Assembly (NCBI GenBank): GCA_009885955.1
Contig: VFJS01000002.1
Coordinates: forward strand, 1-64,000
Direction: 5' to 3'
Source of the DNA: Spirochaetia bacterium
GTDB lineage: Bacteria > Spirochaetota > UBA4802 > UBA5550
Length of the DNA stretch: 64,000 bases
Shown piece after piece: positions 1 through 64,000 of this stretch (position 1 is its first letter; every line of letters starts with the position of its first letter). The notes beneath the pieces are model-generated. The model worked only from the letters and a program-made list of their open reading frames with translations. It did not search any database and was not told the DNA's origin. A program made the position numbers and the translations under genes.

Positions 1-293
1 AATCGATGTTAATAACCACCTCCGGGGGTGGCGGCAGTATGTAATAATCAAACATTGAGTCTATCCGCCGGGGGCTTATGTTTGGGCGTTACTCATGTAG
101 AAATGTGGGTAGAAGTGAGCCCCATTCCGGAAAGAGTTATACATATAAACTAATTTAATTTTTATTAAATAAATAATATTAGATATTGACAATTAATCAT
201 TTATGTTATAAAATTAGTATGAAACATTATATATTGAAAACAGGATATCCTTTAATTTTTTTTATGTGCCGGCAGGGCAGAAGAGAAAATCAT
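1..293. other. intergenic leader with repeat-like GC-rich palindromes
   Basis: No gene is seen here. The stretch holds a GC-rich palindrome around 17-32 (CCACCTCCGGGGGTGG), a second G-run near 66-75, and at 104-121 the motif TGTGGGTAGAAGTGAGCC, which recurs with 17 of 18 matches on the other strand at 36049-36066. From about 140 it becomes AT-rich and probably carries the promoter of the binding-protein gene that starts at 294. An in-frame upstream extension of that gene back to 186 is judged non-coding because it lacks a ribosome site and would precede the lipoprotein signal. Confidence 0.5.
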
Positions 294-1427
294 ATGAATT
301 TTTTCAGAAAAAAATCCAGTACATTATTATTGCCGATACTGGCAATAATTCTCACAACATCCATCTCATGCGGCCGCAAGGAACCTGTAAAGATAGGATT
401 TGTTGGCGGCCTTACCGGACGGAACTACAACCTTGGCGTATCCGGAAGAAACGGCCTTGCGCTGGCAGTTGATGAAATCAATGAACACGGAGGAATAAAA
501 GGGCGTCCCGTTGAATTATTAATCAGGGATGATAAACAGGAACCTGTCCATGCCGTACAGGCAGTACATGAGCTCATCGCCGGCGGAGTTGTGGCAATAG
601 TCGGCCACATGACAAGTTCAATGTCCAAGGAGACCCTGCCCATTATCAATGAAAAGAGAATGGTCATGATCAGCCCCACTACCAGCAGCAGTTTTTTCAC
701 CGGCAAAGATGATTATTTTATCACCCTCTATTCCTCCACGAAGGTTGCAACTCTCAAATTTTCCAGTTATATCCGGGAATCGATGAAGATACGGTCAATT
801 GTCGTTATCTATGATCTGTCGAACCGGGTTTACTCAGAGTCATGGTTCGAAAATTTCAGAAAAAATTTCACCGCGCATCAGGGAGCCCGGGTCACCGGTG
901 TCGCCTTCATGTCCGGACGCGGGCAAACAATGCTGGATGTGGCGAAATCGGCACTCCGGAACCGGCCGGAAGGCATACTGATAGTTGCCAATGCCTTTGA
1001 TACCGCAATCCTCTGCCAGCAGGTACGGAAGATTGATCCGCACATTCAGATTCTCGGCTCAGCATGGGCTTTAACCAGCGATATACTGCAGAATGGAGGC
1101 AGGGCGGTTGAGGGAGTGGTATTCCTTGAAATGCTTAACACGGAAAGCAGGGTGGAGAGCTATCTGGCCTTCAGGGAAAAATATCAGAAACGGTTCGGCG
1201 GTTTCCCGGACTTTGCCGCCATCCTTGCCTATGAGGCCGGCAGCCTGCTCGGCATGGTTCTGCCGGATGCGGCGGATTCCGCCGGGATAAAACAGAAAAT
1301 TATCGGCCTGGGAAAATACCAGGGCCTTTTCGGGCCTGTGTCAATTGATAAAAACGGAGACGTTGAAAGGACCCATTTCATTTTCACCATAAAAAATAAC
1401 CGTTTTGCGATGATCAAGGAGTTATGA
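294..1427 (+). CDS. ABC-type branched-chain amino acid/amide binding lipoprotein (type 1 periplasmic-binding fold)
   Basis: 377-residue solute-binding protein of the LivJ/Peripla_BP_6 type. ATG 294 is chosen because a GAAGAG ribosome site precedes it and a lipoprotein signal follows: basic start, hydrophobic stretch about residues 9-20, then the lipobox-like TSISC. The mature protein opens with KIGFVGGLTGRNYNLGVSG, the usual first strand and ligand loop, and keeps AVDEINEHGGIKGR. It is anchored in a membrane, facing the periplasm. No permease or ATPase gene lies next to it; instead its stop overlaps the start of a hybrid histidine kinase by four bases (ATGA). Inference: a ligand-sensing accessory protein for that kinase rather than a transport component. 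The ligand is unknown. Confidence 0.85.
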   Translation: MNFFRKKSSTLLLPILAIILTTSISCGRKEPVKIGFVGGLTGRNYNLGVSGRNGLALAVDEINEHGGIKGRPVELLIRDDKQEPVHAVQAVHELIAGGVVAIVGHMTSSMSKETLPIINEKRMVMISPTTSSSFFTGKDDYFITLYSSTKVATLKFSSYIRESMKIRSIVVIYDLSNRVYSESWFENFRKNFTAHQGARVTGVAFMSGRGQTMLDVAKSALRNRPEGILIVANAFDTAILCQQVRKIDPHIQILGSAWALTSDILQNGGRAVEGVVFLEMLNTESRVESYLAFREKYQKRFGGFPDFAAILAYEAGSLLGMVLPDAADSAGIKQKIIGLGKYQGLFGPVSIDKNGDVERTHFIFTIKNNRFAMIKEL

Positions 1428-3550
1428 AACAAAATCCCACCCTGAAAAACCGCCTTACAACGAAGTTCATCATCACTGCAGTTGTGCCCCTTGTGGCCCT
1501 GGGTGGGGTTGCAATTGCCATTATATCATCATCCCTTGGAGAACAGATAACAACACGCAATATTCAGATAGTCCGTTCCATGTCAGGTGAAATACGGCAG
1601 TTCCTCCAGGGGCCCTTCAACACAATGAATCATATTTCTGACATGATAAATACGTCGGAGATGATAGGTTCCAGAAATTATCAGGAATTCCTCGATTCCC
1701 ATTTAAAAAGTTATTCAAACTTTTCCTCATTCCTCATTACTGACAACAACGGAATTGTACGCAATACCGCCCCGGTTAATCCCGATCTGATGGGCCTGGA
1801 TCTTTCAACTCAGGAATTCTTCAAGAGTGCGATACAGAAGATGGAGCCGGTATGGTCGGTCGGGAGTATCTCGCATCAGAATGAAGAGCCCAGCGGTATC
1901 CTGATTTTTCCGGGTGTACGGCACACGGTTGTCGGCTACATTGACCTTGTCATACTCCGTAAAATCATTGAACAGGTCCGTCTCGGAAACAGGGCAAAAG
2001 CAATGATCATCAATAGCCTTGGCGTTATCATTGCCCATGAAAACTGGGAAAATGTCAGCCGGCAGGTAAATATTTCCCATTTGATAAAGGAGAATTTACC
2101 GGCTGGAACATCAGTAAACCATTTCCGGTTCACTGATGGCGGGGAGGAATTTTTCGCATGCTCAACACGTGTTCCCCAGACCGGCTGGATTGTTCTGGTC
2201 ACACACCCGGTAAGTGAGATATTTGCACCCATATACAAGATCACTGCCATGCTCGTGATCATTGTAATTTTATCCATACTTTTTGCGGGACTCTTTGCAT
2301 TATACAGTCACCGGAAGATTACTGCGCCCCTGGCGCACCTTGCAGAGAATTCTATAAAGGTGGCACAGGGGGATTACAGCGAGCCCATAGGCCGTTACCG
2401 GTACAGCAGCTACCGGGAAATAGAAATCCTCTCGCAGAATTTTGATTCCATGGTTCATGCAGTCCGTTCACGGGAACAGGAACTGGAGAATCACCGGGAA
2501 CGGTTCGGGAAATCCCTGGTTGAAAAGGAGGTAATGCTCAAGGAGATACACCACAGGGTAAAGAACAACATGCAGATAATTTCAAGCCTCCTGGAACTGC
2601 AGAGCGACTACAGCGCAAGTTCTGTTGATCAGAACCTCTATCTTGACAGCCAGAACCGGGTCCGCTCCATGTCGCTGGTCCATGAAAAACTCTATCAGTC
2701 ACATAACCTGTCCGAGATCAATTTCAGGGACTATATCAAGGACCTTATAGTTGAGCTCACCGCCCAGTTCAAGGAGCTCTGCAGGGGAGTTTCCATAAAA
2801 TTTGAAATGCAGGATGTAAGCATATCACTGGAAAACGCAGTCCCATGCGCCCTGATTGTCAATGAACTTGTGACTAATACAATAAAACATGCTTTCACGG
2901 GGAGGGAATCGGGTACTGTCACGATATTTCTCAACAGGGATATGTCCGGCGGATTTACACTTTCAGTGTCAGATGACGGAAAGGGGCTCCCTGAGCATTT
3001 CGATTTTGAAAAGGTCCGCAGCATGGGGCTTAGCCTGGTGAGAGAGCTGGTTATGCAGATTAAGGGGTCTCTCAGGGTTGAACGGGGAAAGGGAGCAGGC
3101 TTTATAATAACATGGGGCGGGCTGCATGAACCGGCTGCTGAAGATACATCTATAATTAAAAAAACTGTTTCAGAAGACATGTCACCGAGGATCCTCATAG
3201 TTGAGGATGAAAGGATCACGGCCCTGCATATCAGAAACATGCTGACTAAAGAGGGTTACCAGGTGATAGGCGTTACCGCCTCGGGCGAGCATGCCCTCGA
3301 TCTGGCCCGGGATCTCATACCTGATCTCATCATAATGGATATAATCCTTGATGGTGAGCTTGATGGAATAGATACAGTACATGCCGTTCACAAAGAAAAT
3401 GCCATACCCGTTATTTTTCTTACTGCCAACACGGATCCGCTTATATATAATCGCGCAATGGAAACGTCGCCTTCAGGTTTTATCAGCAAACCGGTGGACA
3501 GGAATTCTTTACTTGGTATGGTCCGTTCAGCCCTGGCTTCTGCGGCATAG
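1424..3550 (+). CDS. membrane hybrid sensor kinase: Cache-like sensor, HAMP, HisKA_2, HATPase, C-terminal receiver
   Basis: 708 residues. A transmembrane helix near residues 15-35, an extracytoplasmic region of about 240 residues resembling a dCache sensor, a second helix near 277-297, then HAMP. The HisKA_2 dimerisation motif EIHHRVKNNMQIISSLLELQ places the phosphorylatable histidine at 376/377. HATPase motifs follow (NELVTNTIKHAF as N-box, SDDGKGLP as G1). A complete receiver begins near 588, with acidic pocket VEDE, phospho-acceptor D639 in IIMDIIL and a conserved lysine in ISKPV. Translation is coupled by ATGA overlap to the binding lipoprotein upstream. The kinase probably reads occupancy of that protein and passes phosphate to its own receiver; no output gene is adjacent. 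Confidence 0.88.
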   Translation: MKQNPTLKNRLTTKFIITAVVPLVALGGVAIAIISSSLGEQITTRNIQIVRSMSGEIRQFLQGPFNTMNHISDMINTSEMIGSRNYQEFLDSHLKSYSNFSSFLITDNNGIVRNTAPVNPDLMGLDLSTQEFFKSAIQKMEPVWSVGSISHQNEEPSGILIFPGVRHTVVGYIDLVILRKIIEQVRLGNRAKAMIINSLGVIIAHENWENVSRQVNISHLIKENLPAGTSVNHFRFTDGGEEFFACSTRVPQTGWIVLVTHPVSEIFAPIYKITAMLVIIVILSILFAGLFALYSHRKITAPLAHLAENSIKVAQGDYSEPIGRYRYSSYREIEILSQNFDSMVHAVRSREQELENHRERFGKSLVEKEVMLKEIHHRVKNNMQIISSLLELQSDYSASSVDQNLYLDSQNRVRSMSLVHEKLYQSHNLSEINFRDYIKDLIVELTAQFKELCRGVSIKFEMQDVSISLENAVPCALIVNELVTNTIKHAFTGRESGTVTIFLNRDMSGGFTLSVSDDGKGLPEHFDFEKVRSMGLSLVRELVMQIKGSLRVERGKGAGFIITWGGLHEPAAEDTSIIKKTVSEDMSPRILIVEDERITALHIRNMLTKEGYQVIGVTASGEHALDLARDLIPDLIIMDIILDGELDGIDTVHAVHKENAIPVIFLTANTDPLIYNRAMETSPSGFISKPVDRNSLLGMVRSALASAA

Positions 3551-3929
3551 TGAAATAACTGGTACACTCATCCGGGTACATAATCAGAAAAACACTGTAC
3601 CGCTTATCCCCTTCGAAACAGGTATTCTGAATAATATCCGGTCTTATATCATCCCCTATAGTATGTCATTCATGACACAAAAAGTAGCTTTCATTACACG
3701 ATAAGTATCATTGAGCATATATTCATTGCAATTATTTTATATATCTATCATGATAATAATTAATGCACCTCCAAAAGTTTGAATTTCCCCCCTTTTATTT
3801 CATCTCCGTGAGGGTGATTGTGGGGGGGTAATTCTAATTTTTTCAAATGTCCATGCATTACAGGGAGCAGCATATATGTATGATACGAAGTTTCCATAAT
3901 TATAGATTATTAAAGTAACGGAGCCCTTT
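3551..3929. other. intergenic region with C-run/G-run inverted repeat
   Basis: 379 bases without a convincing gene. At 3781-3834 there is an imperfect inverted repeat with arms GAATTTCCCCCC and GGGGGGGTAATTC around a 29-base centre. It resembles the C-run/G-run palindromes scattered in many bacterial genomes. A smaller near-palindrome TGTCATTCATGACA lies near 3665-3678. The last 60 bases must carry the promoter and ribosome site of the CheW-like gene. Confidence 0.45.
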
Positions 3930-4328
3930 ATGAAAAATGTATTATCAAAAGAAGAGAGGGCCGAGGCATCATTGTATTCCCTGGATATGAAAAACATGAT
4001 GCAGAAAATGAATCTCACTGATACATACATGAATGTATCGGAATATGTGACTTTTAATATCGGTTTTGATAATTACGGTATAAAAAAAGATAAGGTACAT
4101 GAAATTATTAACATACCTTTCATACATAACGCATCGGATAGAATAGATTTAATCAATGGGGCAATCAACTTTGAGAACTCTTCAATTCCTGTCCTTGACA
4201 TGGGTGACAGGTTTAATATCCCTGTTGAAGCGAATAAAGGCCACAATGTTATCATAGTTGTTGCACTCAACGATAAGCTCATCGGCCTGATGGCAAAAAG
4301 GGTCTCAGACGTAATAGGTATATATTAA
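3930..4328 (+). CDS. CheW-like chemotaxis coupling protein
   Basis: 132 residues, close to a single CheW domain with a roughly 35-residue N-terminal extension. After YVTFNIGFDNYGIKKDKVHEIINIP, the pattern of a CheW first subdomain (split here only by its own length), come INGAINFENSSIPVLDMGDRF and a final LIGLMAKRVSDVIGI, all typical of the fold. GGAG six bases before ATG 3930 supports the start. CheW links chemoreceptors to the CheA kinase under the inner membrane. No cheA, receptor or cheR gene is nearby, so it is an orphan; an orphan CheB lies about 18 kb downstream. The next gene is convergent and begins to end at 4334. Confidence 0.8.
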   Translation: MKNVLSKEERAEASLYSLDMKNMMQKMNLTDTYMNVSEYVTFNIGFDNYGIKKDKVHEIINIPFIHNASDRIDLINGAINFENSSIPVLDMGDRFNIPVEANKGHNVIIVVALNDKLIGLMAKRVSDVIGIY

Positions 4329-4333
4329 CCCTC

Positions 4334-5677
4334 TCATCCATATTGTTCCTTTAGTTTCTGATCTATAATTTTTTTTACTTTGCCTGCATCGGGCTCCATC
4401 TCCACCGGCCTGTTCATGTGCCGGCTCTTCACATCCTTCAGGGTACCCTCGTGATAACCTATTTTGAATTCAGAGAATTTCAGGCCGTGGGCAGTGGATA
4501 TTACTATGGTCCTTTCATCTTTTGATATTTTCCCGGAATCAAGGAGCTTTATAAGAACGGCAAGGGCAACGCCGGTATGGGGACAGCAGAAGAGTCCGGT
4601 CCTGTCAGCCAGGGCCGCGGCATCGGCGAGTTCATCCTCCCCGGCCTGTTCAACGATTCCGTCGAATTCCTTTAATGCCCTCACTGCTTTTTCAACAGAA
4701 ACAGGGTCGCCTATCTGAATTGCGGAAGCCAGGGTTTTTTCCGGGATGACAGGCTCAAAGGACTTGAATCCCTTGAGGTATGAGAGGTAGAGGGGATTGG
4801 CCTTTTCCGCCTGTGCCAGGATAAGCCTGGGTTTTTTCTTTATAAGGCCCAGTTCCAGCATCATCCTGAACCCGCTCCCCAGGGCCGAAATATTTCCCAG
4901 GTTTCCGCCGGGGATGATAATAGTATCCGGAACATCCCAGTTGAACTGCTGGACCATCTCAATGGATATGGTCTTCTGGCCCTCGATCCTCAGTGAATTC
5001 ATGGAGTTGGCAAGGTAAATGGTATTGTCCTTCGTGACCTCCTGGACGATGCGCATGCATCCGTCAAAGTCGGTGTCCAGTGATATGACGATTGCCCCGT
5101 TGGACATGGGCTGAACGAGCTGTGCAGTGGAAATTTTATTCCTCGGGAGGAAAACGATTGTGGGAATTCCTCCGTAGGAGGCATATGCCGTGAGCGCGGC
5201 CGATGTATCGCCAGTGGAAGCGCAGGCCACTGCCTTGATGTTCGCGCCCCGGTGTATCATCTCATTCACCATTGACACAAGAACCGTCATCCCCAGGTCC
5301 TTGAAGGAGCCGGTATGGCTGTTGCCGCACATTTTAATCCAGAGGTCATCCATGCCGAGCATGCTGCCGAATCTCTTCGCCCATAATAGATTGGTGTTTC
5401 CCTCGAGCATGGAGGTGATGTTTTCATCGTCAATGCCGGGGATTACCCATTCCTTTTTGTTCCATACTCCGCTGCCGTAAGGCCACCTGTTCGTTCCCAT
5501 CCTGCTGTCAAAGAGCTCTCTCCACTGGATGGCGCTTTTTTCCCTGAGCCTGTCCATGTCGTGGCTCACTTCGAGGAGGCTCCCGCACTTCCTGCATGTA
5601 TAGACAATTTCATGGAGAGGGTAGGTCTCGCCGCATCCCGCAATGCACCTGAAACTGGCGCTGAAATTACTGTTCAT
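4334..5677 (-). CDS. thrC: threonine synthase
   Basis: 447 residues from ATG 5677, which has GGAGAG five to six bases upstream; an in-frame ATG at 5689 is possible but its GGAGG is farther away. The N-terminus carries four cysteines (C11, C15, C28, C31, as CIAGC and CRKC), a likely zinc-ribbon cap. The PLP lysine is in [11 protein letters not shown] (about K126), followed by a PLP-phosphate-type glycine loop [14 protein letters not shown]. It converts O-phosphohomoserine to threonine in the cytoplasm. The start overlaps the end of hom by about 11 bases, so the two genes form a translationally coupled hom-thrC operon. No thrB (homoserine kinase) is in the window. Confidence 0.93.
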
Positions 5678-6968
5678 TATTCTCTCCATATATCCCCGAT
5701 TCCTCCACTCTGATCATGGTAACATCCCCGCTTATGAAATCAAAATTATTTATCTCCTTTCTTGCAAGGATTATTTTATCCTCGGCCGCTTCATGGGTCA
5801 TGATAATAAGCGGTACATACTCCGATTCCACCTCTTTCTGTATTACCGATGCAATAGATATCCCGAACTTGCCGAATACCCCGGAAATAATTGAAAGTAT
5901 GCCGGGTGAATCCTCGGTATGTATCCTCATGTAATACTTGGAGCGCCTTTGTTCCGGCTTAAGATACACCGCATCTCCTGTTATCAGGAACGGGCGCTCT
6001 TCAATTTCCGATTTTTCAGCCAGCTGAACAATATCGCTCACCACTGCCGAGGCTGTGGGGAGGCTCCCGGCGCCCTTGCCGAAGAGTATAATGGGGTCAG
6101 TCATGTCCCCGTCGTAAAGCACCGCATTGAATTCATTTCTGGCCGAAGCAAGGGGGTGTTTTTCAGGAAGCATGGCCGGATGGACCCGTATATCGAGCAA
6201 ACCATTCACCATCCTTGCAATTCCAAGGAGTTTTATCACATAGCCCATGTCCCTGGCATAGGCTATATCGAGGGGCGTGATTTTTGTTATCCCTTCAATC
6301 TGCAGCGATTTGCAGTCGACCCTCCGGTTATATGCGAGCATAGCAAGGATTGATATTTTATGGCCTGCGTCATAACCTTCTATGTCAAACGTGGGGTCTG
6401 CCTCGGCAAACCCTTTTTTCTGCGCTTCCTTCAATGCTTCGTCAAAGGGGAGGCCAAGTTCGGCCATTTTGGTCAGGATATAGTTTGTGGTGCCGTTGAG
6501 TATGCCCATGATGGACTTTATGTTGTTCGCCACCATGCCTGTCCGGATTGTAAGGATGGATGGGACACCGCCGGCTACCGATGCCTCAAATCCCAATTTT
6601 GCCCGGGATCCGCCAGCTGACTGGAAAATGTCAAACCCTGTTTCAGCCAGGAGTTTTTTATTGGCAGTGACAGCGCTTTTTCCGTTTTTGAGGGCCGAGG
6701 TCAGTATGGATCTGGCAGGTTCTATTCCCCCGATGAGCTCTACCACAATGTCAATCTCTTTGTCGCCGGTTACCTCTTCCCATTTTTCTGTTAGAGCAAC
6801 ATCATGAACTTCTTTTTTTACCTGATCCAGCCTGATGTCGCATATTTTGGCAATGGATATATCCAGCCCTGTCCTCTCACTGATGAGGGATGAATTTTTC
6901 TTCAGAAGATTATAAACCCCGCTCCCTATGGTTCCGAATCCAACTAATCCTATTTTAACTTTTTTCAT
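5667..6968 (-). CDS. hom: homoserine dehydrogenase with C-terminal ACT domain
   Basis: 433 residues from ATG 6968, preceded by AGGTGA with eight-base spacing; a GTG four codons earlier is the alternative. [15 protein letters not shown] is the NAD(P)-binding Rossmann loop. [14 protein letters not shown] and [15 protein letters not shown] are homoserine dehydrogenase signatures. The last 80 or so residues form an ACT domain ([19 protein letters not shown]), which in this family gives feedback control by threonine. It reduces aspartate semialdehyde to homoserine. It is first gene of an operon with thrC. A 116-bp inverted-repeat element sits upstream at 7025-7140, between this gene and its likely promoter region or just outside it. 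Confidence 0.94.
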
Positions 6969-7024
6969 TGCACGTATCACCTAAATATTAAATTTATTCA
7001 ATGGAGGAATTGATTAAAGAGTCA

Positions 7025-7140
7025 GCCACAGAGACACAGAGGCACGGAGAGTGTTAGAATGTATAATCAAAAGAATAACACTCATTTTAAAAATCTTTAT
7101 AAATTAATAATATTCCTCTGTGTCTCTGAGCCTCTGTGGC
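7025..7140. repeat. inverted-repeat element, GCCACAGAG family, copy 1
   Basis: About 116 bp with imperfect 25-bp terminal inverted repeats: left arm begins GCCACAGAGACACAGAGG, right arm ends CTGAGCCTCTGTGGC. The AT-rich core contains TTTATAAATTAATAAT. A second copy with the same ends and a similar core is at 9529-9669. There is no coding capacity. It looks like a non-autonomous MITE-type or large hairpin repeat. Confidence 0.8.
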
Positions 7141-7239
7141 AGAATTATTCTTGTCTATTCTACAGAAAAATTTATAATCAGAAAGATACTTCATTATAAA
7201 GTGAAAAATTCTGTCAATTTTTAATTATCCTGGTATCCC

Positions 7240-7920
7240 TTAAATTATATAAACCTCCATAAGTACTCTGTAGGATATATTCAGCCTTTTCATTAAAGTC
7301 TCATCGCCATTCATCCTGTCGGGGTGATATTGTTTTGCCAGGTCATGGTATCTTTTTTTGATCCTGTTCCTGTCAGGGTCGGTTATGCCGAAAAAATTCA
7401 GGGCTCTGTCTATTTCACCCCTTTTTGCTGAATAGATAACCATTCCTTTCATCAGTTTACTAATCAGGTCCGACCTGGAATAGGAAATGTTTTCAGGGTT
7501 GGAGTAGAATTCATGCAGGGGATCCCAGACCAATCTGCCCATTGTTTCCCCATGCTCAATGAGGTGATCCGGGCAGTAGCCGTTTAATCCCCCGCTCTCC
7601 ATGCAGAAATTACCTTCGTCGTGATAATAGTGATGGCAAATCTCCATTTCTGGAATTTTTAACATCCGGATCCTCATGGGATCGAGATGAAGGTAGTATC
7701 CCATCTCACCGGCGTACATTTTAAGTTTATACAGTGAATGGTAGAGTGAAAAGTGAATCCTGAATAATTTTTGATATTCACCCGGGATTTTCTCTCCATG
7801 ATTCATCAGGCGGATCAGCACAGATTCCATGACCGGTTTTTTCTCGCCGGAGAGGTGCCTGAACAGAATTTCCATGTCAAAATCAATAAGTTCCGGTGTA
7901 ATAGAATTCATTGATAGCAT
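7240..7920 (-). CDS. protein with C-terminal J-domain
   Basis: 226 residues. The N-terminal 165 residues are not recognised; they are helical looking, with a CHHYYHDE stretch and several His and Cys residues in the middle. The last 54 residues read as a J-domain: ALNFFGITDPDRNRIKKRYHDLAKQ is followed by the invariant HPD at 199-201, then helix III and IV. J-domains stimulate Hsp70 (DnaK) ATPase. Unlike DnaJ the domain is at the C-terminus and there is no Gly/Phe or zinc region. AGGA eight bases before ATG 7920 supports the start. It lies 30 bp downstream of the nitrilase-like gene on the same strand, so the two are likely co-transcribed. Confidence 0.72.
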   Translation of the reverse strand: MLSMNSITPELIDFDMEILFRHLSGEKKPVMESVLIRLMNHGEKIPGEYQKLFRIHFSLYHSLYKLKMYAGEMGYYLHLDPMRIRMLKIPEMEICHHYYHDEGNFCMESGGLNGYCPDHLIEHGETMGRLVWDPLHEFYSNPENISYSRSDLISKLMKGMVIYSAKRGEIDRALNFFGITDPDRNRIKKRYHDLAKQYHPDRMNGDETLMKRLNISYRVLMEVYII

Positions 7921-7950
7921 GATTCATTCCTGAATTTCATTCCCGGTGAA

Positions 7951-8670
7951 TCATGGTATGATGATCTCATATTTTATTATCATGGAAGTATCCTCTTCGT
8001 CGGGATTGACCCGGTAGAGTATGCCGTTGCTGTCTGCAATAAGGCTTCTGGCCTGGAGAAAGTCCTTGTATTCCGATTTAACCCCGCAAACCTTGACAAT
8101 AATACTCCCTGAGAGCCTGGCCCCTTCCTGATAAATGTCCCTGTCCCTTTTGAATTTTTCCTCAACGGTTTCGTTTTTTTTAAAGGAAAAGGTCGGGGAG
8201 AAGATAATCATAACTTTTTCATTTTTCATGAAGGTAAAACTGTCTTTGTTGAAGACATCGGAGCATATCAGGACCCCGAATTTTATTCCCGAGGCAAAGA
8301 AGGATTTATAGGTGTCACCGGGTTCAATAGTGCCGATTTCAGCCTGGAACAGGTTTTTTTTCCGGTAAAATCCAAGGAGTTCCCCCCTGTCATAGACGAA
8401 GGAGGTGTTGAACAGCCTGTTTCCCGATATTTCCGGCATGGTCCCGCCGATTACCACGGTGCTGACAGCCTCAGAAATATTTTTTATCCTCCCCATCTGC
8501 TTTTCCTGGTTCCCGGGGGTCTGCCGGTGATTTCCGAGCTCCCGGTCCACAAAAAAATATTCCGGGAAGCATACAAAGTGAGGCCGGTACCCTTTCATCT
8601 CATTGATATCGCCGGCATCAATTTCGATGCCCAGGGGCTTCTGGTAAAGTATTACTCTGATTGATTTCAT
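7951..8670 (-). CDS. carbon-nitrogen hydrolase (nitrilase superfamily)
   Basis: 239 residues, slightly short for the family (about 260-280). The three catalytic positions are visible: Glu37 in CFPEYFF, Lys104/105 in FYRKKNLF and Cys136 in GVLICSDVF. AAAGGAAAGAGA before ATG 8670 is a good ribosome site. Such enzymes hydrolyse amides or nitriles through a cysteine thioester; the substrate cannot be read from the sequence. It is cytoplasmic, with no signal peptide. It is probably the first gene of a two-gene transcript with the J-domain protein. Confidence 0.8.
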   Translation of the reverse strand: MKSIRVILYQKPLGIEIDAGDINEMKGYRPHFVCFPEYFFVDRELGNHRQTPGNQEKQMGRIKNISEAVSTVVIGGTMPEISGNRLFNTSFVYDRGELLGFYRKKNLFQAEIGTIEPGDTYKSFFASGIKFGVLICSDVFNKDSFTFMKNEKVMIIFSPTFSFKKNETVEEKFKRDRDIYQEGARLSGSIIVKVCGVKSEYKDFLQARSLIADSNGILYRVNPDEEDTSMIIKYEIIIP

Positions 8671-8893
8671 TCTCTTTCCTTTCAGTTAATATTCCTGTGA
8701 GAATTGAAAAAAATTTTTTTTTCTCAAAAAAATTTTGTCAGTTTTGATGACTTCAGGAAATTATAATATTACATAAAGTGTCTTACTATCATTTATTCAA
8801 CAGTAAAAAAATGGTTCATAACTTATGTTCAGCTTTATTGAAGAAGTTGCAGTGAATTCTGTCAATTCCTTTTACGCAGCCATGATAATGACT

Positions 8894-8923
8894 CAGGCCT
8901 TTCTGAAGGAGCTGCGAGGCCTG
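8894..8923 (+). promoter_or_regulatory. hairpin in the leader of the sigma-factor gene
   Basis: CAGGCCT and AGGCCTG, 16 bases apart, form a 7-bp stem that ends 36 bases before the ATG of the ECF sigma factor. No run of T follows immediately beyond TTTAATT. It may be a weak terminator/attenuator or a 5' mRNA structure. Confidence 0.35.
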
Positions 8924-8958
8924 TTTAATTATATATTAAATTAATTTAGAGGTGTTGT

Positions 8959-9504
8959 ATGGATATTAAGGAGTTCAGTTTCGATGATCTGTTTGTAATG
9001 TGCTACTCAAGATATTTTAATTCAGTGACCAGGTATATCAGTTCGCTGATTTTCAACGAGCATATCTCTGAAGAGATTGCCCAGGATGTATTCATGAAAG
9101 CCTACGAGAAGGCTGATGCAGAAAACATCTATCTAGAAAAGCTGAGAAATTTTATATTCACCATAGCAAGGAATAAAGCCTTTGATCATATAAAGAAAGA
9201 GAAGTTAGAGGCTAAAAAGTACAGGGAATATCATTTTCAGGAAGCTGAAATGGATGCAGGATTTTATACAGACCTGGAAAGTTACTGCATAGATGGAGAA
9301 ATAATATCGACCCTGAACGATACCATCAATTCATTTCCTGAAGCCCAAAGGAATCTTTACATTGATATTTTTATAAACAAAAAGCAGGTAAAAACCATCT
9401 CATCAGATTATCATATTTCAGTATACAAAATCAGGAAGATTATACGTGAAATTAATGAAAAGATTAAGGATGAACTCGGGCCGTTAATGGAAACCGTGAA
9501 TTAA
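8959..9504 (+). CDS. ECF-type RNA polymerase sigma factor
   Basis: 181 residues. Region 2 is recognisable: the opening FDDLFVMCYSRYFNSVTRYI, then ISEEIAQDVFMKAYEKA and LRNFIFTIARNKAFDHIKKEK, the core- and -10-binding helices of sigma70 region 2. Region 4 is near 115-170 (INSFPEAQRNLYIDIF and an HTH with HISVYKIRKIIREI). AGAGGTG before ATG 8959 supports the start. It directs RNA polymerase to a specific promoter set. No anti-sigma factor or membrane partner gene is adjacent: a repeat element and a DUF2934 gene follow. The codon use is AT-rich compared with the neighbours. Confidence 0.8.
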   Translation: MDIKEFSFDDLFVMCYSRYFNSVTRYISSLIFNEHISEEIAQDVFMKAYEKADAENIYLEKLRNFIFTIARNKAFDHIKKEKLEAKKYREYHFQEAEMDAGFYTDLESYCIDGEIISTLNDTINSFPEAQRNLYIDIFINKKQVKTISSDYHISVYKIRKIIREINEKIKDELGPLMETVN

Positions 9505-9528
9505 CTATCAGGGGTAGTTTAAGAATAA

Positions 9529-9669
9529 GCCACAGAGTCACAGAGGCACAGAGTATATTTGAATTAATTTTAATAGTATTACTAATAATGCAGTAAAAAC
9601 ATATTAATATTCATTTTTTATAAATTGAATAATTAAACACTTTTCTCTGTGTCTCTGTGTCTCTGTGGC
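9529..9669. repeat. inverted-repeat element, GCCACAGAG family, copy 2
   Basis: About 141 bp. The left arm begins GCCACAGAGTCACAGAGGCA and the right arm ends CTCTGTGTCTCTGTGGC; the arms pair over roughly 25 bp. The AT-rich core contains TTTATAAATTGAATAATT, matching copy 1 at 7025-7140. It sits between the sigma-factor gene and the convergent DUF2934 gene. Confidence 0.82.
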
Positions 9670-9703
9670 AAAGTTTTAAAGGTTTTTTCTAAACAGCTAA
9701 TTC

Positions 9704-9949
9704 CTATTTATCTTCCACATACATGGTTCTGATTTCCCTCTCGGCATCGTTCCAGTCCTTATCATGATTTCCATGTATCCCGCCCCTTTCAAGGTACAGT
9801 TCATAGGCCCTTTTTTTTATCATCTCGTCAAACACCGGCCCCGGGACTTTTATTTTCTCTTCTTTTTCATATTTATGCGGCTTCAAGTTTTTTGCCTGTT
9901 TTTTATTCTCAGGACTGTCTTTTGGAACAGTTAAGGTTTTTTTCGCCAT
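9704..9949 (-). CDS. small DUF2934-type protein
   Basis: 81 residues, lysine- and proline-rich at the N-terminus. The C-terminal half (IKKRAYELYLERGGIHGNHD, then DWNDAEREI) matches the DUF2934 pattern, in which a helix with RAYELYLERG is followed by a tryptophan and an AE-R-E helix. The function of the family is unknown. A GGGGG ribosome site precedes ATG 9949. It is cytoplasmic, transcribed away from the XRE-cupin operator region, and probably shares the 170-bp divergent spacer with it. Confidence 0.65.
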   Translation of the reverse strand: MAKKTLTVPKDSPENKKQAKNLKPHKYEKEEKIKVPGPVFDEMIKKRAYELYLERGGIHGNHDKDWNDAEREIRTMYVEDK

Positions 9950-10046
9950 ATCATCCCCCTTCTATTATCCTATTTTATCATCTTTGCAATACAAATCAAA
10001 ATAAAAATGAATAAATGAAAAAAATTTATTTTTTTAAAAAAAATTA

Positions 10047-10109
10047 TTGACAATAATTATCATACTTTAATCATACTTAAGCTTCTTAAGTATGATTAAA
10101 GTATGATAA
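10047..10109 (+). promoter_or_regulatory. promoter -35 and 53-bp four-site palindromic operator of the XRE/cupin gene
   Basis: TTGACA at 10047-10052 is a consensus -35 box. Directly after it, 10057-10109 is a perfect inverted repeat with 25-nt arms and a 3-nt centre. Each arm contains the 9-mer AAGTATGAT (or its complement) twice, 11 bases apart, giving four half-sites in all. The palindrome covers any -10 position and ends 13 bases before ATG 10123. This is what an autoregulatory operator looks like: a dimeric regulator bound here would block its own promoter. Confidence 0.75.
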
Positions 10110-10122
10110 AATTATATTTATT

Positions 10123-10710
10123 ATGAATAAAGAATCCATTAAACATAAATTCGGCGATAAAATCAGGGAAATCCGGGAGAGAAGGGGCATAACCCTTAAA
10201 AAAGTCGCTGATGAGGCAGAGGTAAGCGAAAGCCTTGTCTCTCAGATTGAGAGGAACAGGGTATCTCCATCTATTGATACTCTTCTGGCAATTGCCTCTG
10301 TACTTGAAATTGATATTGACTACCTTTTTAAAGACTATAAACAGAATAAAAAAGTTACTATTGTCAGGAAAAATGAGAGGAAAATTATAGGGATGGAGGG
10401 GGTGATCTATACGCAGCTATCCCTTCTTTCTGATTACAAGGACGACAATTCCATTGAAGCGCTGCTCATTGAAATTGATCCATTAAAGGAAAAGGGGAGC
10501 AATGTCTACGGCCATATCGGGAAGGAGCTGGGTTTTATTCTGTCGGGAGCGGGAGAATTGCTCTATGGCAGTGAAACATACGCCATCAATGAAGGGGACT
10601 GCATCTCCTTTTCATCGGACATCCCCCACATCCTCAGGAATACCGGTGAAGAGGCGCTCAGGGCGCTATGGGTGATTACCCCGCCTAAAATGTTTTTTAA
10701 AGAAGATTGA
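10123..10710 (+). CDS. XRE-family transcriptional regulator with C-terminal cupin domain
   Basis: 195 residues. A lambda-repressor-like HTH occupies residues 12-66 (IREIRERRGITLKKVADEAE, then SESLVSQIERNRVSPSIDTL). A linker leads to a cupin domain from about 115 to 190 (HIGKELGFILSGAGELLYG and INEGDCISFSSDIPHILRN), which binds a small effector in related regulators. There is no clear ribosome site between the operator palindrome and ATG 10123, so translation is likely weak. The gene ends 29 bases before the LeuC-type start, so regulator and dehydratase are probably one transcript, controlled by the four-site operator. Likely effector: a metabolite of the LeuCD-type reaction (inference). Confidence 0.88.
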   Translation: MNKESIKHKFGDKIREIRERRGITLKKVADEAEVSESLVSQIERNRVSPSIDTLLAIASVLEIDIDYLFKDYKQNKKVTIVRKNERKIIGMEGVIYTQLSLLSDYKDDNSIEALLIEIDPLKEKGSNVYGHIGKELGFILSGAGELLYGSETYAINEGDCISFSSDIPHILRNTGEEALRALWVITPPKMFFKED

Positions 10711-10739
10711 TATGAATGCATATAACAGGAGGCAGAAGT

Positions 10740-12032
10740 ATGGGCAGGACCATAGCTGAAAAAATATTTGATTCGCACAGGATCGACAATCCGATCCCTG
10801 AAATACACGTGCTCAGGCTGGATGCCGTATTCTGTCATGAAATAACCACACCCATTGCCATTAATGACCTTGTGGCAAGAGGAAAGGACCGGGTCTTTGA
10901 TCCGGATAAAATTAAAGCGGTAATTGATCATGTTTCCCCGGCAAAAGATTCAAATACCGCTGAACAGGGAAAGACACTGCGAAGCTGGGCAAGGAGGCAC
11001 GGCATCAGGGACTTTTTTGACATCGGGCGCAACGGGGTCTGCCATGCACTCTTTCCTGAAAAGGGATTTGTGCGGCCGGGGTTTACTATCATCATGGGGG
11101 ACTCGCATACGTGTACGCATGGCGCTTTCGGAGCCTTTGCCGCGGGCGTGGGGACTACGGACCTGGAAGTGGGAATTCTGAAAGGGGTCTGCGCATTCAG
11201 GACCCCTGAAACTATCAGGGTGAATATATCGGGGACACTTCCCGAAGGAGTATACGCAAAGGATGTTATCCTCGCCATAATCGGTAAAATTGGCGTTAAC
11301 GGCGCCACCAACAGGGTGATTGAATTTACCGGGCCGGTGATTGACGCCATGACAATGGAGTCGAGGATGACGTTGTGCAACATGTCCATAGAGGCCGGTG
11401 CAACATCGGGCATATGCCTTCCTGATATGACAACGGTTGACTACCTCTGGAGTTTTATCGGGAGGGATTATTCATCAAGGGAGAAGGCGCTGGAAGACTT
11501 CAAAAAATTTCATTCTGATCCCGATGCCGTTTATTCCGGGGTGATAGAGTTTGACGGCAGCGCGATGGAGCCCATGGTGACATTCGGATACAAGCCGGAC
11601 CAGGTAAAAAGTGTGCGGGAGATGGAAGGTACCGACATTGACCAGGTCTATATAGGCTCCTGCACAAACGGAAGGCTGGAGGACCTTGAGATAGCCGCAC
11701 AGGTACTCGAGGGGAGGAAGATCAACGGCAATGTCAGGGGCATACTCTCCCCGGCCACACAGGATATATATCTCAGGGCCCTTGAAAAAGGGATCATTAA
11801 AATTTTCATGGATTCAGGGTTCTGCGTATCCAACCCAACCTGCGGCGCATGCCTGGGTATGAGCAACGGCGTCCTTGCCGAAGGGGAGGTCTGCGCTTCC
11901 ACGACCAACAGGAATTTTAATGGAAGGATGGGGAAAGGCGGAATGGTCCACCTCATGAGCCCTGCGACTGCGGCAGCAAGCGCAATTTCCGGGAAGATAA
12001 CGAATTCGCCGATATTCAGGGTAAGGGGGTAG
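10740..12032 (+). CDS. leuC: 3-isopropylmalate/homoaconitate-type dehydratase, large subunit
   Basis: 430 residues from ATG 10740, which has AGGAGG nine to ten bases upstream; an in-frame ATG 24 bases earlier lacks a site. Aconitase superfamily: GDSHTCTHGAFG at 120-131, and the three [4Fe-4S] ligands at C308 (GSCTNGR), C368 and C371 (PTCGACLG). The short length is that of the two-subunit LeuC2/HacA branch. It isomerises a 2- to 3-hydroxy tricarboxylate or dicarboxylate with the small subunit encoded next. No leuA or leuB is adjacent, so 3-isopropylmalate, homoaconitate or a methyl-substituted malate are all possible substrates. It is co-transcribed with the XRE-cupin regulator upstream. Confidence 0.85.
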   Translation: MGRTIAEKIFDSHRIDNPIPEIHVLRLDAVFCHEITTPIAINDLVARGKDRVFDPDKIKAVIDHVSPAKDSNTAEQGKTLRSWARRHGIRDFFDIGRNGVCHALFPEKGFVRPGFTIIMGDSHTCTHGAFGAFAAGVGTTDLEVGILKGVCAFRTPETIRVNISGTLPEGVYAKDVILAIIGKIGVNGATNRVIEFTGPVIDAMTMESRMTLCNMSIEAGATSGICLPDMTTVDYLWSFIGRDYSSREKALEDFKKFHSDPDAVYSGVIEFDGSAMEPMVTFGYKPDQVKSVREMEGTDIDQVYIGSCTNGRLEDLEIAAQVLEGRKINGNVRGILSPATQDIYLRALEKGIIKIFMDSGFCVSNPTCGACLGMSNGVLAEGEVCASTTNRNFNGRMGKGGMVHLMSPATAAASAISGKITNSPIFRVRG

Positions 12033-12036
12033 GATA

Positions 12037-12561
12037 ATGAAAAATTTTAGCGGAAATATACTGTTTCTCGACAGGTCGGACATCAATACCGATGAAATTA
12101 TCCCGGCCAGGTATCTTAACGAGCTGACCAAGGAGGCGCTGAAGCCCTTTCTTCTTGAAGACCTGAAGCTCAACGGGTTTAACCCTGCCAGGGATATAAA
12201 GGGAAAATCGGCAATCATCACCAGGAATAATTTCGGCTGCGGATCCTCGAGGGAGCATGCGCCATGGGCCCTGGAGATGAACGGCATAAACCTGGCCATA
12301 GCCATCGATTTCGCAAGGATTTACCGGCAGAATATGTACAACTGCGGCATGCTTGCCGTTGAACTCCCCATGGAAACCATAGACAGCCTCTTTGCCAAAT
12401 ATGCAGGAAAGAGTGCAGTCATAGAGACAGACTTAAAAAAATCGGCCTTTACCATCAGGTCCGAGGGAGATACGGATATCATCCCCTTTGAAATTTCCGG
12501 ATATGACCGCGCCCTGATTGAAGCAGGCGGATGGGTGGAATATGCCGATTCCAAGTATTAA
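12037..12561 (+). CDS. leuD: 3-isopropylmalate/homoaconitate-type dehydratase, small subunit
   Basis: 174 residues, the usual length of the small subunit. NTDEIIPARYLNE near residues 18-30 is the substrate loop, and NNFGCGSSREHAPWAL is the swivelling-domain signature. The gene starts four bases after the leuC stop, so the subunits are made together. The residues after YL in the loop are N and E. As I recall, methanogen isopropylmalate and homoaconitate enzymes carry other pairs there, so the substrate should not be taken for granted. No terminator is clear after the stop. Confidence 0.87.
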   Translation: MKNFSGNILFLDRSDINTDEIIPARYLNELTKEALKPFLLEDLKLNGFNPARDIKGKSAIITRNNFGCGSSREHAPWALEMNGINLAIAIDFARIYRQNMYNCGMLAVELPMETIDSLFAKYAGKSAVIETDLKKSAFTIRSEGDTDIIPFEISGYDRALIEAGGWVEYADSKY

Positions 12562-12635
12562 GGGTTGTGTTTTGTAGGACAAAGGATTACAAAATTTTGA
12601 GTGTAAATACTACATAAAAAAAAGGGTTTGTCTGA

Positions 12636-12664
12636 TTGTATTCATTTCTAACCTGTTATAGTAT
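12636..12664 (+). promoter_or_regulatory. possible promoter of the small-protein gene
   Basis: TTGTAT at 12636-12641 and TAGTAT at 12659-12664, 17 bases apart, lie 75 bases before the 67-residue gene. Matches to consensus are partial. Confidence 0.3.
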
Positions 12665-12738
12665 GCTGCATGTTAGATGTATTCCGGTTTTCATGAACGG
12701 GATTCGCAGGGTCAGATTAATATAACAGGAGTAACAAT

Positions 12739-12942
12739 ATGGACAAGAAACTGCTTACCGATCTGGTGATAGCCGATATGAATATCAAGAGCAGAAGCAA
12801 AGTCAGTAAAATAAGCTTCAACGATGAAGTCCGGAAGGTTTTCAAGTTTTATCAGATAAATTCCTACTTCGACCTGATCCTCTTTGATACGGATAAGGCC
12901 ATGGAGCTGAGAAATCTGGCTGTTAATGAGCAGCTGCTGTAA
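12739..12942 (+). CDS. small hypothetical protein (67 aa)
   Basis: Not recognised. The gene has a strong AGGAG ribosome site eight bases before ATG 12739, which is the main reason to accept it. The product is charged and amphipathic (13 Lys/Arg and 11 Asp/Glu by eye), without Cys, signal peptide or membrane segment, and appears helical with a short strand-like FDLILFD. It has its own putative promoter, and is followed by the promoter and 5' hairpin of the methyltransferase gene. A small cytoplasmic protein of unknown role. Confidence 0.6.
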   Translation: MDKKLLTDLVIADMNIKSRSKVSKISFNDEVRKVFKFYQINSYFDLILFDTDKAMELRNLAVNEQLL

Positions 12943-12965
12943 ATACTTCCTGTCAAATTTCCTCA

Positions 12966-13024
12966 TTGACATACCTGCTGACTCTTTTAATTTAGAACGC
13001 CCCGCATGAGAACTCATGCCGGGG
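12966..13024 (+). promoter_or_regulatory. promoter plus 5' hairpin of the rRNA methyltransferase gene
   Basis: TTGACA at 12966-12971 and TAATTT at 12988-12993 with a 16-base spacer form a good sigma70 promoter. Transcription would start at about 13000, where a hairpin begins: CCCC GCATGAG AA CTCATGC C GGGG (13000-13024). The transcript would therefore begin with a stable stem, 18 bases before the start codon. This could protect the 5' end or modulate ribosome access. Confidence 0.5.
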
Positions 13025-13042
13025 TGAATCAATTGATTATAC

Positions 13043-14209
13043 ATGAAAATTATTCTGAAAAAAAATAAGGAAAAGGCCCTGTTCATGGGGCACCCGTGGA
13101 TTTTTAGCGGCGCATTAGCAAGGGTTGACGGCGGAATAGAAGACGGGACAATTGCATCTGTTGCCGATTCAGCCGGAAATCATCTTGGATATGGATACTA
13201 TAACAGCAGATCAGGGATTGCGGTAAGAATGCTCTCCCTTGGAGAAAGGAAAATAGATAAAGACTTTCTCAGGGAACGGATCACCAGGGCTGCAGCGCAG
13301 CGGGCAGGTGATCCCGGGCTTTCCCGGTGCAACTCGTACCGCCTTTTCTATTCCGAAAGCGACGGGCTTCCGGGGTTCATTGCCGACAGGTACGGTGAAT
13401 ATATTGTCATTCAATCGTTGACACTGGGAATTGAACGCCTTAAGAATGACCTGGTAGAAATTCTCATAGATATGTTCAAACCTGCAGGGATGTATGAACG
13501 GAGTGATCACCCCGGCAGGGCCCTGGAAGGCATGGAGGAATTCACGGGTGATCTTTCCGGCGCTACTCCCGATGAAGTTGAGGTAGAGGAGAGGGGCGCC
13601 CGCTTTATTGCCTGTATAAAAAGCGGGCAGAAAACCGGATTTTTTCTTGATCAGAGGGAAAACAGGTCCCTGGTTAAGTCCTATTCTTCCGGAAGGGATG
13701 TGCTCAATCTTTTTTCCTATACCGGCGGGTTTACTGTTGCAGCCCTGCAGGGCGGCGCCGCATCGGTCATTTCAGTGGATTCATCACGGGACTCCCTGGA
13801 CTGCCTTACAAGGAATGTCAAACTGAACAGCTGTACCGGGAATTCTGAAATAGTGGAGGATAATGTCTTTGATTTTGTGAGAAGCCGCGATATCAATAGC
13901 AGCTTTATCATTATTGATCCGCCGGCACTGGTGAAAAAAAGGGGTGATGTGAACAGGGGATCCAGGGCATACAAGGATGTGAACATGAATGTTTTCCGAA
14001 AATGCCCGCCAGGGTCCTACGTGCTCACCTGCTCGTGCTCACGGTACATCGACATCGGGCTTTTCCAGAAGATACTTTTTTCCGCCATGCTTGATTCCGG
14101 GAGGAGGGGGTCAATCGTCGGCAGGCAGTTTCAGTCAACTGACCATCCTGTTTCCCTGTTCCACCCTGAATCGGAATATTTAAAATCGATGCTCCTTTTT
14201 GTCGAATAA
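13043..14209 (+). CDS. RlmI-like class I SAM-dependent rRNA (cytosine-C5) methyltransferase
   Basis: 388 residues. The N-terminal 70 or so residues form a PUA-like domain (the FMGHPWIFSGALARVDG signature is typical). YRLFYSESDGLPGFIADRYG is the family linker motif, and GFFLDQRENRSLV and VLNLFSYTGGFTVAA form SAM motif I. SFIIIDPPALVKK is motif IV, and VLTCSCSRYI near residue 330 holds the catalytic-cysteine region. The best match in function is m5C methylation of 23S rRNA (RlmI, C1962 in E. coli). It is cytoplasmic. Promoter and 5' hairpin are described separately; a partial repeat of the GTAACTGCTCA family begins two bases after the stop. Confidence 0.85.
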   Translation: MKIILKKNKEKALFMGHPWIFSGALARVDGGIEDGTIASVADSAGNHLGYGYYNSRSGIAVRMLSLGERKIDKDFLRERITRAAAQRAGDPGLSRCNSYRLFYSESDGLPGFIADRYGEYIVIQSLTLGIERLKNDLVEILIDMFKPAGMYERSDHPGRALEGMEEFTGDLSGATPDEVEVEERGARFIACIKSGQKTGFFLDQRENRSLVKSYSSGRDVLNLFSYTGGFTVAALQGGAASVISVDSSRDSLDCLTRNVKLNSCTGNSEIVEDNVFDFVRSRDINSSFIIIDPPALVKKRGDVNRGSRAYKDVNMNVFRKCPPGSYVLTCSCSRYIDIGLFQKILFSAMLDSGRRGSIVGRQFQSTDHPVSLFHPESEYLKSMLLFVE

Positions 14210-14211
14210 TT

Positions 14212-14246
14212 GTAACTGCTCATTAATATTTATTTGCTCACGGATT
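14212..14246. repeat. partial copy of GTAACTGCTCA repeat element
   Basis: GTAACTGCTCA at 14212-14222 and TTGCTCACGGATT at 14234-14246 reproduce, in the same order and orientation, the left end of the complete element at 18806-18961. The right end is not seen before the next gene at 14306, so this is a half or decayed copy, between two convergent genes. Confidence 0.6.
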
Positions 14247-14305
14247 TTATTTTCAATATCCTTCGTATAGATTTTAATATCTGCAATTAAAATCCTAATA
14301 CAATT

Positions 14306-16147
14306 TTATTTTGAGTATAATGCGGAAATCTGATCCTTGTATTTTTCAACTACAACACGCCTCTTCAGTTTCATGGTCTGCGTCAGCATGCCATTGTCAA
14401 GGGTAAAAGGTTCGCTTATAAATATGAATTTTTTGGGGATCTCATAGGCGCCATATTTACCTTTTAGTGTATTTGTTATTTCATTTGTAAGAAAGTTTAT
14501 AACGTCGTCCCTTTTAATCATTTGATCATGTTTTTTAGCCGCATTCAAAGATTTCAATTCTATTTTTTCGACAGAGTCTCCATCAGGTAGATTATTTATT
14601 TTATCCCATTTATCCAGTGCCGCAAAATCCGGGATTACTATGCATACATTAAACTCATGCCCTTCCCCGTATATCATGGCGTTTTCAATGAAATGATTCA
14701 GCTTTATATCTTCTTCAATGGCTACAGGGAACACATATTTGCCGTTTTCCAGTTTATACTGTTCTTTAAGTCTACCGGTAATAAACAGGAAGCCTTCTTC
14801 ATCAAGGCGTCCGCGGTCACCTGTCCTGAATCCGCCGTCATGAGTCATAACTGCTGCTGTTGCTTCGGGCTTGTTATAATATCCCTGCATAACATTAGGT
14901 CCATAGATAATTATTTCTCCATCTTTCGCCCCCGGTTCGACTACCGATTGATCGATCACTATCCTGCATTTGTCCATGGCAGGGCCGATGCTGCCAATTT
15001 TGAATTTAGACGGGCAGTTCATCGTTGCCCCTGGTGAGGTCTCGGTCAATCCGTAAGCGTCATAAAGGGGTATTCCTATATCCCAGAAGAAGTGAGAAAT
15101 TTCCACGTTCATTGCCGCGCTTCCAGTCATGGATCTGGCTAATCTGCCGCCAAGCTTTGCTCTGATTTTTTTGAAAACAACCGCATCGGCAATTTTAAAT
15201 TTCAGGTTTGTTATAAAACTGGATTTTCCCTGTGCCGCAAGCTCGCGTTTTTTTTTTGCGCTTTCCACTCCCATAACAAACAATTTTCTGGGGAGTCCTC
15301 CTTCTTCGTTCATTTTCGTCCATAATCCATCATATACCCTGTTGAAAACCCTGGGTACGGCGACAAGGAAAGTCGGTTTTACCAGTGCTAAATCCTCGGC
15401 TACGGTAGTGGCGCTTTCCACGATACCAATTGACCCGCCCAGATTGCAGAATATGACAAGTTCCGCGAGTCCGAAGACATGCGCCCATGGCAGGATGGAC
15501 AGTGACGTTTCGTTTTCATTCATGTCTGAGAAACTGACCATCGATGAGTGAACATTGTTCGTTATATTGCCATGTGAAAGAAGTACGCCTTTCGGGTCGC
15601 CGGTAGTTCCCGATGTATAGATTAGGATGCATATAGCAGATTGTTCCGGATATGAGCTTTTTACTTTCCGGGATGCTCCTTTTTTTTCTATATCAGCCAG
15701 CGTATCTTGCCCTTCACCTTCCATGATAATAACTTTTTTTAATGCCGGTATTGAAGAAATGATATTTTTTAATTTTTCGAATATTTCTTTTTTGCTGATA
15801 AAAAGCACCTTTACGTTCGCGTCGTTAATAATGTATTTCCAGACTTGGATGAGCTCAGCCTCGTACATGGGGACAAACCGCGCGCCCAGGCCGCTTGCGG
15901 CAAAAAAACATACTGCCCAGTCCGTGCTGTTATTGGAGATGATGCCCACGGCGTCATCTCTCCCAATACCCAGCTGGCTCAATCCGCTTCTGACATTATC
16001 TACGCGTTTCCCGAAATCAGAATATGTAATCCAGTCATATTGTTTCAATTTTACATTTTTTGTCCCAAGATAAGGTCTCTGTGAAAATTTTGAAATAGAT
16101 TTTTCCAGTACTTCTACTATATTGTCCGGCTTGGTAAACTGATACAT
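14306..16147 (-). CDS. long-chain fatty acid-CoA ligase (AMP-binding enzyme)
   Basis: 613 residues from ATG 16147, which has AGGAGG six to seven bases upstream; the 22-codon in-frame extension has no such site. ANL superfamily: the ATP-binding loop IYTSGTTGDPKGVLLSHGN, then YDAYGLTETSPG and the hinge region FRTGDRGRLDEEGFLFITGR, with a C-terminal lysine context LKEQYKLENGKYV. It activates a fatty acid to its acyl-CoA via acyl-AMP, at the inner membrane face. The C-terminal part (LNHFIENAMIYGEGHEFNVC) matches the FACL/FadD15-like branch common in spirochaetes and deltaproteobacteria. A second synthetase lies in the Liv operon at 51969. Monocistronic; convergent with the methyltransferase gene. 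Confidence 0.88.
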   Translation of the reverse strand: MYQFTKPDNIVEVLEKSISKFSQRPYLGTKNVKLKQYDWITYSDFGKRVDNVRSGLSQLGIGRDDAVGIISNNSTDWAVCFFAASGLGARFVPMYEAELIQVWKYIINDANVKVLFISKKEIFEKLKNIISSIPALKKVIIMEGEGQDTLADIEKKGASRKVKSSYPEQSAICILIYTSGTTGDPKGVLLSHGNITNNVHSSMVSFSDMNENETSLSILPWAHVFGLAELVIFCNLGGSIGIVESATTVAEDLALVKPTFLVAVPRVFNRVYDGLWTKMNEEGGLPRKLFVMGVESAKKKRELAAQGKSSFITNLKFKIADAVVFKKIRAKLGGRLARSMTGSAAMNVEISHFFWDIGIPLYDAYGLTETSPGATMNCPSKFKIGSIGPAMDKCRIVIDQSVVEPGAKDGEIIIYGPNVMQGYYNKPEATAAVMTHDGGFRTGDRGRLDEEGFLFITGRLKEQYKLENGKYVFPVAIEEDIKLNHFIENAMIYGEGHEFNVCIVIPDFAALDKWDKINNLPDGDSVEKIELKSLNAAKKHDQMIKRDDVINFLTNEITNTLKGKYGAYEIPKKFIFISEPFTLDNGMLTQTMKLKRRVVVEKYKDQISALYSK

Positions 16148-16635
16148 GACATTCCTCCTGAAAAAAATATTTTTATATAAAATAGGAAACCAACAAGATG
16201 GCTGTGCCGTCACAAATTACCATGACAAATTGTTCGAACAATTTGCAAGTTATGAGTAGAAATTATTATTGATTATCCGGGAATGTCAAGTAAAATTCAT
16301 CTATCATAGGGGCCGAAATCAGAAAAGAAATACACCCATCCCGCGTCATATCGGACGCTTTGCTCGCGATGAAGGGATGGCTTCATGAAAGCAGGATAGG
16401 CCATGCGACAGAAAGTTTAATATTAAAAACTATTATATTTATTATTTATCTCTGACACCTTCTCTATCTGTTCAAACCGAAAAAATCATAATTTGATCTT
16501 CAAATAAACAATAATCTCTGGCACTAAAATAAAATTTGTTCTATTAAATTTTTTATCTCTGACACCTGAAAATTTTTCATATTCATTAATAAAAATCGTA
16601 TATAATATATATTGATTATTATAAAAGGAATTTAC
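16148..16635. other. 488-bp intergenic region with hairpin and RAYT-linked repeats
   Basis: It holds the upstream region of the fatty acid-CoA ligase gene on the minus strand, then a hairpin at about 16336-16380 with CCATCCC/GGGATGG arms. It also holds three copies of a short motif: TATCTCTGACACCT at 16447-16460 and 16554-16567, and ATCTCTGGCAC at 16514-16524. No open reading frame is convincing. From 16420 on it is strongly AT-rich and belongs to the RAYT module. Confidence 0.6.
16447..16567 (+). repeat. three ATCTCTG(A/G)CAC repeats upstream of RAYT
   Basis: The motif occurs at 16447, 16514 and 16554 in the same orientation, about 40-70 bases apart, and once in inverted orientation (GTGCCAGAGAT, 17214-17224) over the stop of the transposase gene. 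This layout, a RAYT gene bracketed by short REP-like sequences, is the usual one for the family. Confidence 0.7.
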
Positions 16636-17226
16636 ATGGCTAGAAAACAAAGATTATGCAGAGGAAATTTGACGTATCATACATTTTCAAGATGTATTAA
16701 TAAAATGAACATGATTAAAGATGATAAAACCAAAGACTTAATGATCACCGTAATAAGGGAAACCCAGGAAATCTACAACTTTGAGCTTTCGGGTTTCGAA
16801 ATACTGAACAATCATTTCCATTTTATCATAAAAACAATTATGGGAAGTGAGACAATATCAAAAATTATGCAGAGAATTAAGTCGGTATTTGCGAAAAGAT
16901 ACAATAAAATCCATGGAAGAATCGGACCATTCTGGAATGAGAGATTCGGGTCAAAAATAATCGATGATGCAATTGATGCTGCTTCATATCTGCTGCATCT
17001 GTTATGGTACATGGCATATAACTCATTCAGGAAAAATATGGTTAATAATCCCAGACATTTTAAATATGGCTCGATAAATTGTTATCTTGATGAAAATTAT
17101 AAATCAAAACTCAAGATAAAACTTCATGATGCTTTCATAAGCCTTGGCAAGACATTTGAACAGAGGATTAAAAATTTCATCATATATGAGGAAAATTATA
17201 TAAAAGGGCTATTGTGCCAGAGATGA
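16636..17226 (+). CDS. REP-associated tyrosine transposase (RAYT, Y1/TnpA_REP type)
   Basis: 196 residues from ATG 16636 with AAGGAA upstream. The HUH metal motif is N-N-H60-F-H62-F. The context is right: the opening ARKQRLCRGNLTYHTFSRC, then GRIGPFWNERFGSK. The expected catalytic tyrosine lies in the helix SYLLHLLWYMAYNS at 118-130. Such single-strand transposases act on REP sequences as a domesticated, usually single-copy gene. The gene is much more AT-rich than its neighbours and its 3' end forms part of a repeat, so it was probably acquired as a unit. It appears intact. Confidence 0.85.
   Translation: MARKQRLCRGNLTYHTFSRCINKMNMIKDDKTKDLMITVIRETQEIYNFELSGFEILNNHFHFIIKTIMGSETISKIMQRIKSVFAKRYNKIHGRIGPFWNERFGSKIIDDAIDAASYLLHLLWYMAYNSFRKNMVNNPRHFKYGSINCYLDENYKSKLKIKLHDAFISLGKTFEQRIKNFIIYEENYIKGLLCQR
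17214..17224 (-). repeat. inverted copy of the ATCTCTGGCAC motif
   Basis: GTGCCAGAGAT is the exact reverse complement of 16514-16524 and overlaps the last codons and first base of the stop of the transposase gene. It marks the right end of the RAYT module. Confidence 0.65.
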
Positions 17227-17545
17227 TTTGGATTTTACTCATAAGAAAATACGCGAATAGATGATAAAAGAAAGTTTATGAGCACTGCCTTAAAATTTCG
17301 CGCGCGCCGGAAAATAAAAAATATATTTTTTTGTATGATTTTATAATACTATCCATATTATTATTGTCAATTTGTTAATTATTTCAGGAATCCTAAAATT
17401 TTCTTGCTAAAAAAAGAGGGTTTTGTAAAAATTTATAGAATCATTTAATTTTTAGGAATGTATTTCGATTGCACAACATAACGTCTTGATAGGGCATACT
17501 GCATGTAAAGGGGGTTCAACGGTTGATAAGGACGGGAAACATCAG

Positions 17546-18667
17546 ATGAACAGCAACCAGTCAGTAATCATACTTCTTGTTATCATTATCACGGCAGGGA
17601 TTATTCTCTTTATCATACTCAACCAGAGAATAAAGAGGCTCCAGGAGGCTGCTGCCGGGCAGAAGGGCGACCTCATCCTGCAGCTTGTCCAGTCCCTCAG
17701 ACAGGACCTGAACGTTACTTCTACCCAGAACAGGCAGGAGATCATGCAGAAAATCGACAGGCTTCTGCAGCAGTTCAACACCAATGCAGTGGAGAGCACA
17801 AAGATCATGCAGAGCCAGTTCAGGCAGTCAGCGGAGATCATTAAGGATGTCACGGACCGGCTGAGAAAGATTGATGATACCAACCGGCAGATCCTCGACT
17901 TTTCCGGCCAGATGAAAAGCCTGGAGAATATTCTCAAAAACCCGAAACAGAGGGGAATCCTGGGTGAATATTTCCTGGAAGCCCTGCTGGGGAATGTTCT
18001 GCAGCCCAACCAGTACAAGATGCAGTACCGCTTTCCCGGCGGCGATATGGTTGACGCAGCCATTTTTTACCGGGACAGGATAATACCGGTTGATGCGAAA
18101 TTCTCCCTTGATACCTATAACAGGATCATGGAAACGTCCGACCCGAAGGCTCGGGAACAGCTTGAGAAGGATTTCAGGAGTGATATCAAAGAGAGGATAA
18201 ATGAAACGGCAAAGTACATCCGTCCGAAAGAGGGGACTACGGAATTCGCTTTTATGTTCATTCCGGCGGAAGGGGTCTACTACAACCTCCTCGTGTACAG
18301 CGCAGGGAGCACCGTAGTGAAAACCAGGGATCTGATTGAATATGCCTTTCAGAAGCATGTGATCATTGTCTCTCCCACATCCTTCTTCGCGTACCTGGAG
18401 ACTGTTCTGCAGGGGTTGAAGGCCCAGAAGGTTGAGGAAAACATAAAGGTCATCATAAGTAGAATACACGGGCTCAGCAGGCACCTCGGTGAATTCGAGA
18501 ACCATTTTCAGAAAATCGGAAAAAACCTTGCCGCATCGGTGGGGAGCTATAATTCGGCATATAAAGAATTCAAGAAAGTCGATACCGATATCTATAAAAT
18601 CGCCGAAGGGGAAGCGGGCGGCATGGTGGAACCACTGCTCCTTGAAGTGCCGGATACCGATGAGTAA
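17546..18667 (+). CDS. rmuC: DNA recombination protein RmuC
   Basis: 373 residues from ATG 17546; an in-frame TTG at 17486 would add 20 polar residues with no signal character and is less likely. One N-terminal membrane helix (SVIILLVIIITAGIILFIIL), a coiled coil to about residue 130, then the nuclease-like RmuC domain: NPKQRGILGEYFLEALLGNV, GGDMVDAAIF, RIIPVDAKFSLDTY, and EFAFMFIPAEGVYY. RmuC limits certain DNA rearrangements and is related to restriction-endonuclease-fold nucleases; D and K of VDAKF and E of GILGE fit the active site. A Rho-independent terminator follows. The ribosome site is weak. Confidence 0.88.
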   Translation: MNSNQSVIILLVIIITAGIILFIILNQRIKRLQEAAAGQKGDLILQLVQSLRQDLNVTSTQNRQEIMQKIDRLLQQFNTNAVESTKIMQSQFRQSAEIIKDVTDRLRKIDDTNRQILDFSGQMKSLENILKNPKQRGILGEYFLEALLGNVLQPNQYKMQYRFPGGDMVDAAIFYRDRIIPVDAKFSLDTYNRIMETSDPKAREQLEKDFRSDIKERINETAKYIRPKEGTTEFAFMFIPAEGVYYNLLVYSAGSTVVKTRDLIEYAFQKHVIIVSPTSFFAYLETVLQGLKAQKVEENIKVIISRIHGLSRHLGEFENHFQKIGKNLAASVGSYNSAYKEFKKVDTDIYKIAEGEAGGMVEPLLLEVPDTDE

Positions 18668-18693
18668 AATAACGTACAGGGCAGGAAAAATTC

Positions 18694-18725
18694 CCGGAAT
18701 ATAAAACGCGGATATCCGGTTTTTT
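18694..18725 (+). terminator. Rho-independent terminator after rmuC
   Basis: CCGGAATAT and ATATCCGG pair with one bulged A around a loop of about eight bases, and are followed directly by six T. The stem begins 26 bases after the rmuC stop. Confidence 0.65.
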
Positions 18726-18805
18726 GTTGACATATTCTGAAAAAAAATTATTAATTTACTGTGCTTTCATGAATACATCCAATGAGTTAAATATGGTTAA
18801 AAAAT

Positions 18806-18961
18806 GTAACTGCTCAGCCAGAAAATATGACAAAAATTTTGCTCACGGATTAGCACGGATAAACACTGATAAAAATAAGAATAAGATTCTGATAATGATA
18901 TTATAAAATCCGTGAATATCCACGTGAAGACCTGAGCAATTATTTATAGCTGAGTAGTTAC
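18806..18961. repeat. 156-bp MITE-like element with 13-bp terminal inverted repeats
   Basis: The ends are GTAACTGCTCAGC and GCTGAGTAGTTAC (12 of 13 paired). Inner arms TTGCTCACGGATT (18839) and AATCCGTGA (near 18908) also pair, with further ACGGATA-type steps between. There is no open reading frame of note. A half copy with the same left end is at 14212-14246, and an ACGGATT fragment near 31200. It lies in the 320-bp gap between rmuC and the MuiA-like gene; nothing else is seen there besides the terminator. Confidence 0.75.
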
Positions 18962-18987
18962 TAAAAAATTCCCGGAGCCGAGGTAAT

Positions 18988-20838
18988 ATGAAAAAATACA
19001 TTCTTATAATAGCTGCAGCTCTCTCAGTCACACTTGTGAAAGCGGATACGGAGCTGAAGAAAGAGATAGAAATAGATTCGAAGATCGACAGGGTGATGGT
19101 CTATCAGGACAGGGCGCTCATTACGCGTAAATCGCGCCCCTTCACCCTGAATCAGGGAATGTACGACATAAGCTTCAGGGATCTGCCCGAGCTGATAAAT
19201 GACGATTCCGTCAGGGCCGGCATCCAGGACGGGGGGAATGTGAGAATCCTGGATGTTGAAGTGAGGACTTATCAGCTTGAAAAGAGCCCCGAACAAAAGG
19301 TAAGAGATTTAAAAGAGAGCCTTGAAAAAATGACCGATGAAAAAAAGAGTGTTGAAAACAGGCTTGCTGTGCTGAAACTCGATAAAGAATACCTGGCCAA
19401 TGTGAAAGAGAGCTTCCTCAATATCAGGAAGAGCGCTGAAAGTGAGGATAAAGTGATCCAGCACAGGGAGAGAACTGTGCATGGCATAAAAGAGTATGAC
19501 GAAATGTCCAGGTATATGAATGAAAAATTAAGGAAGAACTTTATTGATGTCCAGGGCGAGGAGATTAATCTCCGTACAATCAAGAGCCGGATATCATTTA
19601 TCAGTGGGGAACTGAAAAAACTGAATGTAAGCCATACCGCCATTCCGAAGAAAAAATTAATCAAGGTCACCATCGAGGTTCTCAGGGAAGGATCCTATGT
19701 GATGGAGATTACCTATATGAATCACAGGGTTAAATGGGAGCCGGGGTATGATATACGGGTGAACTATGGCGAGATGAAGACGGAATTCATCGGGCACGGA
19801 ATTGTTTCACAGAACAGCGGCGAAGACTGGATAAACACGAAAATCTCTTATTCAACAGCGCAGCCCTCAATGCAGGGATGGCTTCCGGAGATTGTGCCCC
19901 TCTATGCAACCCTTACATCCAATCTGCCCAGGCAGCAGTCCAACAAGCAGAAAAAAATTTCCTCGCAACAGGAGATGAACAGGTCCATGCTCGACAACAG
20001 GATGAACGAGCAGAAGGAGAAGGATAAGGATAAAGACCGTGGCGGCGAGGATACCGGGGAGGGGCTTGTCACTGAAACAACTGCCTCGGCAAGGTCATCG
20101 GCTCAGGTGGGCTCCCTTGTCTTTGATGTCGTGAAGAGATCGAATATCATGAGCGATGACTCCCCGCACAGGACAACAATAAGCCGGCAGACATTTCCTG
20201 TTAAATTTGAATATATCAGCATACCCAAGATTACTCCCCATGCCTATCTCCAGGCTGTCGGGAAAAACAGTATGACTTCGCCTATATTGAAAGGGAACCT
20301 TAACATCTTTATGGGGAATGATTTCGTCGGGTCATCACGGACGGACAATATCCTCCCTGAAGAGGATTTCGAGCTTACTCTGAGCGTCAATGAAAATATA
20401 CGGGTAAAGAGGACGCTGGATGAAAAGGAGATAAAAAAGCCCGGATTTCTCTCCAACAACAGGAGGACCACATACACGTTCCTCATTAAGATTGAAAACT
20501 ATACCGGGAGTGATATCATTATTAATATCCTGGACCAGATACCAATCAGCAACTCAGAGGAGGTTGAAATTGAATCCCCTGTGTTTTCCCATGAACCGGT
20601 GAAGAAGGGAAAAAACGGGATTGTCAAATGGAGATTCAACATGAAGCCGAAGGAGACAGTGAATCTTTCGTTCTCATTCACGGTATCTGTACCGAAAGAC
20701 AAGGAGCCTGCTTTTTTCATGACAAATATGTCGCCCTCCATATATCTTCAGAATATTTCGAACACGGAGAGCGATGTGAAATTGTATGATTTTGACATGA
20801 AGAAAAAGGGGCCGGCAATGCGGCAGAAATTATATTGA
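18988..20838 (+). CDS. exported MuiA-like protein (DUF4140/DUF4139)
   Basis: 616 residues with signal peptide MKKYILIIAAALSVTLVKA. The early DRVMVYQDRALITRKSR is the DUF4140 opening; a coiled coil covers about 105-190. DUF4139 follows (KWEPGYDIRVNYGEMKTEFI, NSGEDWINTKISYSTAQPS) and ends in an Ig-like region with ENYTGSDIIINILDQIPIS. A low-complexity charged insert EQKEKDKDKDRGGED lies near 350. The family includes the 'mucoidy inhibitor A' proteins; the mechanism is unknown. It acts in the periplasm or cell surface. An HtrA-like protease gene starts 13 bp after the stop, so both are likely co-expressed in envelope maintenance. Confidence 0.8.
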   Translation: MKKYILIIAAALSVTLVKADTELKKEIEIDSKIDRVMVYQDRALITRKSRPFTLNQGMYDISFRDLPELINDDSVRAGIQDGGNVRILDVEVRTYQLEKSPEQKVRDLKESLEKMTDEKKSVENRLAVLKLDKEYLANVKESFLNIRKSAESEDKVIQHRERTVHGIKEYDEMSRYMNEKLRKNFIDVQGEEINLRTIKSRISFISGELKKLNVSHTAIPKKKLIKVTIEVLREGSYVMEITYMNHRVKWEPGYDIRVNYGEMKTEFIGHGIVSQNSGEDWINTKISYSTAQPSMQGWLPEIVPLYATLTSNLPRQQSNKQKKISSQQEMNRSMLDNRMNEQKEKDKDKDRGGEDTGEGLVTETTASARSSAQVGSLVFDVVKRSNIMSDDSPHRTTISRQTFPVKFEYISIPKITPHAYLQAVGKNSMTSPILKGNLNIFMGNDFVGSSRTDNILPEEDFELTLSVNENIRVKRTLDEKEIKKPGFLSNNRRTTYTFLIKIENYTGSDIIINILDQIPISNSEEVEIESPVFSHEPVKKGKNGIVKWRFNMKPKETVNLSFSFTVSVPKDKEPAFFMTNMSPSIYLQNISNTESDVKLYDFDMKKKGPAMRQKLY

Positions 20839-20851
20839 TGGAAGTGAAACG

Positions 20852-22360
20852 ATGGTAATGCCGGTCTTATCCAGAAAATTTAAACGTACTGTCCATCCGG
20901 CATTAGTGATGTTATTGCTGATAGTTACCTCCCACTCCTCAGGTAACCCTCAGACAAAAGAGAAATTTGTAGATACTGGGAAATCCACGGTTAAAATTAT
21001 ATGCACCTTTGTCTTAAATGACTACTGCAGCCCCTGGAAGGTGAAATCACACAGCACCAAGGCTGGCTCCGGGGCTGTCATCACCGGGAAAAGGATTCTG
21101 ACAAACGCCCATGTTGTCTCCGATGCCACGTTCATCCAGGTACAGATGGAAAATTCTCCGGTCCTGTATAATGCTTCAGTGCTCCATGTATCTCACGAGG
21201 CAGACGTTGCCGTGATAAAGGTGGATGATGAAAATTTTTTCAAAGGGACAATCCCGCTGGAACTTGGCGGATTACCGAAACTGAGAACCAGTGTAACCAT
21301 AAGCGGCTACCCTGTCGGCGGCGAGCGCATAGCAATTACCGAGGGGGTTATATCGAGAATTGAAATCGGTAAATATTCCCATGACGGAGATGCATCCTTT
21401 CTCATGATCCAGACCGATGCGGCAATTAATCCCGGAAACAGCGGGGGCCCGGCAATTCAGAACGGAAAGATTGTGGGACTTGCTTTTCAGGTCAGGACAA
21501 AGACATCGAATATCGGCTATTTAATACCGGCGTCGGTGATAAACCATTTTTTAACTGATGTGGAGGATGGCGTTTATGACGGATTCCCATCCCTCGGCAT
21601 TATGACCGAAAAGCTGCTGAACAGGAGCTACAGGGAATTTCTCGGAATGGGGGAAACCCGTACCGGAGTTGTAATTACCAGTGTAATACGGGGCGGGAGC
21701 GCTGAAAAATATCTCAATGAAAAGGATGTTCTCCTGAGCATTGACGGATATCCAATTGCCAATGACGGCAGTATTTCCTTTCCCGATGGAAGGATCGGCA
21801 TGAGCCATCTTATTTATTTAAAACAGAAAGGTGAGAAAATAGAGCTTGTGATATTAAGGAATCAAAAGGAGATGACCCTTATTTTTCCGGTAAAGCAGCA
21901 ATTTTCCAGAATCAACTGGAGCAATGAATACGGACGCAAACCAAGGTATATCATATTTTCAGGGCTTGTTTTCCAGGTTCTTTCCAATGAGTACCTGAAA
22001 TGCTGGGACAAGACCTATGATACAAGCGATTTGACAATTTTATACGCCTTTTATTTTCATAATACTGACATGATAGACCTTGGAAGGAAGGAGTTCATTG
22101 TAATCAACCAGGTACTCCCTGATACGTCGAATTCATACCTTGCTGATATCCATGACAGGATTGTAAATGAAATAAACGGAATCCCGATAAACAGCCTTGA
22201 CGATATATTGAAATCCGTTCAAAAGCCTTCCGGTGATTTTCATCTCATAAAGCTGGAAGGCGTAAATAAACCAGTAGTAATCAATGCAAAGGGCGTTGAT
22301 GAAGCGGATAAGCGTATTATGAAGAATTACAAAATACCGGCTCTGTCCCGGCTGAAATGA
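20852..22360 (+). CDS. HtrA/Deg-like serine protease with PDZ domains
   Basis: 502 residues. An N-terminal hydrophobic segment at about 15-28 is a signal or anchor. The chymotrypsin-like triad is complete: His87 in LTNAHVVS, Asp118 in EADVAVIKV, Ser197 in NPGNSGGPA. After the protease domain a PDZ domain starts near 245 (GIMTEKLLNRSYREFLGM), and a second PDZ-like region ends the protein (VNEINGIPINSLDDILKSV). The architecture with a long region between PDZ domains resembles plant-type Deg proteases more than E. coli DegP. Role: degradation of damaged envelope proteins. It is second in a pair with the MuiA-like gene. Confidence 0.85.
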   Translation: MVMPVLSRKFKRTVHPALVMLLLIVTSHSSGNPQTKEKFVDTGKSTVKIICTFVLNDYCSPWKVKSHSTKAGSGAVITGKRILTNAHVVSDATFIQVQMENSPVLYNASVLHVSHEADVAVIKVDDENFFKGTIPLELGGLPKLRTSVTISGYPVGGERIAITEGVISRIEIGKYSHDGDASFLMIQTDAAINPGNSGGPAIQNGKIVGLAFQVRTKTSNIGYLIPASVINHFLTDVEDGVYDGFPSLGIMTEKLLNRSYREFLGMGETRTGVVITSVIRGGSAEKYLNEKDVLLSIDGYPIANDGSISFPDGRIGMSHLIYLKQKGEKIELVILRNQKEMTLIFPVKQQFSRINWSNEYGRKPRYIIFSGLVFQVLSNEYLKCWDKTYDTSDLTILYAFYFHNTDMIDLGRKEFIVINQVLPDTSNSYLADIHDRIVNEINGIPINSLDDILKSVQKPSGDFHLIKLEGVNKPVVINAKGVDEADKRIMKNYKIPALSRLK

Positions 22361-22457
22361 ACATTACTATTAATCATTCATCATGGCCATCTCTGTTAAC
22401 TGTATCAAAGATTTTAATAATTTGCATGAATTATTGAAATGATAAGCGGTATATGAT

Positions 22458-23552
22458 TTGAAAATTGTAAAGGCCATGATCATAGATAATTCCGCAGTAA
22501 TGAGGACGACGCTCTCCGACCTCCTCTCGGACCTTATCAATCTTGATATCGTAGCCACGGCTATGGAGCCCCTTTTCGCAATAAAAAAAATTGAAAAGTA
22601 CCAGCCCGATATCCTTATCATTAATGAATCAGTAATGATCTGCCAGGGTATTGAGAAACTTTGCAGCAGGATAATAGATGCAGGCCTCCCGGTGATAATG
22701 CTTAAATCGGAACATGGCATTGCAGATCTCCACACAGATAAACTGCTCTTTTCAGTAAGATATGAAACGGTGACCAAACCCTATCTGAGCCAGGGCAATA
22801 ACCTTGAAGACTTCAGGGAGTCCCTTGTAGAAAAAATTTCCGGAATCAGCATGATGAAAATGGAGCGGGGGAAGGTGAAAAAAAATAATGGGCGGCCGGA
22901 ACCGGTGAGGTTCCAGGTTGCGGAGAAACACAATGCCGATGTTATCCTGAGTAAAGACAGCCCCAGGAGCAGGTACGCTGATGCCGGCACAGTTATTGCC
23001 ATAGGGGCATCAACCGGCGGCACGGAGCTTGTGGAGGACATACTCTACAAAATTCCGTCCGATCTCCCGGGAATAGTTATTGCGATTCACATGCCCGGAG
23101 TCTTTACAAAGAGCTATGCCGACAGGGTAAACGTTAAATCACGGCTCAATGTCAGGGAGGCATCGGACGGCGATTCAGTTACAAGAGGGACAGCCCTCAT
23201 TGCGCCTGGTGAAAGGCACATGCTCCTCCGCTGCAGCTCCTCGGGCTATACCGTGGAGATCAACAACGGCCAGCTGGTGAACAGGCACAAGCCGTCAGTT
23301 GACGTGCTTTTCCGTTCTGTTTCGCTGGCCGCGGGGAAAAATGCCATCGGCATACTCTGTACCGGAATGGGTGACGACGGAGCAAGGGGCCTTCTGGAGA
23401 TTAAGGATTCAGGCGGGTTTACCATTGCGCAGGATGAGGCATCGAGCATTGTATGGGGAATGCCCAGGGAGGCAATAAAGCTCGGCGGTGCAGGCAGGGT
23501 GCTTGGCGCGGATGAAATAATAGAATTTCTAAAAACTCTCAGGACCAGGTGA
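22458..23552 (+). CDS. cheB: CheB-type protein-glutamate methylesterase with degenerate receiver
   Basis: 364 residues, read from TTG 22458 because the protein then opens as CheB does (MKIVKAMIIDNSAVMRTTL); ATG 22476 is the alternative. The catalytic methylesterase domain is intact: Ser185 in IGASTGGTE, His211 in IHMPGVFTKSYADR, Asp307 in GMGDDGARG. In the receiver, the phospho-acceptor Asp is replaced by Asn56 (DILIINESV) and the second acid of the D-D pair by Asn11, while the VTKP lysine (107) is kept. It should therefore not be phosphorylated in the normal way. No cheA, cheR or receptor gene is nearby. It overlaps the next gene's GTG by four bases. Confidence 0.85.
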   Translation: MKIVKAMIIDNSAVMRTTLSDLLSDLINLDIVATAMEPLFAIKKIEKYQPDILIINESVMICQGIEKLCSRIIDAGLPVIMLKSEHGIADLHTDKLLFSVRYETVTKPYLSQGNNLEDFRESLVEKISGISMMKMERGKVKKNNGRPEPVRFQVAEKHNADVILSKDSPRSRYADAGTVIAIGASTGGTELVEDILYKIPSDLPGIVIAIHMPGVFTKSYADRVNVKSRLNVREASDGDSVTRGTALIAPGERHMLLRCSSSGYTVEINNGQLVNRHKPSVDVLFRSVSLAAGKNAIGILCTGMGDDGARGLLEIKDSGGFTIAQDEASSIVWGMPREAIKLGGAGRVLGADEIIEFLKTLRTR

Positions 23553-24427
23553 GGTGCGGATATGAAAAACCGGTTATGAAATGTTACGATTCACACATAC
23601 ATTGTTTTTATCATGGATCCTTTGAACATGCATTCATGAATTTTCAGAAGATTGAAGGTTTTCTTGGCGGATGTCTTCTTATATTTGAAGAGGCGCCGGG
23701 AGACTTTGCCGATGTCCGCAACATGGTCCCCGTTGCATACCACGGCAAGGTGACTGAAGAAGCGATTAATCCCGCAGGCATTGTGATCCCGGCAATAATG
23801 AAAAACCGGTTTCCGGAATTCATTCCCTATATTGATACCAGGTATTTCAGGCCGGAGCATGTACAAAGTTTCGGCGACTATGCAGCCGTTGGATTCAGGG
23901 GAGTCAAGGTGCTCTATGTTCCTGAGTATGATGAAATTCTGAACATTGCGGGATGGGAAAAAAGTTTTGGCAGGAGCCTGGCACAGTCAGAGAAGATGAT
24001 TTCAGATTTGATGGCCAGGTGCCTGGAGTTCAACTTACCGGTCCTCTTCCATGCAGATCTCAGGAGATATGGTGAATTTGTATCGAGCCTTCTTTCCGCC
24101 TATCCCGGACTGAAAATGAACGTTCCCCATTTCGGAAGCTCCAGGAAGGAAATGGCCAGGCTGCTGGAAAGGCATGAGAACTGCTACACCGATTTTTCAT
24201 CCCTGCTCCCGTTCATGATGGAGGCGCCCGATGCCTACCTGGGGTTTATAAAGGAATTCTCAAACCGTGTGCTCTTCGGCAGTGATGCCCTTTTGAGTAC
24301 ACCTGGAGTACTTAGGGAATATATGGAATTTATTGATACATTTCTCGAAGGAGATGTCAGGGAGAGGGTGGTTATTCATAACTATCTCAGGTTTCATGGA
24401 ATCGAAATAAAACAGGATGATAAATAA
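23549..24427 (+). CDS. metal-dependent amidohydrolase (TIM-barrel, amidohydrolase_2-like)
   Basis: About 292 residues if GTG 23549 is used (GTGA overlap with cheB) or 283 from ATG 23576; neither has a strong ribosome site. Metal-binding positions are visible: the HxH in CYDSHIHCFYHG, His in LFHADL, His in NVPHFG and Asp in LFGSDALLS. The barrel order fits the decarboxylase/amidohydrolase_2 branch. The substrate is unknown. It is cytoplasmic, placed between cheB and a small lipoprotein gene that starts nine bases later, so it looks like the middle of a three-gene run. Confidence 0.72.
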   Translation: MRCGYEKPVMKCYDSHIHCFYHGSFEHAFMNFQKIEGFLGGCLLIFEEAPGDFADVRNMVPVAYHGKVTEEAINPAGIVIPAIMKNRFPEFIPYIDTRYFRPEHVQSFGDYAAVGFRGVKVLYVPEYDEILNIAGWEKSFGRSLAQSEKMISDLMARCLEFNLPVLFHADLRRYGEFVSSLLSAYPGLKMNVPHFGSSRKEMARLLERHENCYTDFSSLLPFMMEAPDAYLGFIKEFSNRVLFGSDALLSTPGVLREYMEFIDTFLEGDVRERVVIHNYLRFHGIEIKQDDK

Positions 24428-24436
24428 CATATTTTT

Positions 24437-24706
24437 ATGAAAAATGAAAAACGTCTTTCAACAGTCCTTCAATGTTTGTATCTCCTGGCCCTTGTGCTGA
24501 TTGTTATCAGCTGCAGCAGGGAGGTGAAGGACTATGACAGGTGCCTGGAGCGCTGCAGGTACAGGTACATGTACTGTGCCGACGGCTGCCCGAAGGACAG
24601 TATAAATTTTTCCTTTGATTTTTCCACGGGATTTTATTCATGCCAGGACAGGTGCGATAGTGTCAGGAACAGGTGCATGGAAAGCTGTTCGGTTCTCGGA
24701 AAATAA
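24437..24706 (+). CDS. small lipoprotein with two CX3C-X6-CX3C repeats
   Basis: 89 residues. The N-terminus is basic and hydrophobic and ends in the lipobox VISC (Cys26). The mature part has eight cysteines in two exact repeats: C36-x3-C40-x6-C47-x3-C51 and C69-x3-C73-x6-C80-x3-C84, 18 residues apart. This twin-CX3C arrangement is what helical hairpins held by two disulphides show; each repeat probably forms one such hairpin. No family name can be given. The gene is nine bases after the amidohydrolase stop and convergent with the nitroreductase gene. Confidence 0.65.
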   Translation: MKNEKRLSTVLQCLYLLALVLIVISCSREVKDYDRCLERCRYRYMYCADGCPKDSINFSFDFSTGFYSCQDRCDSVRNRCMESCSVLGK

Positions 24707-24708
24707 TA

Positions 24709-25344
24709 TCAGCCGCCGTAATCTTCATATTTTACAAAGTCAACAATATCCATCCTGAACTTTGGCGGTAGGAGTTTCAAACCCTCTCTGGGATACCCAA
24801 GGGCTATGAGCAGCGGAATGAACCTGTCTTCGGGAATATGGAACTCCTTCTTCACCAGTTCCTGGGAAAATCCGTCCATGGGGTGGGTCTCATATCCAAG
24901 GCCCTTTGCTGCGATCATGAAGTTCATGGCAAAGAATGAAGTGTTTTTAATCGCCCAGAATTTTCTCTCAATGCTCTCCCTGGAATGATACTGGGTAAGC
25001 GGCCCCTTTTTTGTCTTATCCCTGTCTTCGGGTTTCAAGTATCCAAGATCGGCCATGTTGTCAATGACCCTGTCAAGGTTGGCCTCAAGCCCTCCCGGGT
25101 TGGCAATAACGATGAGCACTGCCGGGGCCTCGGCTACCTTGGGCTGGTTGGAAGCGCACTTTTTCAGGATTTCCTTCCTATCTATGTCGGTAACAACCAC
25201 AACCTCCCATGGCTGCAGATTGAAGGAGGAAGGAGCCATTCCCGCGATAGTGATTATTTCATTTATCTTCTCCCTGGGAATAGTCCTGGCGGGGTCAAAA
25301 AAATTTATGGCCCGTCTCGATTTTATTGCTTCTATGGTATCCAT
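24709..25344 (-). CDS. nitroreductase family flavoprotein
   Basis: 211 residues. SRRAINFFDPARTIPREKINEI is the N-terminal FMN-binding pattern (R-R in the phosphate site), APSSFNLQPWEVVVV the second, and AKGLGYETHPMDGF and LIALGYPREG the C-terminal ones. It uses FMN and NAD(P)H to reduce nitro compounds, quinones or enones; the true substrate is unknown. Its ATG overlaps the stop of the acyl-CoA dehydrogenase gene by one base (TGATG), so it is translationally coupled and probably linked to acyl or enoyl metabolism. Confidence 0.85.
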   Translation of the reverse strand: MDTIEAIKSRRAINFFDPARTIPREKINEIITIAGMAPSSFNLQPWEVVVVTDIDRKEILKKCASNQPKVAEAPAVLIVIANPGGLEANLDRVIDNMADLGYLKPEDRDKTKKGPLTQYHSRESIERKFWAIKNTSFFAMNFMIAAKGLGYETHPMDGFSQELVKKEFHIPEDRFIPLLIALGYPREGLKLLPPKFRMDIVDFVKYEDYGG

Positions 25345-27179
25345 CAGCCCACCACCTTGAAGTATGTTTCGGTAATGAGATCATCGTTACCGCTGAGAAT
25401 TTTATTTTTTAAATATTCGGCCTTCATGACGGCCCTGACTATGTATGACTTTGCCACGCTCTCCTTTTTTTCAGAAATTGCCGCCTGCCTTAATAGAAAT
25501 GAGCTCTTGATGATGCAGGCAAGGATGTCCACGAAATCCCGCTGGTACATGGAATTGTATTTTTTCCCCATCTCCTTCCCCTTTTTCTTTTCCATGAGAA
25601 AGAGCTCCTGCCTCACGGTTTTCAGGCATGACCTCATCCTGTCAATGGAAGGCATGAGGGCCGGGACAATGGGCTTGCCCGCGGATTTTTTCAATGTTTC
25701 ATTTTTAAATTCATCCAGGAATCTGTCAAAGAACAGCTTGTTATTTTCTGTTTCAACAAAAGAGTTGTTTTCCCCGATTTTGAGCTGGTTAATGAGCGCG
25801 ACTTTTTCCGAATAGAAGGACTCATTGAAAATCTGGTCTATCTGTATCTGGCTTGTGCCTTCATAGATGCTTGTGATCCTTGCATCCCGGTAAAAACGTT
25901 CCATCGGGTAGTCTTTTGTAAACCCGTTGCCGCCGTATACCTGGAGCGAGGAATAGGTCACTGAATTTGAAAGCTCCGCCCCGTCGTACTTGGAGAGGCA
26001 TACAAGGAGTTCGGTGATCTTTGAATACTCCCTGAATTTCTTTTTCAGATCCTCCTGTTCCGCGCTTCCATCCTGGAGCCCTTTCAGCTTCCATTTGACT
26101 GCTTCCCTCATGTCGAAGTTGAAAGCGGCATAATATATGAGGGACCTGGTGGCCTGGATATCGATCTCGTTTTCGAATATCATCTGCCTCACAGGCGGAT
26201 GCTCTATGATCTTGACCCCGAACTGGACCCTGTCGTTTGTTGCGTAGTCCTTAGCCATGGTATGGGCCATCTGGGCAATGCCCAGCCCCTGGGTTGCCGT
26301 ACCCATCCTGGCGATATACATAAGTTTAATCATATTCGGAACAAGGCCATCGCCGATTTTCCCCACAAGGACCCCGGGGGAGTCGTTGAAGAATATCTCG
26401 CACGTGGGTGAGCCGGTGATCCCGAGTTTGTGCTCCACCCTGGTAACTTCCTTGTCCTCCTTATGGACAAGGATCATGCTTATCCCGTTGTTGATCTTTG
26501 CCAGGGTGAGGACGTCGCCGTATCCGTTGGTGATGAATATCTTTGTTCCGTTTACCAGGTAGACTTCGCCGAGCTCCTCGAGCTCCTTAACGCGGGCGCT
26601 GTACTTTTCCGAACCCGGGCCCACGGGTACTGCTGTGGTGGCCATGGGCGCAAGGTCGCTCCCGGCGCCCGGTTCCGTGAGTCCCATTGCGCATATTCTC
26701 TCACCGGAAATAAGTTTTGGGAGATATTTTTCCCTGATCCTGTCATTTGCGAATTCAACGAGCACCTGGGCGCATCCCTCCTGGAGCATGGGTGACAGGC
26801 CGATACTCGCGTCCGCCATGGAAAAGAGTTCGCCAATTGCAAAAAACGCGGTCAGGGCAAAACCGAATCCTCCGTGCTCCTCGGGTATGGTTGTGCCGCA
26901 GAAAAAGCCCATGCTCTTCAGCCTGTTTATGTTCTCTTCCATCTGTTTCGGTATTTTTACCTGTTTTTTCCCCTTGTCGTCGGTTACAAGGTCGCAGCCT
27001 TCCCGGTCTATGGCCTCTGCAACTGGAATGACATTTTTTTCACAAAACTGGCTTATGGACTGGAGGGTCATCAGGTATTCGTCCTTCAGCCCCTCTTTGC
27101 CCGTTATTTCATCAAGCCTTTCCCACGGGAGAAATTTATCGATGTTGAAAGTGAGATCATCATAATTAAAATTTGCCAT
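25344..27179 (-). CDS. acyl-CoA dehydrogenase (long FadE-type)
   Basis: 611 residues, longer than the 380-residue classical enzymes because of an extra C-terminal helical domain (residues about 460-611). MGLTEPGAGSDLAPMATTA is the flavin-binding signature, and QVYGGNGFTKDYPMERFYRDARITSIYEGTSQIQ holds the C-terminal one, here shown only in part: YGGNGFTKDYPMERFYRD. The IYEGTSQIQ glutamate region matches the catalytic base site of several families. It oxidises acyl-CoA to 2-enoyl-CoA with FAD, feeding electrons to ETF. It is the first gene of an operon with the nitroreductase. Together with two acyl-CoA ligases in the window it supports fatty acid use. Confidence 0.9.
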   Translation of the reverse strand: MANFNYDDLTFNIDKFLPWERLDEITGKEGLKDEYLMTLQSISQFCEKNVIPVAEAIDREGCDLVTDDKGKKQVKIPKQMEENINRLKSMGFFCGTTIPEEHGGFGFALTAFFAIGELFSMADASIGLSPMLQEGCAQVLVEFANDRIREKYLPKLISGERICAMGLTEPGAGSDLAPMATTAVPVGPGSEKYSARVKELEELGEVYLVNGTKIFITNGYGDVLTLAKINNGISMILVHKEDKEVTRVEHKLGITGSPTCEIFFNDSPGVLVGKIGDGLVPNMIKLMYIARMGTATQGLGIAQMAHTMAKDYATNDRVQFGVKIIEHPPVRQMIFENEIDIQATRSLIYYAAFNFDMREAVKWKLKGLQDGSAEQEDLKKKFREYSKITELLVCLSKYDGAELSNSVTYSSLQVYGGNGFTKDYPMERFYRDARITSIYEGTSQIQIDQIFNESFYSEKVALINQLKIGENNSFVETENNKLFFDRFLDEFKNETLKKSAGKPIVPALMPSIDRMRSCLKTVRQELFLMEKKKGKEMGKKYNSMYQRDFVDILACIIKSSFLLRQAAISEKKESVAKSYIVRAVMKAEYLKNKILSGNDDLITETYFKVVG

Positions 27180-27297
27180 TTCCCATACCCCTGATTCAAA
27201 ATGAAATGTTCAGTAAAAGATTGTATGCATAAAGCAATGATTGTTTACATTGTTTTATTGGCAATAATTTTTTACTAATATTGTCTCATGTTCAAAT

Positions 27298-28737
27298 TTA
27301 TTCCCGGGATGTATTCCTATTCATCCTTAAATTAAAGATATACAGTGCCGCAGCAGAAATTATCGCCAGCGCCGCAAAAGGATACCAGACAGCCTGCGGG
27401 CTGTATATATCCCAGAGGAGCTTCGTCGCCTGTTCATGATTCAGACCTGAAATCTCCATGAGCTTTGTAAATCCCTGTGTACGGCCGGGCAGGGCAGGGA
27501 CATGAAGTACTTCGGACAAATACCGGAGCGCAAGTCCGGCCTTTTCGCCGTGAGCCTCATACACCTGCCCGCCGAAAAATGAACCGTACGCCCATCCGAT
27601 GGCAAAGGGGATATTGGCATAGCCCATGTAGAGCGCCTTTTGTTCATCGGGAGCAATAACTGCAAGATATTCATTCATCTTGGGCGATGATAGCATCTCA
27701 CCAATGGAAAAGATTGCAATTCCCCCAAGGCAGAAGATAACGGGCATGCCGTAACCCACAATGAACATGCCGATACCTGAAATGACAATTCCTGCGAAAA
27801 TGGAATTAAGCCTGCTCATTTTTCTGTTCACCAGCCATGAGAGCGGGGCCACGAAGAGGATGATGATAAAGGGATTGAGGTTGATAATCCATTCCTGCGC
27901 CACGCGAGGTTGTGTTCCTGGACCGGCGGAAAGCATGAACCCCGGGAGGTGTGGAGCAAGGGAAGAGCTGTCGACCCAGTCTATGATGAAGTTGGGGAGC
28001 ATGTCAAAGAGTTGCGTTGCGCCTGCCCAGAATGCCGACATGATGATGAGAAATGCCGCCAGCCGGACGTTCAGGATATTTGAAAAAGTCATTTTTATCA
28101 CATCCAGGACCATAGACGTTCCCGGGTCCCCTGACTCCACATCCCTGTAGGTGAAGAGCATTAAAAGATTAAGGGAAACAATGACGGAACATCCGTAGAA
28201 GACCATGGGCCATGAGTAGCCGTAGAGGAAATGGGCCAGGGGCGGTCCCAGGAACCCGCCGATGTTGACAACCATGTAAAAATAGCCCCAGCCCGCTCCC
28301 GATGTTTCATTATTGAGGGTGCGCGCAAAGGTACCCTGGATCGGCGGCTTAAAAATGGCCGTGCCTGCGGCAAGGAGCATGCATCCTGAAAAAAACGGCC
28401 AGAATTCCCTCTGTGTTGCCATGACCACATAGCCCAGGGCCTTGAAGATTACCGCAATGACTATCTGGCGCTTGTATCCGTAGCGATCTGCAAAGCCGCC
28501 AGTGAATACCGGGAGCGCAGACTGAACCAGTGCCCACCACATGAATATTAGCCCCTTATCGCCCTGGGTGAATTTCAGGCCGGCAGCTTCATCGGCCTGG
28601 GCAATGTACACGGGAATGACTACACGGACACCGTAATATGCGAGGCGCTCCACCATCTCCATAATGTTTACGGCCCAGAAGGGCCATGTCAGTGAGCGTG
28701 TCTGATTAATGAAAGATGATTGATGACTGGCAGCCAT
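27298..28737 (-). CDS. POT/PTR-like major facilitator transporter
   Basis: 479 residues from ATG 28737, with GGAG seven bases upstream; ten more in-frame codons precede it without a site. About 12-14 membrane helices. The motif E-M-V-E-R-L-A-Y-Y-G in the first helix is the ExxERFxYY signature of proton-coupled oligopeptide transporters, and GGFADRYGYKRQIV is the usual loop 2-3 motif. A loop with LAPHLPGFMLSAGPGTQPRV interrupts the central part. It probably imports peptides or a related solute with protons across the inner membrane. Separate transcript from the acyl-CoA dehydrogenase operon (118-bp gap). Confidence 0.78.
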   Translation of the reverse strand: MAASHQSSFINQTRSLTWPFWAVNIMEMVERLAYYGVRVVIPVYIAQADEAAGLKFTQGDKGLIFMWWALVQSALPVFTGGFADRYGYKRQIVIAVIFKALGYVVMATQREFWPFFSGCMLLAAGTAIFKPPIQGTFARTLNNETSGAGWGYFYMVVNIGGFLGPPLAHFLYGYSWPMVFYGCSVIVSLNLLMLFTYRDVESGDPGTSMVLDVIKMTFSNILNVRLAAFLIIMSAFWAGATQLFDMLPNFIIDWVDSSSLAPHLPGFMLSAGPGTQPRVAQEWIINLNPFIIILFVAPLSWLVNRKMSRLNSIFAGIVISGIGMFIVGYGMPVIFCLGGIAIFSIGEMLSSPKMNEYLAVIAPDEQKALYMGYANIPFAIGWAYGSFFGGQVYEAHGEKAGLALRYLSEVLHVPALPGRTQGFTKLMEISGLNHEQATKLLWDIYSPQAVWYPFAALAIISAAALYIFNLRMNRNTSRE

Positions 28738-29007
28738 GGGGTGCTCCGTAATATGGGAATGTATCAATTAATAGAAAAAAGGGAAATTTTTGTCAAGGAT
28801 GAACTTTTACATAACTGATTACTTTGTCATATTACTGACTGAAATCAAAGAGTTTACGTTTTTTAATCATTCATAAATTTTACTTGATTAATATCTCTAA
28901 TGGGAATGGTGTATACCCTAATCACAAAGATTCCATAAAATTATTTCCCAGGGTAATATCAGTGCCTTTTAGGTATCATTAATTTATTGACAGGCTGAAA
29001 TAATAAA

Positions 29008-30297
29008 ATGCCGGAAAATATTCAAAAAGCATCATTAATACTGAACGAATCCCTTGAGGCCCTGGGAATGATCCTTGAATATAACCTCAATGATTTCCCC
29101 TCCCATCAGCATGCAATCAGGGTGGGAGAGGGTTGCGTTCTCATCGGCGATAAAATGGGGCTCAAGCCCGACCTGATCCAGAGGCTCTACTATGCCGGGA
29201 TGATCCATGATATTGGTAAGATATCCATTGACCAGAGCATCCTCCGGAAAAAAGGAAAGCTCACTGACAAAGAATATACTATCATAAAAGGGCATTCGGT
29301 CCATGGAAGCAGAATAGTTGCAACACTTCCGGAGCTGAATAACATGGCTTACTGGATCCGATGGCACCATGAAAAATGGGACGGTACCGGTTATCCCGAC
29401 GGCCTGGCGGGTAAAGAGATCCCGGTTGCAGTGCAGATTTTGAGTGCAGTAGACTGCTTTGATTCCCTTCAGACCCCCAGGATGGACAGGGACGCCCTTA
29501 ATCCCGATGATGCTATGGAAGTACTTAAAAGAAACAGGGGCAAAGCCTTCAATCCTGATGTCATAGATCTGATAATGGAAATGCACGGCGAAAAGTCACT
29601 GCTTCCGGGCCTGCCTTCTGAAAAATTTCTGAGTCTGAAGGAAAAATACGTCAACAGGCCGCTGGTAAGCGATGAGGATCTATACCTGAAATATTACGGC
29701 CTGGTGGGGCTATACCCCATTCTCAGGCTCTTTGCCATGGCCATCGATGCCAAACACCACGACACGAAAGGCCATTCGATCAGGGTATCGATCCTGTCCA
29801 AATTTCTTGCTGGTGAGATGGGGCTGTCAACTGAAGACATGATCAAGATAGAAATTGCCGGCCTCCTTCATGATGCCGGAAAGGTGAGCATACCGAATGA
29901 AATTCTCGACAAGCCTGAAAAACCGAGCAGCGATGAATGGGATCTCATAAAAGCTCACCCGGTGCTATCGTCGGAGATAATGAAGAAGATCACCCATTTT
30001 AATGACATTTCTTCTGTGGTATACAGCCATCATGTCTGGGAGGATGGGAGGGGCTATCCTGAAAATTCCGGGAAAAACAGCATCCTGTCGCAGATAATCT
30101 CCGTGGCAGATGCCTTTGACGCAATTACAACGGACAGGTCTTACCGCAGGGGGAGTTCCATTACAGAAGCATACATGGTCATTAAAAACGGCATAGGGAC
30201 CCAGTTCAATGAAAAGGCCGGGAATGTTTTAATCAACACTTCTCCGAAATTCATTGCTGCGCTCTTCGATATGCATATGGAAAGAAGTTATCTGTAA
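29008..30297 (+). CDS. tandem HD-GYP domain protein
   Basis: 429 residues made of two HD-GYP units. Unit 1 (about 30-190): HD at 67-68 (MIHDIGK), WHHEKWDGTGYPDG with GYP at 128-130, but the late helix reads DCFDSLQTPRMDRDAL, an altered form. Unit 2 (about 245-415): HD at 288-289 (LLHDAGK), GYP at 349-351, and the intact DAFDAITTDRSYRRG. HD-GYP proteins hydrolyse cyclic di-GMP at a binuclear or trinuclear iron site. Both halves keep metal ligands; the second looks more canonical. There is no receiver or sensor domain, so activity would be set by ligand or by partner binding. Cytoplasmic. A TTGACA at 28988 is too close to the start to be its promoter. Confidence 0.88.
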   Translation: MPENIQKASLILNESLEALGMILEYNLNDFPSHQHAIRVGEGCVLIGDKMGLKPDLIQRLYYAGMIHDIGKISIDQSILRKKGKLTDKEYTIIKGHSVHGSRIVATLPELNNMAYWIRWHHEKWDGTGYPDGLAGKEIPVAVQILSAVDCFDSLQTPRMDRDALNPDDAMEVLKRNRGKAFNPDVIDLIMEMHGEKSLLPGLPSEKFLSLKEKYVNRPLVSDEDLYLKYYGLVGLYPILRLFAMAIDAKHHDTKGHSIRVSILSKFLAGEMGLSTEDMIKIEIAGLLHDAGKVSIPNEILDKPEKPSSDEWDLIKAHPVLSSEIMKKITHFNDISSVVYSHHVWEDGRGYPENSGKNSILSQIISVADAFDAITTDRSYRRGSSITEAYMVIKNGIGTQFNEKAGNVLINTSPKFIAALFDMHMERSYL

Positions 30298-30308
30298 GAG
30301 TATAATCC

Positions 30309-31028
30309 CTATTTTTTAAGAATGATTTTCTGCGACTGGAGCCGCTTGTAATAAAAATTCTGCCCGTAGAGAACCGATACCGGATTATGCCCCGTAACCC
30401 TGTCTTTCACAACAAGTGTTGTAACCGGAGCCCTGGAGTACCTGGTGAAAAGCATATCATGGCCGACGCAGAGCCCCATGATGATATTCATGTCCGTTGA
30501 ATGCCTGTTCAGGATTTCCGCCTGGGCAACGGGATTGCAGGCAGGTTCAAAAGTCCCTGGCCTTACCTTGTCCGATTCTTCGAGGCCCAGCTCGAGTTTG
30601 TCTATGCTCCCGGTCTTGCAGCAGATGCTGAAAGGCTCAAGTTCCTGGGCCGTAAGGATTTGCGACAGCCTGTTCGTTTCATCCAGCAGCCCGATGCAGG
30701 TTGCTATTCCTATTTTTTTGTATCCCATGAGCAATGCAAAGGCGATGGTATCCTCAATCCTTGTCCATCGGGGAAAGACAGCACTGCTACCCTGAACATG
30801 CTCGTAGCACATTCCTTCCACCCGGGCTGCCGTGGATGCTATTTTTGCATCATCACTGCCGTCTTTATACAGGAGAAAGGAATTGTCAATGACATCCCTG
30901 TTGTGTATCACAGGGCAATATTCCGGCTGCGGCGGGCGTTTGTCCGGGTCGCCGCTCCAGCAGTTTGTCGTCCCTTTTTTTTGCCACACCTGGCTGCATA
31001 ATCCGCATGTTAGTTTTTTATCTTCCAT
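30309..31028 (-). CDS. DUF1847 metal-binding protein
   Basis: 239 residues from ATG 31028, which has CAGGAA seven bases upstream; two ATGs farther up (31052, 31046) fall in or next to an 8-bp tandem repeat. Cysteines cluster in pairs at CGLCS and later CYEH, ICCK, CNP and GLCVGHD. KRPPQPEYCPV and KKIGIATCIGL match the DUF1847 family, whose members are small cysteine-rich proteins of unknown role, often in anaerobes. It is probably a metal or Fe-S binding cytoplasmic protein. It is convergent with the HD-GYP gene. Confidence 0.75.
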   Translation of the reverse strand: MEDKKLTCGLCSQVWQKKGTTNCWSGDPDKRPPQPEYCPVIHNRDVIDNSFLLYKDGSDDAKIASTAARVEGMCYEHVQGSSAVFPRWTRIEDTIAFALLMGYKKIGIATCIGLLDETNRLSQILTAQELEPFSICCKTGSIDKLELGLEESDKVRPGTFEPACNPVAQAEILNRHSTDMNIIMGLCVGHDMLFTRYSRAPVTTLVVKDRVTGHNPVSVLYGQNFYYKRLQSQKIILKK

Positions 31029-31044
31029 AGTATTTTCCTGTTCC

Positions 31045-31068
31045 ATATTCATATATTCATATATTCAT
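31045..31068. repeat. three 8-bp tandem repeats at the start region of the DUF1847 gene
   Basis: ATATTCAT occurs three times without a gap (31045-31052, 31053-31060, 31061-31068). On the coding strand it reads ATGAATAT, so each unit carries an ATG in a different frame. The length is not a multiple of three. Confidence 0.6.
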
Positions 31069-31265
31069 AGTGTCAGGGAACTGACGAATCAGAGTTAAAC
31101 GATAATCACCCTGGAATATTATTTTAACAGTCAGAAGAAAAATGTAAAGCACATTAATAGTATCTTTTCAATAATCATTTCTTGCTTATGCATTAACGCG
31201 GATGTTCACGGATTTTTTTATCTGTTGATGCCGGAAGAATAAATTATTTTCCTATCATGTATATA

Positions 31266-32111
31266 CTAAAGCCCGTATCTGAAAGCACGGGCAAACTGCT
31301 CTGCTATTCTCCCGTTTCTGCCACCGGCATCCATGGACCATTGCAGGGCCTTTGCGTGGAGCTCCGCTTCCGGGGCTGAAATCCCGTATTCCCCTGCATA
31401 GAGGTCAACAATGGAAAGGTATGCCTCCTGGGAAAAATGATAGAAACCGAGTCTGATGCCGAACCTGTCAGCCAGTGATATCTTCTCCTCCATCGTGTCC
31501 CCGGGGCGGATGTCGTCGGAATCCATGTCGGAAAATTTTGTGGGTATCAGGTGCTTATGGTTTGACGTTGCGTAGAACAGGAGGTTGCCGGGAATCTGCT
31601 CAAGGCCGCCGTCCATGATGGTTTTCATCTCCCGGTATTCCCCCTGGTTCTCCTCAAAGGAAAAGTCGTCGAGAAAGAGAATGAACCGGTATCCGGGATT
31701 ATCAGCAGCCGTGTCGAAGACCTGCCTGATTGACAGGATATCAGGCTTCAGCACCTGGATCATCCTGAGACTGGTGCCGGTGAAGGCCGAGAGGAGACAC
31801 TTGATGAGTGAAGACTTGCCCGTGCCCCTTTCGCCCCAGAGGAGGATATTGTTTGCCTTTTGCCCCGAAATGAAATGAGCGGTATTTTCCATTACCAGTG
31901 ACTTGTTCTCATCGATCCCAAGGAGAGAATCAGGGCTGATGTTGACAGGCCTTTTGACCGGGACAAGGGCCTTTCTTTTTCCATCCCATAAAAAGGCCCT
32001 GTGATTCTGAATGTCGGCCATTGATGCCGGGTGATCGGTGAAGAGGTCCAGTGCCCGGTCGAGTTTGGCAAGAACGTCGAAGATAATTTTTTGTTTTTCT
32101 GTATCAAACAT
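31266..32111 (-). CDS. AAA-type ATPase, DUF815 family
   Basis: 281 residues. Walker A WGERGTGKSSLIK at 92-104, Walker B FILFLDDFSF around 143-152. The order fits the DUF815 group: a short N-terminal helix bundle, LGIDENKSLVMENT, then the ATPase core and the closing GGRNGRIAEQFAR. GGAG seven bases before ATG 32111. Members are predicted P-loop ATPases of unknown function. The gene is downstream of, and in line with, the kinase-cyclase gene, with a 155-bp spacer of G/C runs and two hairpins in between. Confidence 0.8.
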   Translation of the reverse strand: MFDTEKQKIIFDVLAKLDRALDLFTDHPASMADIQNHRAFLWDGKRKALVPVKRPVNISPDSLLGIDENKSLVMENTAHFISGQKANNILLWGERGTGKSSLIKCLLSAFTGTSLRMIQVLKPDILSIRQVFDTAADNPGYRFILFLDDFSFEENQGEYREMKTIMDGGLEQIPGNLLFYATSNHKHLIPTKFSDMDSDDIRPGDTMEEKISLADRFGIRLGFYHFSQEAYLSIVDLYAGEYGISAPEAELHAKALQWSMDAGGRNGRIAEQFARAFRYGL

Positions 32112-32171
32112 GCATAGCTCCGTAAATGTAATAAACGAGATCCTCTATACTCCTCCCCCAGATGGCCCCCA

Positions 32172-32263
32172 GTTCCCGGCACCCTGTCCACCGGAGGGGC
32201 ACGGGAACAGATATCATTTTTTTGCATCCATCTTCCGGCCCCTCCAGGGGTTGGGGGGGCCGG
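32172..32263. repeat. two GC-rich hairpins in the cyclase/ATPase spacer
   Basis: GTTCCCG/CGGGAAC arms at 32172-32178 and 32202-32208, then CCGGCCCC with GGGGGCCGG at 32235-32263. C and G runs dominate the region while genes on both sides are not GC-rich. No U tract follows on either strand. It resembles the C-run/G-run spacer repeats at 3781 and 36031. Confidence 0.5.
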
Positions 32264-32266
32264 GGG

Positions 32267-34834
32267 CTACATCACATCATAAACAATAATTTCCCTGCTT
32301 ATCCCTTTCACCTTGATCTTCTCGTCCCTCTGCCTGCACTTAATCTCATCATTCACTAATCCCCATGTTGAGTGGCTGATGAGTATGCCGCCGGGTTCAG
32401 CCAGCCCTTCAAGTCTTGAAGCCAGATTCACCTGGCCTCCGATTGCCGTATAGGACAGTCTCTCTTCTGCCCCGAAATTCCCTACAGTTGCCACACCAGT
32501 ATTTATTCCTATACGGATGGACAGCGGGTATTCAATTCCCGATTTGTACCATCTATTTTTAAGGTCATTCATTTTGATCTGCATCGCAATGGCCATTTTA
32601 ACACACTGCAAGGCATGGTCCTTATCGTTAGAGGCAACCGGGGCGCCATAGAAGATCATTATGGCATCCCCAATGAACTTGTCAATGGTGCCACCCCATG
32701 TATGGGCAATCATTGTCATTTCTGTTAAGTACTCATTCAGAAGGGCAGAGAGTTCTTCCGGTTCCATGCCGTCAGTGGTTTCGGTAAACCCTTTTATGTC
32801 GGAAAAAAATATGGTGAGCTTTTTTCTTTCTGTTTCAAAGGTTACCTGTTTCTCTCCCTTGATGATGGAGTCAACAAGCTGTGGAGGTAGGTATCTCTTC
32901 AGCTCATCCCCTTTCATAATCAGGTTAAGTTGTTCTTCCACTTTACCTGCAAGGTTCTTGTTCAGGTCAAGGAGCTGGTTCTGCATTTCCTTAAGTTTTA
33001 AAAGTGATTTTATCCTTGTTAGAAGCTCTTTTGAATTGAAAGGCTTGGTAAGATAGTCATCAGCACCATATTCCAACCCTTCGATTTTATTGGCAATTTC
33101 TGCCTTGGCTGTAAGCATGAGAACAGGTATCAGTTTTAATGCATCGTCTTCCTTTATCTTCTGTGTCATTTCATATCCATTCATGATAGGCATCATGACA
33201 TCTGAAATAATCAGGTCTGGTTTAATCTCTCTTGTCTTGTTTAACCCTTCCTCACCATTCTCTGCTGTGTGGATACAGTACTTGTCTTCCAGGAGCATCT
33301 TGATGAAGTTTCTCATGTCAGAGTTGTCTTCAACAATGAGGAGATTGACAAGGGATTTATCATTACAGTCAACCTGTTCATAGGTTACTTCTGCTTCCTT
33401 CTGGTCTTCAAGTTCCCTGAGTCCCAGGAATCTATGGTCACTCACGGAATCATCAAGTTCTGTACTGGTTATTACCTCGACTTTGTCATCCCCTTCAAAA
33501 TGTTTTATTCCCTTATGGAATGTTACGGTAAAGGTAGTGCCGTGATTGTCAGGTGATTCCCCCTTGAATTTACTCAGCACCTTAATTTCACCCTTGTGCA
33601 TTTCAATAAGCTCTTTGGCTAATGCAAGCCCAATTCCGGTACCTTCATACTTTCTCGTGGAGCTGGAATCTGCCTGGCTGAACCTGTCGAATATCTTATG
33701 GAGCATATCAGAGGGAATACCGATGCCATTATCTTCATATTCAATGTAACAATACTGTTCATCATCCTTTATCCTTATCTTTATCTCACCACCCCTTTCT
33801 GTGAATTTCAAGGCATTGGAGAAGAGGTTCATGATAATCTTGTCCATTTTTTCCAGGTCAAGGTAGATCTTCACTTCATTATTGAATGACATGAAACTGA
33901 TATTTATTTTCTTTGTATCAAAGGCAGACTGGACAGAGGAAATATAGTTTTTCATAAACTGAACTAAATCAAATTCCTGGACATGGACCTTCATTCTCCC
34001 GGCCTCCAGTTTTGAGAAGTCTAACAGGTTGTTGATTAGCTTTAAGAGACGAAGGGCATTTCGCTGAATGTTTTTCAGAAAGTCAGAATTCAGCTCTTTT
34101 TTATAATCTCCCTGTAAAGCTGATTCAATAGGAGAAAGGATTAGTGTCAAAGGTGTTCTGATTTCATGGGAGATATTGGCAAAGAAGTTGGTTTTGACTT
34201 TGTCCAGTTCTTTGAGTTTTTCTGCATGCTTTTCAATTATATTTTTATCATTCTTTATTTTATCTTTTAATTTTTTTGTATATGCTCCAATAATTATATA
34301 AAATATTGAGTTAAAAATATAAGTTGTCACATATAAAAGTTCAGTTTTAATATTTCCATTTTGATTTAAATATATTATGGAGTAGAATGTTATAATGAAA
34401 TATATTACTGATGTTAAAAATATTTGCATTATAGAAAATTTTATTTTCATATTTGGAAGGAATACCATGGTAGCAAGAAATGCAAGAAATAGCATTAAAA
34501 CTCTAATACTTTGATAAAAAAATATACCGAAAACGAAAAAAATAATATTTATAGAATAATTGATGAATAATAATTTTCTACTTAGTTGCTTATCGAATTT
34601 TATGATTTTAAATCCCAATATGACATTGATAATGCTGATAGATGATGAAATGAAAGTTAGTATTAATATTTCTGTATATGTATATTCAGCTATTGAAAGT
34701 AATTTGCCAATTAATGCTACAAATAAGCAGATTGTATAACCGATTATTCCAAAAATATTACCAATAAAGTGTTGTTTTTTATAATATTCACTTTCACTTA
34801 ATAAAAATTTATTTTCATTTTCATTTATTTTCAT
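32267..34834 (-). CDS. hybrid histidine kinase fused to receiver and adenylate cyclase (class III)
   Basis: 855 residues. Six or seven membrane helices in the first 185 residues, a coiled linker, HisKA with NISHEIRTPL (His223), HATPase with DNGIGIP and GTGIGLALAKEL, a receiver (about 495-610) with D545 in LIISDVMMP and K597. Then comes a coiled segment and a cyclase domain (about 668-855). Metal aspartates: D679 (FFSDIKGF) and D723 (IGDAIMIF). Substrate residues: K719, T796, N803 and R807, the bacterial class IIIb set, so cAMP is the likely product. It joins phosphorelay to a second messenger in one chain. It follows a methyltransferase gene by three bases. The N-terminal third is far more AT-rich than the rest. 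Confidence 0.9.
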   Translation of the reverse strand: MKINENENKFLLSESEYYKKQHFIGNIFGIIGYTICLFVALIGKLLSIAEYTYTEILILTFISSSISIINVILGFKIIKFDKQLSRKLLFINYSINIIFFVFGIFFYQSIRVLMLFLAFLATMVFLPNMKIKFSIMQIFLTSVIYFIITFYSIIYLNQNGNIKTELLYVTTYIFNSIFYIIIGAYTKKLKDKIKNDKNIIEKHAEKLKELDKVKTNFFANISHEIRTPLTLILSPIESALQGDYKKELNSDFLKNIQRNALRLLKLINNLLDFSKLEAGRMKVHVQEFDLVQFMKNYISSVQSAFDTKKINISFMSFNNEVKIYLDLEKMDKIIMNLFSNALKFTERGGEIKIRIKDDEQYCYIEYEDNGIGIPSDMLHKIFDRFSQADSSSTRKYEGTGIGLALAKELIEMHKGEIKVLSKFKGESPDNHGTTFTVTFHKGIKHFEGDDKVEVITSTELDDSVSDHRFLGLRELEDQKEAEVTYEQVDCNDKSLVNLLIVEDNSDMRNFIKMLLEDKYCIHTAENGEEGLNKTREIKPDLIISDVMMPIMNGYEMTQKIKEDDALKLIPVLMLTAKAEIANKIEGLEYGADDYLTKPFNSKELLTRIKSLLKLKEMQNQLLDLNKNLAGKVEEQLNLIMKGDELKRYLPPQLVDSIIKGEKQVTFETERKKLTIFFSDIKGFTETTDGMEPEELSALLNEYLTEMTMIAHTWGGTIDKFIGDAIMIFYGAPVASNDKDHALQCVKMAIAMQIKMNDLKNRWYKSGIEYPLSIRIGINTGVATVGNFGAEERLSYTAIGGQVNLASRLEGLAEPGGILISHSTWGLVNDEIKCRQRDEKIKVKGISREIIVYDVM

Positions 34835-34837
34835 ATT

Positions 34838-35863
34838 CTATTTCTCAGCAGTTACAAATTCAAACATGCCTTTACCAATTTGGATTCTTTCTATATTTTT
34901 AAAACCTTTCTCTATAAGTAATGCTGTCTGTTCTTCTGTTGATAGATGCACAGTACCAATGAATGCTTCATAGAATTGATCAAAGATTCCATATTCATAT
35001 TGAGGATTACGAAAATCTTTTATATTACCTGGATAAGGAAAATCAAGTATCAGGATATGCCCTCCTGATTTTAAAGCCCTGAAGACATTTTCAATGATCG
35101 AGGGTCTTATAGCAGGTGGAAGTTCGTGCAATGTTACTGCCATGTTGACCATGTCAAACTCTTCAATATAATCAATCTTTTCTCCACCTAATCTTTCCAG
35201 CCTGACATTATCTATTTTTAATTCTGATATTGTATTTTCCCCTTCCCTGACCCCATGAACATCAGGATTTATACCTGCAAAACTGCTTTTCTTAAAATGT
35301 TGAGCAAGCTGAATAATAAGATTACCATTACCGCAGCCAATATCAAGAAACCTGATTCCATTGTCTAATAATTGCTTCAACTTCTCATTTTTCGGTAATA
35401 TCATAAATAGATAGACAAGATATATGTTTTTACTTGCAGTATAAACTATTTCTGAAAAATGAGGTGTATTATAGGATTCAACTACCCCTCCATTTTTGAA
35501 TAAGGCAGATGCATCTTTCATCCCCTGCCCAGCAAAAGAAATTAATGATATATTTGATAAATAATTTTTAACATTTGATCTATCACCCAATAGTTCATCA
35601 AGAAACGGCTGAAGTTTGAAATTTCCATTATCATCACAATCGATAATTTCAAAATGATATGCAGTCTGACACCATATTCTCACATAGGGTTCATGGAGAT
35701 TTAATTTTGATGATAAGTCATTAATGGATATTCCGTTTTTAGCATCATTCAATACTTCAAAAATTCCCAATTTTGATCCTATATCAATGAGATGAATTGA
35801 CATAAATCCTTTTTCAAAATTACGAATTTTGGCAAACTGGCTTTTTGCATTTACTTCATTCAT
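34838..35863 (-). CDS. SAM-dependent methyltransferase (O-methyltransferase-like)
   Basis: 341 residues. The N-terminal 100 or so residues look like a winged-helix dimerisation region (FEVLNDAKNGISINDLSSKL). Class I SAM-binding starts with FLDIGCGNGNLIIQLAQHF at 172-190, and VTLHELPPAIRPSIIENVF with GGHILILDFPYPG follow. This is the plant/bacterial O-methyltransferase layout, but the substrate is unknown. It is cytoplasmic. The stop is three bases from the start of the kinase-cyclase gene, so both share a transcript. The gene is distinctly AT-rich, unlike the genes on either side of the pair, which suggests transfer or a different expression history. Confidence 0.82.
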   Translation of the reverse strand: MNEVNAKSQFAKIRNFEKGFMSIHLIDIGSKLGIFEVLNDAKNGISINDLSSKLNLHEPYVRIWCQTAYHFEIIDCDDNGNFKLQPFLDELLGDRSNVKNYLSNISLISFAGQGMKDASALFKNGGVVESYNTPHFSEIVYTASKNIYLVYLFMILPKNEKLKQLLDNGIRFLDIGCGNGNLIIQLAQHFKKSSFAGINPDVHGVREGENTISELKIDNVRLERLGGEKIDYIEEFDMVNMAVTLHELPPAIRPSIIENVFRALKSGGHILILDFPYPGNIKDFRNPQYEYGIFDQFYEAFIGTVHLSTEEQTALLIEKGFKNIERIQIGKGMFEFVTAEK

Positions 35864-36347
35864 AAAATAACCTTTCCAGAATTAATTATTAAATATTCCA
35901 CAAATTTATTTTGTGTTTTTAGCAGGGGTCATTTTATATTTTATGACCTTTCAGAAAAATCTTTCAAAAATTCCGATATCAAATTAATTTTGTCAAACCA
36001 AATATGCTGGTTAATCTGTTTATTTCCGACCCAGCCCCCCAGTCCCCCGGCTCACTTCTAACCACAAATGTATAAGAAAGGGGGGATAATAGAGATAGGG
36101 TGATAATAAATATCATAATGAGAATTTTACATTATATTTAAAATATATGCATTTGTGACTATTTGAAAAATAATATTTCCCCATTTTTTTACACATGGGA
36201 AATGTGAGTAGTAGTTAGCGGGCCGGGGGGTGCCTGAATCATCATTTCCAGAAATTTTATACTTGACGAAATAAAAATTATCTTCACCTGTGTTTTATCA
36301 TTTGAAAAATTTCAAGTATATACATTATATAACCACAGGGGGATGCT
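35864..36347. other. 484-bp intergenic region with MITE-like element
   Basis: It holds the divergent upstream regions of the methyltransferase pair (minus) and the aldo/keto reductase (plus). Between them lies an inverted-repeat element at about 36031-36235, described separately. No gene is seen. TTGACG at 36263 could be part of the reductase promoter, but no good -10 box was found with it. Confidence 0.5.
36031..36235. repeat. inverted-repeat element, GTGAGCC family
   Basis: About 205 bp. The left end reads AGCCCCCCAGTCCCCCGGC then TCACTTCTAACCACA; the right end contains TGTGAGTAGTAGTTAGCGG (36203) then GCCGGGGGG. The arms pair imperfectly over roughly 40 bases and enclose an AT-rich core. 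The left inner motif GGCTCACTTCTAACCACA (36049-36066) is the complement of the motif at 104-121 with one mismatch, so at least three ends of this family lie in the window. Confidence 0.65.
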
Positions 36348-37520
36348 ATGAAGAAAGGGCATGGAAAAAAAGAAATGAACCGCAGGGAATTTCTAAAAAC
36401 CGGCCTTGCCGGAACTGCAACAGCCTTTGCCGGCATCAACTGCCTGGCCGGGATGACGGAACTGAATGCAGAATCCAAACCTTTTGAATTTCCCAAACCC
36501 GTATACAGGACACTGGGAAGGACCGGGCTGAAAGTTACTGTTGTAAGCTTCGGAGCCATGCTCACCCCGGAGCCCGAGGTCATCCGGTATGCCGTTGAAA
36601 ATGGCGTAAACTATGTTGATACGGCCCGGGTGTATATGCAGGGGAGAAATGAGGAGATCGTGGCCCAGGCCCTGAAGGGGCTGCGGGATCGGGTCTTTTT
36701 GGCAACGAAAACAAAGTCTAGAGGGAAGGGGGATATTATTAAGGATGTAGAGATGAGCCTGAAGGCCCTGAAGACTGATTATGTGGATATTATACAGCTC
36801 CATAATCTTGACAGCACGGAAAGAATATACCTTCATGAATCCAGGGAGGCATTGGTGAAGCTAAAGGAGCAGGGGAAGGTGCGCTTCTTCGGGGTAACGA
36901 CCCATAAGAATGAGGATGTGGTTCTTAACGGCCTGGTCGATGACAAGGATAAATTTTTTGATACATGCCTTGTAAAATATAATTTTCAGAGTCACAAAAA
37001 GGTGAAAGAGGCAATAGCCCGTGCAGCCGGGGCAGGCATCGGGATTATTGCCATGAAGACACAGGCCGGCGGATATTCAACAAAGGGCCTGGGCTCCATG
37101 AGCCAGCACCAGGCCGCGCTGAAATGGGTCCTCAGCGATACGAATGTTACAAACGCGATTCCCGGAATGAGGGACATGTCCCATCTGAGAGAGGATGTAT
37201 CGGTCATGGGGATGGGGTTCAATACTGCGGATCGCCGGATTCTGGAGCACTACGGCGCTGCAATCAAACCCTACTACTGCCATATCTGCGGCGAGTGCGA
37301 AGGGGCCTGCGCGAAAGGTGTGGAGATCAGCACAGTGAACAGATCTATCATGTATGCTGACGGTTACCGGAACATGGAACTTGCACGCTCCACGTACAAC
37401 GGGATCCCAACGGCGCTTTCGGCATCGGCATGCCTTGACTGTTCAGGATGCACGGCAGCCTGCATCAAAGGCCTTGACATTGAAGCCAAAATGGAGCAGG
37501 CCAGGAAACTGTTCGCCTAA
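36348..37520 (+). CDS. Tat-exported aldo/keto reductase with C-terminal ferredoxin-like Fe-S clusters
   Basis: 390 residues. A twin-arginine signal N-R-R-E-F-L-K lies near residues 11-17, followed by a hydrophobic stretch. The AKR barrel is recognisable: RTLGRTGLKVTVVSFGA, NYVDTARVYMQGRNEEIVA (catalytic Asp/Tyr region), TKTKSRG (Lys). Two cysteine groups end the protein, YYCHICGECEGACAKG and CLDCSGCTAACIKG, each of the CxxCxxCxxxC type for [4Fe-4S] clusters. AGGGGG six bases before ATG 36348. It probably works in the periplasm as an oxidoreductase exchanging electrons through the clusters. The next gene (DUF6599) starts 13 bp after the stop. Confidence 0.85.
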   Translation: MKKGHGKKEMNRREFLKTGLAGTATAFAGINCLAGMTELNAESKPFEFPKPVYRTLGRTGLKVTVVSFGAMLTPEPEVIRYAVENGVNYVDTARVYMQGRNEEIVAQALKGLRDRVFLATKTKSRGKGDIIKDVEMSLKALKTDYVDIIQLHNLDSTERIYLHESREALVKLKEQGKVRFFGVTTHKNEDVVLNGLVDDKDKFFDTCLVKYNFQSHKKVKEAIARAAGAGIGIIAMKTQAGGYSTKGLGSMSQHQAALKWVLSDTNVTNAIPGMRDMSHLREDVSVMGMGFNTADRRILEHYGAAIKPYYCHICGECEGACAKGVEISTVNRSIMYADGYRNMELARSTYNGIPTALSASACLDCSGCTAACIKGLDIEAKMEQARKLFA

Positions 37521-37533
37521 GAAAATTATGTTA

Positions 37534-38451
37534 ATGAAAAAATATTTTGTGGCGTTGATTGTATGCGCCCTGGTTTCTGCCGGCCCTGACGCAGTTCATG
37601 GGGATGATACAGGCAGCGCGCTGATAAAGACGCTCCCGCCTCCATCCTTTGGCATTGGATGGGTAACTGAGGGGAGGCCTGCCGTTTATACTAAAGAGAA
37701 CCTTTACGAAAGAATTAATGGAGAGTCTGAGCTATTCTTCCCCTATGGGTTTGAACTCCTTGCTTCGGCCAGGTATGTAAGGAAGGATAATCCCGATGTT
37801 TCAATTGAAGCCGATGTTTACCGGATGAGTTCCCTTATCAATGCCTTCGGAATCTACTCTTATTATAGAAGAAAGGATGATGCAGCCGTGAAAATCGGGA
37901 CCGAGGGTGTTTTGTCACTGCCCCAGTTGATCTTCTACCAGGACCGGTTTTTTATCAGGCTCCAGTCTGCGGGGCTGTCTGATAAAGAGATTCCCCTGCT
38001 TTCTGCATGCGCCGCATCCATATCAAAGAACCTGCCGGCCGGGAAAGGGAGGCCCGCTGAACTCGGGCCATTCCGGATACAGTCAGTCGTCCCCAACAGC
38101 GAACGGTACATTGCCCGGAGCCTCCTGGGGTATGAATTTTTTTCACGGGGGATTATTGCCGATGCTTCCGCAGATAATGAAAAGATGCAGATTTTTCTCA
38201 TAACCGAAGATTCCCATAAGGCAGCAGGAATGGTTCTGGATAAGTACCGATCCTATTTAAAGGAGTCCGGGAAGGATGGTAAAACAACCGGCATTAATAA
38301 AGATATATACATGGAGGTTGTTGACCCGCTCTACGGCAATACCATTATTACACTCTACGGCCGGTATATCATCGGCGCTGTCAGGGCAAAAGATATCTCC
38401 ATAGCAAAACGCATAGTGGAGGAACTGCGCCAGGGTCTTGCGTCCAGGTAA
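37534..38451 (+). CDS. exported DUF6599 family protein
   Basis: 305 residues from ATG 37534 (ATG 37528 is two codons earlier); the longer reading frame back to 37354 overlaps the reductase and is not used. Signal peptide: MKKYFVALIVCALVSAGPDAVHG. The body has LYERINGESELFFPYGFELL, the characteristic DUF6599 motif, plus a GNTIITLYGRYIIGAV strand pair. The function is unknown. It is exported, in tandem with the Tat reductase, 13 bp after its stop, which suggests a joint periplasmic role. Confidence 0.75.
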   Translation: MKKYFVALIVCALVSAGPDAVHGDDTGSALIKTLPPPSFGIGWVTEGRPAVYTKENLYERINGESELFFPYGFELLASARYVRKDNPDVSIEADVYRMSSLINAFGIYSYYRRKDDAAVKIGTEGVLSLPQLIFYQDRFFIRLQSAGLSDKEIPLLSACAASISKNLPAGKGRPAELGPFRIQSVVPNSERYIARSLLGYEFFSRGIIADASADNEKMQIFLITEDSHKAAGMVLDKYRSYLKESGKDGKTTGINKDIYMEVVDPLYGNTIITLYGRYIIGAVRAKDISIAKRIVEELRQGLASR

Positions 38452-38490
38452 ATTTCCTCTGAATATTAAATCATTCAAAATACTTTAACC

Positions 38491-39030
38491 ATGATGAAAA
38501 AAACCTTCTGTATATGTATTTTGTGCATCCTGACATCAGACCTTTTGTCTAAAGAGCCAGTAAGGACATTTGAAGGGACGGTGACCCATGTCTCCGACGG
38601 GGATACCATCCATGCAGTGGATGGGAACGGCACAAAAGTTAAAATACGCCTCTATGGCATTGATGCTCCTGAAACGGAAAAATCCAATAAACAGACCGGG
38701 AAAATCAGTAAGCCCGGCCAGCCATGGGGACTTGAGGCATGGAAGGCCCTGGAAAAAAAAGTACACCGCATGAAGATCAGAATTGATGTGATGGATTCGG
38801 ATAAGTACAAAAGGCTTGTCTGTATGATATGGCTGGGCAGCAGAAACATCAACCGGGAGATGATATCTGAAGGCCATGCGTGGGCATACAAAAAATACCT
38901 TGATAAATCCCCCTATGCTTCGGAGTTCATTAAAGAGGAGGAAGTGGCAAGAAAGGCCGGAAAAGGTCTGTGGAAAGAACCCAATCCCCTGCCTCCATGG
39001 GAATTCAGGAAGGCCCCGGAGGGAGAGTGA
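38491..39030 (+). CDS. exported thermonuclease (SNase-like)
   Basis: 179 residues with a signal peptide ending near residue 20 (MMKKTFCICILCILTSDLLS). SNase fold: FEGTVTHVSDGDTIHAVDG, then Arg53 in KIRLYGIDAPE with Asp58 and Glu61, and the second Arg (R108) in KYKRLV. The closing helix carries ARKAGKGLWKEPNPLPPWEFR. These are the catalytic residues for calcium-dependent DNA/RNA cleavage. It is secreted or periplasmic. No strong ribosome site is seen; it lies 39 bp after the DUF6599 gene on the same strand. Confidence 0.86.
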   Translation: MMKKTFCICILCILTSDLLSKEPVRTFEGTVTHVSDGDTIHAVDGNGTKVKIRLYGIDAPETEKSNKQTGKISKPGQPWGLEAWKALEKKVHRMKIRIDVMDSDKYKRLVCMIWLGSRNINREMISEGHAWAYKKYLDKSPYASEFIKEEEVARKAGKGLWKEPNPLPPWEFRKAPEGE

Positions 39031-39121
39031 GCCAGCAGCTGAATAATATTCACGCATGCGAAAATTTACTTGCATTATTTATCACTGAAGTCATTTTGAT
39101 CTACAAAAAAATATCAGGCAT

Positions 39122-40831
39122 ATGGAAATGACAGACATCATCAGCCGGAACGAGTTAGATAGAAAGAAGCCCGCCCTGGACCTCAAGGTTCTGTACCTGC
39201 TCATCCTTTTTACGTTTATCGTTAAAATAGTCACAGCAATGATGATTGAAACAGGCGGTGACGGGATCAAGATGTGGTTTCATATAAAACAGCTCTACTA
39301 CGGGCTCCCCTTTCCGCTTACACACCAGTCAGTCCGTTTTGGGCTCATTCTTCCGGCATATGTAATAATGAAAATATTCGGTACGCATCCTTTCTTATAT
39401 TATGTTATCCCCTTTATCTTCTCTATCATTCAGGTTATTTTTTTATATAAAATCGGCCTTGCTCTCGCATCGAGAAATGTTGCTTTTTTTTCATGCATAC
39501 TTTTTAACTTATTCCCATGGTCCGTTATTACGGGACTGCAGATGTTTCCCGGCTATATTGCCTCTACATACATATTGATAAGCATCTACCTGATAATTAA
39601 ATTCAAGCGGGAAGGGGAGAAGAACATCCTGCTCATTCTCCTGTCGGGGCTCTTCTTTTTTTTCGCCTACGGATCAAAGGAGACGGTCCTCTTTTTCCTG
39701 CCGGGATATTTCATCTCCCTGTGGCTTATGACCGGTAAATTCAGGCACCTCATTCTCTTTGGTTCAGTTCCCCTTCTGCTTTTTATCGGCGAAACGATGA
39801 TATATAAATTCATTTTCGGCTTTCCCCTGGGCCGCCTCTCAATAATCAAGCAGTCCCATTTTGAAGTGGCGCAGATGTATCCAATGAAATCATTTTTTTC
39901 CCTGCTTGGCAGGTTTACGAAAATGGCCCTCTACTGGAAGGTTGTTTTTTATGTCTACTTTGCGGCCACGGCTTTTCTTTTTGTTACATCCATGAAAAAG
40001 GAGATACGCCATATCATCATAATTACCTTCAGCTTTGTTTTTTTTCAGACCTTTTCCGTCAAGAGCCTCAACCCCGTGGTTCCCACCCAGCCCTTTAATG
40101 ACAGGCATCTTGACCTGGCCATCCCGGGAGTTATGATAATAATTACCTATTTCATTATTGATCTTATCCCGCGGATCAGGAACTTGCCCGGTAAAATGAA
40201 ACATACCGGTACGGTCGGGGGGAGCCTGAAATTTTATACGGTCGTCACCGCTTCATTTTCGGTTTTTGTAATCGCCGTGTATATGATTGTCCTCTCATTT
40301 TTCCCGAACTTCGAACGGGGCAATTTTTTTGGAAACCATCCCTTTGCCCTTGCCTTTCAATACAACACGATCCTTAAAAACGCTTACAGGGACGGAACTC
40401 CCATTGTCATCAGGAAGGTGGAACCTAAGCGGTTCAGGGTTAAGGTTGATAATGTAATAAAACTGATGGGCAAAGGCATACCATCTGATGAAGCTTGCAG
40501 GGAACTGGGGATCACCATCGAGGAATATACATACGCGTTGAACAGGGTTGATGCAGGTGATTACAAGGGATACAAGGTATTCGGTTATGTCTTCTGGGAC
40601 GGAATGGGCGAACTTGCAGCTGGACAGGCTGTTTATCCCGAGATTGTTACGATCACCCGCAAGGGAAAGCCTTTTGGGGTTATCGTGGATCGGAAGTACA
40701 GGAAGTCAGAATTCCCGGGGAATATTCTCAATGATGACGCACAGGTAGTAGAGCTGACAGTTCAGCCGTTTACCGTGTACCGGCTGTCACTGAGCGAGTT
40801 TCTTGACAAACCAAGCCCTTTATATCTTTAA
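39122..40831 (+). CDS. GT-C type membrane glycosyltransferase (PMT_2/ArnT-like)
   Basis: 569 residues. About 12 membrane helices run to residue 420, and a soluble C-terminal region of about 150 residues follows. The acidic loop after the first helix (ETGGDGIKMWFHIK) has the Asp expected at the GT-C active site. NLFPWSVITGLQMFPGYIAS is the second periplasmic loop seen in ArnT/PMT proteins. It would transfer a sugar from a polyprenyl-phosphate donor to an acceptor on the periplasmic side. The acceptor is unknown. The LtaS-like gene starts 19 bases after the stop, so the two may act on the same surface polymer or lipid. Confidence 0.68.
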   Translation: MEMTDIISRNELDRKKPALDLKVLYLLILFTFIVKIVTAMMIETGGDGIKMWFHIKQLYYGLPFPLTHQSVRFGLILPAYVIMKIFGTHPFLYYVIPFIFSIIQVIFLYKIGLALASRNVAFFSCILFNLFPWSVITGLQMFPGYIASTYILISIYLIIKFKREGEKNILLILLSGLFFFFAYGSKETVLFFLPGYFISLWLMTGKFRHLILFGSVPLLLFIGETMIYKFIFGFPLGRLSIIKQSHFEVAQMYPMKSFFSLLGRFTKMALYWKVVFYVYFAATAFLFVTSMKKEIRHIIIITFSFVFFQTFSVKSLNPVVPTQPFNDRHLDLAIPGVMIIITYFIIDLIPRIRNLPGKMKHTGTVGGSLKFYTVVTASFSVFVIAVYMIVLSFFPNFERGNFFGNHPFALAFQYNTILKNAYRDGTPIVIRKVEPKRFRVKVDNVIKLMGKGIPSDEACRELGITIEEYTYALNRVDAGDYKGYKVFGYVFWDGMGELAAGQAVYPEIVTITRKGKPFGVIVDRKYRKSEFPGNILNDDAQVVELTVQPFTVYRLSLSEFLDKPSPLYL

Positions 40832-40850
40832 CAGAGCAACAGGAAAAAAC

Positions 40851-42857
40851 ATGAAAATAATTACTGATATAAAAACAAAAACTGCGGATTTTTCAAAAAA
40901 ATATTTTGTTAAACCCTATGCCTATCTTCCGGTGTATCTTTTTGCGTACATGATGCTGTGGCATTTTTCAATTATATTTTTTGGATCGAATTACAGCCCG
41001 GCGCAGGTGTCAAAGGGGCTTATAAAAACAATTTTAATATATCTGCCTGTTAATATTATCTCAACCGGGATAATAATGTACTTACTGGCCCTTACAAATA
41101 AAAAATTTATTAAAAGAATATCATTTATTGTTTTCATTATTCTGTTTTTCATATCCGTACTTATTCGCGACGTGGACTGGGGGGCCGTCTACTATGCAGG
41201 GCTGCATATTGACCAGGATTTCTGGTTCCACGCATTTTTTGCTGACAGCACCGTTTTCATGAGGCTCAAGCTCTCCTATATTCTTTATGGAATTTCGGCA
41301 ATCCTTGTATATCTCTTTTACCGTATCCTGAAAGCGGTAAAAAAGGCTGCCGGTGAAAATCTGCCGGCAATTGAATCCGGGGATTTAATGGTTCCAAAAA
41401 AAATTCCATCAAGAATAATATTAGGGACCATGGGAATTCCCGTTCTCCTGTCCCTTGTTCTGATTATGATTCTTTTGCCCTTCAGGTGGTCAAAAAATGT
41501 TCCGCCGGATCTGGAATTTCTTTACGCCGGGATTCCGGAAAAGGAATGTATTTCTTCATTCTATATGAGCTTTTTTTCCACTGATAAACCAATGAAAAAC
41601 CTTCCGCAGCTTAATGCAGGGCTCATTGAAAAATTGAAAAAAGCCGGTATTACCCTTAACACGGTGAATGCCGAATATCCCATGCTGAAAAAAAGCATCT
41701 ACCTCTCGCCAGGGAACAGGGGTAAGGATGTGCCGGTAATCGGGCCGGGTACGAATATCATCATCATCTTTGCCGAATCCCTGAGCAGATTTTTTCTGAA
41801 TGACGATGTCCATGGCCTCAAGGGTATTATTGACAATGTCAAGGATATGGAAAAAAGCTCTTTCAGGGTGGAAAATATGTACAATGCCGATTACCCCACC
41901 ATCAGGGGGCTCATTGCATCCCTCAGTTCCAATCTATACCCCGTATCCAAAATTGGCGGAGATAAAGGGGTCTGGCGCCCCATCATGGGCAAATACCTGT
42001 TTATCACTGAAATTCTGAAAAAATTCGATTACACCACGATTCAGATACAGGGCGGTTCAGAATACTTTGTCGGGATGCGGGACTTTTTTATGAAGAAACA
42101 GGGATACGACCAGTTCGTTGGATATGAATCCCTGATGAAGATGAAACTTTCAGATCTGAATGTAAGTTTCGGCAAGAGTGACCATGATGTTTTCATGTAT
42201 GTAAAGAAATGGCTTGAAGAGTACAAATCCGGCAAACCTTTTTTCATGTCCGTATCAACGATAAACCTCCATTCGCCCTATAAACCGACCCATGAATTTG
42301 AAAAGGCCGGCGGGAACCCCATGCTTAACAGCCTCTACTCCTTTGATAAAGCCTTCGGGATATTTTGGGAATATCTCAAGAATTCAAAATTCAGCAAAAA
42401 TACTGTAGTAATCATGACTGCTGACCATGCTATAGGGACGAATTCATATATTTCAAAATTCAGAAGCGGATTCACAGACCACCTGAAGGCAAATTTTGAT
42501 TACATCCCTTTTATCATTCATTTCCCAGGGAAGAATCCATGGAACGAACGGTCCATTTCCGTTAATTGTACAAATCTGGATATTACTCCGACCATTCTTG
42601 ACATGATGGGGATTGATCTGGAGAATCCTTTCATCGGCCTTTCAATATTTTCCGACAGGAGGAAATATCCCTTTCCCATTTCTGTAAGCCCACTCTATGA
42701 CAGGCTTACGCCGGATGAGGCCGGTTTTGTGAAGGATATCAGATGGAAGGGGAAGGATCAGGCCGATATAATAAATTTTTTCATGTCATGCGTAAATATG
42801 AGGAGGATCGTTCCTGATGATTTCAAAATTGACCCGAAATACACGCGGAAAAGATAG
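40851..42857 (+). CDS. LtaS/MdoB-like phosphoglycerol transferase (sulfatase fold)
   Basis: 668 residues from ATG 40851 (AGGAAAA upstream); the reading frame is open 16 codons earlier but overlaps the previous gene. Five membrane helices to about residue 205, then an extracytoplasmic sulfatase-fold domain. Metal and nucleophile sites: Glu near 309 (IIIIFAESLS), Thr near 349 (NADYPTIRG) and Asp-His near 524 (TADHAIG). Family members move sn-glycerol 1-phosphate or phosphoethanolamine groups onto lipids or glucans. In a diderm it may be a phosphoglycerol or phosphoethanolamine transferase. It pairs with the GT-C gene upstream and is convergent with uvrC. Confidence 0.85.
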   Translation: MKIITDIKTKTADFSKKYFVKPYAYLPVYLFAYMMLWHFSIIFFGSNYSPAQVSKGLIKTILIYLPVNIISTGIIMYLLALTNKKFIKRISFIVFIILFFISVLIRDVDWGAVYYAGLHIDQDFWFHAFFADSTVFMRLKLSYILYGISAILVYLFYRILKAVKKAAGENLPAIESGDLMVPKKIPSRIILGTMGIPVLLSLVLIMILLPFRWSKNVPPDLEFLYAGIPEKECISSFYMSFFSTDKPMKNLPQLNAGLIEKLKKAGITLNTVNAEYPMLKKSIYLSPGNRGKDVPVIGPGTNIIIIFAESLSRFFLNDDVHGLKGIIDNVKDMEKSSFRVENMYNADYPTIRGLIASLSSNLYPVSKIGGDKGVWRPIMGKYLFITEILKKFDYTTIQIQGGSEYFVGMRDFFMKKQGYDQFVGYESLMKMKLSDLNVSFGKSDHDVFMYVKKWLEEYKSGKPFFMSVSTINLHSPYKPTHEFEKAGGNPMLNSLYSFDKAFGIFWEYLKNSKFSKNTVVIMTADHAIGTNSYISKFRSGFTDHLKANFDYIPFIIHFPGKNPWNERSISVNCTNLDITPTILDMMGIDLENPFIGLSIFSDRRKYPFPISVSPLYDRLTPDEAGFVKDIRWKGKDQADIINFFMSCVNMRRIVPDDFKIDPKYTRKR

Positions 42858-42868
42858 ATAAGGAATGA

Positions 42869-44683
42869 TTATTCTCCCGGGTATTCATGAAAGTAAGCAT
42901 GGATGCCTGACGCGGTCCTTTGATTTATTCCTTTCACTGCTGATAGTTCTTCAATACATGCTTTTTTTATTGAATCAACTGATTTAAAATGTGCCATAAG
43001 TATTTTTTTCGTCTTCGGTCCTACCCCCCTGATATCATCCAGGATTGATGAGGTCATGTTTTTATCCCTGAGCTTCTTATGATAGGCCAGCGCGAACCTG
43101 TGTGCCTCATCCCTGAGGGACTGTATTATTTTAAGGGCAGGTGATGACCTGGGGAGCCTGTGCGGCGCCCTTGTATCATCAACGTAGATCTCCTCAAATT
43201 TTTTTGCTATTGAAATAATCCTGACAGGCGCATTGAAATTATTTGCCGCTTCTATTGCCCTGGCAAGCTGGCCCCTTCCTCCGTCGATGACCATGACATC
43301 GGGAAATGCTATGTTTTCATTTACCAGGTGCTGGATCCTTCTTGCAACGGCTTCATGTATCATCCCCGGGTCATTGCTGTTGTCATATCCCCTGATTCGG
43401 TACCTCCGGTACGAGGATTTTTCCGGCAGGCCCATGACGGACCTCACCATGGATGCAACGGCATGCCTCCCCTGGATGTTTGATATGTCAAAGCATTCCA
43501 TTATTTCAACAGGCCCGTCAAGTTCCAGGAGCCTGCCCAATTCCATCATGCCGCCCATCCTTTCATCGAGTTTCTCCCTGTCGAGCCTCTCCGATGCCAG
43601 CAGGTCAATATTTTTCTGTATCAGCCTGATTATCCCTTTTTCATCTATTGTATGAGGGGTGGATATTTTGACACGCCTGCCTGATTTTTCTGTCAGAAGG
43701 GATTCCACAGCTTTCCGGTCATCGAATTTCTGCCGGATAACAATTTTGGGAGGGCTTTCCCCTTTAAGATGATTATCAATGATAAATGACCGTATGATAT
43801 CCGACGGCATGGAGTAGTTCACATTGTCGTAAATGAATATTTTTCTATTTAATAATATGCCGCTTCTGAATTCAAAGAGTACCAGTATAGCCTCTCCGGA
43901 AAAAATGGAAGCCCCGATGAAGTCCTGGTCCAGGCCAGCCTGGAAATGGACTTTCTGAGTGGCAGTGAGTTTCTGTATGTCGAAAATTGTATTCCGTATC
44001 CGGAGGGCATCTTCATAGCGCATCTTCTCAGAATAATTTTTCATCATGGCGTTCAGGTTTTCAAGTACCGGCGCTATGTTCCCTTCAAGAAACCTGACGG
44101 CATTGTCCACAAGGAGCCGGTATTCATCCTTCCCGATTTCCCCGGCGCAGGGGCCGCTGCACCTGCCCATCTGGAAGTTGATGCACGGGCGCTCGCCCTT
44201 TTTCAGGGGTACCGGCCTGCCGCATGTTTTCAGCCTGAAGATGGAATTGATCATGCTGATAATATCCCTGGCAGCCCTGGCATCGGTATACGGCCCGAAA
44301 TACCTGTTTCCCGGCCTGTCTGCCTTTCTCGTGTATATGATCCTCGGATAGTCTTCAGTAAAGGTGACAGAAATGTATGGATACTTTTTGCCGTCCTTGA
44401 GCCTTATATTGAACCTGGGTTTGTGCTTTTTGATGAGGCTGTTTTCGAGGATCAGCGCCTCCATTTCGTTATCGGTGACTATAAAGTCTATGTCACTGAT
44501 GTTCCGTGCCAGGATTTTTGTTTTGATATCATCTCCCGTATCCTTAAAATAGGACGATACCCTTTTTCGTATATCAGCCGCTTTCCCGATATAGATTATG
44601 GAATCCGAGGCATCCTTCATGATATAGACACCGGGCTCCCGCGGCATTTTCTCAATAATTGGTTTACTATCTTCCTTTTTCAT
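42869..44683 (-). CDS. uvrC: excinuclease ABC subunit C
   Basis: 604 residues from ATG 44683, the usual UvrC length; an in-frame TTG at 44734 would overlap the next gene upstream. GVYIMKDASDSIIYIGKA is the GIY-YIG nuclease, RFNIRLKDGKKYPYI is the linker, a UVR motif lies near 200-235 (ENLNAMMKNYSEKMRYEDAL), then the RNase H-like domain (MECFDISNIQGRHAVASMV, VMVIDGGRGQLA) and two C-terminal helix-hairpin-helix motifs. It makes both incisions in nucleotide excision repair with UvrAB. It seems to follow the HAMP-TPR gene on the minus strand with a small gap. Confidence 0.95.
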   Translation of the reverse strand: MKKEDSKPIIEKMPREPGVYIMKDASDSIIYIGKAADIRKRVSSYFKDTGDDIKTKILARNISDIDFIVTDNEMEALILENSLIKKHKPRFNIRLKDGKKYPYISVTFTEDYPRIIYTRKADRPGNRYFGPYTDARAARDIISMINSIFRLKTCGRPVPLKKGERPCINFQMGRCSGPCAGEIGKDEYRLLVDNAVRFLEGNIAPVLENLNAMMKNYSEKMRYEDALRIRNTIFDIQKLTATQKVHFQAGLDQDFIGASIFSGEAILVLFEFRSGILLNRKIFIYDNVNYSMPSDIIRSFIIDNHLKGESPPKIVIRQKFDDRKAVESLLTEKSGRRVKISTPHTIDEKGIIRLIQKNIDLLASERLDREKLDERMGGMMELGRLLELDGPVEIMECFDISNIQGRHAVASMVRSVMGLPEKSSYRRYRIRGYDNSNDPGMIHEAVARRIQHLVNENIAFPDVMVIDGGRGQLARAIEAANNFNAPVRIISIAKKFEEIYVDDTRAPHRLPRSSPALKIIQSLRDEAHRFALAYHKKLRDKNMTSSILDDIRGVGPKTKKILMAHFKSVDSIKKACIEELSAVKGINQRTASGIHAYFHEYPGE

Positions 44684-44705
44684 GGCTGCCGGAGCGGATG
44701 GGAAA

Positions 44706-45803
44706 TTACGTTTTGCCTGCGGCAACGGGGCCAATAATGCGGTTGATTTTCTCGATATACTTTGCCGTGAGCTCGTAGGACGGATTAATAGCCATGGATT
44801 TTCTGAACATCTTCAAAGAAAATTCATAGTTCTTTTTTTTTGCAAAGGCAACACCAAGGTTGAAGAAGCTTGCGAAGTGTTCTGGATTGAGAAGGGTGAT
44901 AGTTCTAAAGAGGGCTATTGAATCATCGAGGCTGTTGTCCTTGAGTTTTTCAACGCCCAGTTTGAAAAGGCTGCCGTGGGGGTCCTGGGATGATTTTTCT
45001 TTTAGCTCTTCTATGAGGCTGTTAAACGAAAGCGCCAGCTCATTAAGCTCCCTGTCGTCTGTCGTCTTAATATTGAAGTTCAGGTCTCCCTTCGCGGCCT
45101 TGTCCATGTAGGCTGAAAGGTTCCGTATGAGCAGGGAATAGTTCTGAACAAAGATTACAGTGAGGGCTCCCACGGATAGAACAAGGATGACGCAGGCTGC
45201 GATGGATATCCACCGCAGTTTTTTCATTGATTCGTAATAACTGTTAATAACCCCGAATGTCCTTGATGCCGACATCATAAACTGAATCACATAGCTGGTA
45301 TTGTTTATTTTATATGGATGATAGACATTCTGCCAGTAGACCCCGTTTTTCGTATATAATCTCGGTTCGGCAGTCTCTTTTATCAACCCGCTTTTCAGAT
45401 AATTTTTATCTTTTTCCTCGCTCACCGTTGAACCGCCGGCAATGTCTATATCTATGTTTCCCCCGACTTCTACGGACTCGATCAGCTTAAAGTAATTGTC
45501 GTCCTGTGTCTTTGAAAAAATCAGTATCTTGAAAAAACCTCTCTCCCCGGTACAGTATTTTTTTAAGCTGTCACGGATATCATTCATTGCCCCTTTTTTT
45601 CCGTTTTCAATACTCTCAATAGCAAGCCTGCTCCTTTCAATCAGCAGGCTGCTGTTATTGCTGATAACCGTATCTCTAAGCAGATTTGAATTATTGGTTA
45701 TGATGATATTAAATGACAATGCGAAAAAGATTATCAGGAGAGAGTAAATTATCCCCACCGTAATAATGAATTTCCTTGAAAAGCTGGAGTCTTTTTTTTT
45801 CAT
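44706..45803 (-). CDS. membrane sensor with HAMP and C-terminal TPR
   Basis: 365 residues from ATG 45803; a more upstream in-frame start overlaps the next gene and is rejected. Helix 1 (FIITVGIIYSLLIIFFALSF), an extracytoplasmic domain of about 150 residues, helix 2 (WISIAACVILVLSVGALTVI), HAMP (NLSAYMDKAAKGDLNFNIK), then two to three TPR units (SIALFRTITLLNPEHFASFF and FSLKMFRKSMAINPSYE). There is no kinase, methyl-accepting or cyclase output. The TPRs probably recruit a partner protein in response to a periplasmic signal. It lies 11 bases after the LEA2 gene, so the two are co-transcribed. Confidence 0.75.
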   Translation of the reverse strand: MKKKDSSFSRKFIITVGIIYSLLIIFFALSFNIIITNNSNLLRDTVISNNSSLLIERSRLAIESIENGKKGAMNDIRDSLKKYCTGERGFFKILIFSKTQDDNYFKLIESVEVGGNIDIDIAGGSTVSEEKDKNYLKSGLIKETAEPRLYTKNGVYWQNVYHPYKINNTSYVIQFMMSASRTFGVINSYYESMKKLRWISIAACVILVLSVGALTVIFVQNYSLLIRNLSAYMDKAAKGDLNFNIKTTDDRELNELALSFNSLIEELKEKSSQDPHGSLFKLGVEKLKDNSLDDSIALFRTITLLNPEHFASFFNLGVAFAKKKNYEFSLKMFRKSMAINPSYELTAKYIEKINRIIGPVAAGKT

Positions 45804-45813
45804 ATTAAATGTA

Positions 45814-46800
45814 CTATCTAATCGACATGTCGCCCTTTTCATCAAAATTCAGCTTTAACGGCTCTTTTTTAATGGAATCGGGAAATTTCAGCATTGAGTA
45901 ACCGGTTAAACTAAAATTTCCTTTCAGGTTCATGAAGGCATCGAGTATCGACTTGCCGAGGATTTTAGAGCTGAAAACATTGCTGATCCTGAGAATGGAG
46001 GTGGAGCCTTCCCGTTTGATGTCCAGGGTGTTCCCGCTGATCAGTTTTTCCGAATTAACAAAAAAATTATAATCGAGCCTGTTAAAGAGGAGCTGAGCTC
46101 GTGTTTCATTCTTTAAAACAATGTCAAAATTTACTCTGAGCTTCAGGTCAAGGTCCGCGGGGTTTATGATTTTGGCCGGCTTTTTCCCTGACAGGATGTC
46201 ATTGAACATTCCATGAATCTTATTCGGGTCGGCCAGATTTTTACCGCTTTTTTTAATGGCATCATTTATTTCATTCAGGGTAGGCCTCTCCACTTTGAAG
46301 TTAGCAATATGGACCGATGGTTTAATCGCAGGGATATTTTTATGAAGCTTGAAATTCAAAGAGACACTTTTCGGAAGGCCCGGCATGTCGGGCAGGGGTA
46401 TTACGATTGTAACATCGGCAAGGCAGCTGAGAAAATCCCTGTCTCCGTAGGTCTTGATAATTTTCATGATGTCGGAGTAAATGAGGTTAACCCTGAAAGT
46501 TGTAATTCTCTTTTTTTTCGGATCAATGACAAATCCGCCGGATGTGTTAGTTGAAAAGAGCTGATGGTTGTCAATGAAAAAAACAATTTTAATATCCTGC
46601 AGTTTTAAATGAACCGGATAGGGATTGGATATCCCCACGTCAAAGAGGAAAGTGATGTCCCTGAGGCTTATCGATTCAATGTCGAACCCTTCGATTGTTG
46701 CTTTCGGTTTCGGAACGCTGAAGGATTCAAAGGTCATGCCTGGGCCTGCGCATATTGACATGATAAGGATTATTACGGCACCGCTGACGAATCTCTTCAT
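45814..46800 (-). CDS. exported LEA type 2 (WHy domain) family protein
   Basis: 328 residues. A signal peptide at 1-22 (MKRFVSGAVIILIMSICAGPG), then two LEA2/WHy beta-sandwich repeats: SISLRDITFLFDVGISNPYPVHLKLQ-type near 44-70 and LDLKLRVNFDIVLKNET near 213-230, which share the S-N-P-[YF] style motif. The ribosome site AAGGAG before ATG 46800 is ideal. LEA2 proteins are exported and thought to protect or bind surface molecules. It is the first gene of a pair with the HAMP-TPR sensor. Confidence 0.75.
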   Translation of the reverse strand: MKRFVSGAVIILIMSICAGPGMTFESFSVPKPKATIEGFDIESISLRDITFLFDVGISNPYPVHLKLQDIKIVFFIDNHQLFSTNTSGGFVIDPKKKRITTFRVNLIYSDIMKIIKTYGDRDFLSCLADVTIVIPLPDMPGLPKSVSLNFKLHKNIPAIKPSVHIANFKVERPTLNEINDAIKKSGKNLADPNKIHGMFNDILSGKKPAKIINPADLDLKLRVNFDIVLKNETRAQLLFNRLDYNFFVNSEKLISGNTLDIKREGSTSILRISNVFSSKILGKSILDAFMNLKGNFSLTGYSMLKFPDSIKKEPLKLNFDEKGDMSIR

Positions 46801-47077
46801 TATTATCTCCTTGAAACATCTGGAATCTGTGAATCAATGTAAATGTCAATACGGCAATGAACTTTTTAATATCCATTCACTGATAATGAATTAAAATTGT
46901 TTTCATTTATCTGTCAATAACTTTTGCATTTTCAGTAAATAGCTGCTGGCGGTGCGGGAAATTAACATGAGAATAAAAATTACATTATTTAAAATCATAG
47001 TTGAATAATATGTTGTAAAATAAATAGTATGAAAGGCCGGGTTTGAGTGAAATTAAAAACTTCAGAGGGGTGTGCAT

Positions 47078-47407
47078 ATGCCATACAATAATGAAATCGA
47101 GGCGCGTATCGGTAAAATTACAGCCAGGTGGAAAAATATGTCAAAAAAAAAGATGTTCGGCGGGATATGCTACCTGCTGAATGGAAACATGGCATTCGGT
47201 ATTTATAAGGATTTCCTTATCCTGCGCCTTGGAGAAGAAAAAGGCTCCAGGGCATTGGAAAGTGAACATGTAAGGTTTTTTGATATTACCGGCAGACCGA
47301 TGAAAGGATGGGTTATGGTAGAAATGGACGGATTTAAAAATGACGATGACCTGAAAGCCTGGCTGAAAAGCGCCAGGGATTTTGCCGGGAGTCTTCAGCC
47401 GAAATAA
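47078..47407 (+). CDS. TfoX N-terminal domain protein
   Basis: 109 residues from ATG 47078, two codons after a GTG; AGGGG precedes it. The opening EIEARIGKITARWKNMSKKK is followed by MFGGICYLLNGNMAFGIYKD and the closing GWVMVEMDGFKNDDDLKAWL, the TfoX-N pattern. In Haemophilus TfoX promotes competence, but stand-alone N-terminal domains have no established role. It is cytoplasmic and monocistronic, separated from the hemerythrin by a promoter. Confidence 0.75.
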   Translation: MPYNNEIEARIGKITARWKNMSKKKMFGGICYLLNGNMAFGIYKDFLILRLGEEKGSRALESEHVRFFDITGRPMKGWVMVEMDGFKNDDDLKAWLKSARDFAGSLQPK

Positions 47408-47448
47408 AATGTAACTGAATTCCCGAATCATAACTCTAAATTTGTTGC

Positions 47449-47477
47449 TTGACAATCTTGTGTGCAAGTGATATTTT
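47449..47477 (+). promoter_or_regulatory. promoter of the hemerythrin gene
   Basis: TTGACA at 47449-47454 and TATTTT at 47472-47477 with a 17-base spacer, 31 bases before ATG 47508. An AAGG ribosome site lies between. Confidence 0.5.
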
Positions 47478-47507
47478 TTTTATTATATTATTGATAAAAG
47501 GTATACT

Positions 47508-47921
47508 ATGGCAAAACTGCTTGAAGAGCTCAAAAGGGAACACTTAGCTTTAATCGATGACCTGAGGGAAGTTCATAAGCTTGGCATTGTGAACATCGAG
47601 GGGAGAAACAAACTGATGTCCATGAAGAACATCCTCCTTGACCACATGAAGAAGGAGGATCAGCATTTATATCCGATGCTGATGAAAGAATCTGAAAAGG
47701 ATGAAAATTTCAAAGTCGCCCTTGATTTTTTTGCCTCCAACATGGAACAGATCTCAAAACAGGCTCTTGTATTCTTTGACAAATATGCGGACGGCGGCAA
47801 CGAAAAGGAATTTCTCATCGATTATAAGAACCTGTTAAGCTGTCTCACCGAGAGGATTGACAAGGAGGAGAAAATTTTATTCAATGAATTTTATAAACGG
47901 GGATTGTCAGGGGAGAACTGA
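47508..47921 (+). CDS. hemerythrin HHE cation-binding protein
   Basis: 137 residues of mostly helical sequence. Histidine and acidic ligands appear in the expected order: KREHLALIDDLREVHKLG (helix 1), DHMKKEDQHLYPMLMKE (helix 2, two His) and the carboxylates in DKEEKILFNEF (helix 4). It binds a di-iron centre, and in anaerobes serves in oxygen or NO handling. It has its own promoter. It is convergent with the radical SAM gene, with seven bases between stops. Confidence 0.82.
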   Translation: MAKLLEELKREHLALIDDLREVHKLGIVNIEGRNKLMSMKNILLDHMKKEDQHLYPMLMKESEKDENFKVALDFFASNMEQISKQALVFFDKYADGGNEKEFLIDYKNLLSCLTERIDKEEKILFNEFYKRGLSGEN

Positions 47922-47928
47922 TCATCAA

Positions 47929-49584
47929 TCATACCGTGATGTTTGACAATATTGATTCTTCCATTTTCAGGGAGTTCCTGTTCAGCATTTCAATGAATTC
48001 CTCCCGGTTTTTAAACGGCCTGTTAATGATTATTTCTGACGCGTGTTTTTTTCCTATGCCCGGGATCATCCCTATTGCTGCTGAAGGGAGGCTGTTGATG
48101 TCTATGGGAAGGGGGAGAGCGATCAGGGACCGTTCCCTGTGGCCGATTACAATCGAATCATAAAATGTATTCATCTCCAGTCTGACCGGGTGTTTAACGG
48201 CTATGGAATAACTGGCAATCTGCTTTCCATAGGAAATATCACCGTGAACCTCAAGGATCAGCGCATCCCTGATCACTGTCCCTGAGGGATATATTTTTTT
48301 CAGCATGAAGTGGTCTATATCCTCCCTTATTTTCCCCCGGTAATATTCAAACCGTTGTTCACTCTTCCGGGAGAGTGAGGTTGGATTCTGGTAAATTTCC
48401 GTACCGGGGTGGGGGAGTAGTTTCCTGATATTAATCCGCTTTATCAGCAGGCCGGATTCAGCTATTTTTAATAAATACTCATAATTTATTTTGAAAGTCT
48501 CCATGGTCTCACCGCGGAGACCGTGGATCAGATTTATTCCCGGAAGGATAACCGGAATACCGTCAACCCTGGCCCCTCCAATGCTGTTTATCATACTAAT
48601 GACTTCCATTGCTTCGGCAGGGTCTATTTTCAGGTTATTGCCGGCAACCACATTCCGGTCAAATGTTTCAAAGCCCAGGGCCAGGGTGTCGCCGGGTGTA
48701 ACCGCAGCAGCAATAATTTTCAGTATATCCCCGGATTCAGAGGGAAAGTTTGCGATGGTCCCGGGATTAGCGTTATCGACATTAAGCGTGGTAATCAGAT
48801 TCGCATTCCGTCTCTCTTTCAGACCTGAAAAAAGGGTTCTGATAGAGTCAACCCTGGGCCTGGGGAAACCTTTCCTTCTTATTGTGAAATCGGGCTTATA
48901 CTGCAGTATATCGGCCTGGCGCCCGATTCTGAACCTGGATACGCCATTTGCAATGAGGCTGTCTATTTCGGCAAGGATATCCTCTTCGTCCCTGTATTCC
49001 AGTACTTTTGAGAGCCCCTCTGAGCAGAAGGAGCAGTGGGTCTCCCTTGGGCATCCCCTTGAGGTTTCAATCTCGCATATAACATTCGGGTACCCGGGAT
49101 GGAGCATCACCACTGATGCTCCCAGGACCGGCCACATCCTGTGTTCATAAGGGGCACCGGGGCTGTCCTCGGCCGCACCTTTTGAAAAATAATAGGCAAA
49201 CCGGTCAATGTCATGGTTCAGAAGCAGAGCATTGCTGTAATTTCCCGTGAGCATGTTTTTCATCATTCCGCCCACGGCAAAGTTTATTGAGCTGTTTAAT
49301 GAGATTATTTTTCTGGCTTCCGTTAGAGTACCGATTCTTGCTCCGAGATATTTCCCCGGCACTGCGGCTCCGCCGATCATGAAAACCATATCAAATCCGC
49401 CTTGGATCAGGTAGTCTGAACTGCGGAGCCTGTCTATGGTAACATATTCAATGTCCCCGGCCCCTGCGCCGGAGTCAAGGAGGGCGCCGTATATATATCT
49501 GGGGTATGGCGATATAAAAGGGGGCACGCCAAGGCAGGCAGGCTCATCGACAAAGCAGTCGAGGATGAGGAATTTTTTTTTCAT
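47929..49584 (-). CDS. COG1031-type radical SAM enzyme with C-terminal helix-hairpin-helix
   Basis: 551 residues. The N-terminus has a B12-binding-like Rossmann region (KFLILDCFVDEP onward). The cluster cysteines are C178, C184 and C187 (GCPRETHCSFC), spaced CX5CX2C instead of the usual CX3CX2C. The barrel continues with NLITTLNVDNANPGTI and LALGFETFDRNVVAGN. The C-terminus has a HhH motif (AIGMIPGIGKKHASEII, about 500-520). This fits the COG1031 family, best known from archaea and of unknown function. The HhH suggests that the target is a nucleic acid. Its ATG overlaps the HD-domain gene's stop by four bases. Confidence 0.78.
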   Translation of the reverse strand: MKKKFLILDCFVDEPACLGVPPFISPYPRYIYGALLDSGAGAGDIEYVTIDRLRSSDYLIQGGFDMVFMIGGAAVPGKYLGARIGTLTEARKIISLNSSINFAVGGMMKNMLTGNYSNALLLNHDIDRFAYYFSKGAAEDSPGAPYEHRMWPVLGASVVMLHPGYPNVICEIETSRGCPRETHCSFCSEGLSKVLEYRDEEDILAEIDSLIANGVSRFRIGRQADILQYKPDFTIRRKGFPRPRVDSIRTLFSGLKERRNANLITTLNVDNANPGTIANFPSESGDILKIIAAAVTPGDTLALGFETFDRNVVAGNNLKIDPAEAMEVISMINSIGGARVDGIPVILPGINLIHGLRGETMETFKINYEYLLKIAESGLLIKRINIRKLLPHPGTEIYQNPTSLSRKSEQRFEYYRGKIREDIDHFMLKKIYPSGTVIRDALILEVHGDISYGKQIASYSIAVKHPVRLEMNTFYDSIVIGHRERSLIALPLPIDINSLPSAAIGMIPGIGKKHASEIIINRPFKNREEFIEMLNRNSLKMEESILSNITV

Positions 49585-50132
49585 ATGCCGCTGATTGCTT
49601 CGTCGATGCCGATAGAAAGGTGGGACTGTATCTTCTTCTCCATGGTAAGTATAGCCTGCCTGTTTTTTCTGATAAATTCCTCGTCAATATGGTTTCTGCT
49701 GTAGCGGTTTATAAGATCATCGATTCTTTCGTCAATGGTGACTATCCTGTCGTGCATTACCCGTTTATCGGAATAATGAACAATCTCTCTCTCTTCAATC
49801 CTCCCGGTCGGGTTAAAATCCTTCATAATGACATGGGATTCAACTATTTCCGCGATGCGGATATAGCCCATATCCCTGAGTATTTTACCGCCGATATAAT
49901 CATGGTGAAGGTCCCGTCTTTTCAGGCACTGTGTTTTGGCTATGTCATGGAGCAGTGCCGAGGCAAGTACCAGGTCCCTGTTTATCATGGATGTATCAAT
50001 GAGGTTGTCGGCAAGCGCCAGTGAAACCAGTTTAACTTTTTCAGAATGTTCAAGAATGTTAGGCAGCACATCATACTGCCTCAGGAGCAGCAGGCACTCC
50101 TTTTCATCGGGGATTTTCTTTTCATTTTCCAT
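49581..50132 (-). CDS. HD-domain hydrolase
   Basis: 183 residues. His and Asp ligands: EHSEKVKLVSLALA (His), ASALLHDIAKTQCL (HD), LHHDYIGGKILRDMG and SHVIMKD complete the metal set of a phosphohydrolase. It resembles the YqeK/HDIG branch in layout. The substrate is unknown; nucleotide-type phosphoesters are common. It is coupled to the radical SAM gene by four overlapping bases, so the two probably act in one pathway. Expression is from the minus strand, diverging from the Liv operon. Confidence 0.8.
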   Translation of the reverse strand: MENEKKIPDEKECLLLLRQYDVLPNILEHSEKVKLVSLALADNLIDTSMINRDLVLASALLHDIAKTQCLKRRDLHHDYIGGKILRDMGYIRIAEIVESHVIMKDFNPTGRIEEREIVHYSDKRVMHDRIVTIDERIDDLINRYSRNHIDEEFIRKNRQAILTMEKKIQSHLSIGIDEAISGI

Positions 50133-50224
50133 TATTGATGCTTAGTTTATCCTTAATTTACAATTCGTTCCGAAATTGTCAACATTAATGACCTAAATAT
50201 TTTTATCCTTTTTAAATATTTTGC

Positions 50225-50253
50225 TTGATATTCATAATTATATGAGTTATACA
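50225..50253 (+). promoter_or_regulatory. promoter of the livG operon
   Basis: TTGATA at 50225-50230 and TATACA at 50248-50253 with a 17-base spacer, a near-consensus sigma70 pair. The transcript would have a leader of about 100 bases before ATG 50359; no stem typical of a riboswitch was recognised in it. Confidence 0.55.
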
Positions 50254-50358
50254 TACAGAGGAAATTGAAAAATCAGAATTTATAAATAATTCATTGAGTT
50301 CGATTTTTAAACCATAAAATTATTATCCCGGGAATGTCATTATAATGATTGAGATAAA

Positions 50359-51156
50359 ATGCAGATAATGAGCAACTTTTTAGAAATAAGAAATCTTACA
50401 ATCTGGTTCGGCGGGTTGAGCGCCGTTGATGATGTTTCCTTTGACGTGAAGGAAGGAATGATCTTCTCAATTATAGGGCCCAATGGAGCAGGCAAGACCA
50501 CCCTGTTTAACCTGATAAGCGGTATTTATCAGCCAAAAAAAGGATCGGTAACATTCCTGGGGAAGAGGATTGACGGGCTTCAGCCGCACCAGATCTGCAA
50601 ACTTGGCATTGCAAGGACCTTCCAGAACATTGAGCTTTTCTCGAGAATGACAGTAATGGACAACATTATGCTGGGAAGGCATAACCACATGAAAACAGGC
50701 CTCATCGGCGGCGCCTTCATGTGGGGGAAGGGGTCCAGTGCTGCCAGGGAGGAAATTCTGAACCGGATGGCCGCAGAAAAGATAATCGAATTTCTGGAAC
50801 TCCAGTCTGTGAGGAATTATTTTGTTGGTGACCTGCCATACGGAAAACAGAAACTCATTGAGCTTGCCAGGGCGCTTGCACTGGAGCCGAGGCTGCTCCT
50901 CCTGGATGAGCCGTCAGCCGGGATGAACAACGAGGAGAAACAGGACCTCGTCTTCTGGATAAAAGACATTCAGAAGGAATTTAACATTACAATCATAATG
51001 ATAGAACATGATATGAAAATGGTCATGGACATTTCAGACAGGCTCATGGCAATAAATTTCGGACAAAAATTAACAGAAGGACTTCCCGACGAGGTTGCAG
51101 GCCACAGGGAAGTTATGAAAGCCTATCTTGGAGAAGACGACATTGCTCAGCCTTAA
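50359..51156 (+). CDS. livG: branched-chain-type ABC importer ATP-binding protein LivG
   Basis: 265 residues. Walker [19 protein letters not shown], signature region [19 protein letters not shown], Walker [13 protein letters not shown], and the long LivG-type insert after the Q-loop ([20 protein letters not shown]). It energises uptake together with LivF on the cytoplasmic face. The GAG six bases before ATG 50359 supports this start; ATG 50368 is possible. The first gene of the operon livG-livF-ligase-livJ-livM-livH. Its 3' end overlaps the livF reading frame. Confidence 0.93.
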
Positions 51157-51913
51157 TAATATTGAAACTTTTTACGGCCTCATTTATGCCCTGAAAGGAG
51201 TTTCCCTTGAAATTAAAGAGGGTACAATTACTGCCATACTCGGCAGCAACGGGGCTGGTAAAACTACGATCCTCAGGACAATCATGGGACTTCTTGATGA
51301 TCAGCCTGAAAAGGGAAATGTAATGCTCTCCGGCGAAAATATTAATTTCAAGGACCCTGAATTCATTGTGAGGAAAGGGATTTCCTATGTTCCCGAGGGG
51401 AGGGAGGTCTGGAATGAACTCACTGTCAGGGAAAACCTTGCAATGGGGGCATACATTAGAAATGACAAGAATGGAATAAAGAAGGATCTCGAAGGGATTT
51501 ACCATTATTTTCCTGTTCTGCAAGAGCGGGAAAATCAGCTGGCAGGGACTTTGTCCGGCGGAGAACAGCAGATGCTGGCAATAGGAAGGGCCCTCATGAA
51601 CTCGCCCAGGATCCTTCTCCTTGACGAACCGTCACTGGGCCTGTCGCCCATTCTTGTGAAATCAATATTCAGGATTATTAAAGACATAAACAGGGAAAGG
51701 GGAATTACCATTCTCCTGGTGGAACAGAATGCCAGGATGGCGCTTATGATAGCCAATTACGGCTATGTCATGGAAAACGGCCGTTTTGTCATATCCGGGA
51801 CGCCGGAAGAACTGATGGAGAACGAGGATGTCAGGGAGTTCTACCTGGGAATAAAGAAGGATGTATCAGCCAAGGGATACCAGAGGTGGAAGCGGAAAAA
51901 GAAATGGAGATAG
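51143..51913 (+). CDS. livF: branched-chain-type ABC importer ATP-binding protein LivF
   Basis: 256 residues from TTG 51143; GGAG eight to ten bases upstream lies inside the end of livG, and [12 protein letters not shown] is the normal opening of the family. A longer start at TTG 51128 is possible. Walker A LGSNGAGKTTILRTIMG, signature LSGGEQQMLAIGRAL, Walker B LLLDEPSLGLSP. The 14-base overlap with livG (stop 51156) shows translational coupling. It forms the second ATPase of the importer. Confidence 0.92.
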   Translation: MLSLNNIETFYGLIYALKGVSLEIKEGTITAILGSNGAGKTTILRTIMGLLDDQPEKGNVMLSGENINFKDPEFIVRKGISYVPEGREVWNELTVRENLAMGAYIRNDKNGIKKDLEGIYHYFPVLQERENQLAGTLSGGEQQMLAIGRALMNSPRILLLDEPSLGLSPILVKSIFRIIKDINRERGITILLVEQNARMALMIANYGYVMENGRFVISGTPEELMENEDVREFYLGIKKDVSAKGYQRWKRKKKWR

Positions 51914-51968
51914 TAGATAACAGCACGCATGCCGTTACAACAGCGATTATAAAATACCGGAAGGATTA

Positions 51969-53765
51969 ATGCACCAGAATACCATACCATATATATTCAT
52001 GAATACCGTGGAAAGGCTGCACGACAGGGTTGCCATCCGCAGCAAGGAATTCGGCATCTGGCACGATATATCATGGAATGACTATTACAAAAATGTCAGA
52101 TATGTAGCGCAGGGCCTCTGTTCCCTGGGGTACAAAAAAGGAGACAGGGTCGCCATTATAGGGGATAACTGCAAGGAGTGGATATTTATTGATATGGCGG
52201 TTCTCTGCACCGGCGGAGCTACGGTGGGGATCTATTCAACAAATGCATGGGATCAGTGCCAGTATATCATTAACCATTCAGACGCACGGTTTTTTTTCAT
52301 AGAAAACGAGGAACAGCTCGATAAATGGCTCAGTTTCAAGGACAATGAACCAGGGCTTGAAAAGGTGATTATCTGGGACCTGAAAGGGGTGAAGGACTTC
52401 AGGGACCCGAGGCTCATGTCCTTTGATGAACTCATTGAGACCGGCAGAATGCTCGACGAGAAAAATCCGGGGCTGGTACCGGGCCTCATGGACGATGTGA
52501 AGCCCGAGGATCATGCGCTTTACATCTATACCTCGGGAACAACCGGCAGGCCGAAGGGTGCAATTCTGAATCACCGGAATGTTTCATGGATCGGCGGGGG
52601 GATGAATGTAGCAACAGAAGTAACCATTGATGATGAGGTCCTGTCATTTCTTCCGCTGTGCCACATATTTGAGCATATGTTCTCAGTATTCATTCATGTA
52701 ACCCATGGGTATATCCTCAACTTCATTGAAAACCTTGAAACCGTTAGCGACAATATGAAAGAGGTTTCACCAACTGTGGGCTATGCTGTGCCCAGGATAT
52801 GGGAGAAGTACCATTCATCGATAATAATAAACATGTCCGACGCGACTTTCTTCAAGAGGCTTATATTCAAGCTGTCTATGAAAACCGGAAGGGCCTATAT
52901 CAGCGCAAAGGATATGAAAAAAATTCCAATATACCTGAAGTTCCTCTATGCCCTGGCCGGCTTCGCGGTATTCAGAAAATTAAAAGAGCGCCTGGGCTTT
53001 GACAGGATGCGAATTGCCTTTACAGGGGCGGCCCCCATCTCTCCCGGGGTGCTGGAATTTTTCAACATTATAGGAGTAAGGCTCCTGGAAGGGTACGGCC
53101 AGACAGAAGGGACAGGCGTAACATCCACCTGCCGCAATAATAATTCAAGGATCGGTACTGTCGGGCTGCCCCTGCCTGGAGTGGAGTGTAAAATTGACAG
53201 CGACGGCGAGATTCTTGTAAAATCTCCAGGTGTGTTCCAGGGCTACCACAAGGACCCCGAAACGACAGCATCCACGCTTATTGACGGATGGCTCCATACC
53301 GGCGATACAGGCGAAATAGATGGCGACGGGTATCTGAAAATTACCGGAAGGAAGAAGGATATAATAATTACCTCGGGTGGAAAGAACATCACTCCACAGT
53401 TCATTGAGGGGAAGCTGGTTTTCAGCCCTTATATCAATGATGCCATCGTCATAGGCGACGCAAGGAATTACCTTACTGCCATCATAGTTCTTGATGAAGA
53501 GAATGCGGTAAAATTCGCCCAGGATAACAAGATCCAATTTTCAACATACAGGGATCTGGCCCAGAACCCGGAGATTATCAAGCTCATAGATAAAGAGGTG
53601 GATAAGGCGAACAGGGATCTCTCAAGGGTGGAGCAGGTTAAAAAATTTACCATCCTCCCCACCAAGCTTTACGAGGAAGAGGGCGATGTGACTCCGACCA
53701 TGAAGGTTAAAAGAGCGTTTATCAACAAAAAATACAGCGACCTTATTGAAAAGATGTACCATTAA
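51969..53765 (+). CDS. acyl-CoA synthetase (AMP-binding) inside the Liv operon
   Basis: 598 residues. ATP loop IYTSGTTGRPKGAILNHRNV, LEGYGQTEGTGVTSTC, and the hinge LHTGDTGEIDGDGYLKITGRKKDIIITSGGKNITP, here cited in part as TGRKKDIIITSGGKN with the catalytic-lysine region near the C-terminus. It is of the long-chain (FACL/VLACS-like) type. It starts 55 bases after livF and overlaps the livJ leader. Its place between transporter genes suggests that it activates the imported carboxylic acid to a CoA thioester, trapping it inside. The acid itself (fatty, aromatic or branched) cannot be read from the sequence. Confidence 0.88.
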   Translation: MHQNTIPYIFMNTVERLHDRVAIRSKEFGIWHDISWNDYYKNVRYVAQGLCSLGYKKGDRVAIIGDNCKEWIFIDMAVLCTGGATVGIYSTNAWDQCQYIINHSDARFFFIENEEQLDKWLSFKDNEPGLEKVIIWDLKGVKDFRDPRLMSFDELIETGRMLDEKNPGLVPGLMDDVKPEDHALYIYTSGTTGRPKGAILNHRNVSWIGGGMNVATEVTIDDEVLSFLPLCHIFEHMFSVFIHVTHGYILNFIENLETVSDNMKEVSPTVGYAVPRIWEKYHSSIIINMSDATFFKRLIFKLSMKTGRAYISAKDMKKIPIYLKFLYALAGFAVFRKLKERLGFDRMRIAFTGAAPISPGVLEFFNIIGVRLLEGYGQTEGTGVTSTCRNNNSRIGTVGLPLPGVECKIDSDGEILVKSPGVFQGYHKDPETTASTLIDGWLHTGDTGEIDGDGYLKITGRKKDIIITSGGKNITPQFIEGKLVFSPYINDAIVIGDARNYLTAIIVLDEENAVKFAQDNKIQFSTYRDLAQNPEIIKLIDKEVDKANRDLSRVEQVKKFTILPTKLYEEEGDVTPTMKVKRAFINKKYSDLIEKMYH

Positions 53766-53799
53766 AATGCGCAAAATTAAATTTTTGGAGGTTCAATAT

Positions 53800-54984
53800 A
53801 TGATTAAAAGAGTGTTGATGTTCCTGGTCATGATCAGCGCCGGTTTCCTCTTTGAGGGATGCAAGAAAGGGGGATCGGAAATTCTCATAGGGCAGTGGGG
53901 GCCGCAGACCGGTCCTGCTGCTCTCTGGGGCTCAGTAGCCAGGGGAACTGACTGTTACTTCAAGATGATAAACGATGAAGGCGGTATCAATGGAAGAAAA
54001 TTGAAGCTTCTCATCCGCGACGACGGTTATAACCCGGCCCGCACGGTGACCGAAGTAAAAAAAATGGTGGAAGGCGACAAGGTCTTCGCCTTTGTCGGAG
54101 GCGTAGGTACAGCCCCTGGGATGGCAGTGAAGGAATATCTAGCACAGAATAAGATTCCCTGGGTCGGCCCTGCAGCCGGTTCAACACACTGGGCCTATCC
54201 GCCCACTAAATACCTTTTCAGTGTTTACCCGCTCTACTGCATAGAGGCGGCGTTGCTCATCGATTATGCGGTAAAAACCTTAAATTTAAAAAAGATTGCC
54301 GTATTTTACCAGAATGACGATTACGGAAAAGTGGGCCTCTATGGTGCCGAAGTTGCCATGGCCAAGCATGGACTCAAGCTCGTGGAAAAGGTTTCTGCAG
54401 AGATAACTGATACCGATCTCAGTTCCCATGCGCTTAAGCTGAAAAATTCCGGCGCGGAAGTTGTGCTCCTGTGGGTACTCCCGAAACATGGCGCCACCAT
54501 CCTTGGGACAGCTGCTAAAACAGGCTTCAAAACGCAGTTTATGACAAGCAGTACATTAAGCGATGCAGAACTGATGTTCACAATAACCAAGGGACTTTGG
54601 AAAGACATGATAGTCTGCAGGTTCTCTGAACTTCCGAATTCTGACAGCCCGTTGATGAAAAAATACAGGGAGGCCTGGAAAAAATATGCCCCTACTGAAA
54701 AATGGAGCACTTTTTTCCAATCTGGTTTTTTATTTGCCGAAACGCTGGTGGAAGGGCTTAAGAGGGCTGGAAGTGATCTTACCTCAGAAAATTTCGTTAA
54801 AGCAATGGAGTCTATAAAGGATTTACAGGGCACAGGCGGGAAAATGACCTTCGGGCCCAATATCCGTCAGGGTTCGAATACCGGTTTCCTGACCAAGGTA
54901 GTAAGTGCAACGGAAGAGAAAAAACTGACTGACTGGGTAACATCGGACATCAATATTGATGAAGTGATAAAAAAGCTGAAGTAG
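53800..54984 (+). CDS. livJ: branched-chain-type substrate-binding lipoprotein LivJ-like
   Basis: 394 residues from ATG 53800, with GGAGG nine bases upstream; 18 more in-frame codons overlap the ligase stop. The signal ends with the lipobox FEGC. Then ILIGQWGPQTGPAALWGSVA and MINDEGGINGRKLKLLIRDD, the family's strand-loop signature, and WVGPAAGSTHWAYPPTKYLF in the ligand cleft. It captures the substrate in the periplasm for LivMH. A 39-bp hairpin follows 13 bases after the stop. Confidence 0.92.
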   Translation: MIKRVLMFLVMISAGFLFEGCKKGGSEILIGQWGPQTGPAALWGSVARGTDCYFKMINDEGGINGRKLKLLIRDDGYNPARTVTEVKKMVEGDKVFAFVGGVGTAPGMAVKEYLAQNKIPWVGPAAGSTHWAYPPTKYLFSVYPLYCIEAALLIDYAVKTLNLKKIAVFYQNDDYGKVGLYGAEVAMAKHGLKLVEKVSAEITDTDLSSHALKLKNSGAEVVLLWVLPKHGATILGTAAKTGFKTQFMTSSTLSDAELMFTITKGLWKDMIVCRFSELPNSDSPLMKKYREAWKKYAPTEKWSTFFQSGFLFAETLVEGLKRAGSDLTSENFVKAMESIKDLQGTGGKMTFGPNIRQGSNTGFLTKVVSATEEKKLTDWVTSDINIDEVIKKLK

Positions 54985-54997
54985 TTGTTATTCATTG

Positions 54998-55036
54998 TCT
55001 GATGCATGGACCGGTTTATCCGGGCCATGCATCAGA
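54998..55036 (+). terminator. 39-bp hairpin between livJ and livM
   Basis: TCTGATGCATGGACCGG and CCGGGCCATGCATCAGA form a 17-bp stem with one mismatch around TTTAT, 13 bases after the livJ stop. Only a broken T-rich stretch follows. It could stop part of the transcripts or protect the livJ mRNA 3' end, which would raise the binding protein over the permeases, as REP hairpins do in other importer operons (inference). Confidence 0.6.
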
Positions 55037-55091
55037 CATAATTTACTTTTATTAAACAATAGCTGAATCTTAACGATTGTGAGAATATTTC

Positions 55092-56180
55092 ATGGACATG
55101 AAGCGTAGTTATTACGAGGATATACAGCTCCTGGACAGCGGGACTAAAAAGTTCTGGTTCGGTTCATTGATTATTATTCTCCTCATCATCCCTTTTCTTA
55201 TTCCCGGTTATTACCTTCATGAAGTCAGCTATATTTCAATCAATATCATTGTAGCTATCGGGCTCAACATTCTCGTCGGATATACAGGCCAGGTGTCGCT
55301 GGGGCATGCCGGTTTTTTTGCAATCGGGGCCTATGCCGCCACACTGCTGGTAAAACATCTCCCTTTTTTTCCCTTTATTTTTGCACTCATCATTGCTGGA
55401 TTAATCGCAGCAGCCTTTGGATTCATACTGGGCCTCCCTTCCCTGAGGCTTGAAGGCCCCTATCTTGCCATTGCCACCCTGGGTTTCGGCATGGCAATAA
55501 TCCAGATCCTGGGCCGTTTTTCAGTTTTTGGCGGACGCATGGGGCTTTCTGTCCCGGACATAGGATTCCTGAATGATTTACTGTATGATTCAGGGCTGTT
55601 TACTAAAACTCAGTCCAGAGATGTAAACCTTTATTATATAATAATGTCCATAACGATCATCATGGCGCTCATGGCCAGGAATTTAATGAAGACGAGAATA
55701 GGAAGGGCCTTTATTGCAATCAGAGACAGCGATATTGCGGCAAATTCAATGGGAATAAACCTGACAAAATACAAGACACTGTCCTTCGCGGTGAGCGCTT
55801 TTTATACCGGCCTGGCCGGCGGCCTCTATGCATTCTGGATGGGTTTCATAAATCCCGACAGCTTTGATTTCATTTTATCCATTCTTTTCCTGGCCATGGT
55901 TGTTGTCGGCGGCCTTGGATCAAATATCGGCCCTGTCCTTGGGGCCATTATCATTTCATTCCTGAACCTCAACCTCCAGGCCGACTCCATATCAGCCATT
56001 CCGCTCCTTGGGGATCTGCTTACGGTCATAACAGAAAACTGGATGAATAAAGGCGGTATTGCCAGCGTGAGCATCATTATTTTCGGACTGATTCTCATTT
56101 TCATCGTGCTATTTGAACCACTGGGGCTTTTTGGATTCTGGATAAGGATAAAAAAATACTGGAAGACCTGGCCATTCTGA
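55092..56180 (+). CDS. livM: branched-chain-type ABC importer permease LivM
   Basis: 362 residues with about nine to ten membrane helices. Family signatures: NIIVAIGLNILVGYTGQVSL-type near 55-75 (GLNILVGYTGQVSLGHAGFF), LPSLRLEGPYLAIATLGF, the cytoplasmic loop with GRAFIAIRDSDIAANSMGIN (the EAA-like coupling region) and MVVVGGLGSNIGPVLGA. It forms half of the inner-membrane channel with LivH. Weak ribosome site (GAG eight bases before ATG 55092). Confidence 0.92.
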   Translation: MDMKRSYYEDIQLLDSGTKKFWFGSLIIILLIIPFLIPGYYLHEVSYISINIIVAIGLNILVGYTGQVSLGHAGFFAIGAYAATLLVKHLPFFPFIFALIIAGLIAAAFGFILGLPSLRLEGPYLAIATLGFGMAIIQILGRFSVFGGRMGLSVPDIGFLNDLLYDSGLFTKTQSRDVNLYYIIMSITIIMALMARNLMKTRIGRAFIAIRDSDIAANSMGINLTKYKTLSFAVSAFYTGLAGGLYAFWMGFINPDSFDFILSILFLAMVVVGGLGSNIGPVLGAIIISFLNLNLQADSISAIPLLGDLLTVITENWMNKGGIASVSIIIFGLILIFIVLFEPLGLFGFWIRIKKYWKTWPF

Positions 56181-56206
56181 TTATATTATGAAAAAGGGAC
56201 AATGAC

Positions 56207-57103
56207 ATGATTTTTTTTCAACTGGTTATTGACGGCCTATCCATAGGGAGCCTCTATGCTCTATTAGCCCTTGCAATGGTCATCATATACAAGACCTCGG
56301 AGGTCCCTAACTTTGCCCAGGGTGAGATGGCCATGGTCACTACCTTTGTCTCTTATCACCTCATGGAATATTACGGCTTTACATTTCCCGTGTCATTTTT
56401 GGGGTCACTGATATTCGCCGCTATGCTTGCCGTTTTTTTTGAATTCTTTTTTTTAAGAAGGGCCAAGGAACCGAATATCCTTAATTTTATCATCATAACC
56501 CTGGGCTTTGAAAGAATGTTATACGGCCTCGCCGCATGGAAATGGGGCGCTGACCAGAGGCTCTATCCGTCATCCTTTGATCCGCTCCCCATATCATCCA
56601 GTGATACCTTCAATTTCGGGATCATTTCAGTGAGCCACATAAGCCTGATAATCATGTCCGTGGCATTCGTCCTCATAGGCGGCCTGGTTATATTTTTTAA
56701 ATTTACCAGGCTCGGTATTGCAATGAAAGCCACACAGCAGAACCTGCTGGCTTCCAGGATAAACGGCATCAGGACAAACAGGATCATGTCATTCACCTGG
56801 GGGCTCAGCGCCATGGTCGGCGCCATTGCCGGCATGCTTTTCGTGCCCGGTACTGCCACCCCGCTTGACAGCAACCTGATGCTTGCCCCCCTCATCAAGG
56901 GATTTGCAGCAGCCGTACTGGGCGGAATGACAACTATGATCGGGCCGATAGGAGGAGGATTTATTCTCGGGATAATCGAAAAGTTTTTCGGATTCTACAT
57001 ATCGTCAGAATTTGAAACAACGGTATCCTTTACAATAATCGTCCTTGTCCTCTGGTTCAGGCCGAGCGGCCTTTTCGGCAGGCACTACATCAGAAAAGTA
57101 TAA
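56207..57103 (+). CDS. livH: branched-chain-type ABC importer permease LivH
   Basis: 298 residues, eight or so helices. IDGLSIGSLYALLALAMVI and the NFAQGEMAMV motif open the family; GIAMKATQQNLLASRINGI is the coupling loop; KGFAAAVLGGMTTMIGPIGG follows. AAGGGA eight bases before ATG 56207. The last gene of the importer operon and convergent with the DUF6873-like gene, nine bases away. Confidence 0.93.
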   Translation: MIFFQLVIDGLSIGSLYALLALAMVIIYKTSEVPNFAQGEMAMVTTFVSYHLMEYYGFTFPVSFLGSLIFAAMLAVFFEFFFLRRAKEPNILNFIIITLGFERMLYGLAAWKWGADQRLYPSSFDPLPISSSDTFNFGIISVSHISLIIMSVAFVLIGGLVIFFKFTRLGIAMKATQQNLLASRINGIRTNRIMSFTWGLSAMVGAIAGMLFVPGTATPLDSNLMLAPLIKGFAAAVLGGMTTMIGPIGGGFILGIIEKFFGFYISSEFETTVSFTIIVLVLWFRPSGLFGRHYIRKV

Positions 57104-57111
57104 TATCCATC

Positions 57112-57816
57112 TCAGCTTTCGAAAATAAGAATCGATCCGATATCCGCAGCTCTTTCATCGGACAGGCACACCATAATCCCACCCTGACATTCAATGAATT
57201 CGATAATATTTCTGTAATCGGGATGATCTGTTATATCTCCAGTGATATAGATATGTTCACCCCACATGCCCGAGGCCCCTCCTATGAAACCGTGGTTGTA
57301 ACCCGGCAGGGATATATGGCCCGTTGAGATTTTCAGGGAGGTTATTCCCGATTTCACTGCAGCCCCATGAATCGAAGGATCTGAAGTAATTATTGCATGC
57401 TCACTGACAATCATGGTTGAACATTTTGCATATCCCTGTCTTACATCAACAAATTCCCTTTCATGGACCCTGAGATAATCCATTATTTCAGGGTCCATGT
57501 ATTTTCTGGCGCATATAACCGATTTTCCAGTATCAGCAATATTATAGGGAATGTCCAGGGGATATTTTTTTGATAATGAGGTTTTACATATGACAATCTC
57601 CAGTAATGGCTCAATTCTTTTCAGGAAGCTCCTGTCTATATCCGGGTGGCAGAAAATTCTCTCCCTGCAAAGGAAGACCTGAAGATCAGCATGACCTGTC
57701 AGAGGTTTTTCTATAAGCTCTGTTCCCGGCAATTTTACCGGTTCAATATCATGTCGGATTAAACCCTTTGTTATTTGTTTTGAAACCCCGGATCCGATGA
57801 TTGCATATTTTTTCAT
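57112..57816 (-). CDS. conserved protein, DUF6873-like (possible GME fold)
   Basis: 234 residues from ATG 57816; the frame stays open 21 more codons but without signal or site. Features are the TGHADLQVFLCRERIFCHPD motif, YPLDIPYNIADTGKSVIC, DVRQGYAKCSTMIVSEHAII with a conserved Cys, and GFIGGASGMWGEHIYITGD. These match proteins I recall as DUF6873, thought to adopt the guanidino-group-modifying enzyme fold. His, Asp and Cys residues fit a catalytic set of that fold, but function is unknown. It is cytoplasmic. Confidence 0.55.
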   Translation of the reverse strand: MKKYAIIGSGVSKQITKGLIRHDIEPVKLPGTELIEKPLTGHADLQVFLCRERIFCHPDIDRSFLKRIEPLLEIVICKTSLSKKYPLDIPYNIADTGKSVICARKYMDPEIMDYLRVHEREFVDVRQGYAKCSTMIVSEHAIITSDPSIHGAAVKSGITSLKISTGHISLPGYNHGFIGGASGMWGEHIYITGDITDHPDYRNIIEFIECQGGIMVCLSDERAADIGSILIFES

Positions 57817-57935
57817 ATAGTTTAAATTCTGCGTATATCCTGTATATTGCTCGGGAAAAATTCCGGAATTTATCATCATACATCAATAAACAGACATTTT
57901 AATATTGCTTCCTAATGTAAATAAAAATAAAATAT

Positions 57936-57964
57936 TTGACTTTATCCTTTTTGAAAGGTAATGG
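57936..57964 (+). promoter_or_regulatory. possible promoter of the serine acetyltransferase gene
   Basis: TTGACT at 57936-57941 and TAATGG at 57959-57964, 17 bases apart, lie 20 bases before ATG 57984. The -10 box is weak. Confidence 0.35.
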
Positions 57965-57983
57965 TACATAGGATGAGGTTTAT

Positions 57984-58952
57984 ATGATGAAACATATTTT
58001 GAGCGCAAATAAAGCAGATCCTGTAAAGGAAATTAACATGGAAGAAACCCTTGTTGAAGTGGTCAATCAACTGTGCGACAGGGAATCCTTTGAAGCGGTA
58101 TATCACCGTTCAAACCATCACGATGTCCCCATGCCGTCTGTGGAGTCTTTAAAGGAGATTCTTGATGAATTGAAATCGATCATTTTCCCCGGTTATTTTC
58201 TTAATTCCGACTTAAAACCGGCAACCATGAAATATTATATCGGGTCGACACTGGAACACGTCTATAAAATGCTCACGGAACAGATCCAGAGAGGTTTCTG
58301 TTTTTCCTGTACCGGCAGTAAAAATGTAGTCTGCCATGAATGTGAGACCAGGTCCAGGCTTTTTTCCAGCAGTTTTATCAGAAAGCTGCCATATATAAGA
58401 TATATGCTATCGCTCGATGCCGAAGCCGCCTATGAAGGCGATCCGGCAGCAAAGAGTATTGGTGAAGCAATATTCTGCTATCCAAGCATTGTCGCTCTTA
58501 CCCATCACCGGATTGCCCATGAATTATTTAAACTTGATATTCCGCTGATACCCCGAATCATATCTGAACTTGCCCATTCCTATACCGGTATTGACATACA
58601 TCCCGGGGCTTCCATGGGGAAAAGGGTTTTTATCGATCATGGTACAGGGACAGTCATTGGAGAGACCTGTGTGATTGGCGAGGGAGTGAGAATATATCAG
58701 GGGGTCACCCTTGGAGCCAAGAGTTTTCCGCTGGATGAGCATGGCTATCCGATGAAAGGGATCCCCAGGCATCCCCTGGTTGAGGACAATGTAATTATTT
58801 ATTCAGGGGCGACCATACTGGGGCGTGTGACTATCGGGAAGGGGGCGGAAATAGGAGGAAATGTCTGGGTCACAAGCGATGTTTTACCCGGACACAGGGT
58901 ATTGCAGCAAAAACCCTTTGATATTTATTACAATAATGGTTCGGGCATATAA
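57984..58952 (+). CDS. cysE: serine O-acetyltransferase with CX2CX7CX2C motif
   Basis: 322 residues. A helical N-terminal domain, then the left-handed beta-helix with hexapeptide repeats (GIDIHPGASMGKRVFIDHGT and VIGEGVRIYQGVTLGAKSFP). The catalytic histidine is in FIDHGTGTVIGE (about H219). It makes O-acetylserine from serine and acetyl-CoA for cysteine synthesis. Unusual: C106, C109, C117 and C120 (CFSC and CHEC) form a compact four-cysteine site in the N-terminal domain, likely zinc. The related EpsC-type group is longer than E. coli CysE. No cysK is adjacent. Confidence 0.85.
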   Translation: MMKHILSANKADPVKEINMEETLVEVVNQLCDRESFEAVYHRSNHHDVPMPSVESLKEILDELKSIIFPGYFLNSDLKPATMKYYIGSTLEHVYKMLTEQIQRGFCFSCTGSKNVVCHECETRSRLFSSSFIRKLPYIRYMLSLDAEAAYEGDPAAKSIGEAIFCYPSIVALTHHRIAHELFKLDIPLIPRIISELAHSYTGIDIHPGASMGKRVFIDHGTGTVIGETCVIGEGVRIYQGVTLGAKSFPLDEHGYPMKGIPRHPLVEDNVIIYSGATILGRVTIGKGAEIGGNVWVTSDVLPGHRVLQQKPFDIYYNNGSGI

Positions 58953-59051
58953 CAGGTAACCTGAAAAATTATAAAAAATTGCTGGTTTTATATCAAATTT
59001 TTTTATATATTCAGTTAGAAAATACTATTTTAATTTTTGCAGGGTTAATAT

Positions 59052-60677
59052 ATGAATCGGACTATTAAATTTCTTCTGATCTTCTTTTTATCATCCTGGA
59101 TCATTAATCCCGGCATCTATTCACAGGGCCAGAGCAATCTGACAAATCTTGGGGCAATTATTAATTCTGAAGGGGATGAATTTTCACCGTCTTTTACAAA
59201 TGACGGCAAGACTATGGTTTTTTCCATGAAAAAAAAGAACAGCAGGAACAGCCGCATATATATATCCTCCCATGTTGACGGGAAATGGGCAGAGCCTGAG
59301 CTGATTAATATACTTAATTCCAGCAGGGACGATGAAAATCCATTTATATCCTTTGATGGTTCAATGATTGTATTTTCTTCAAACCGCGATGGGGGAAATT
59401 TTCCCGCAGATTATAAAGGTGACAGGGATAATCTTCCCCATGATATCTATATGTCATATAAAATCGGTAATGACTGGTCAACTCCTGAAAAGGTTTCTGA
59501 AAATGTCAATACTGTGAATAATGAAAAGGCGCCATCAATAAGCGCTGACTATAATACCCTCTATTTTACAAGGTGGGCAGGCAACGATTCCGGCAAAGCA
59601 GTAATCATGGCTGCCCAGCTTACTGAGGCCGGTTTCACAAATGCCCGTGAACTTGACAATAAAATTAATGATGGCCATGGCAGTTTTGGCTTTATCCCCT
59701 CAAGGTTCAGAGAAGGCTTTTATTTTTCATCCAAAAGGCCCGGAGGTTCCGGCTCATGGGATCTGTATTATATTGAACATAAACAGGGGAAATTCTCAAC
59801 ACCTCTAAATCTCGGCAAAGAGATTAACAGCACATCTGATGAATTATTTGCCAACGAATATGATCAGAATACGCTCTACCTTTCCTCTAACAGGGAAAAT
59901 GGCATAGGGTCATTCGACATGTACAGCTATACTGTATCACCTGATTTTTTTGCAAATGTATCTTCAGTGGATACGCAGATAAAAAGGGGCGAAACAAAGG
60001 ATCTCTCCAGGAATGAAGGAAAAACTGATAGGTCAGGGGATAATAAAGATACGGGATTCAACTTTAAGTTTTCCAGGGATATACTGGGAAAACCGGTATC
60101 AGTCAAACTGAGGGCCATTCTTAAATATTCCGGAGAAAAAGCCCTGTCATTGGAAAAGGTAATTACAGGAGAGAGTAATAAAGAAGGGAATTTTTTATTG
60201 ATAACCGAGAGCGGAATTACCTCTGTAGCGATTGAAACATTATCATCAGGCTTTAAAACATTTAAAAATGAGTATTCCGTTGACCCCGGAAAAGTGAAGG
60301 ATGTGAATATTGTTTTAAATGGAAATGTAATTGCTGATAATAGCAACTTCGATCCAACCGATTTTAAACCGATATATTTTGATTACAATTCCTCGGAGAT
60401 TAGGCTGGAATATATACCATATATCTATAATATTATAAATTATTTGAGGGCGAACAGGAACATCAGGCTTAAGATAATAGGTCATTCCGGCAATACCCCC
60501 AAGTGTGATGTCAGCGAAAAAATAGGTTTGAAAAGGGCAAAGACAGTACGGGATTATATAATCTCGTTCGGAATAGAGCGGAACAGGGTTATTGTTAAAA
60601 GTATGGGTAAAAAATACCCTGCTGACGAAAAGTTTAATCAACTCAACAGAAGGGTTGAGTTCGTTCCGGTAAAATAA
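59052..60677 (+). CDS. PD40-repeat outer-membrane protein with OmpA domain
   Basis: 541 residues. A signal peptide ends near residue 25 (SSWIINPGIYSQG). PD40/TolB-like beta-propeller repeats run to about 310: FSPSFTNDGKTMVFSMKKKN, ENPFISFDGSMIVFSSNRDG and FFSSKRPGGSGSWDLYYI-type units. A carboxypeptidase-like insert is possible near 335-430. The C-terminal OmpA domain (NYLRANRNIRLKIIGHSGNT, GLKRAKTVRDYIISFGI, and the NRRVEFVPVK end) binds peptidoglycan. It joins the outer membrane to the cell wall. AGGG before ATG 59052. Confidence 0.82.
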   Translation: MNRTIKFLLIFFLSSWIINPGIYSQGQSNLTNLGAIINSEGDEFSPSFTNDGKTMVFSMKKKNSRNSRIYISSHVDGKWAEPELINILNSSRDDENPFISFDGSMIVFSSNRDGGNFPADYKGDRDNLPHDIYMSYKIGNDWSTPEKVSENVNTVNNEKAPSISADYNTLYFTRWAGNDSGKAVIMAAQLTEAGFTNARELDNKINDGHGSFGFIPSRFREGFYFSSKRPGGSGSWDLYYIEHKQGKFSTPLNLGKEINSTSDELFANEYDQNTLYLSSNRENGIGSFDMYSYTVSPDFFANVSSVDTQIKRGETKDLSRNEGKTDRSGDNKDTGFNFKFSRDILGKPVSVKLRAILKYSGEKALSLEKVITGESNKEGNFLLITESGITSVAIETLSSGFKTFKNEYSVDPGKVKDVNIVLNGNVIADNSNFDPTDFKPIYFDYNSSEIRLEYIPYIYNIINYLRANRNIRLKIIGHSGNTPKCDVSEKIGLKRAKTVRDYIISFGIERNRVIVKSMGKKYPADEKFNQLNRRVEFVPVK

Positions 60678-60827
60678 TTTCAAGCATTCAGTATGTATAA
60701 AAAAGAATTTAGACACTTTCGGGTTAAATATCTGTTATAAAATTTCCCTGAATAATTTTTGCTGATCCAAAATTTCAATATACCAGAATTGTAATATTCA
60801 AAAACCTGAGCTCTGGAGGTAAGAAAC

Positions 60828-62456
60828 ATGACTAAATCTTTGACTGAAAGAGATGAATGGACTAATCTGAAAAAACACTATGATGAAATCAGGGATATGC
60901 ATCTCAGGGATCATTTTAAATCTGACCCCGGGAGGGGTGAGCGTTTTTCCATAGACACCGGTGATCTTCTCATCGACTTTTCAAAAAACAGGATAACTGA
61001 CAGGACAATAAAGCTTCTGATAGATCTTGCAAAGTCATGCGGTTTGAAACAGGAAATTGAGAGGATGTTCAGCGGTGAAAAAATTAATGAAACAGAAGAC
61101 AGGGCAGTCCTTCACATTGCCCTTAGAAATATATCGCAAAAACCGGTTTTATTCGATGGCCGGGATGTAATGCCTGATGTCTTCAAAATCATTGATAAAA
61201 TGAAGCGCATAAGCGACAGGATAAGAAATGGGCAATGGAAGGGGTATTCCGGGAAGGCTATTAAAAATATCGTCAATATCGGCATCGGCGGGTCGGATCT
61301 TGGCCCTGTCATGGCCGTCGAAGCTCTAAAATTTTATTCCCAGAGGGACTTGAAAATATTTTTTGTTTCAAATATTGATGATGCTCACATCATTGAGGTA
61401 CTCCGGAATATCGATCCGGAAGAGACACTTTTTATTATTGCCTCCAAAACCTTCACAACCCAGGAGACCATGACGAATGCAGAAACTGCAAAAAAATGGA
61501 TTCTTTCAAGGTCAAAAAGAGAAGATTCCGTTGCTTCGCATTTCATCGCGCTCTCAACAAACCATGAAGGCGTTACAAAGTTCGGCATCGATGTTGAAAA
61601 CATGCTTGAATTCTGGGACTGGGTAGGGGGAAGATATTCCCTCACATCAGCCATAGGGCTCTCTGTCATGATATCTATCGGTTACGACAACTTCATGGAT
61701 ATGCTGAAGGGATTCCATGCAATGGATCTCCATTTCAGAAATACTGAATTTGACAGGAATATCCCGGTGCTGATGGCCCTCATCGGGGTATGGTACAATA
61801 ATTTTTTCGGTTCCGAGTCCCATGCCATACTCCCCTATGAACAGTACCTGCACAGATTCCCGGCATATTTTCAGCAGGGGGATATGGAATCCAACGGGAA
61901 GTCGGTCACCAGAAAGGGGATACCGGTAAACTATCATACGGGCCCCATTATATGGGGGGAGCCTGGAACGAACGGCCAGCATGCTTTTTACCAGCTGATA
62001 CACCAGGGGACGCGGCTGGTACCCGCAGATTTCATCGGGTTTGCAAAATCCCTGAACAACACAGGTGACCATCATGATATGCTCGTTGCCAACCTCTTCG
62101 CTCAGACTGAGGCCCTTGCGTTCGGCAAAACTGCAGCAGAATTGAAGAACGAGGGGACTGAAGAGAAACTTATCCCCTTTAAAACTTTCGAGGGGAACAG
62201 GCCATCGACAACGATAATGGCCGAAAAGCTGTCGCCATACATCCTTGGAAAGCTTATATCCATGTATGAACATAAAATTTTTGTCCAGGGAATAATATGG
62301 GACATCTTTTCATTTGACCAGTGGGGAGTAGAATTGGGAAAAATTCTTGCAAAGAAAATTCTGTCTGAACTGAACCCTGCGATGGAATTTAAAGGATCCC
62401 ATGATTCCTCAACGAACCGGTTGATGCAATATTACCGGAATACATCCAGATCATAG
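60828..62456 (+). CDS. pgi: glucose-6-phosphate isomerase
   Basis: 542 residues, the normal length. [39 protein letters not shown]-type (here [18 protein letters not shown]) and [15 protein letters not shown] are signature regions; GGRYS contains the sugar-phosphate contacts and the E of GDMESNGKS is the catalytic base. It interconverts glucose 6-phosphate and fructose 6-phosphate. GGAGG eight or nine bases before ATG 60828. The SpoIIE-type gene starts nine bases after the stop. Confidence 0.96.
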
Positions 62457-62465
62457 AAGCGTTAT

Positions 62466-63419
62466 ATGGATAAACTGTTCATAGATAAACATTTTCTATC
62501 AAAAAAGATGGATTCAATTGAAAACAGGCTGAAGCGGTTTGATATTCTTCAATCTGAAGCAAACACCGTGAGAGAAAACGATAAAATTCTGATTAAGAGC
62601 ATGTTCAGGAATTTTTATAATAAGCATCTTAATGTGGGTATTGGTTTTCACCGTGCATACGGTTCAATATTGTCAGGAGATTATTTTGATCTGATTAAAC
62701 TTCCCGATGACAATTATCTCTTTGTTTTTGCTGATATCAGCGGGCATGGGCTGCCGGCTTACACGACCCTGATCAGGCTCAGATCTGCAATTACTATAGC
62801 AGTAAAGGAGACTGAGTTTATCTTTGGAAATTCAGGATATATAAATACTACGTCCCTTGTAAGGGATATATGTTTAAAATTTACTGATATTATGGATGAG
62901 TCTAACTCTGATGATTTTGCTTCTGTCAATTTTACTTTTATATCCTATAAAAATAATAAATTTCACCTGAAATTTTATAACAGGAGCATGCTGTTTCCGG
63001 TAATCATCAGAAAAAAAAATAATGACCTGGTTGAAATAATCAATCTCAATGAAAATGCAAATGAATGGATCCCGAAATTCGGCCTTATACTCGGCAGCAA
63101 TGTCAGGAAAATAATCGGCGCAGGATATCTTGATACCCCATGCGGTGAATACATTCTCGAAGGTACTGATTCGGTTTTATTTTACAGCGATGGGATCATC
63201 GAGGCATATAACCCGGATGCTGATAAGAGCAGCATCGATTTTTTGGAAGATTTTGGAGTTGCCAGGCTGATGGAAATTTTGAAAATTAACATTCACCTTT
63301 CACCTCATGAAATGATAAATAAAATTTTTGATGACGTGTATAATTTTATTGGCGATCCGGAGCATCAAAAGGATGATATGACTGCGGTATTAATCGATTT
63401 CCCATCTTATGAGATGTAA
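62466..63419 (+). CDS. SpoIIE/PP2C-type serine phosphatase
   Basis: 317 residues. A short N-terminal helix (about 60 residues, with coiled-coil tendency) precedes the PP2C-like domain. The metal aspartates are visible: SGDYFDLIKL, FADISGHGLPAYTT, FYSDGIIEAYN and DDMTAVLIDF. This is the RsbU/SpoIIE type that dephosphorylates anti-sigma antagonists (STAS proteins). No STAS or RsbW gene is adjacent, so its partner is elsewhere. No sensor domain is present. It probably shares the pgi transcript. Confidence 0.82.
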   Translation: MDKLFIDKHFLSKKMDSIENRLKRFDILQSEANTVRENDKILIKSMFRNFYNKHLNVGIGFHRAYGSILSGDYFDLIKLPDDNYLFVFADISGHGLPAYTTLIRLRSAITIAVKETEFIFGNSGYINTTSLVRDICLKFTDIMDESNSDDFASVNFTFISYKNNKFHLKFYNRSMLFPVIIRKKNNDLVEIINLNENANEWIPKFGLILGSNVRKIIGAGYLDTPCGEYILEGTDSVLFYSDGIIEAYNPDADKSSIDFLEDFGVARLMEILKINIHLSPHEMINKIFDDVYNFIGDPEHQKDDMTAVLIDFPSYEM

Positions 63420-63453
63420 TTTTTTCCAGGCTCGTTATTGATGTCAAGGTTAG

Positions 63454-63906
63454 ATGTATATGGATGAAATTTGCAGAATTCCGGAAGAGCCGGTTTGTGA
63501 AATACAGGATGACCTGCTCAGGGAGATTTTTGCAAACTCAAAAACGATAGCAATTGTCGGGCTGTCGGACAATCCCGAACGTGACAGTCATATAGTGGCG
63601 CGTTATCTCATTGATAAAGGATTTGTTGTTTTGCCGGTAAACCCGCAGAAGAGTGAGATATTAGGATTGATGTGTTATCCGGACCTTGCTTCAATAGGAC
63701 ATAAAATCGATATTGTTAATGTTTTCAGGAATCTCGAAGCCATTCCTGCTGTTGTGAGGGAAGCCATTTCCTTACATCCCGGAACAATCTGGCTGCAGCT
63801 GGGACTGGTTCACAATGAGTCAGCGGTGAATGCCATGAGTGAAGGGATTCACTTTATCCAGACGAAATGCATTAAAATTGAGCATGAAAGATTATTCTGC
63901 CATTAA
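63454..63906 (+). CDS. CoA-binding protein (YccU/DUF of CoA_binding_2 type)
   Basis: 150 residues. Rossmann fold with SKTIAIVGLSDNPERDSHIV, LIDKGFVVLPVNPQKSEILG, VDIVNVFRN-like IDIVNVFRNLEAI and TIWLQLGLVHNESAVN. These are the motifs of the YccU-type CoA-binding family, single-domain relatives of succinyl-CoA synthetase. Function is unknown; CoA binding is predicted. The start (ATG 63454) follows an AAGG site. Confidence 0.85.
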   Translation: MYMDEICRIPEEPVCEIQDDLLREIFANSKTIAIVGLSDNPERDSHIVARYLIDKGFVVLPVNPQKSEILGLMCYPDLASIGHKIDIVNVFRNLEAIPAVVREAISLHPGTIWLQLGLVHNESAVNAMSEGIHFIQTKCIKIEHERLFCH

Positions 63907-63929
63907 TATGAAACTTCAATCTATTGATG

Positions 63930-63962
63930 CCGGGAAGAGATGAAACCCGGGTATATATTTTT
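63930..63962 (+). terminator. weak terminator after the CoA-binding gene
   Basis: CCGGG and CCCGG form a 5-bp stem with an 11-base loop (63930-63950), followed by GTATATATTTTT. The T-run is short. Confidence 0.35.
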
Positions 63963-63963
63963 C

Positions 63964-63991
63964 TTGACTTTTTATGGAATTTTAGTAAGAT
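63964..63991 (+). promoter_or_regulatory. possible promoter for a gene beyond the window
   Basis: TTGACT at 63964-63969 and TAAGAT at 63986-63991 with a 16-base spacer. No gene can be seen because the window ends at 64000. Confidence 0.35.
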
Positions 63992-64000
63992 ATCATTACT

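Follow-up and report, generated by a model that had tools for sequence, protein, structure and literature searches.

The XRE-cupin proteins described so far act as repressors of neighbouring genes and do so through palindromes located in the core promoter (PMC7901475). In the Pseudomonas repressors PsdR, PauR, ErfA, and their relatives, an XRE domain is joined to a cupin domain, the site is a palindrome in the core promoter, and control extends to neighbouring metabolic genes, with autoregulation in some cases (PMC7901475); these features are present or predicted at the locus described here. This locus lies in a 64,000-nucleotide stretch of Spirochaetia DNA, the whole of which is referred to as the window, and comprises a perfect palindrome at the promoter of an XRE-cupin gene followed by genes for a LeuCD-type dehydratase. 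Based on the analyses below, the palindrome is very probably the operator of the downstream XRE-cupin protein, which would act as an autoregulating repressor of leucine biosynthesis by occluding its own promoter.

Geometry of the palindrome and gene layout

The initial annotation described a palindrome with 25-nt arms and a 3-nt centre, and an inverted-repeat search confirmed this description: the arms (10057-10081 and 10085-10109) are 100% complementary, and, within the 64-kb window, the element is the longest and the sole perfect inverted repeat of at least 16 nt when a separation of the arms of up to 40 nt is allowed. The start originally given, 10047, takes in the -35 box, and this box, which had been said to abut the palindrome, is separated from the left arm by 4 bp, so that the description was nearly right (Table 1). 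The motif AAGTATGAT occurs at 10088-10096 and 10099-10107 in the right arm and as inverted copies in the left arm, with a start-to-start distance of 11 bp, so that each arm holds two copies at the spacing that had been described.

Four ACTTWA subsites begin at 10064, 10075, 10086 (inverted), and 10097 (inverted). These steps of exactly 11 bp put the four subsites on about one face of the helix, as had been suggested, and the same register is seen across the family, in which the 11-bp direct repeat shows 61% identity and the remaining shifts between 7 and 15 give 16-38%. Together, the two inner subsites make up a 17-bp ACTTWA-N5-TWAAGT element, and 17 bp is the length typical of lambda-like dimer sites; the operator may be occupied by two dimers, as a dimer of dimers. 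When folded as a 69-nt strand, the palindrome reaches -30.9 kcal/mol, 11.9 sd below dinucleotide shuffles. Together with the match of its core to an operator conserved over dozens of genomes, this value shows that the palindrome is not a chance occurrence. Elsewhere in the window, near-perfect inverted repeats are present at 54996-55038 (19-nt arms) and 57462-57499 (18-nt arms), both containing ATGGACC, and an open reading frame at 16612-17226, which by eye resembles an IS200/REP-associated Y1 transposase, has inverted repeats at its 3' end (17074-17127 and 17169-17200).

Table 1. Coordinates of the promoter, operator, and gene features in the window
Feature	Position	Strand	Basis
-35 box TTGACA of the regulator promoter	10047..10052	+	sequence; promoter scan
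Perfect palindrome, 25-nt arms, 3-nt centre	10057..10109	.	inverted-repeat search
Outer left subsite ACTTTA	10064..10069	+	sequence; 11-bp register
37-bp operator core CTTTA-N3-ATACT-N11-AGTAT-N3-TAAAG	10065..10101	.	PWM, 57 homologous loci
Candidate -10 AATCAT, 16-bp spacer, inside left arm	10069..10074	+	scan
Alternative -10 CATACT, 19-bp spacer, inside left arm, resembles family TATACT	10072..10077	+	family comparison
Inner left subsite ACTTAA	10075..10080	+	sequence; 11-bp register
Inner right subsite, TTAAGT on + strand	10086..10091	-	sequence; symmetric PWM
Outer right subsite, TAAAGT on + strand	10097..10102	-	sequence; symmetric PWM
Probable relic of ancestral right half-operator, TTATTATGAATAAAG (L007 right half-site, TTATTATGAATAAAA)	10118..10132	.	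comparison with L007, inference
XRE (HTH_3)-cupin_2 regulator, 195 aa; cupin triad H131, E135, H169	10123..10710	+	Pfam
leuC-type large subunit	10740..12032	+	NCBIfam PRK00402, 581 bits; sequence
leuD-type small subunit, 4 bp after leuC	12037..12561	+	NCBIfam; Pfam Aconitase_C

The gene downstream of the palindrome encodes an N-terminal helix-turn-helix of the XRE/Cro-CI type (PF01381, 56 bits with a cut-off of 23) and a C-terminal cupin domain (PF07883, 51.3 bits with a cut-off of 27.2), and its AlphaFold model (pLDDT 87.7) consists of helices followed by beta strands. Just upstream lie a gene for an ECF-type sigma factor (8959-9504, plus strand) and a small DUF2934 gene (9704-9949, minus strand). 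The dehydratase is built from two separate subunits with PF00330 (Aconitase) and PF00694 (Aconitase_C), respectively. Its large subunit exceeds the PRK00402 cut-off of 385 bits and falls below both leuC equivalog cut-offs (TIGR02083, 463.6 versus 610.65 bits; TIGR00170, 369 versus 560 bits). The leuC open reading frame was listed as starting at 10716, and the ATG at 10740, preceded by AGGAGG, is the likelier start. The pair in the window is the only IPMI-type enzyme of its own genome, which encodes one LeuC-type protein, a 645-aa aconitase-type protein, and, elsewhere, leuA and leuB.

Conservation of the operator core and origin of its symmetry

Homologues of the regulator were gathered from whole genomes and genome contigs, and in 61 distinct loci the regulator homologue is followed by a LeuC relative (65-78% identity), in keeping with the proposed link between regulator and LeuCD. 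H131, E135, and H169 are invariant in all 61 leuC-linked homologues. Among the 59 leuCD-linked loci with enough upstream sequence, 57 carry the 37-bp pattern CTTTA-N3-ATACT-N11-AGTAT-N3-TAAAG upstream of the XRE-cupin gene at more than 20 bits, in Spirochaetota, Desulfobacterota, and other taxa; no clear operator was found at two leuC-linked loci, L016 and L024. The maximum score of the position weight matrix (PWM) in random sequence was 17.9 bits (six 5-Mb sequences, 30 Mb), and the window site scored 37.2 bits when it and its relative L007 were left out of training. In its own genome (4.77 Mb, 98% complete), the pattern occurs once, at the window site with 0 mismatches, and nowhere else at up to 3 mismatches; membership in a genome-wide repeat family was rejected on the basis of this single site.

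An exact TTGACA lies 10-16 bp upstream of the operator core at 39 of the 57 sites and 24 bp upstream at one more, and most of the remaining sites have a 5-of-6 match to the -35 box at a similar distance. At the conserved distance, the -10 region falls within the left arm. The right arm, for its part, reaches over the end of the Shine-Dalgarno region and includes the start codon in many relatives, such as those in the Desulfobacterales. The original proposal of a regulator operator covering the promoter is thus supported by the comparison of homologues, and the palindrome is likely to be a conserved protein-binding site, the operator of the downstream regulator.

Given its very strong fold (z -11.9) and the terminator-like sites flagged by a scan on the minus strand, the inverted repeat might instead act as RNA, in the form of a 5'-UTR hairpin (attenuator, stability element, or terminator) that controls the regulator-leuCD genes. 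However, the conserved -35/-10 layout predicts a transcription start near the centre of the palindrome, so that the plus-strand transcript would hold the right arm only, and the right-arm part by itself folds little better than shuffles (z -1.2). In the relatives, conserved pairs match at a frequency of 0.82 compared to 0.81 predicted from column make-up, and spacer pairs show a slight excess only (0.40 versus 0.31 predicted); the search of Rfam returned no credible match, only eukaryotic microRNA models far below gathering scores. The predicted start and the lack of covariation at conserved pairs led to the rejection of an intrinsic terminator or RNA attenuator, and make any RNA-based function extremely improbable.

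In a tree of 107 regulators, homologues without adjacent leuCD fall mainly into one clade of 31 (support 100), mostly from host-associated, Treponema-like Spirochaetaceae. No strong operator was found at the regulator gene in this clade, one member of which (L077) retains a weak site of 18 bits ahead of the leading gene. The regulator there generally lies downstream of an unrelated gene for a protein of about 355 aa (e.g., L066:1941-3005 and 30 similar loci), for which searches of Pfam and NCBIfam gave no match. This clade lost the operator and the leuCD neighbourhood together. This distribution bears on the identity of the bound protein, which sequence alone cannot name: another factor, such as a global amino-acid regulator, could bind the palindrome, the XRE-cupin gene being merely one of its targets. 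Yet the site is found chiefly at genes of this orthologue group, is single in its own genome, and is absent before the regulator genes of the clade no longer linked to leuCD, which renders binding by a different regulator very unlikely.

The symmetry of the window operator exceeds that of the family. Among the 18 pairs of the core, the relatives have a mean of 12.3 complementary ones, compared to 17 in the window, where a further 8 complementary bp on each side of the core are not conserved in relatives; the site shared across the family is the 37-bp core, and the outer 8 bp per side extend it to the perfect 53-bp palindrome. The core starts 58 bp before the start codon, the commonest value in relatives being 28 bp, and at the start codon itself TTATTATGAATAAAG agrees with the right half-operator of L007 at 14 of 15 positions. 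The simplest reading would be that the extended perfection arose by a lineage-specific inverted duplication of the left arm, inserted upstream of the former right half. Inverted copies of this sort are known to arise by template switching at quasipalindromes (PMC7202029).

Operator sites beyond the regulator gene

Only regulator genes went into the training of the operator model, so sites at other genes provide an independent test. Among 31 genomes with the regulator, 27 contain sites with up to 2 mismatches (about 40 sites), compared to 1 when the pattern was reversed. Allowing up to 3 mismatches makes the search noisy in AT-rich relatives, where control counts are as high as matches, and therefore only sites above about 20 bits were interpreted. 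The 26 further sites examined at this level are a subset, with three-mismatch sites covered in part, and include one in G038, an incomplete genome in which the regulator was not detected. A site of 23.2 bits (L117) was set aside, as it lies inside a gene in a genome without a detected regulator, and four sites of at most 12 bits (L237, L238, L239, and L262) were treated as chance.

Leucine or branched-chain amino-acid genes follow 21 of the 26 sites. Fourteen of these precede leuB-type genes (G021, G030, G026, G038, G098-G101, G104, G105, G109, G112, G120, and G129), two precede leuA (G113 and G122), one leuC in trans (G080), one ilvB (G117), and three precede genes for livJ-type branched-chain amino-acid binding proteins (G113, G122, and G125). 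The other five lie before panE/dapB, DUF401, MFS, EamA, and gpsA genes. Recurrence at many unrelated genes, which the initial annotation had named as an argument against its proposal, was thus not observed, and the sites at leuB, leuA, and leuC extend the link to the leucine pathway beyond adjacency. Additionally, three loci have leuA a short distance downstream of leuCD, and one other locus has leuB there.

The 21 sites indicate a leucine regulon, and together with the leu gene neighbourhoods and the leu genes of the own genome they make leucine biosynthesis the best-supported function. In some bacteria, LeuCD and LeuB take part in the synthesis of isoleucine via citramalate as well, so a broader role in branched-chain amino-acid metabolism is possible. 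Operators of 31-35 bits precede genes for a DUF401 membrane protein, an MFS protein, and an EamA transporter (L264 in G118:C35; L269 and L270 in G123); the three proteins are candidate leucine or branched-chain amino-acid transporters. In G080 (L265, L273), the operator lies before leuC, and no operator accompanies the regulator gene, which is located at another place in the genome; this arrangement suggests control of leuC in trans without autoregulation. No operator was found at leuA or leuB of the own genome, where regulation of the pathway would consequently be partial.

Some leuA sites have no obvious adjacent TTGACA, so the action at leuA may differ. These sites would fit a regulator that binds the operator as an activator or in a dual role, with which the sequence is compatible, but the operator takes a blocking position, shortly after the -35 box and overlapping the -10 region, at almost every regulator site and at the majority of leuB, leuC, and livJ sites, and the XRE-cupin proteins studied repress (PMC7901475); an activating or dual role is accordingly very unlikely.

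Proposed mechanism and relation to known systems

Repression with autorepression is favoured by the position over the promoter, the adjacency of the genes, and the published XRE-cupin precedents. In this model, the helix-turn-helix domains of the regulator would bind the four ACTTWA subsites, 11 bp apart, with two in direct orientation in each arm and the arms inverted, and the bound protein would extend over the -10 region and onwards to a point 13 bp short of the start codon. RNA polymerase would be kept off, repressing the regulator gene and the co-transcribed leuCD; in relatives, the same operator would also control leuB, leuA, ilvB, or a branched-chain amino-acid binding protein. A metabolite of the leucine pathway, perhaps chelated to a metal held by H131, E135, and H169, would probably be the signal sensed by the cupin domain. 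The operator, its conservation, its likely regulon, and the geometry of the promoter are seen in the sequences themselves; binding by this regulator, repression, cooperativity, occupancy by a dimer of dimers, and the ligand are features that we infer.

The content of the regulon favours signals of the leucine pathway (2-isopropylmalate, 2-ketoisocaproate, or leucine) over tricarboxylates as a class, and a metal-chelated 2-hydroxy or 2-keto acid of this pathway is a reasonable candidate for the cupin ligand. A fuller version, in which a widespread leucine repressor binds cooperatively as two dimers on four phased subsites, senses metal-chelated 2-isopropylmalate or 2-ketoisocaproate through its cupin domain, and in the window acts on an operator recently perfected by inverted duplication, is tentative and, taken as a whole, rather doubtful. 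To our knowledge, few ligands of XRE-cupin proteins have been established, and for a leucine-linked member the candidates are few. More generally, the analysis assigns, genome-wide and in testable form, a leucine-biosynthesis regulon of Spirochaetota and Desulfobacterota to an XRE-cupin protein, and it provides an operator model specific enough for regulon annotation in other genomes of these groups.

Sequence and fold searches of the PDB returned only distant XRE-cupin or cupin relatives, so that no ligand can be transferred to the regulator. The HTH_3 regulator 1Y9Q from Vibrio cholerae, for which we know of no target, and the fosfomycin epoxidase HppE share the combination of helix-turn-helix and cupin fold, although they are only 18-24% identical to the regulator and HppE is an enzyme. 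HppE is a close fold match and an iron-binding cupin (Fe entries in the structure search); its metal triad, H-x3-E...H, resembles H131-x3-E135...H169 of the regulator. PuuR, of putrescine utilisation, has the same domain order and is the top NCBIfam match across the full length, but the score of 73.8 bits, far below the PuuR cut-off of 211 bits, led to the rejection of this identity; the gene context is different as well.

Regulation of leucine biosynthesis is shared with LtbR/NdgR of Actinobacteria, IclR-type proteins that belong to an unrelated family and occur in other phyla (PMC6515235, PMC4340878). The literature searched, which was largely open-access, with RegPrecise itself outside its scope, contained no description of a leucine regulator of the XRE-cupin type; protein family, site type, and switch are already known, and it is the leucine regulon that is undescribed there. 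A large computational survey of XRE palindromes used widths of 15-25 bp, shorter than the 37-bp operator (PMC12565409). Compared to the Pseudomonas XRE-cupin proteins, which control uptake, polyamine, and other condition-specific functions, the regulator described here would control leucine biosynthesis, and its operator, a 37-bp array of four subsites, is unlike those described for the Pseudomonas proteins (PMC7901475).
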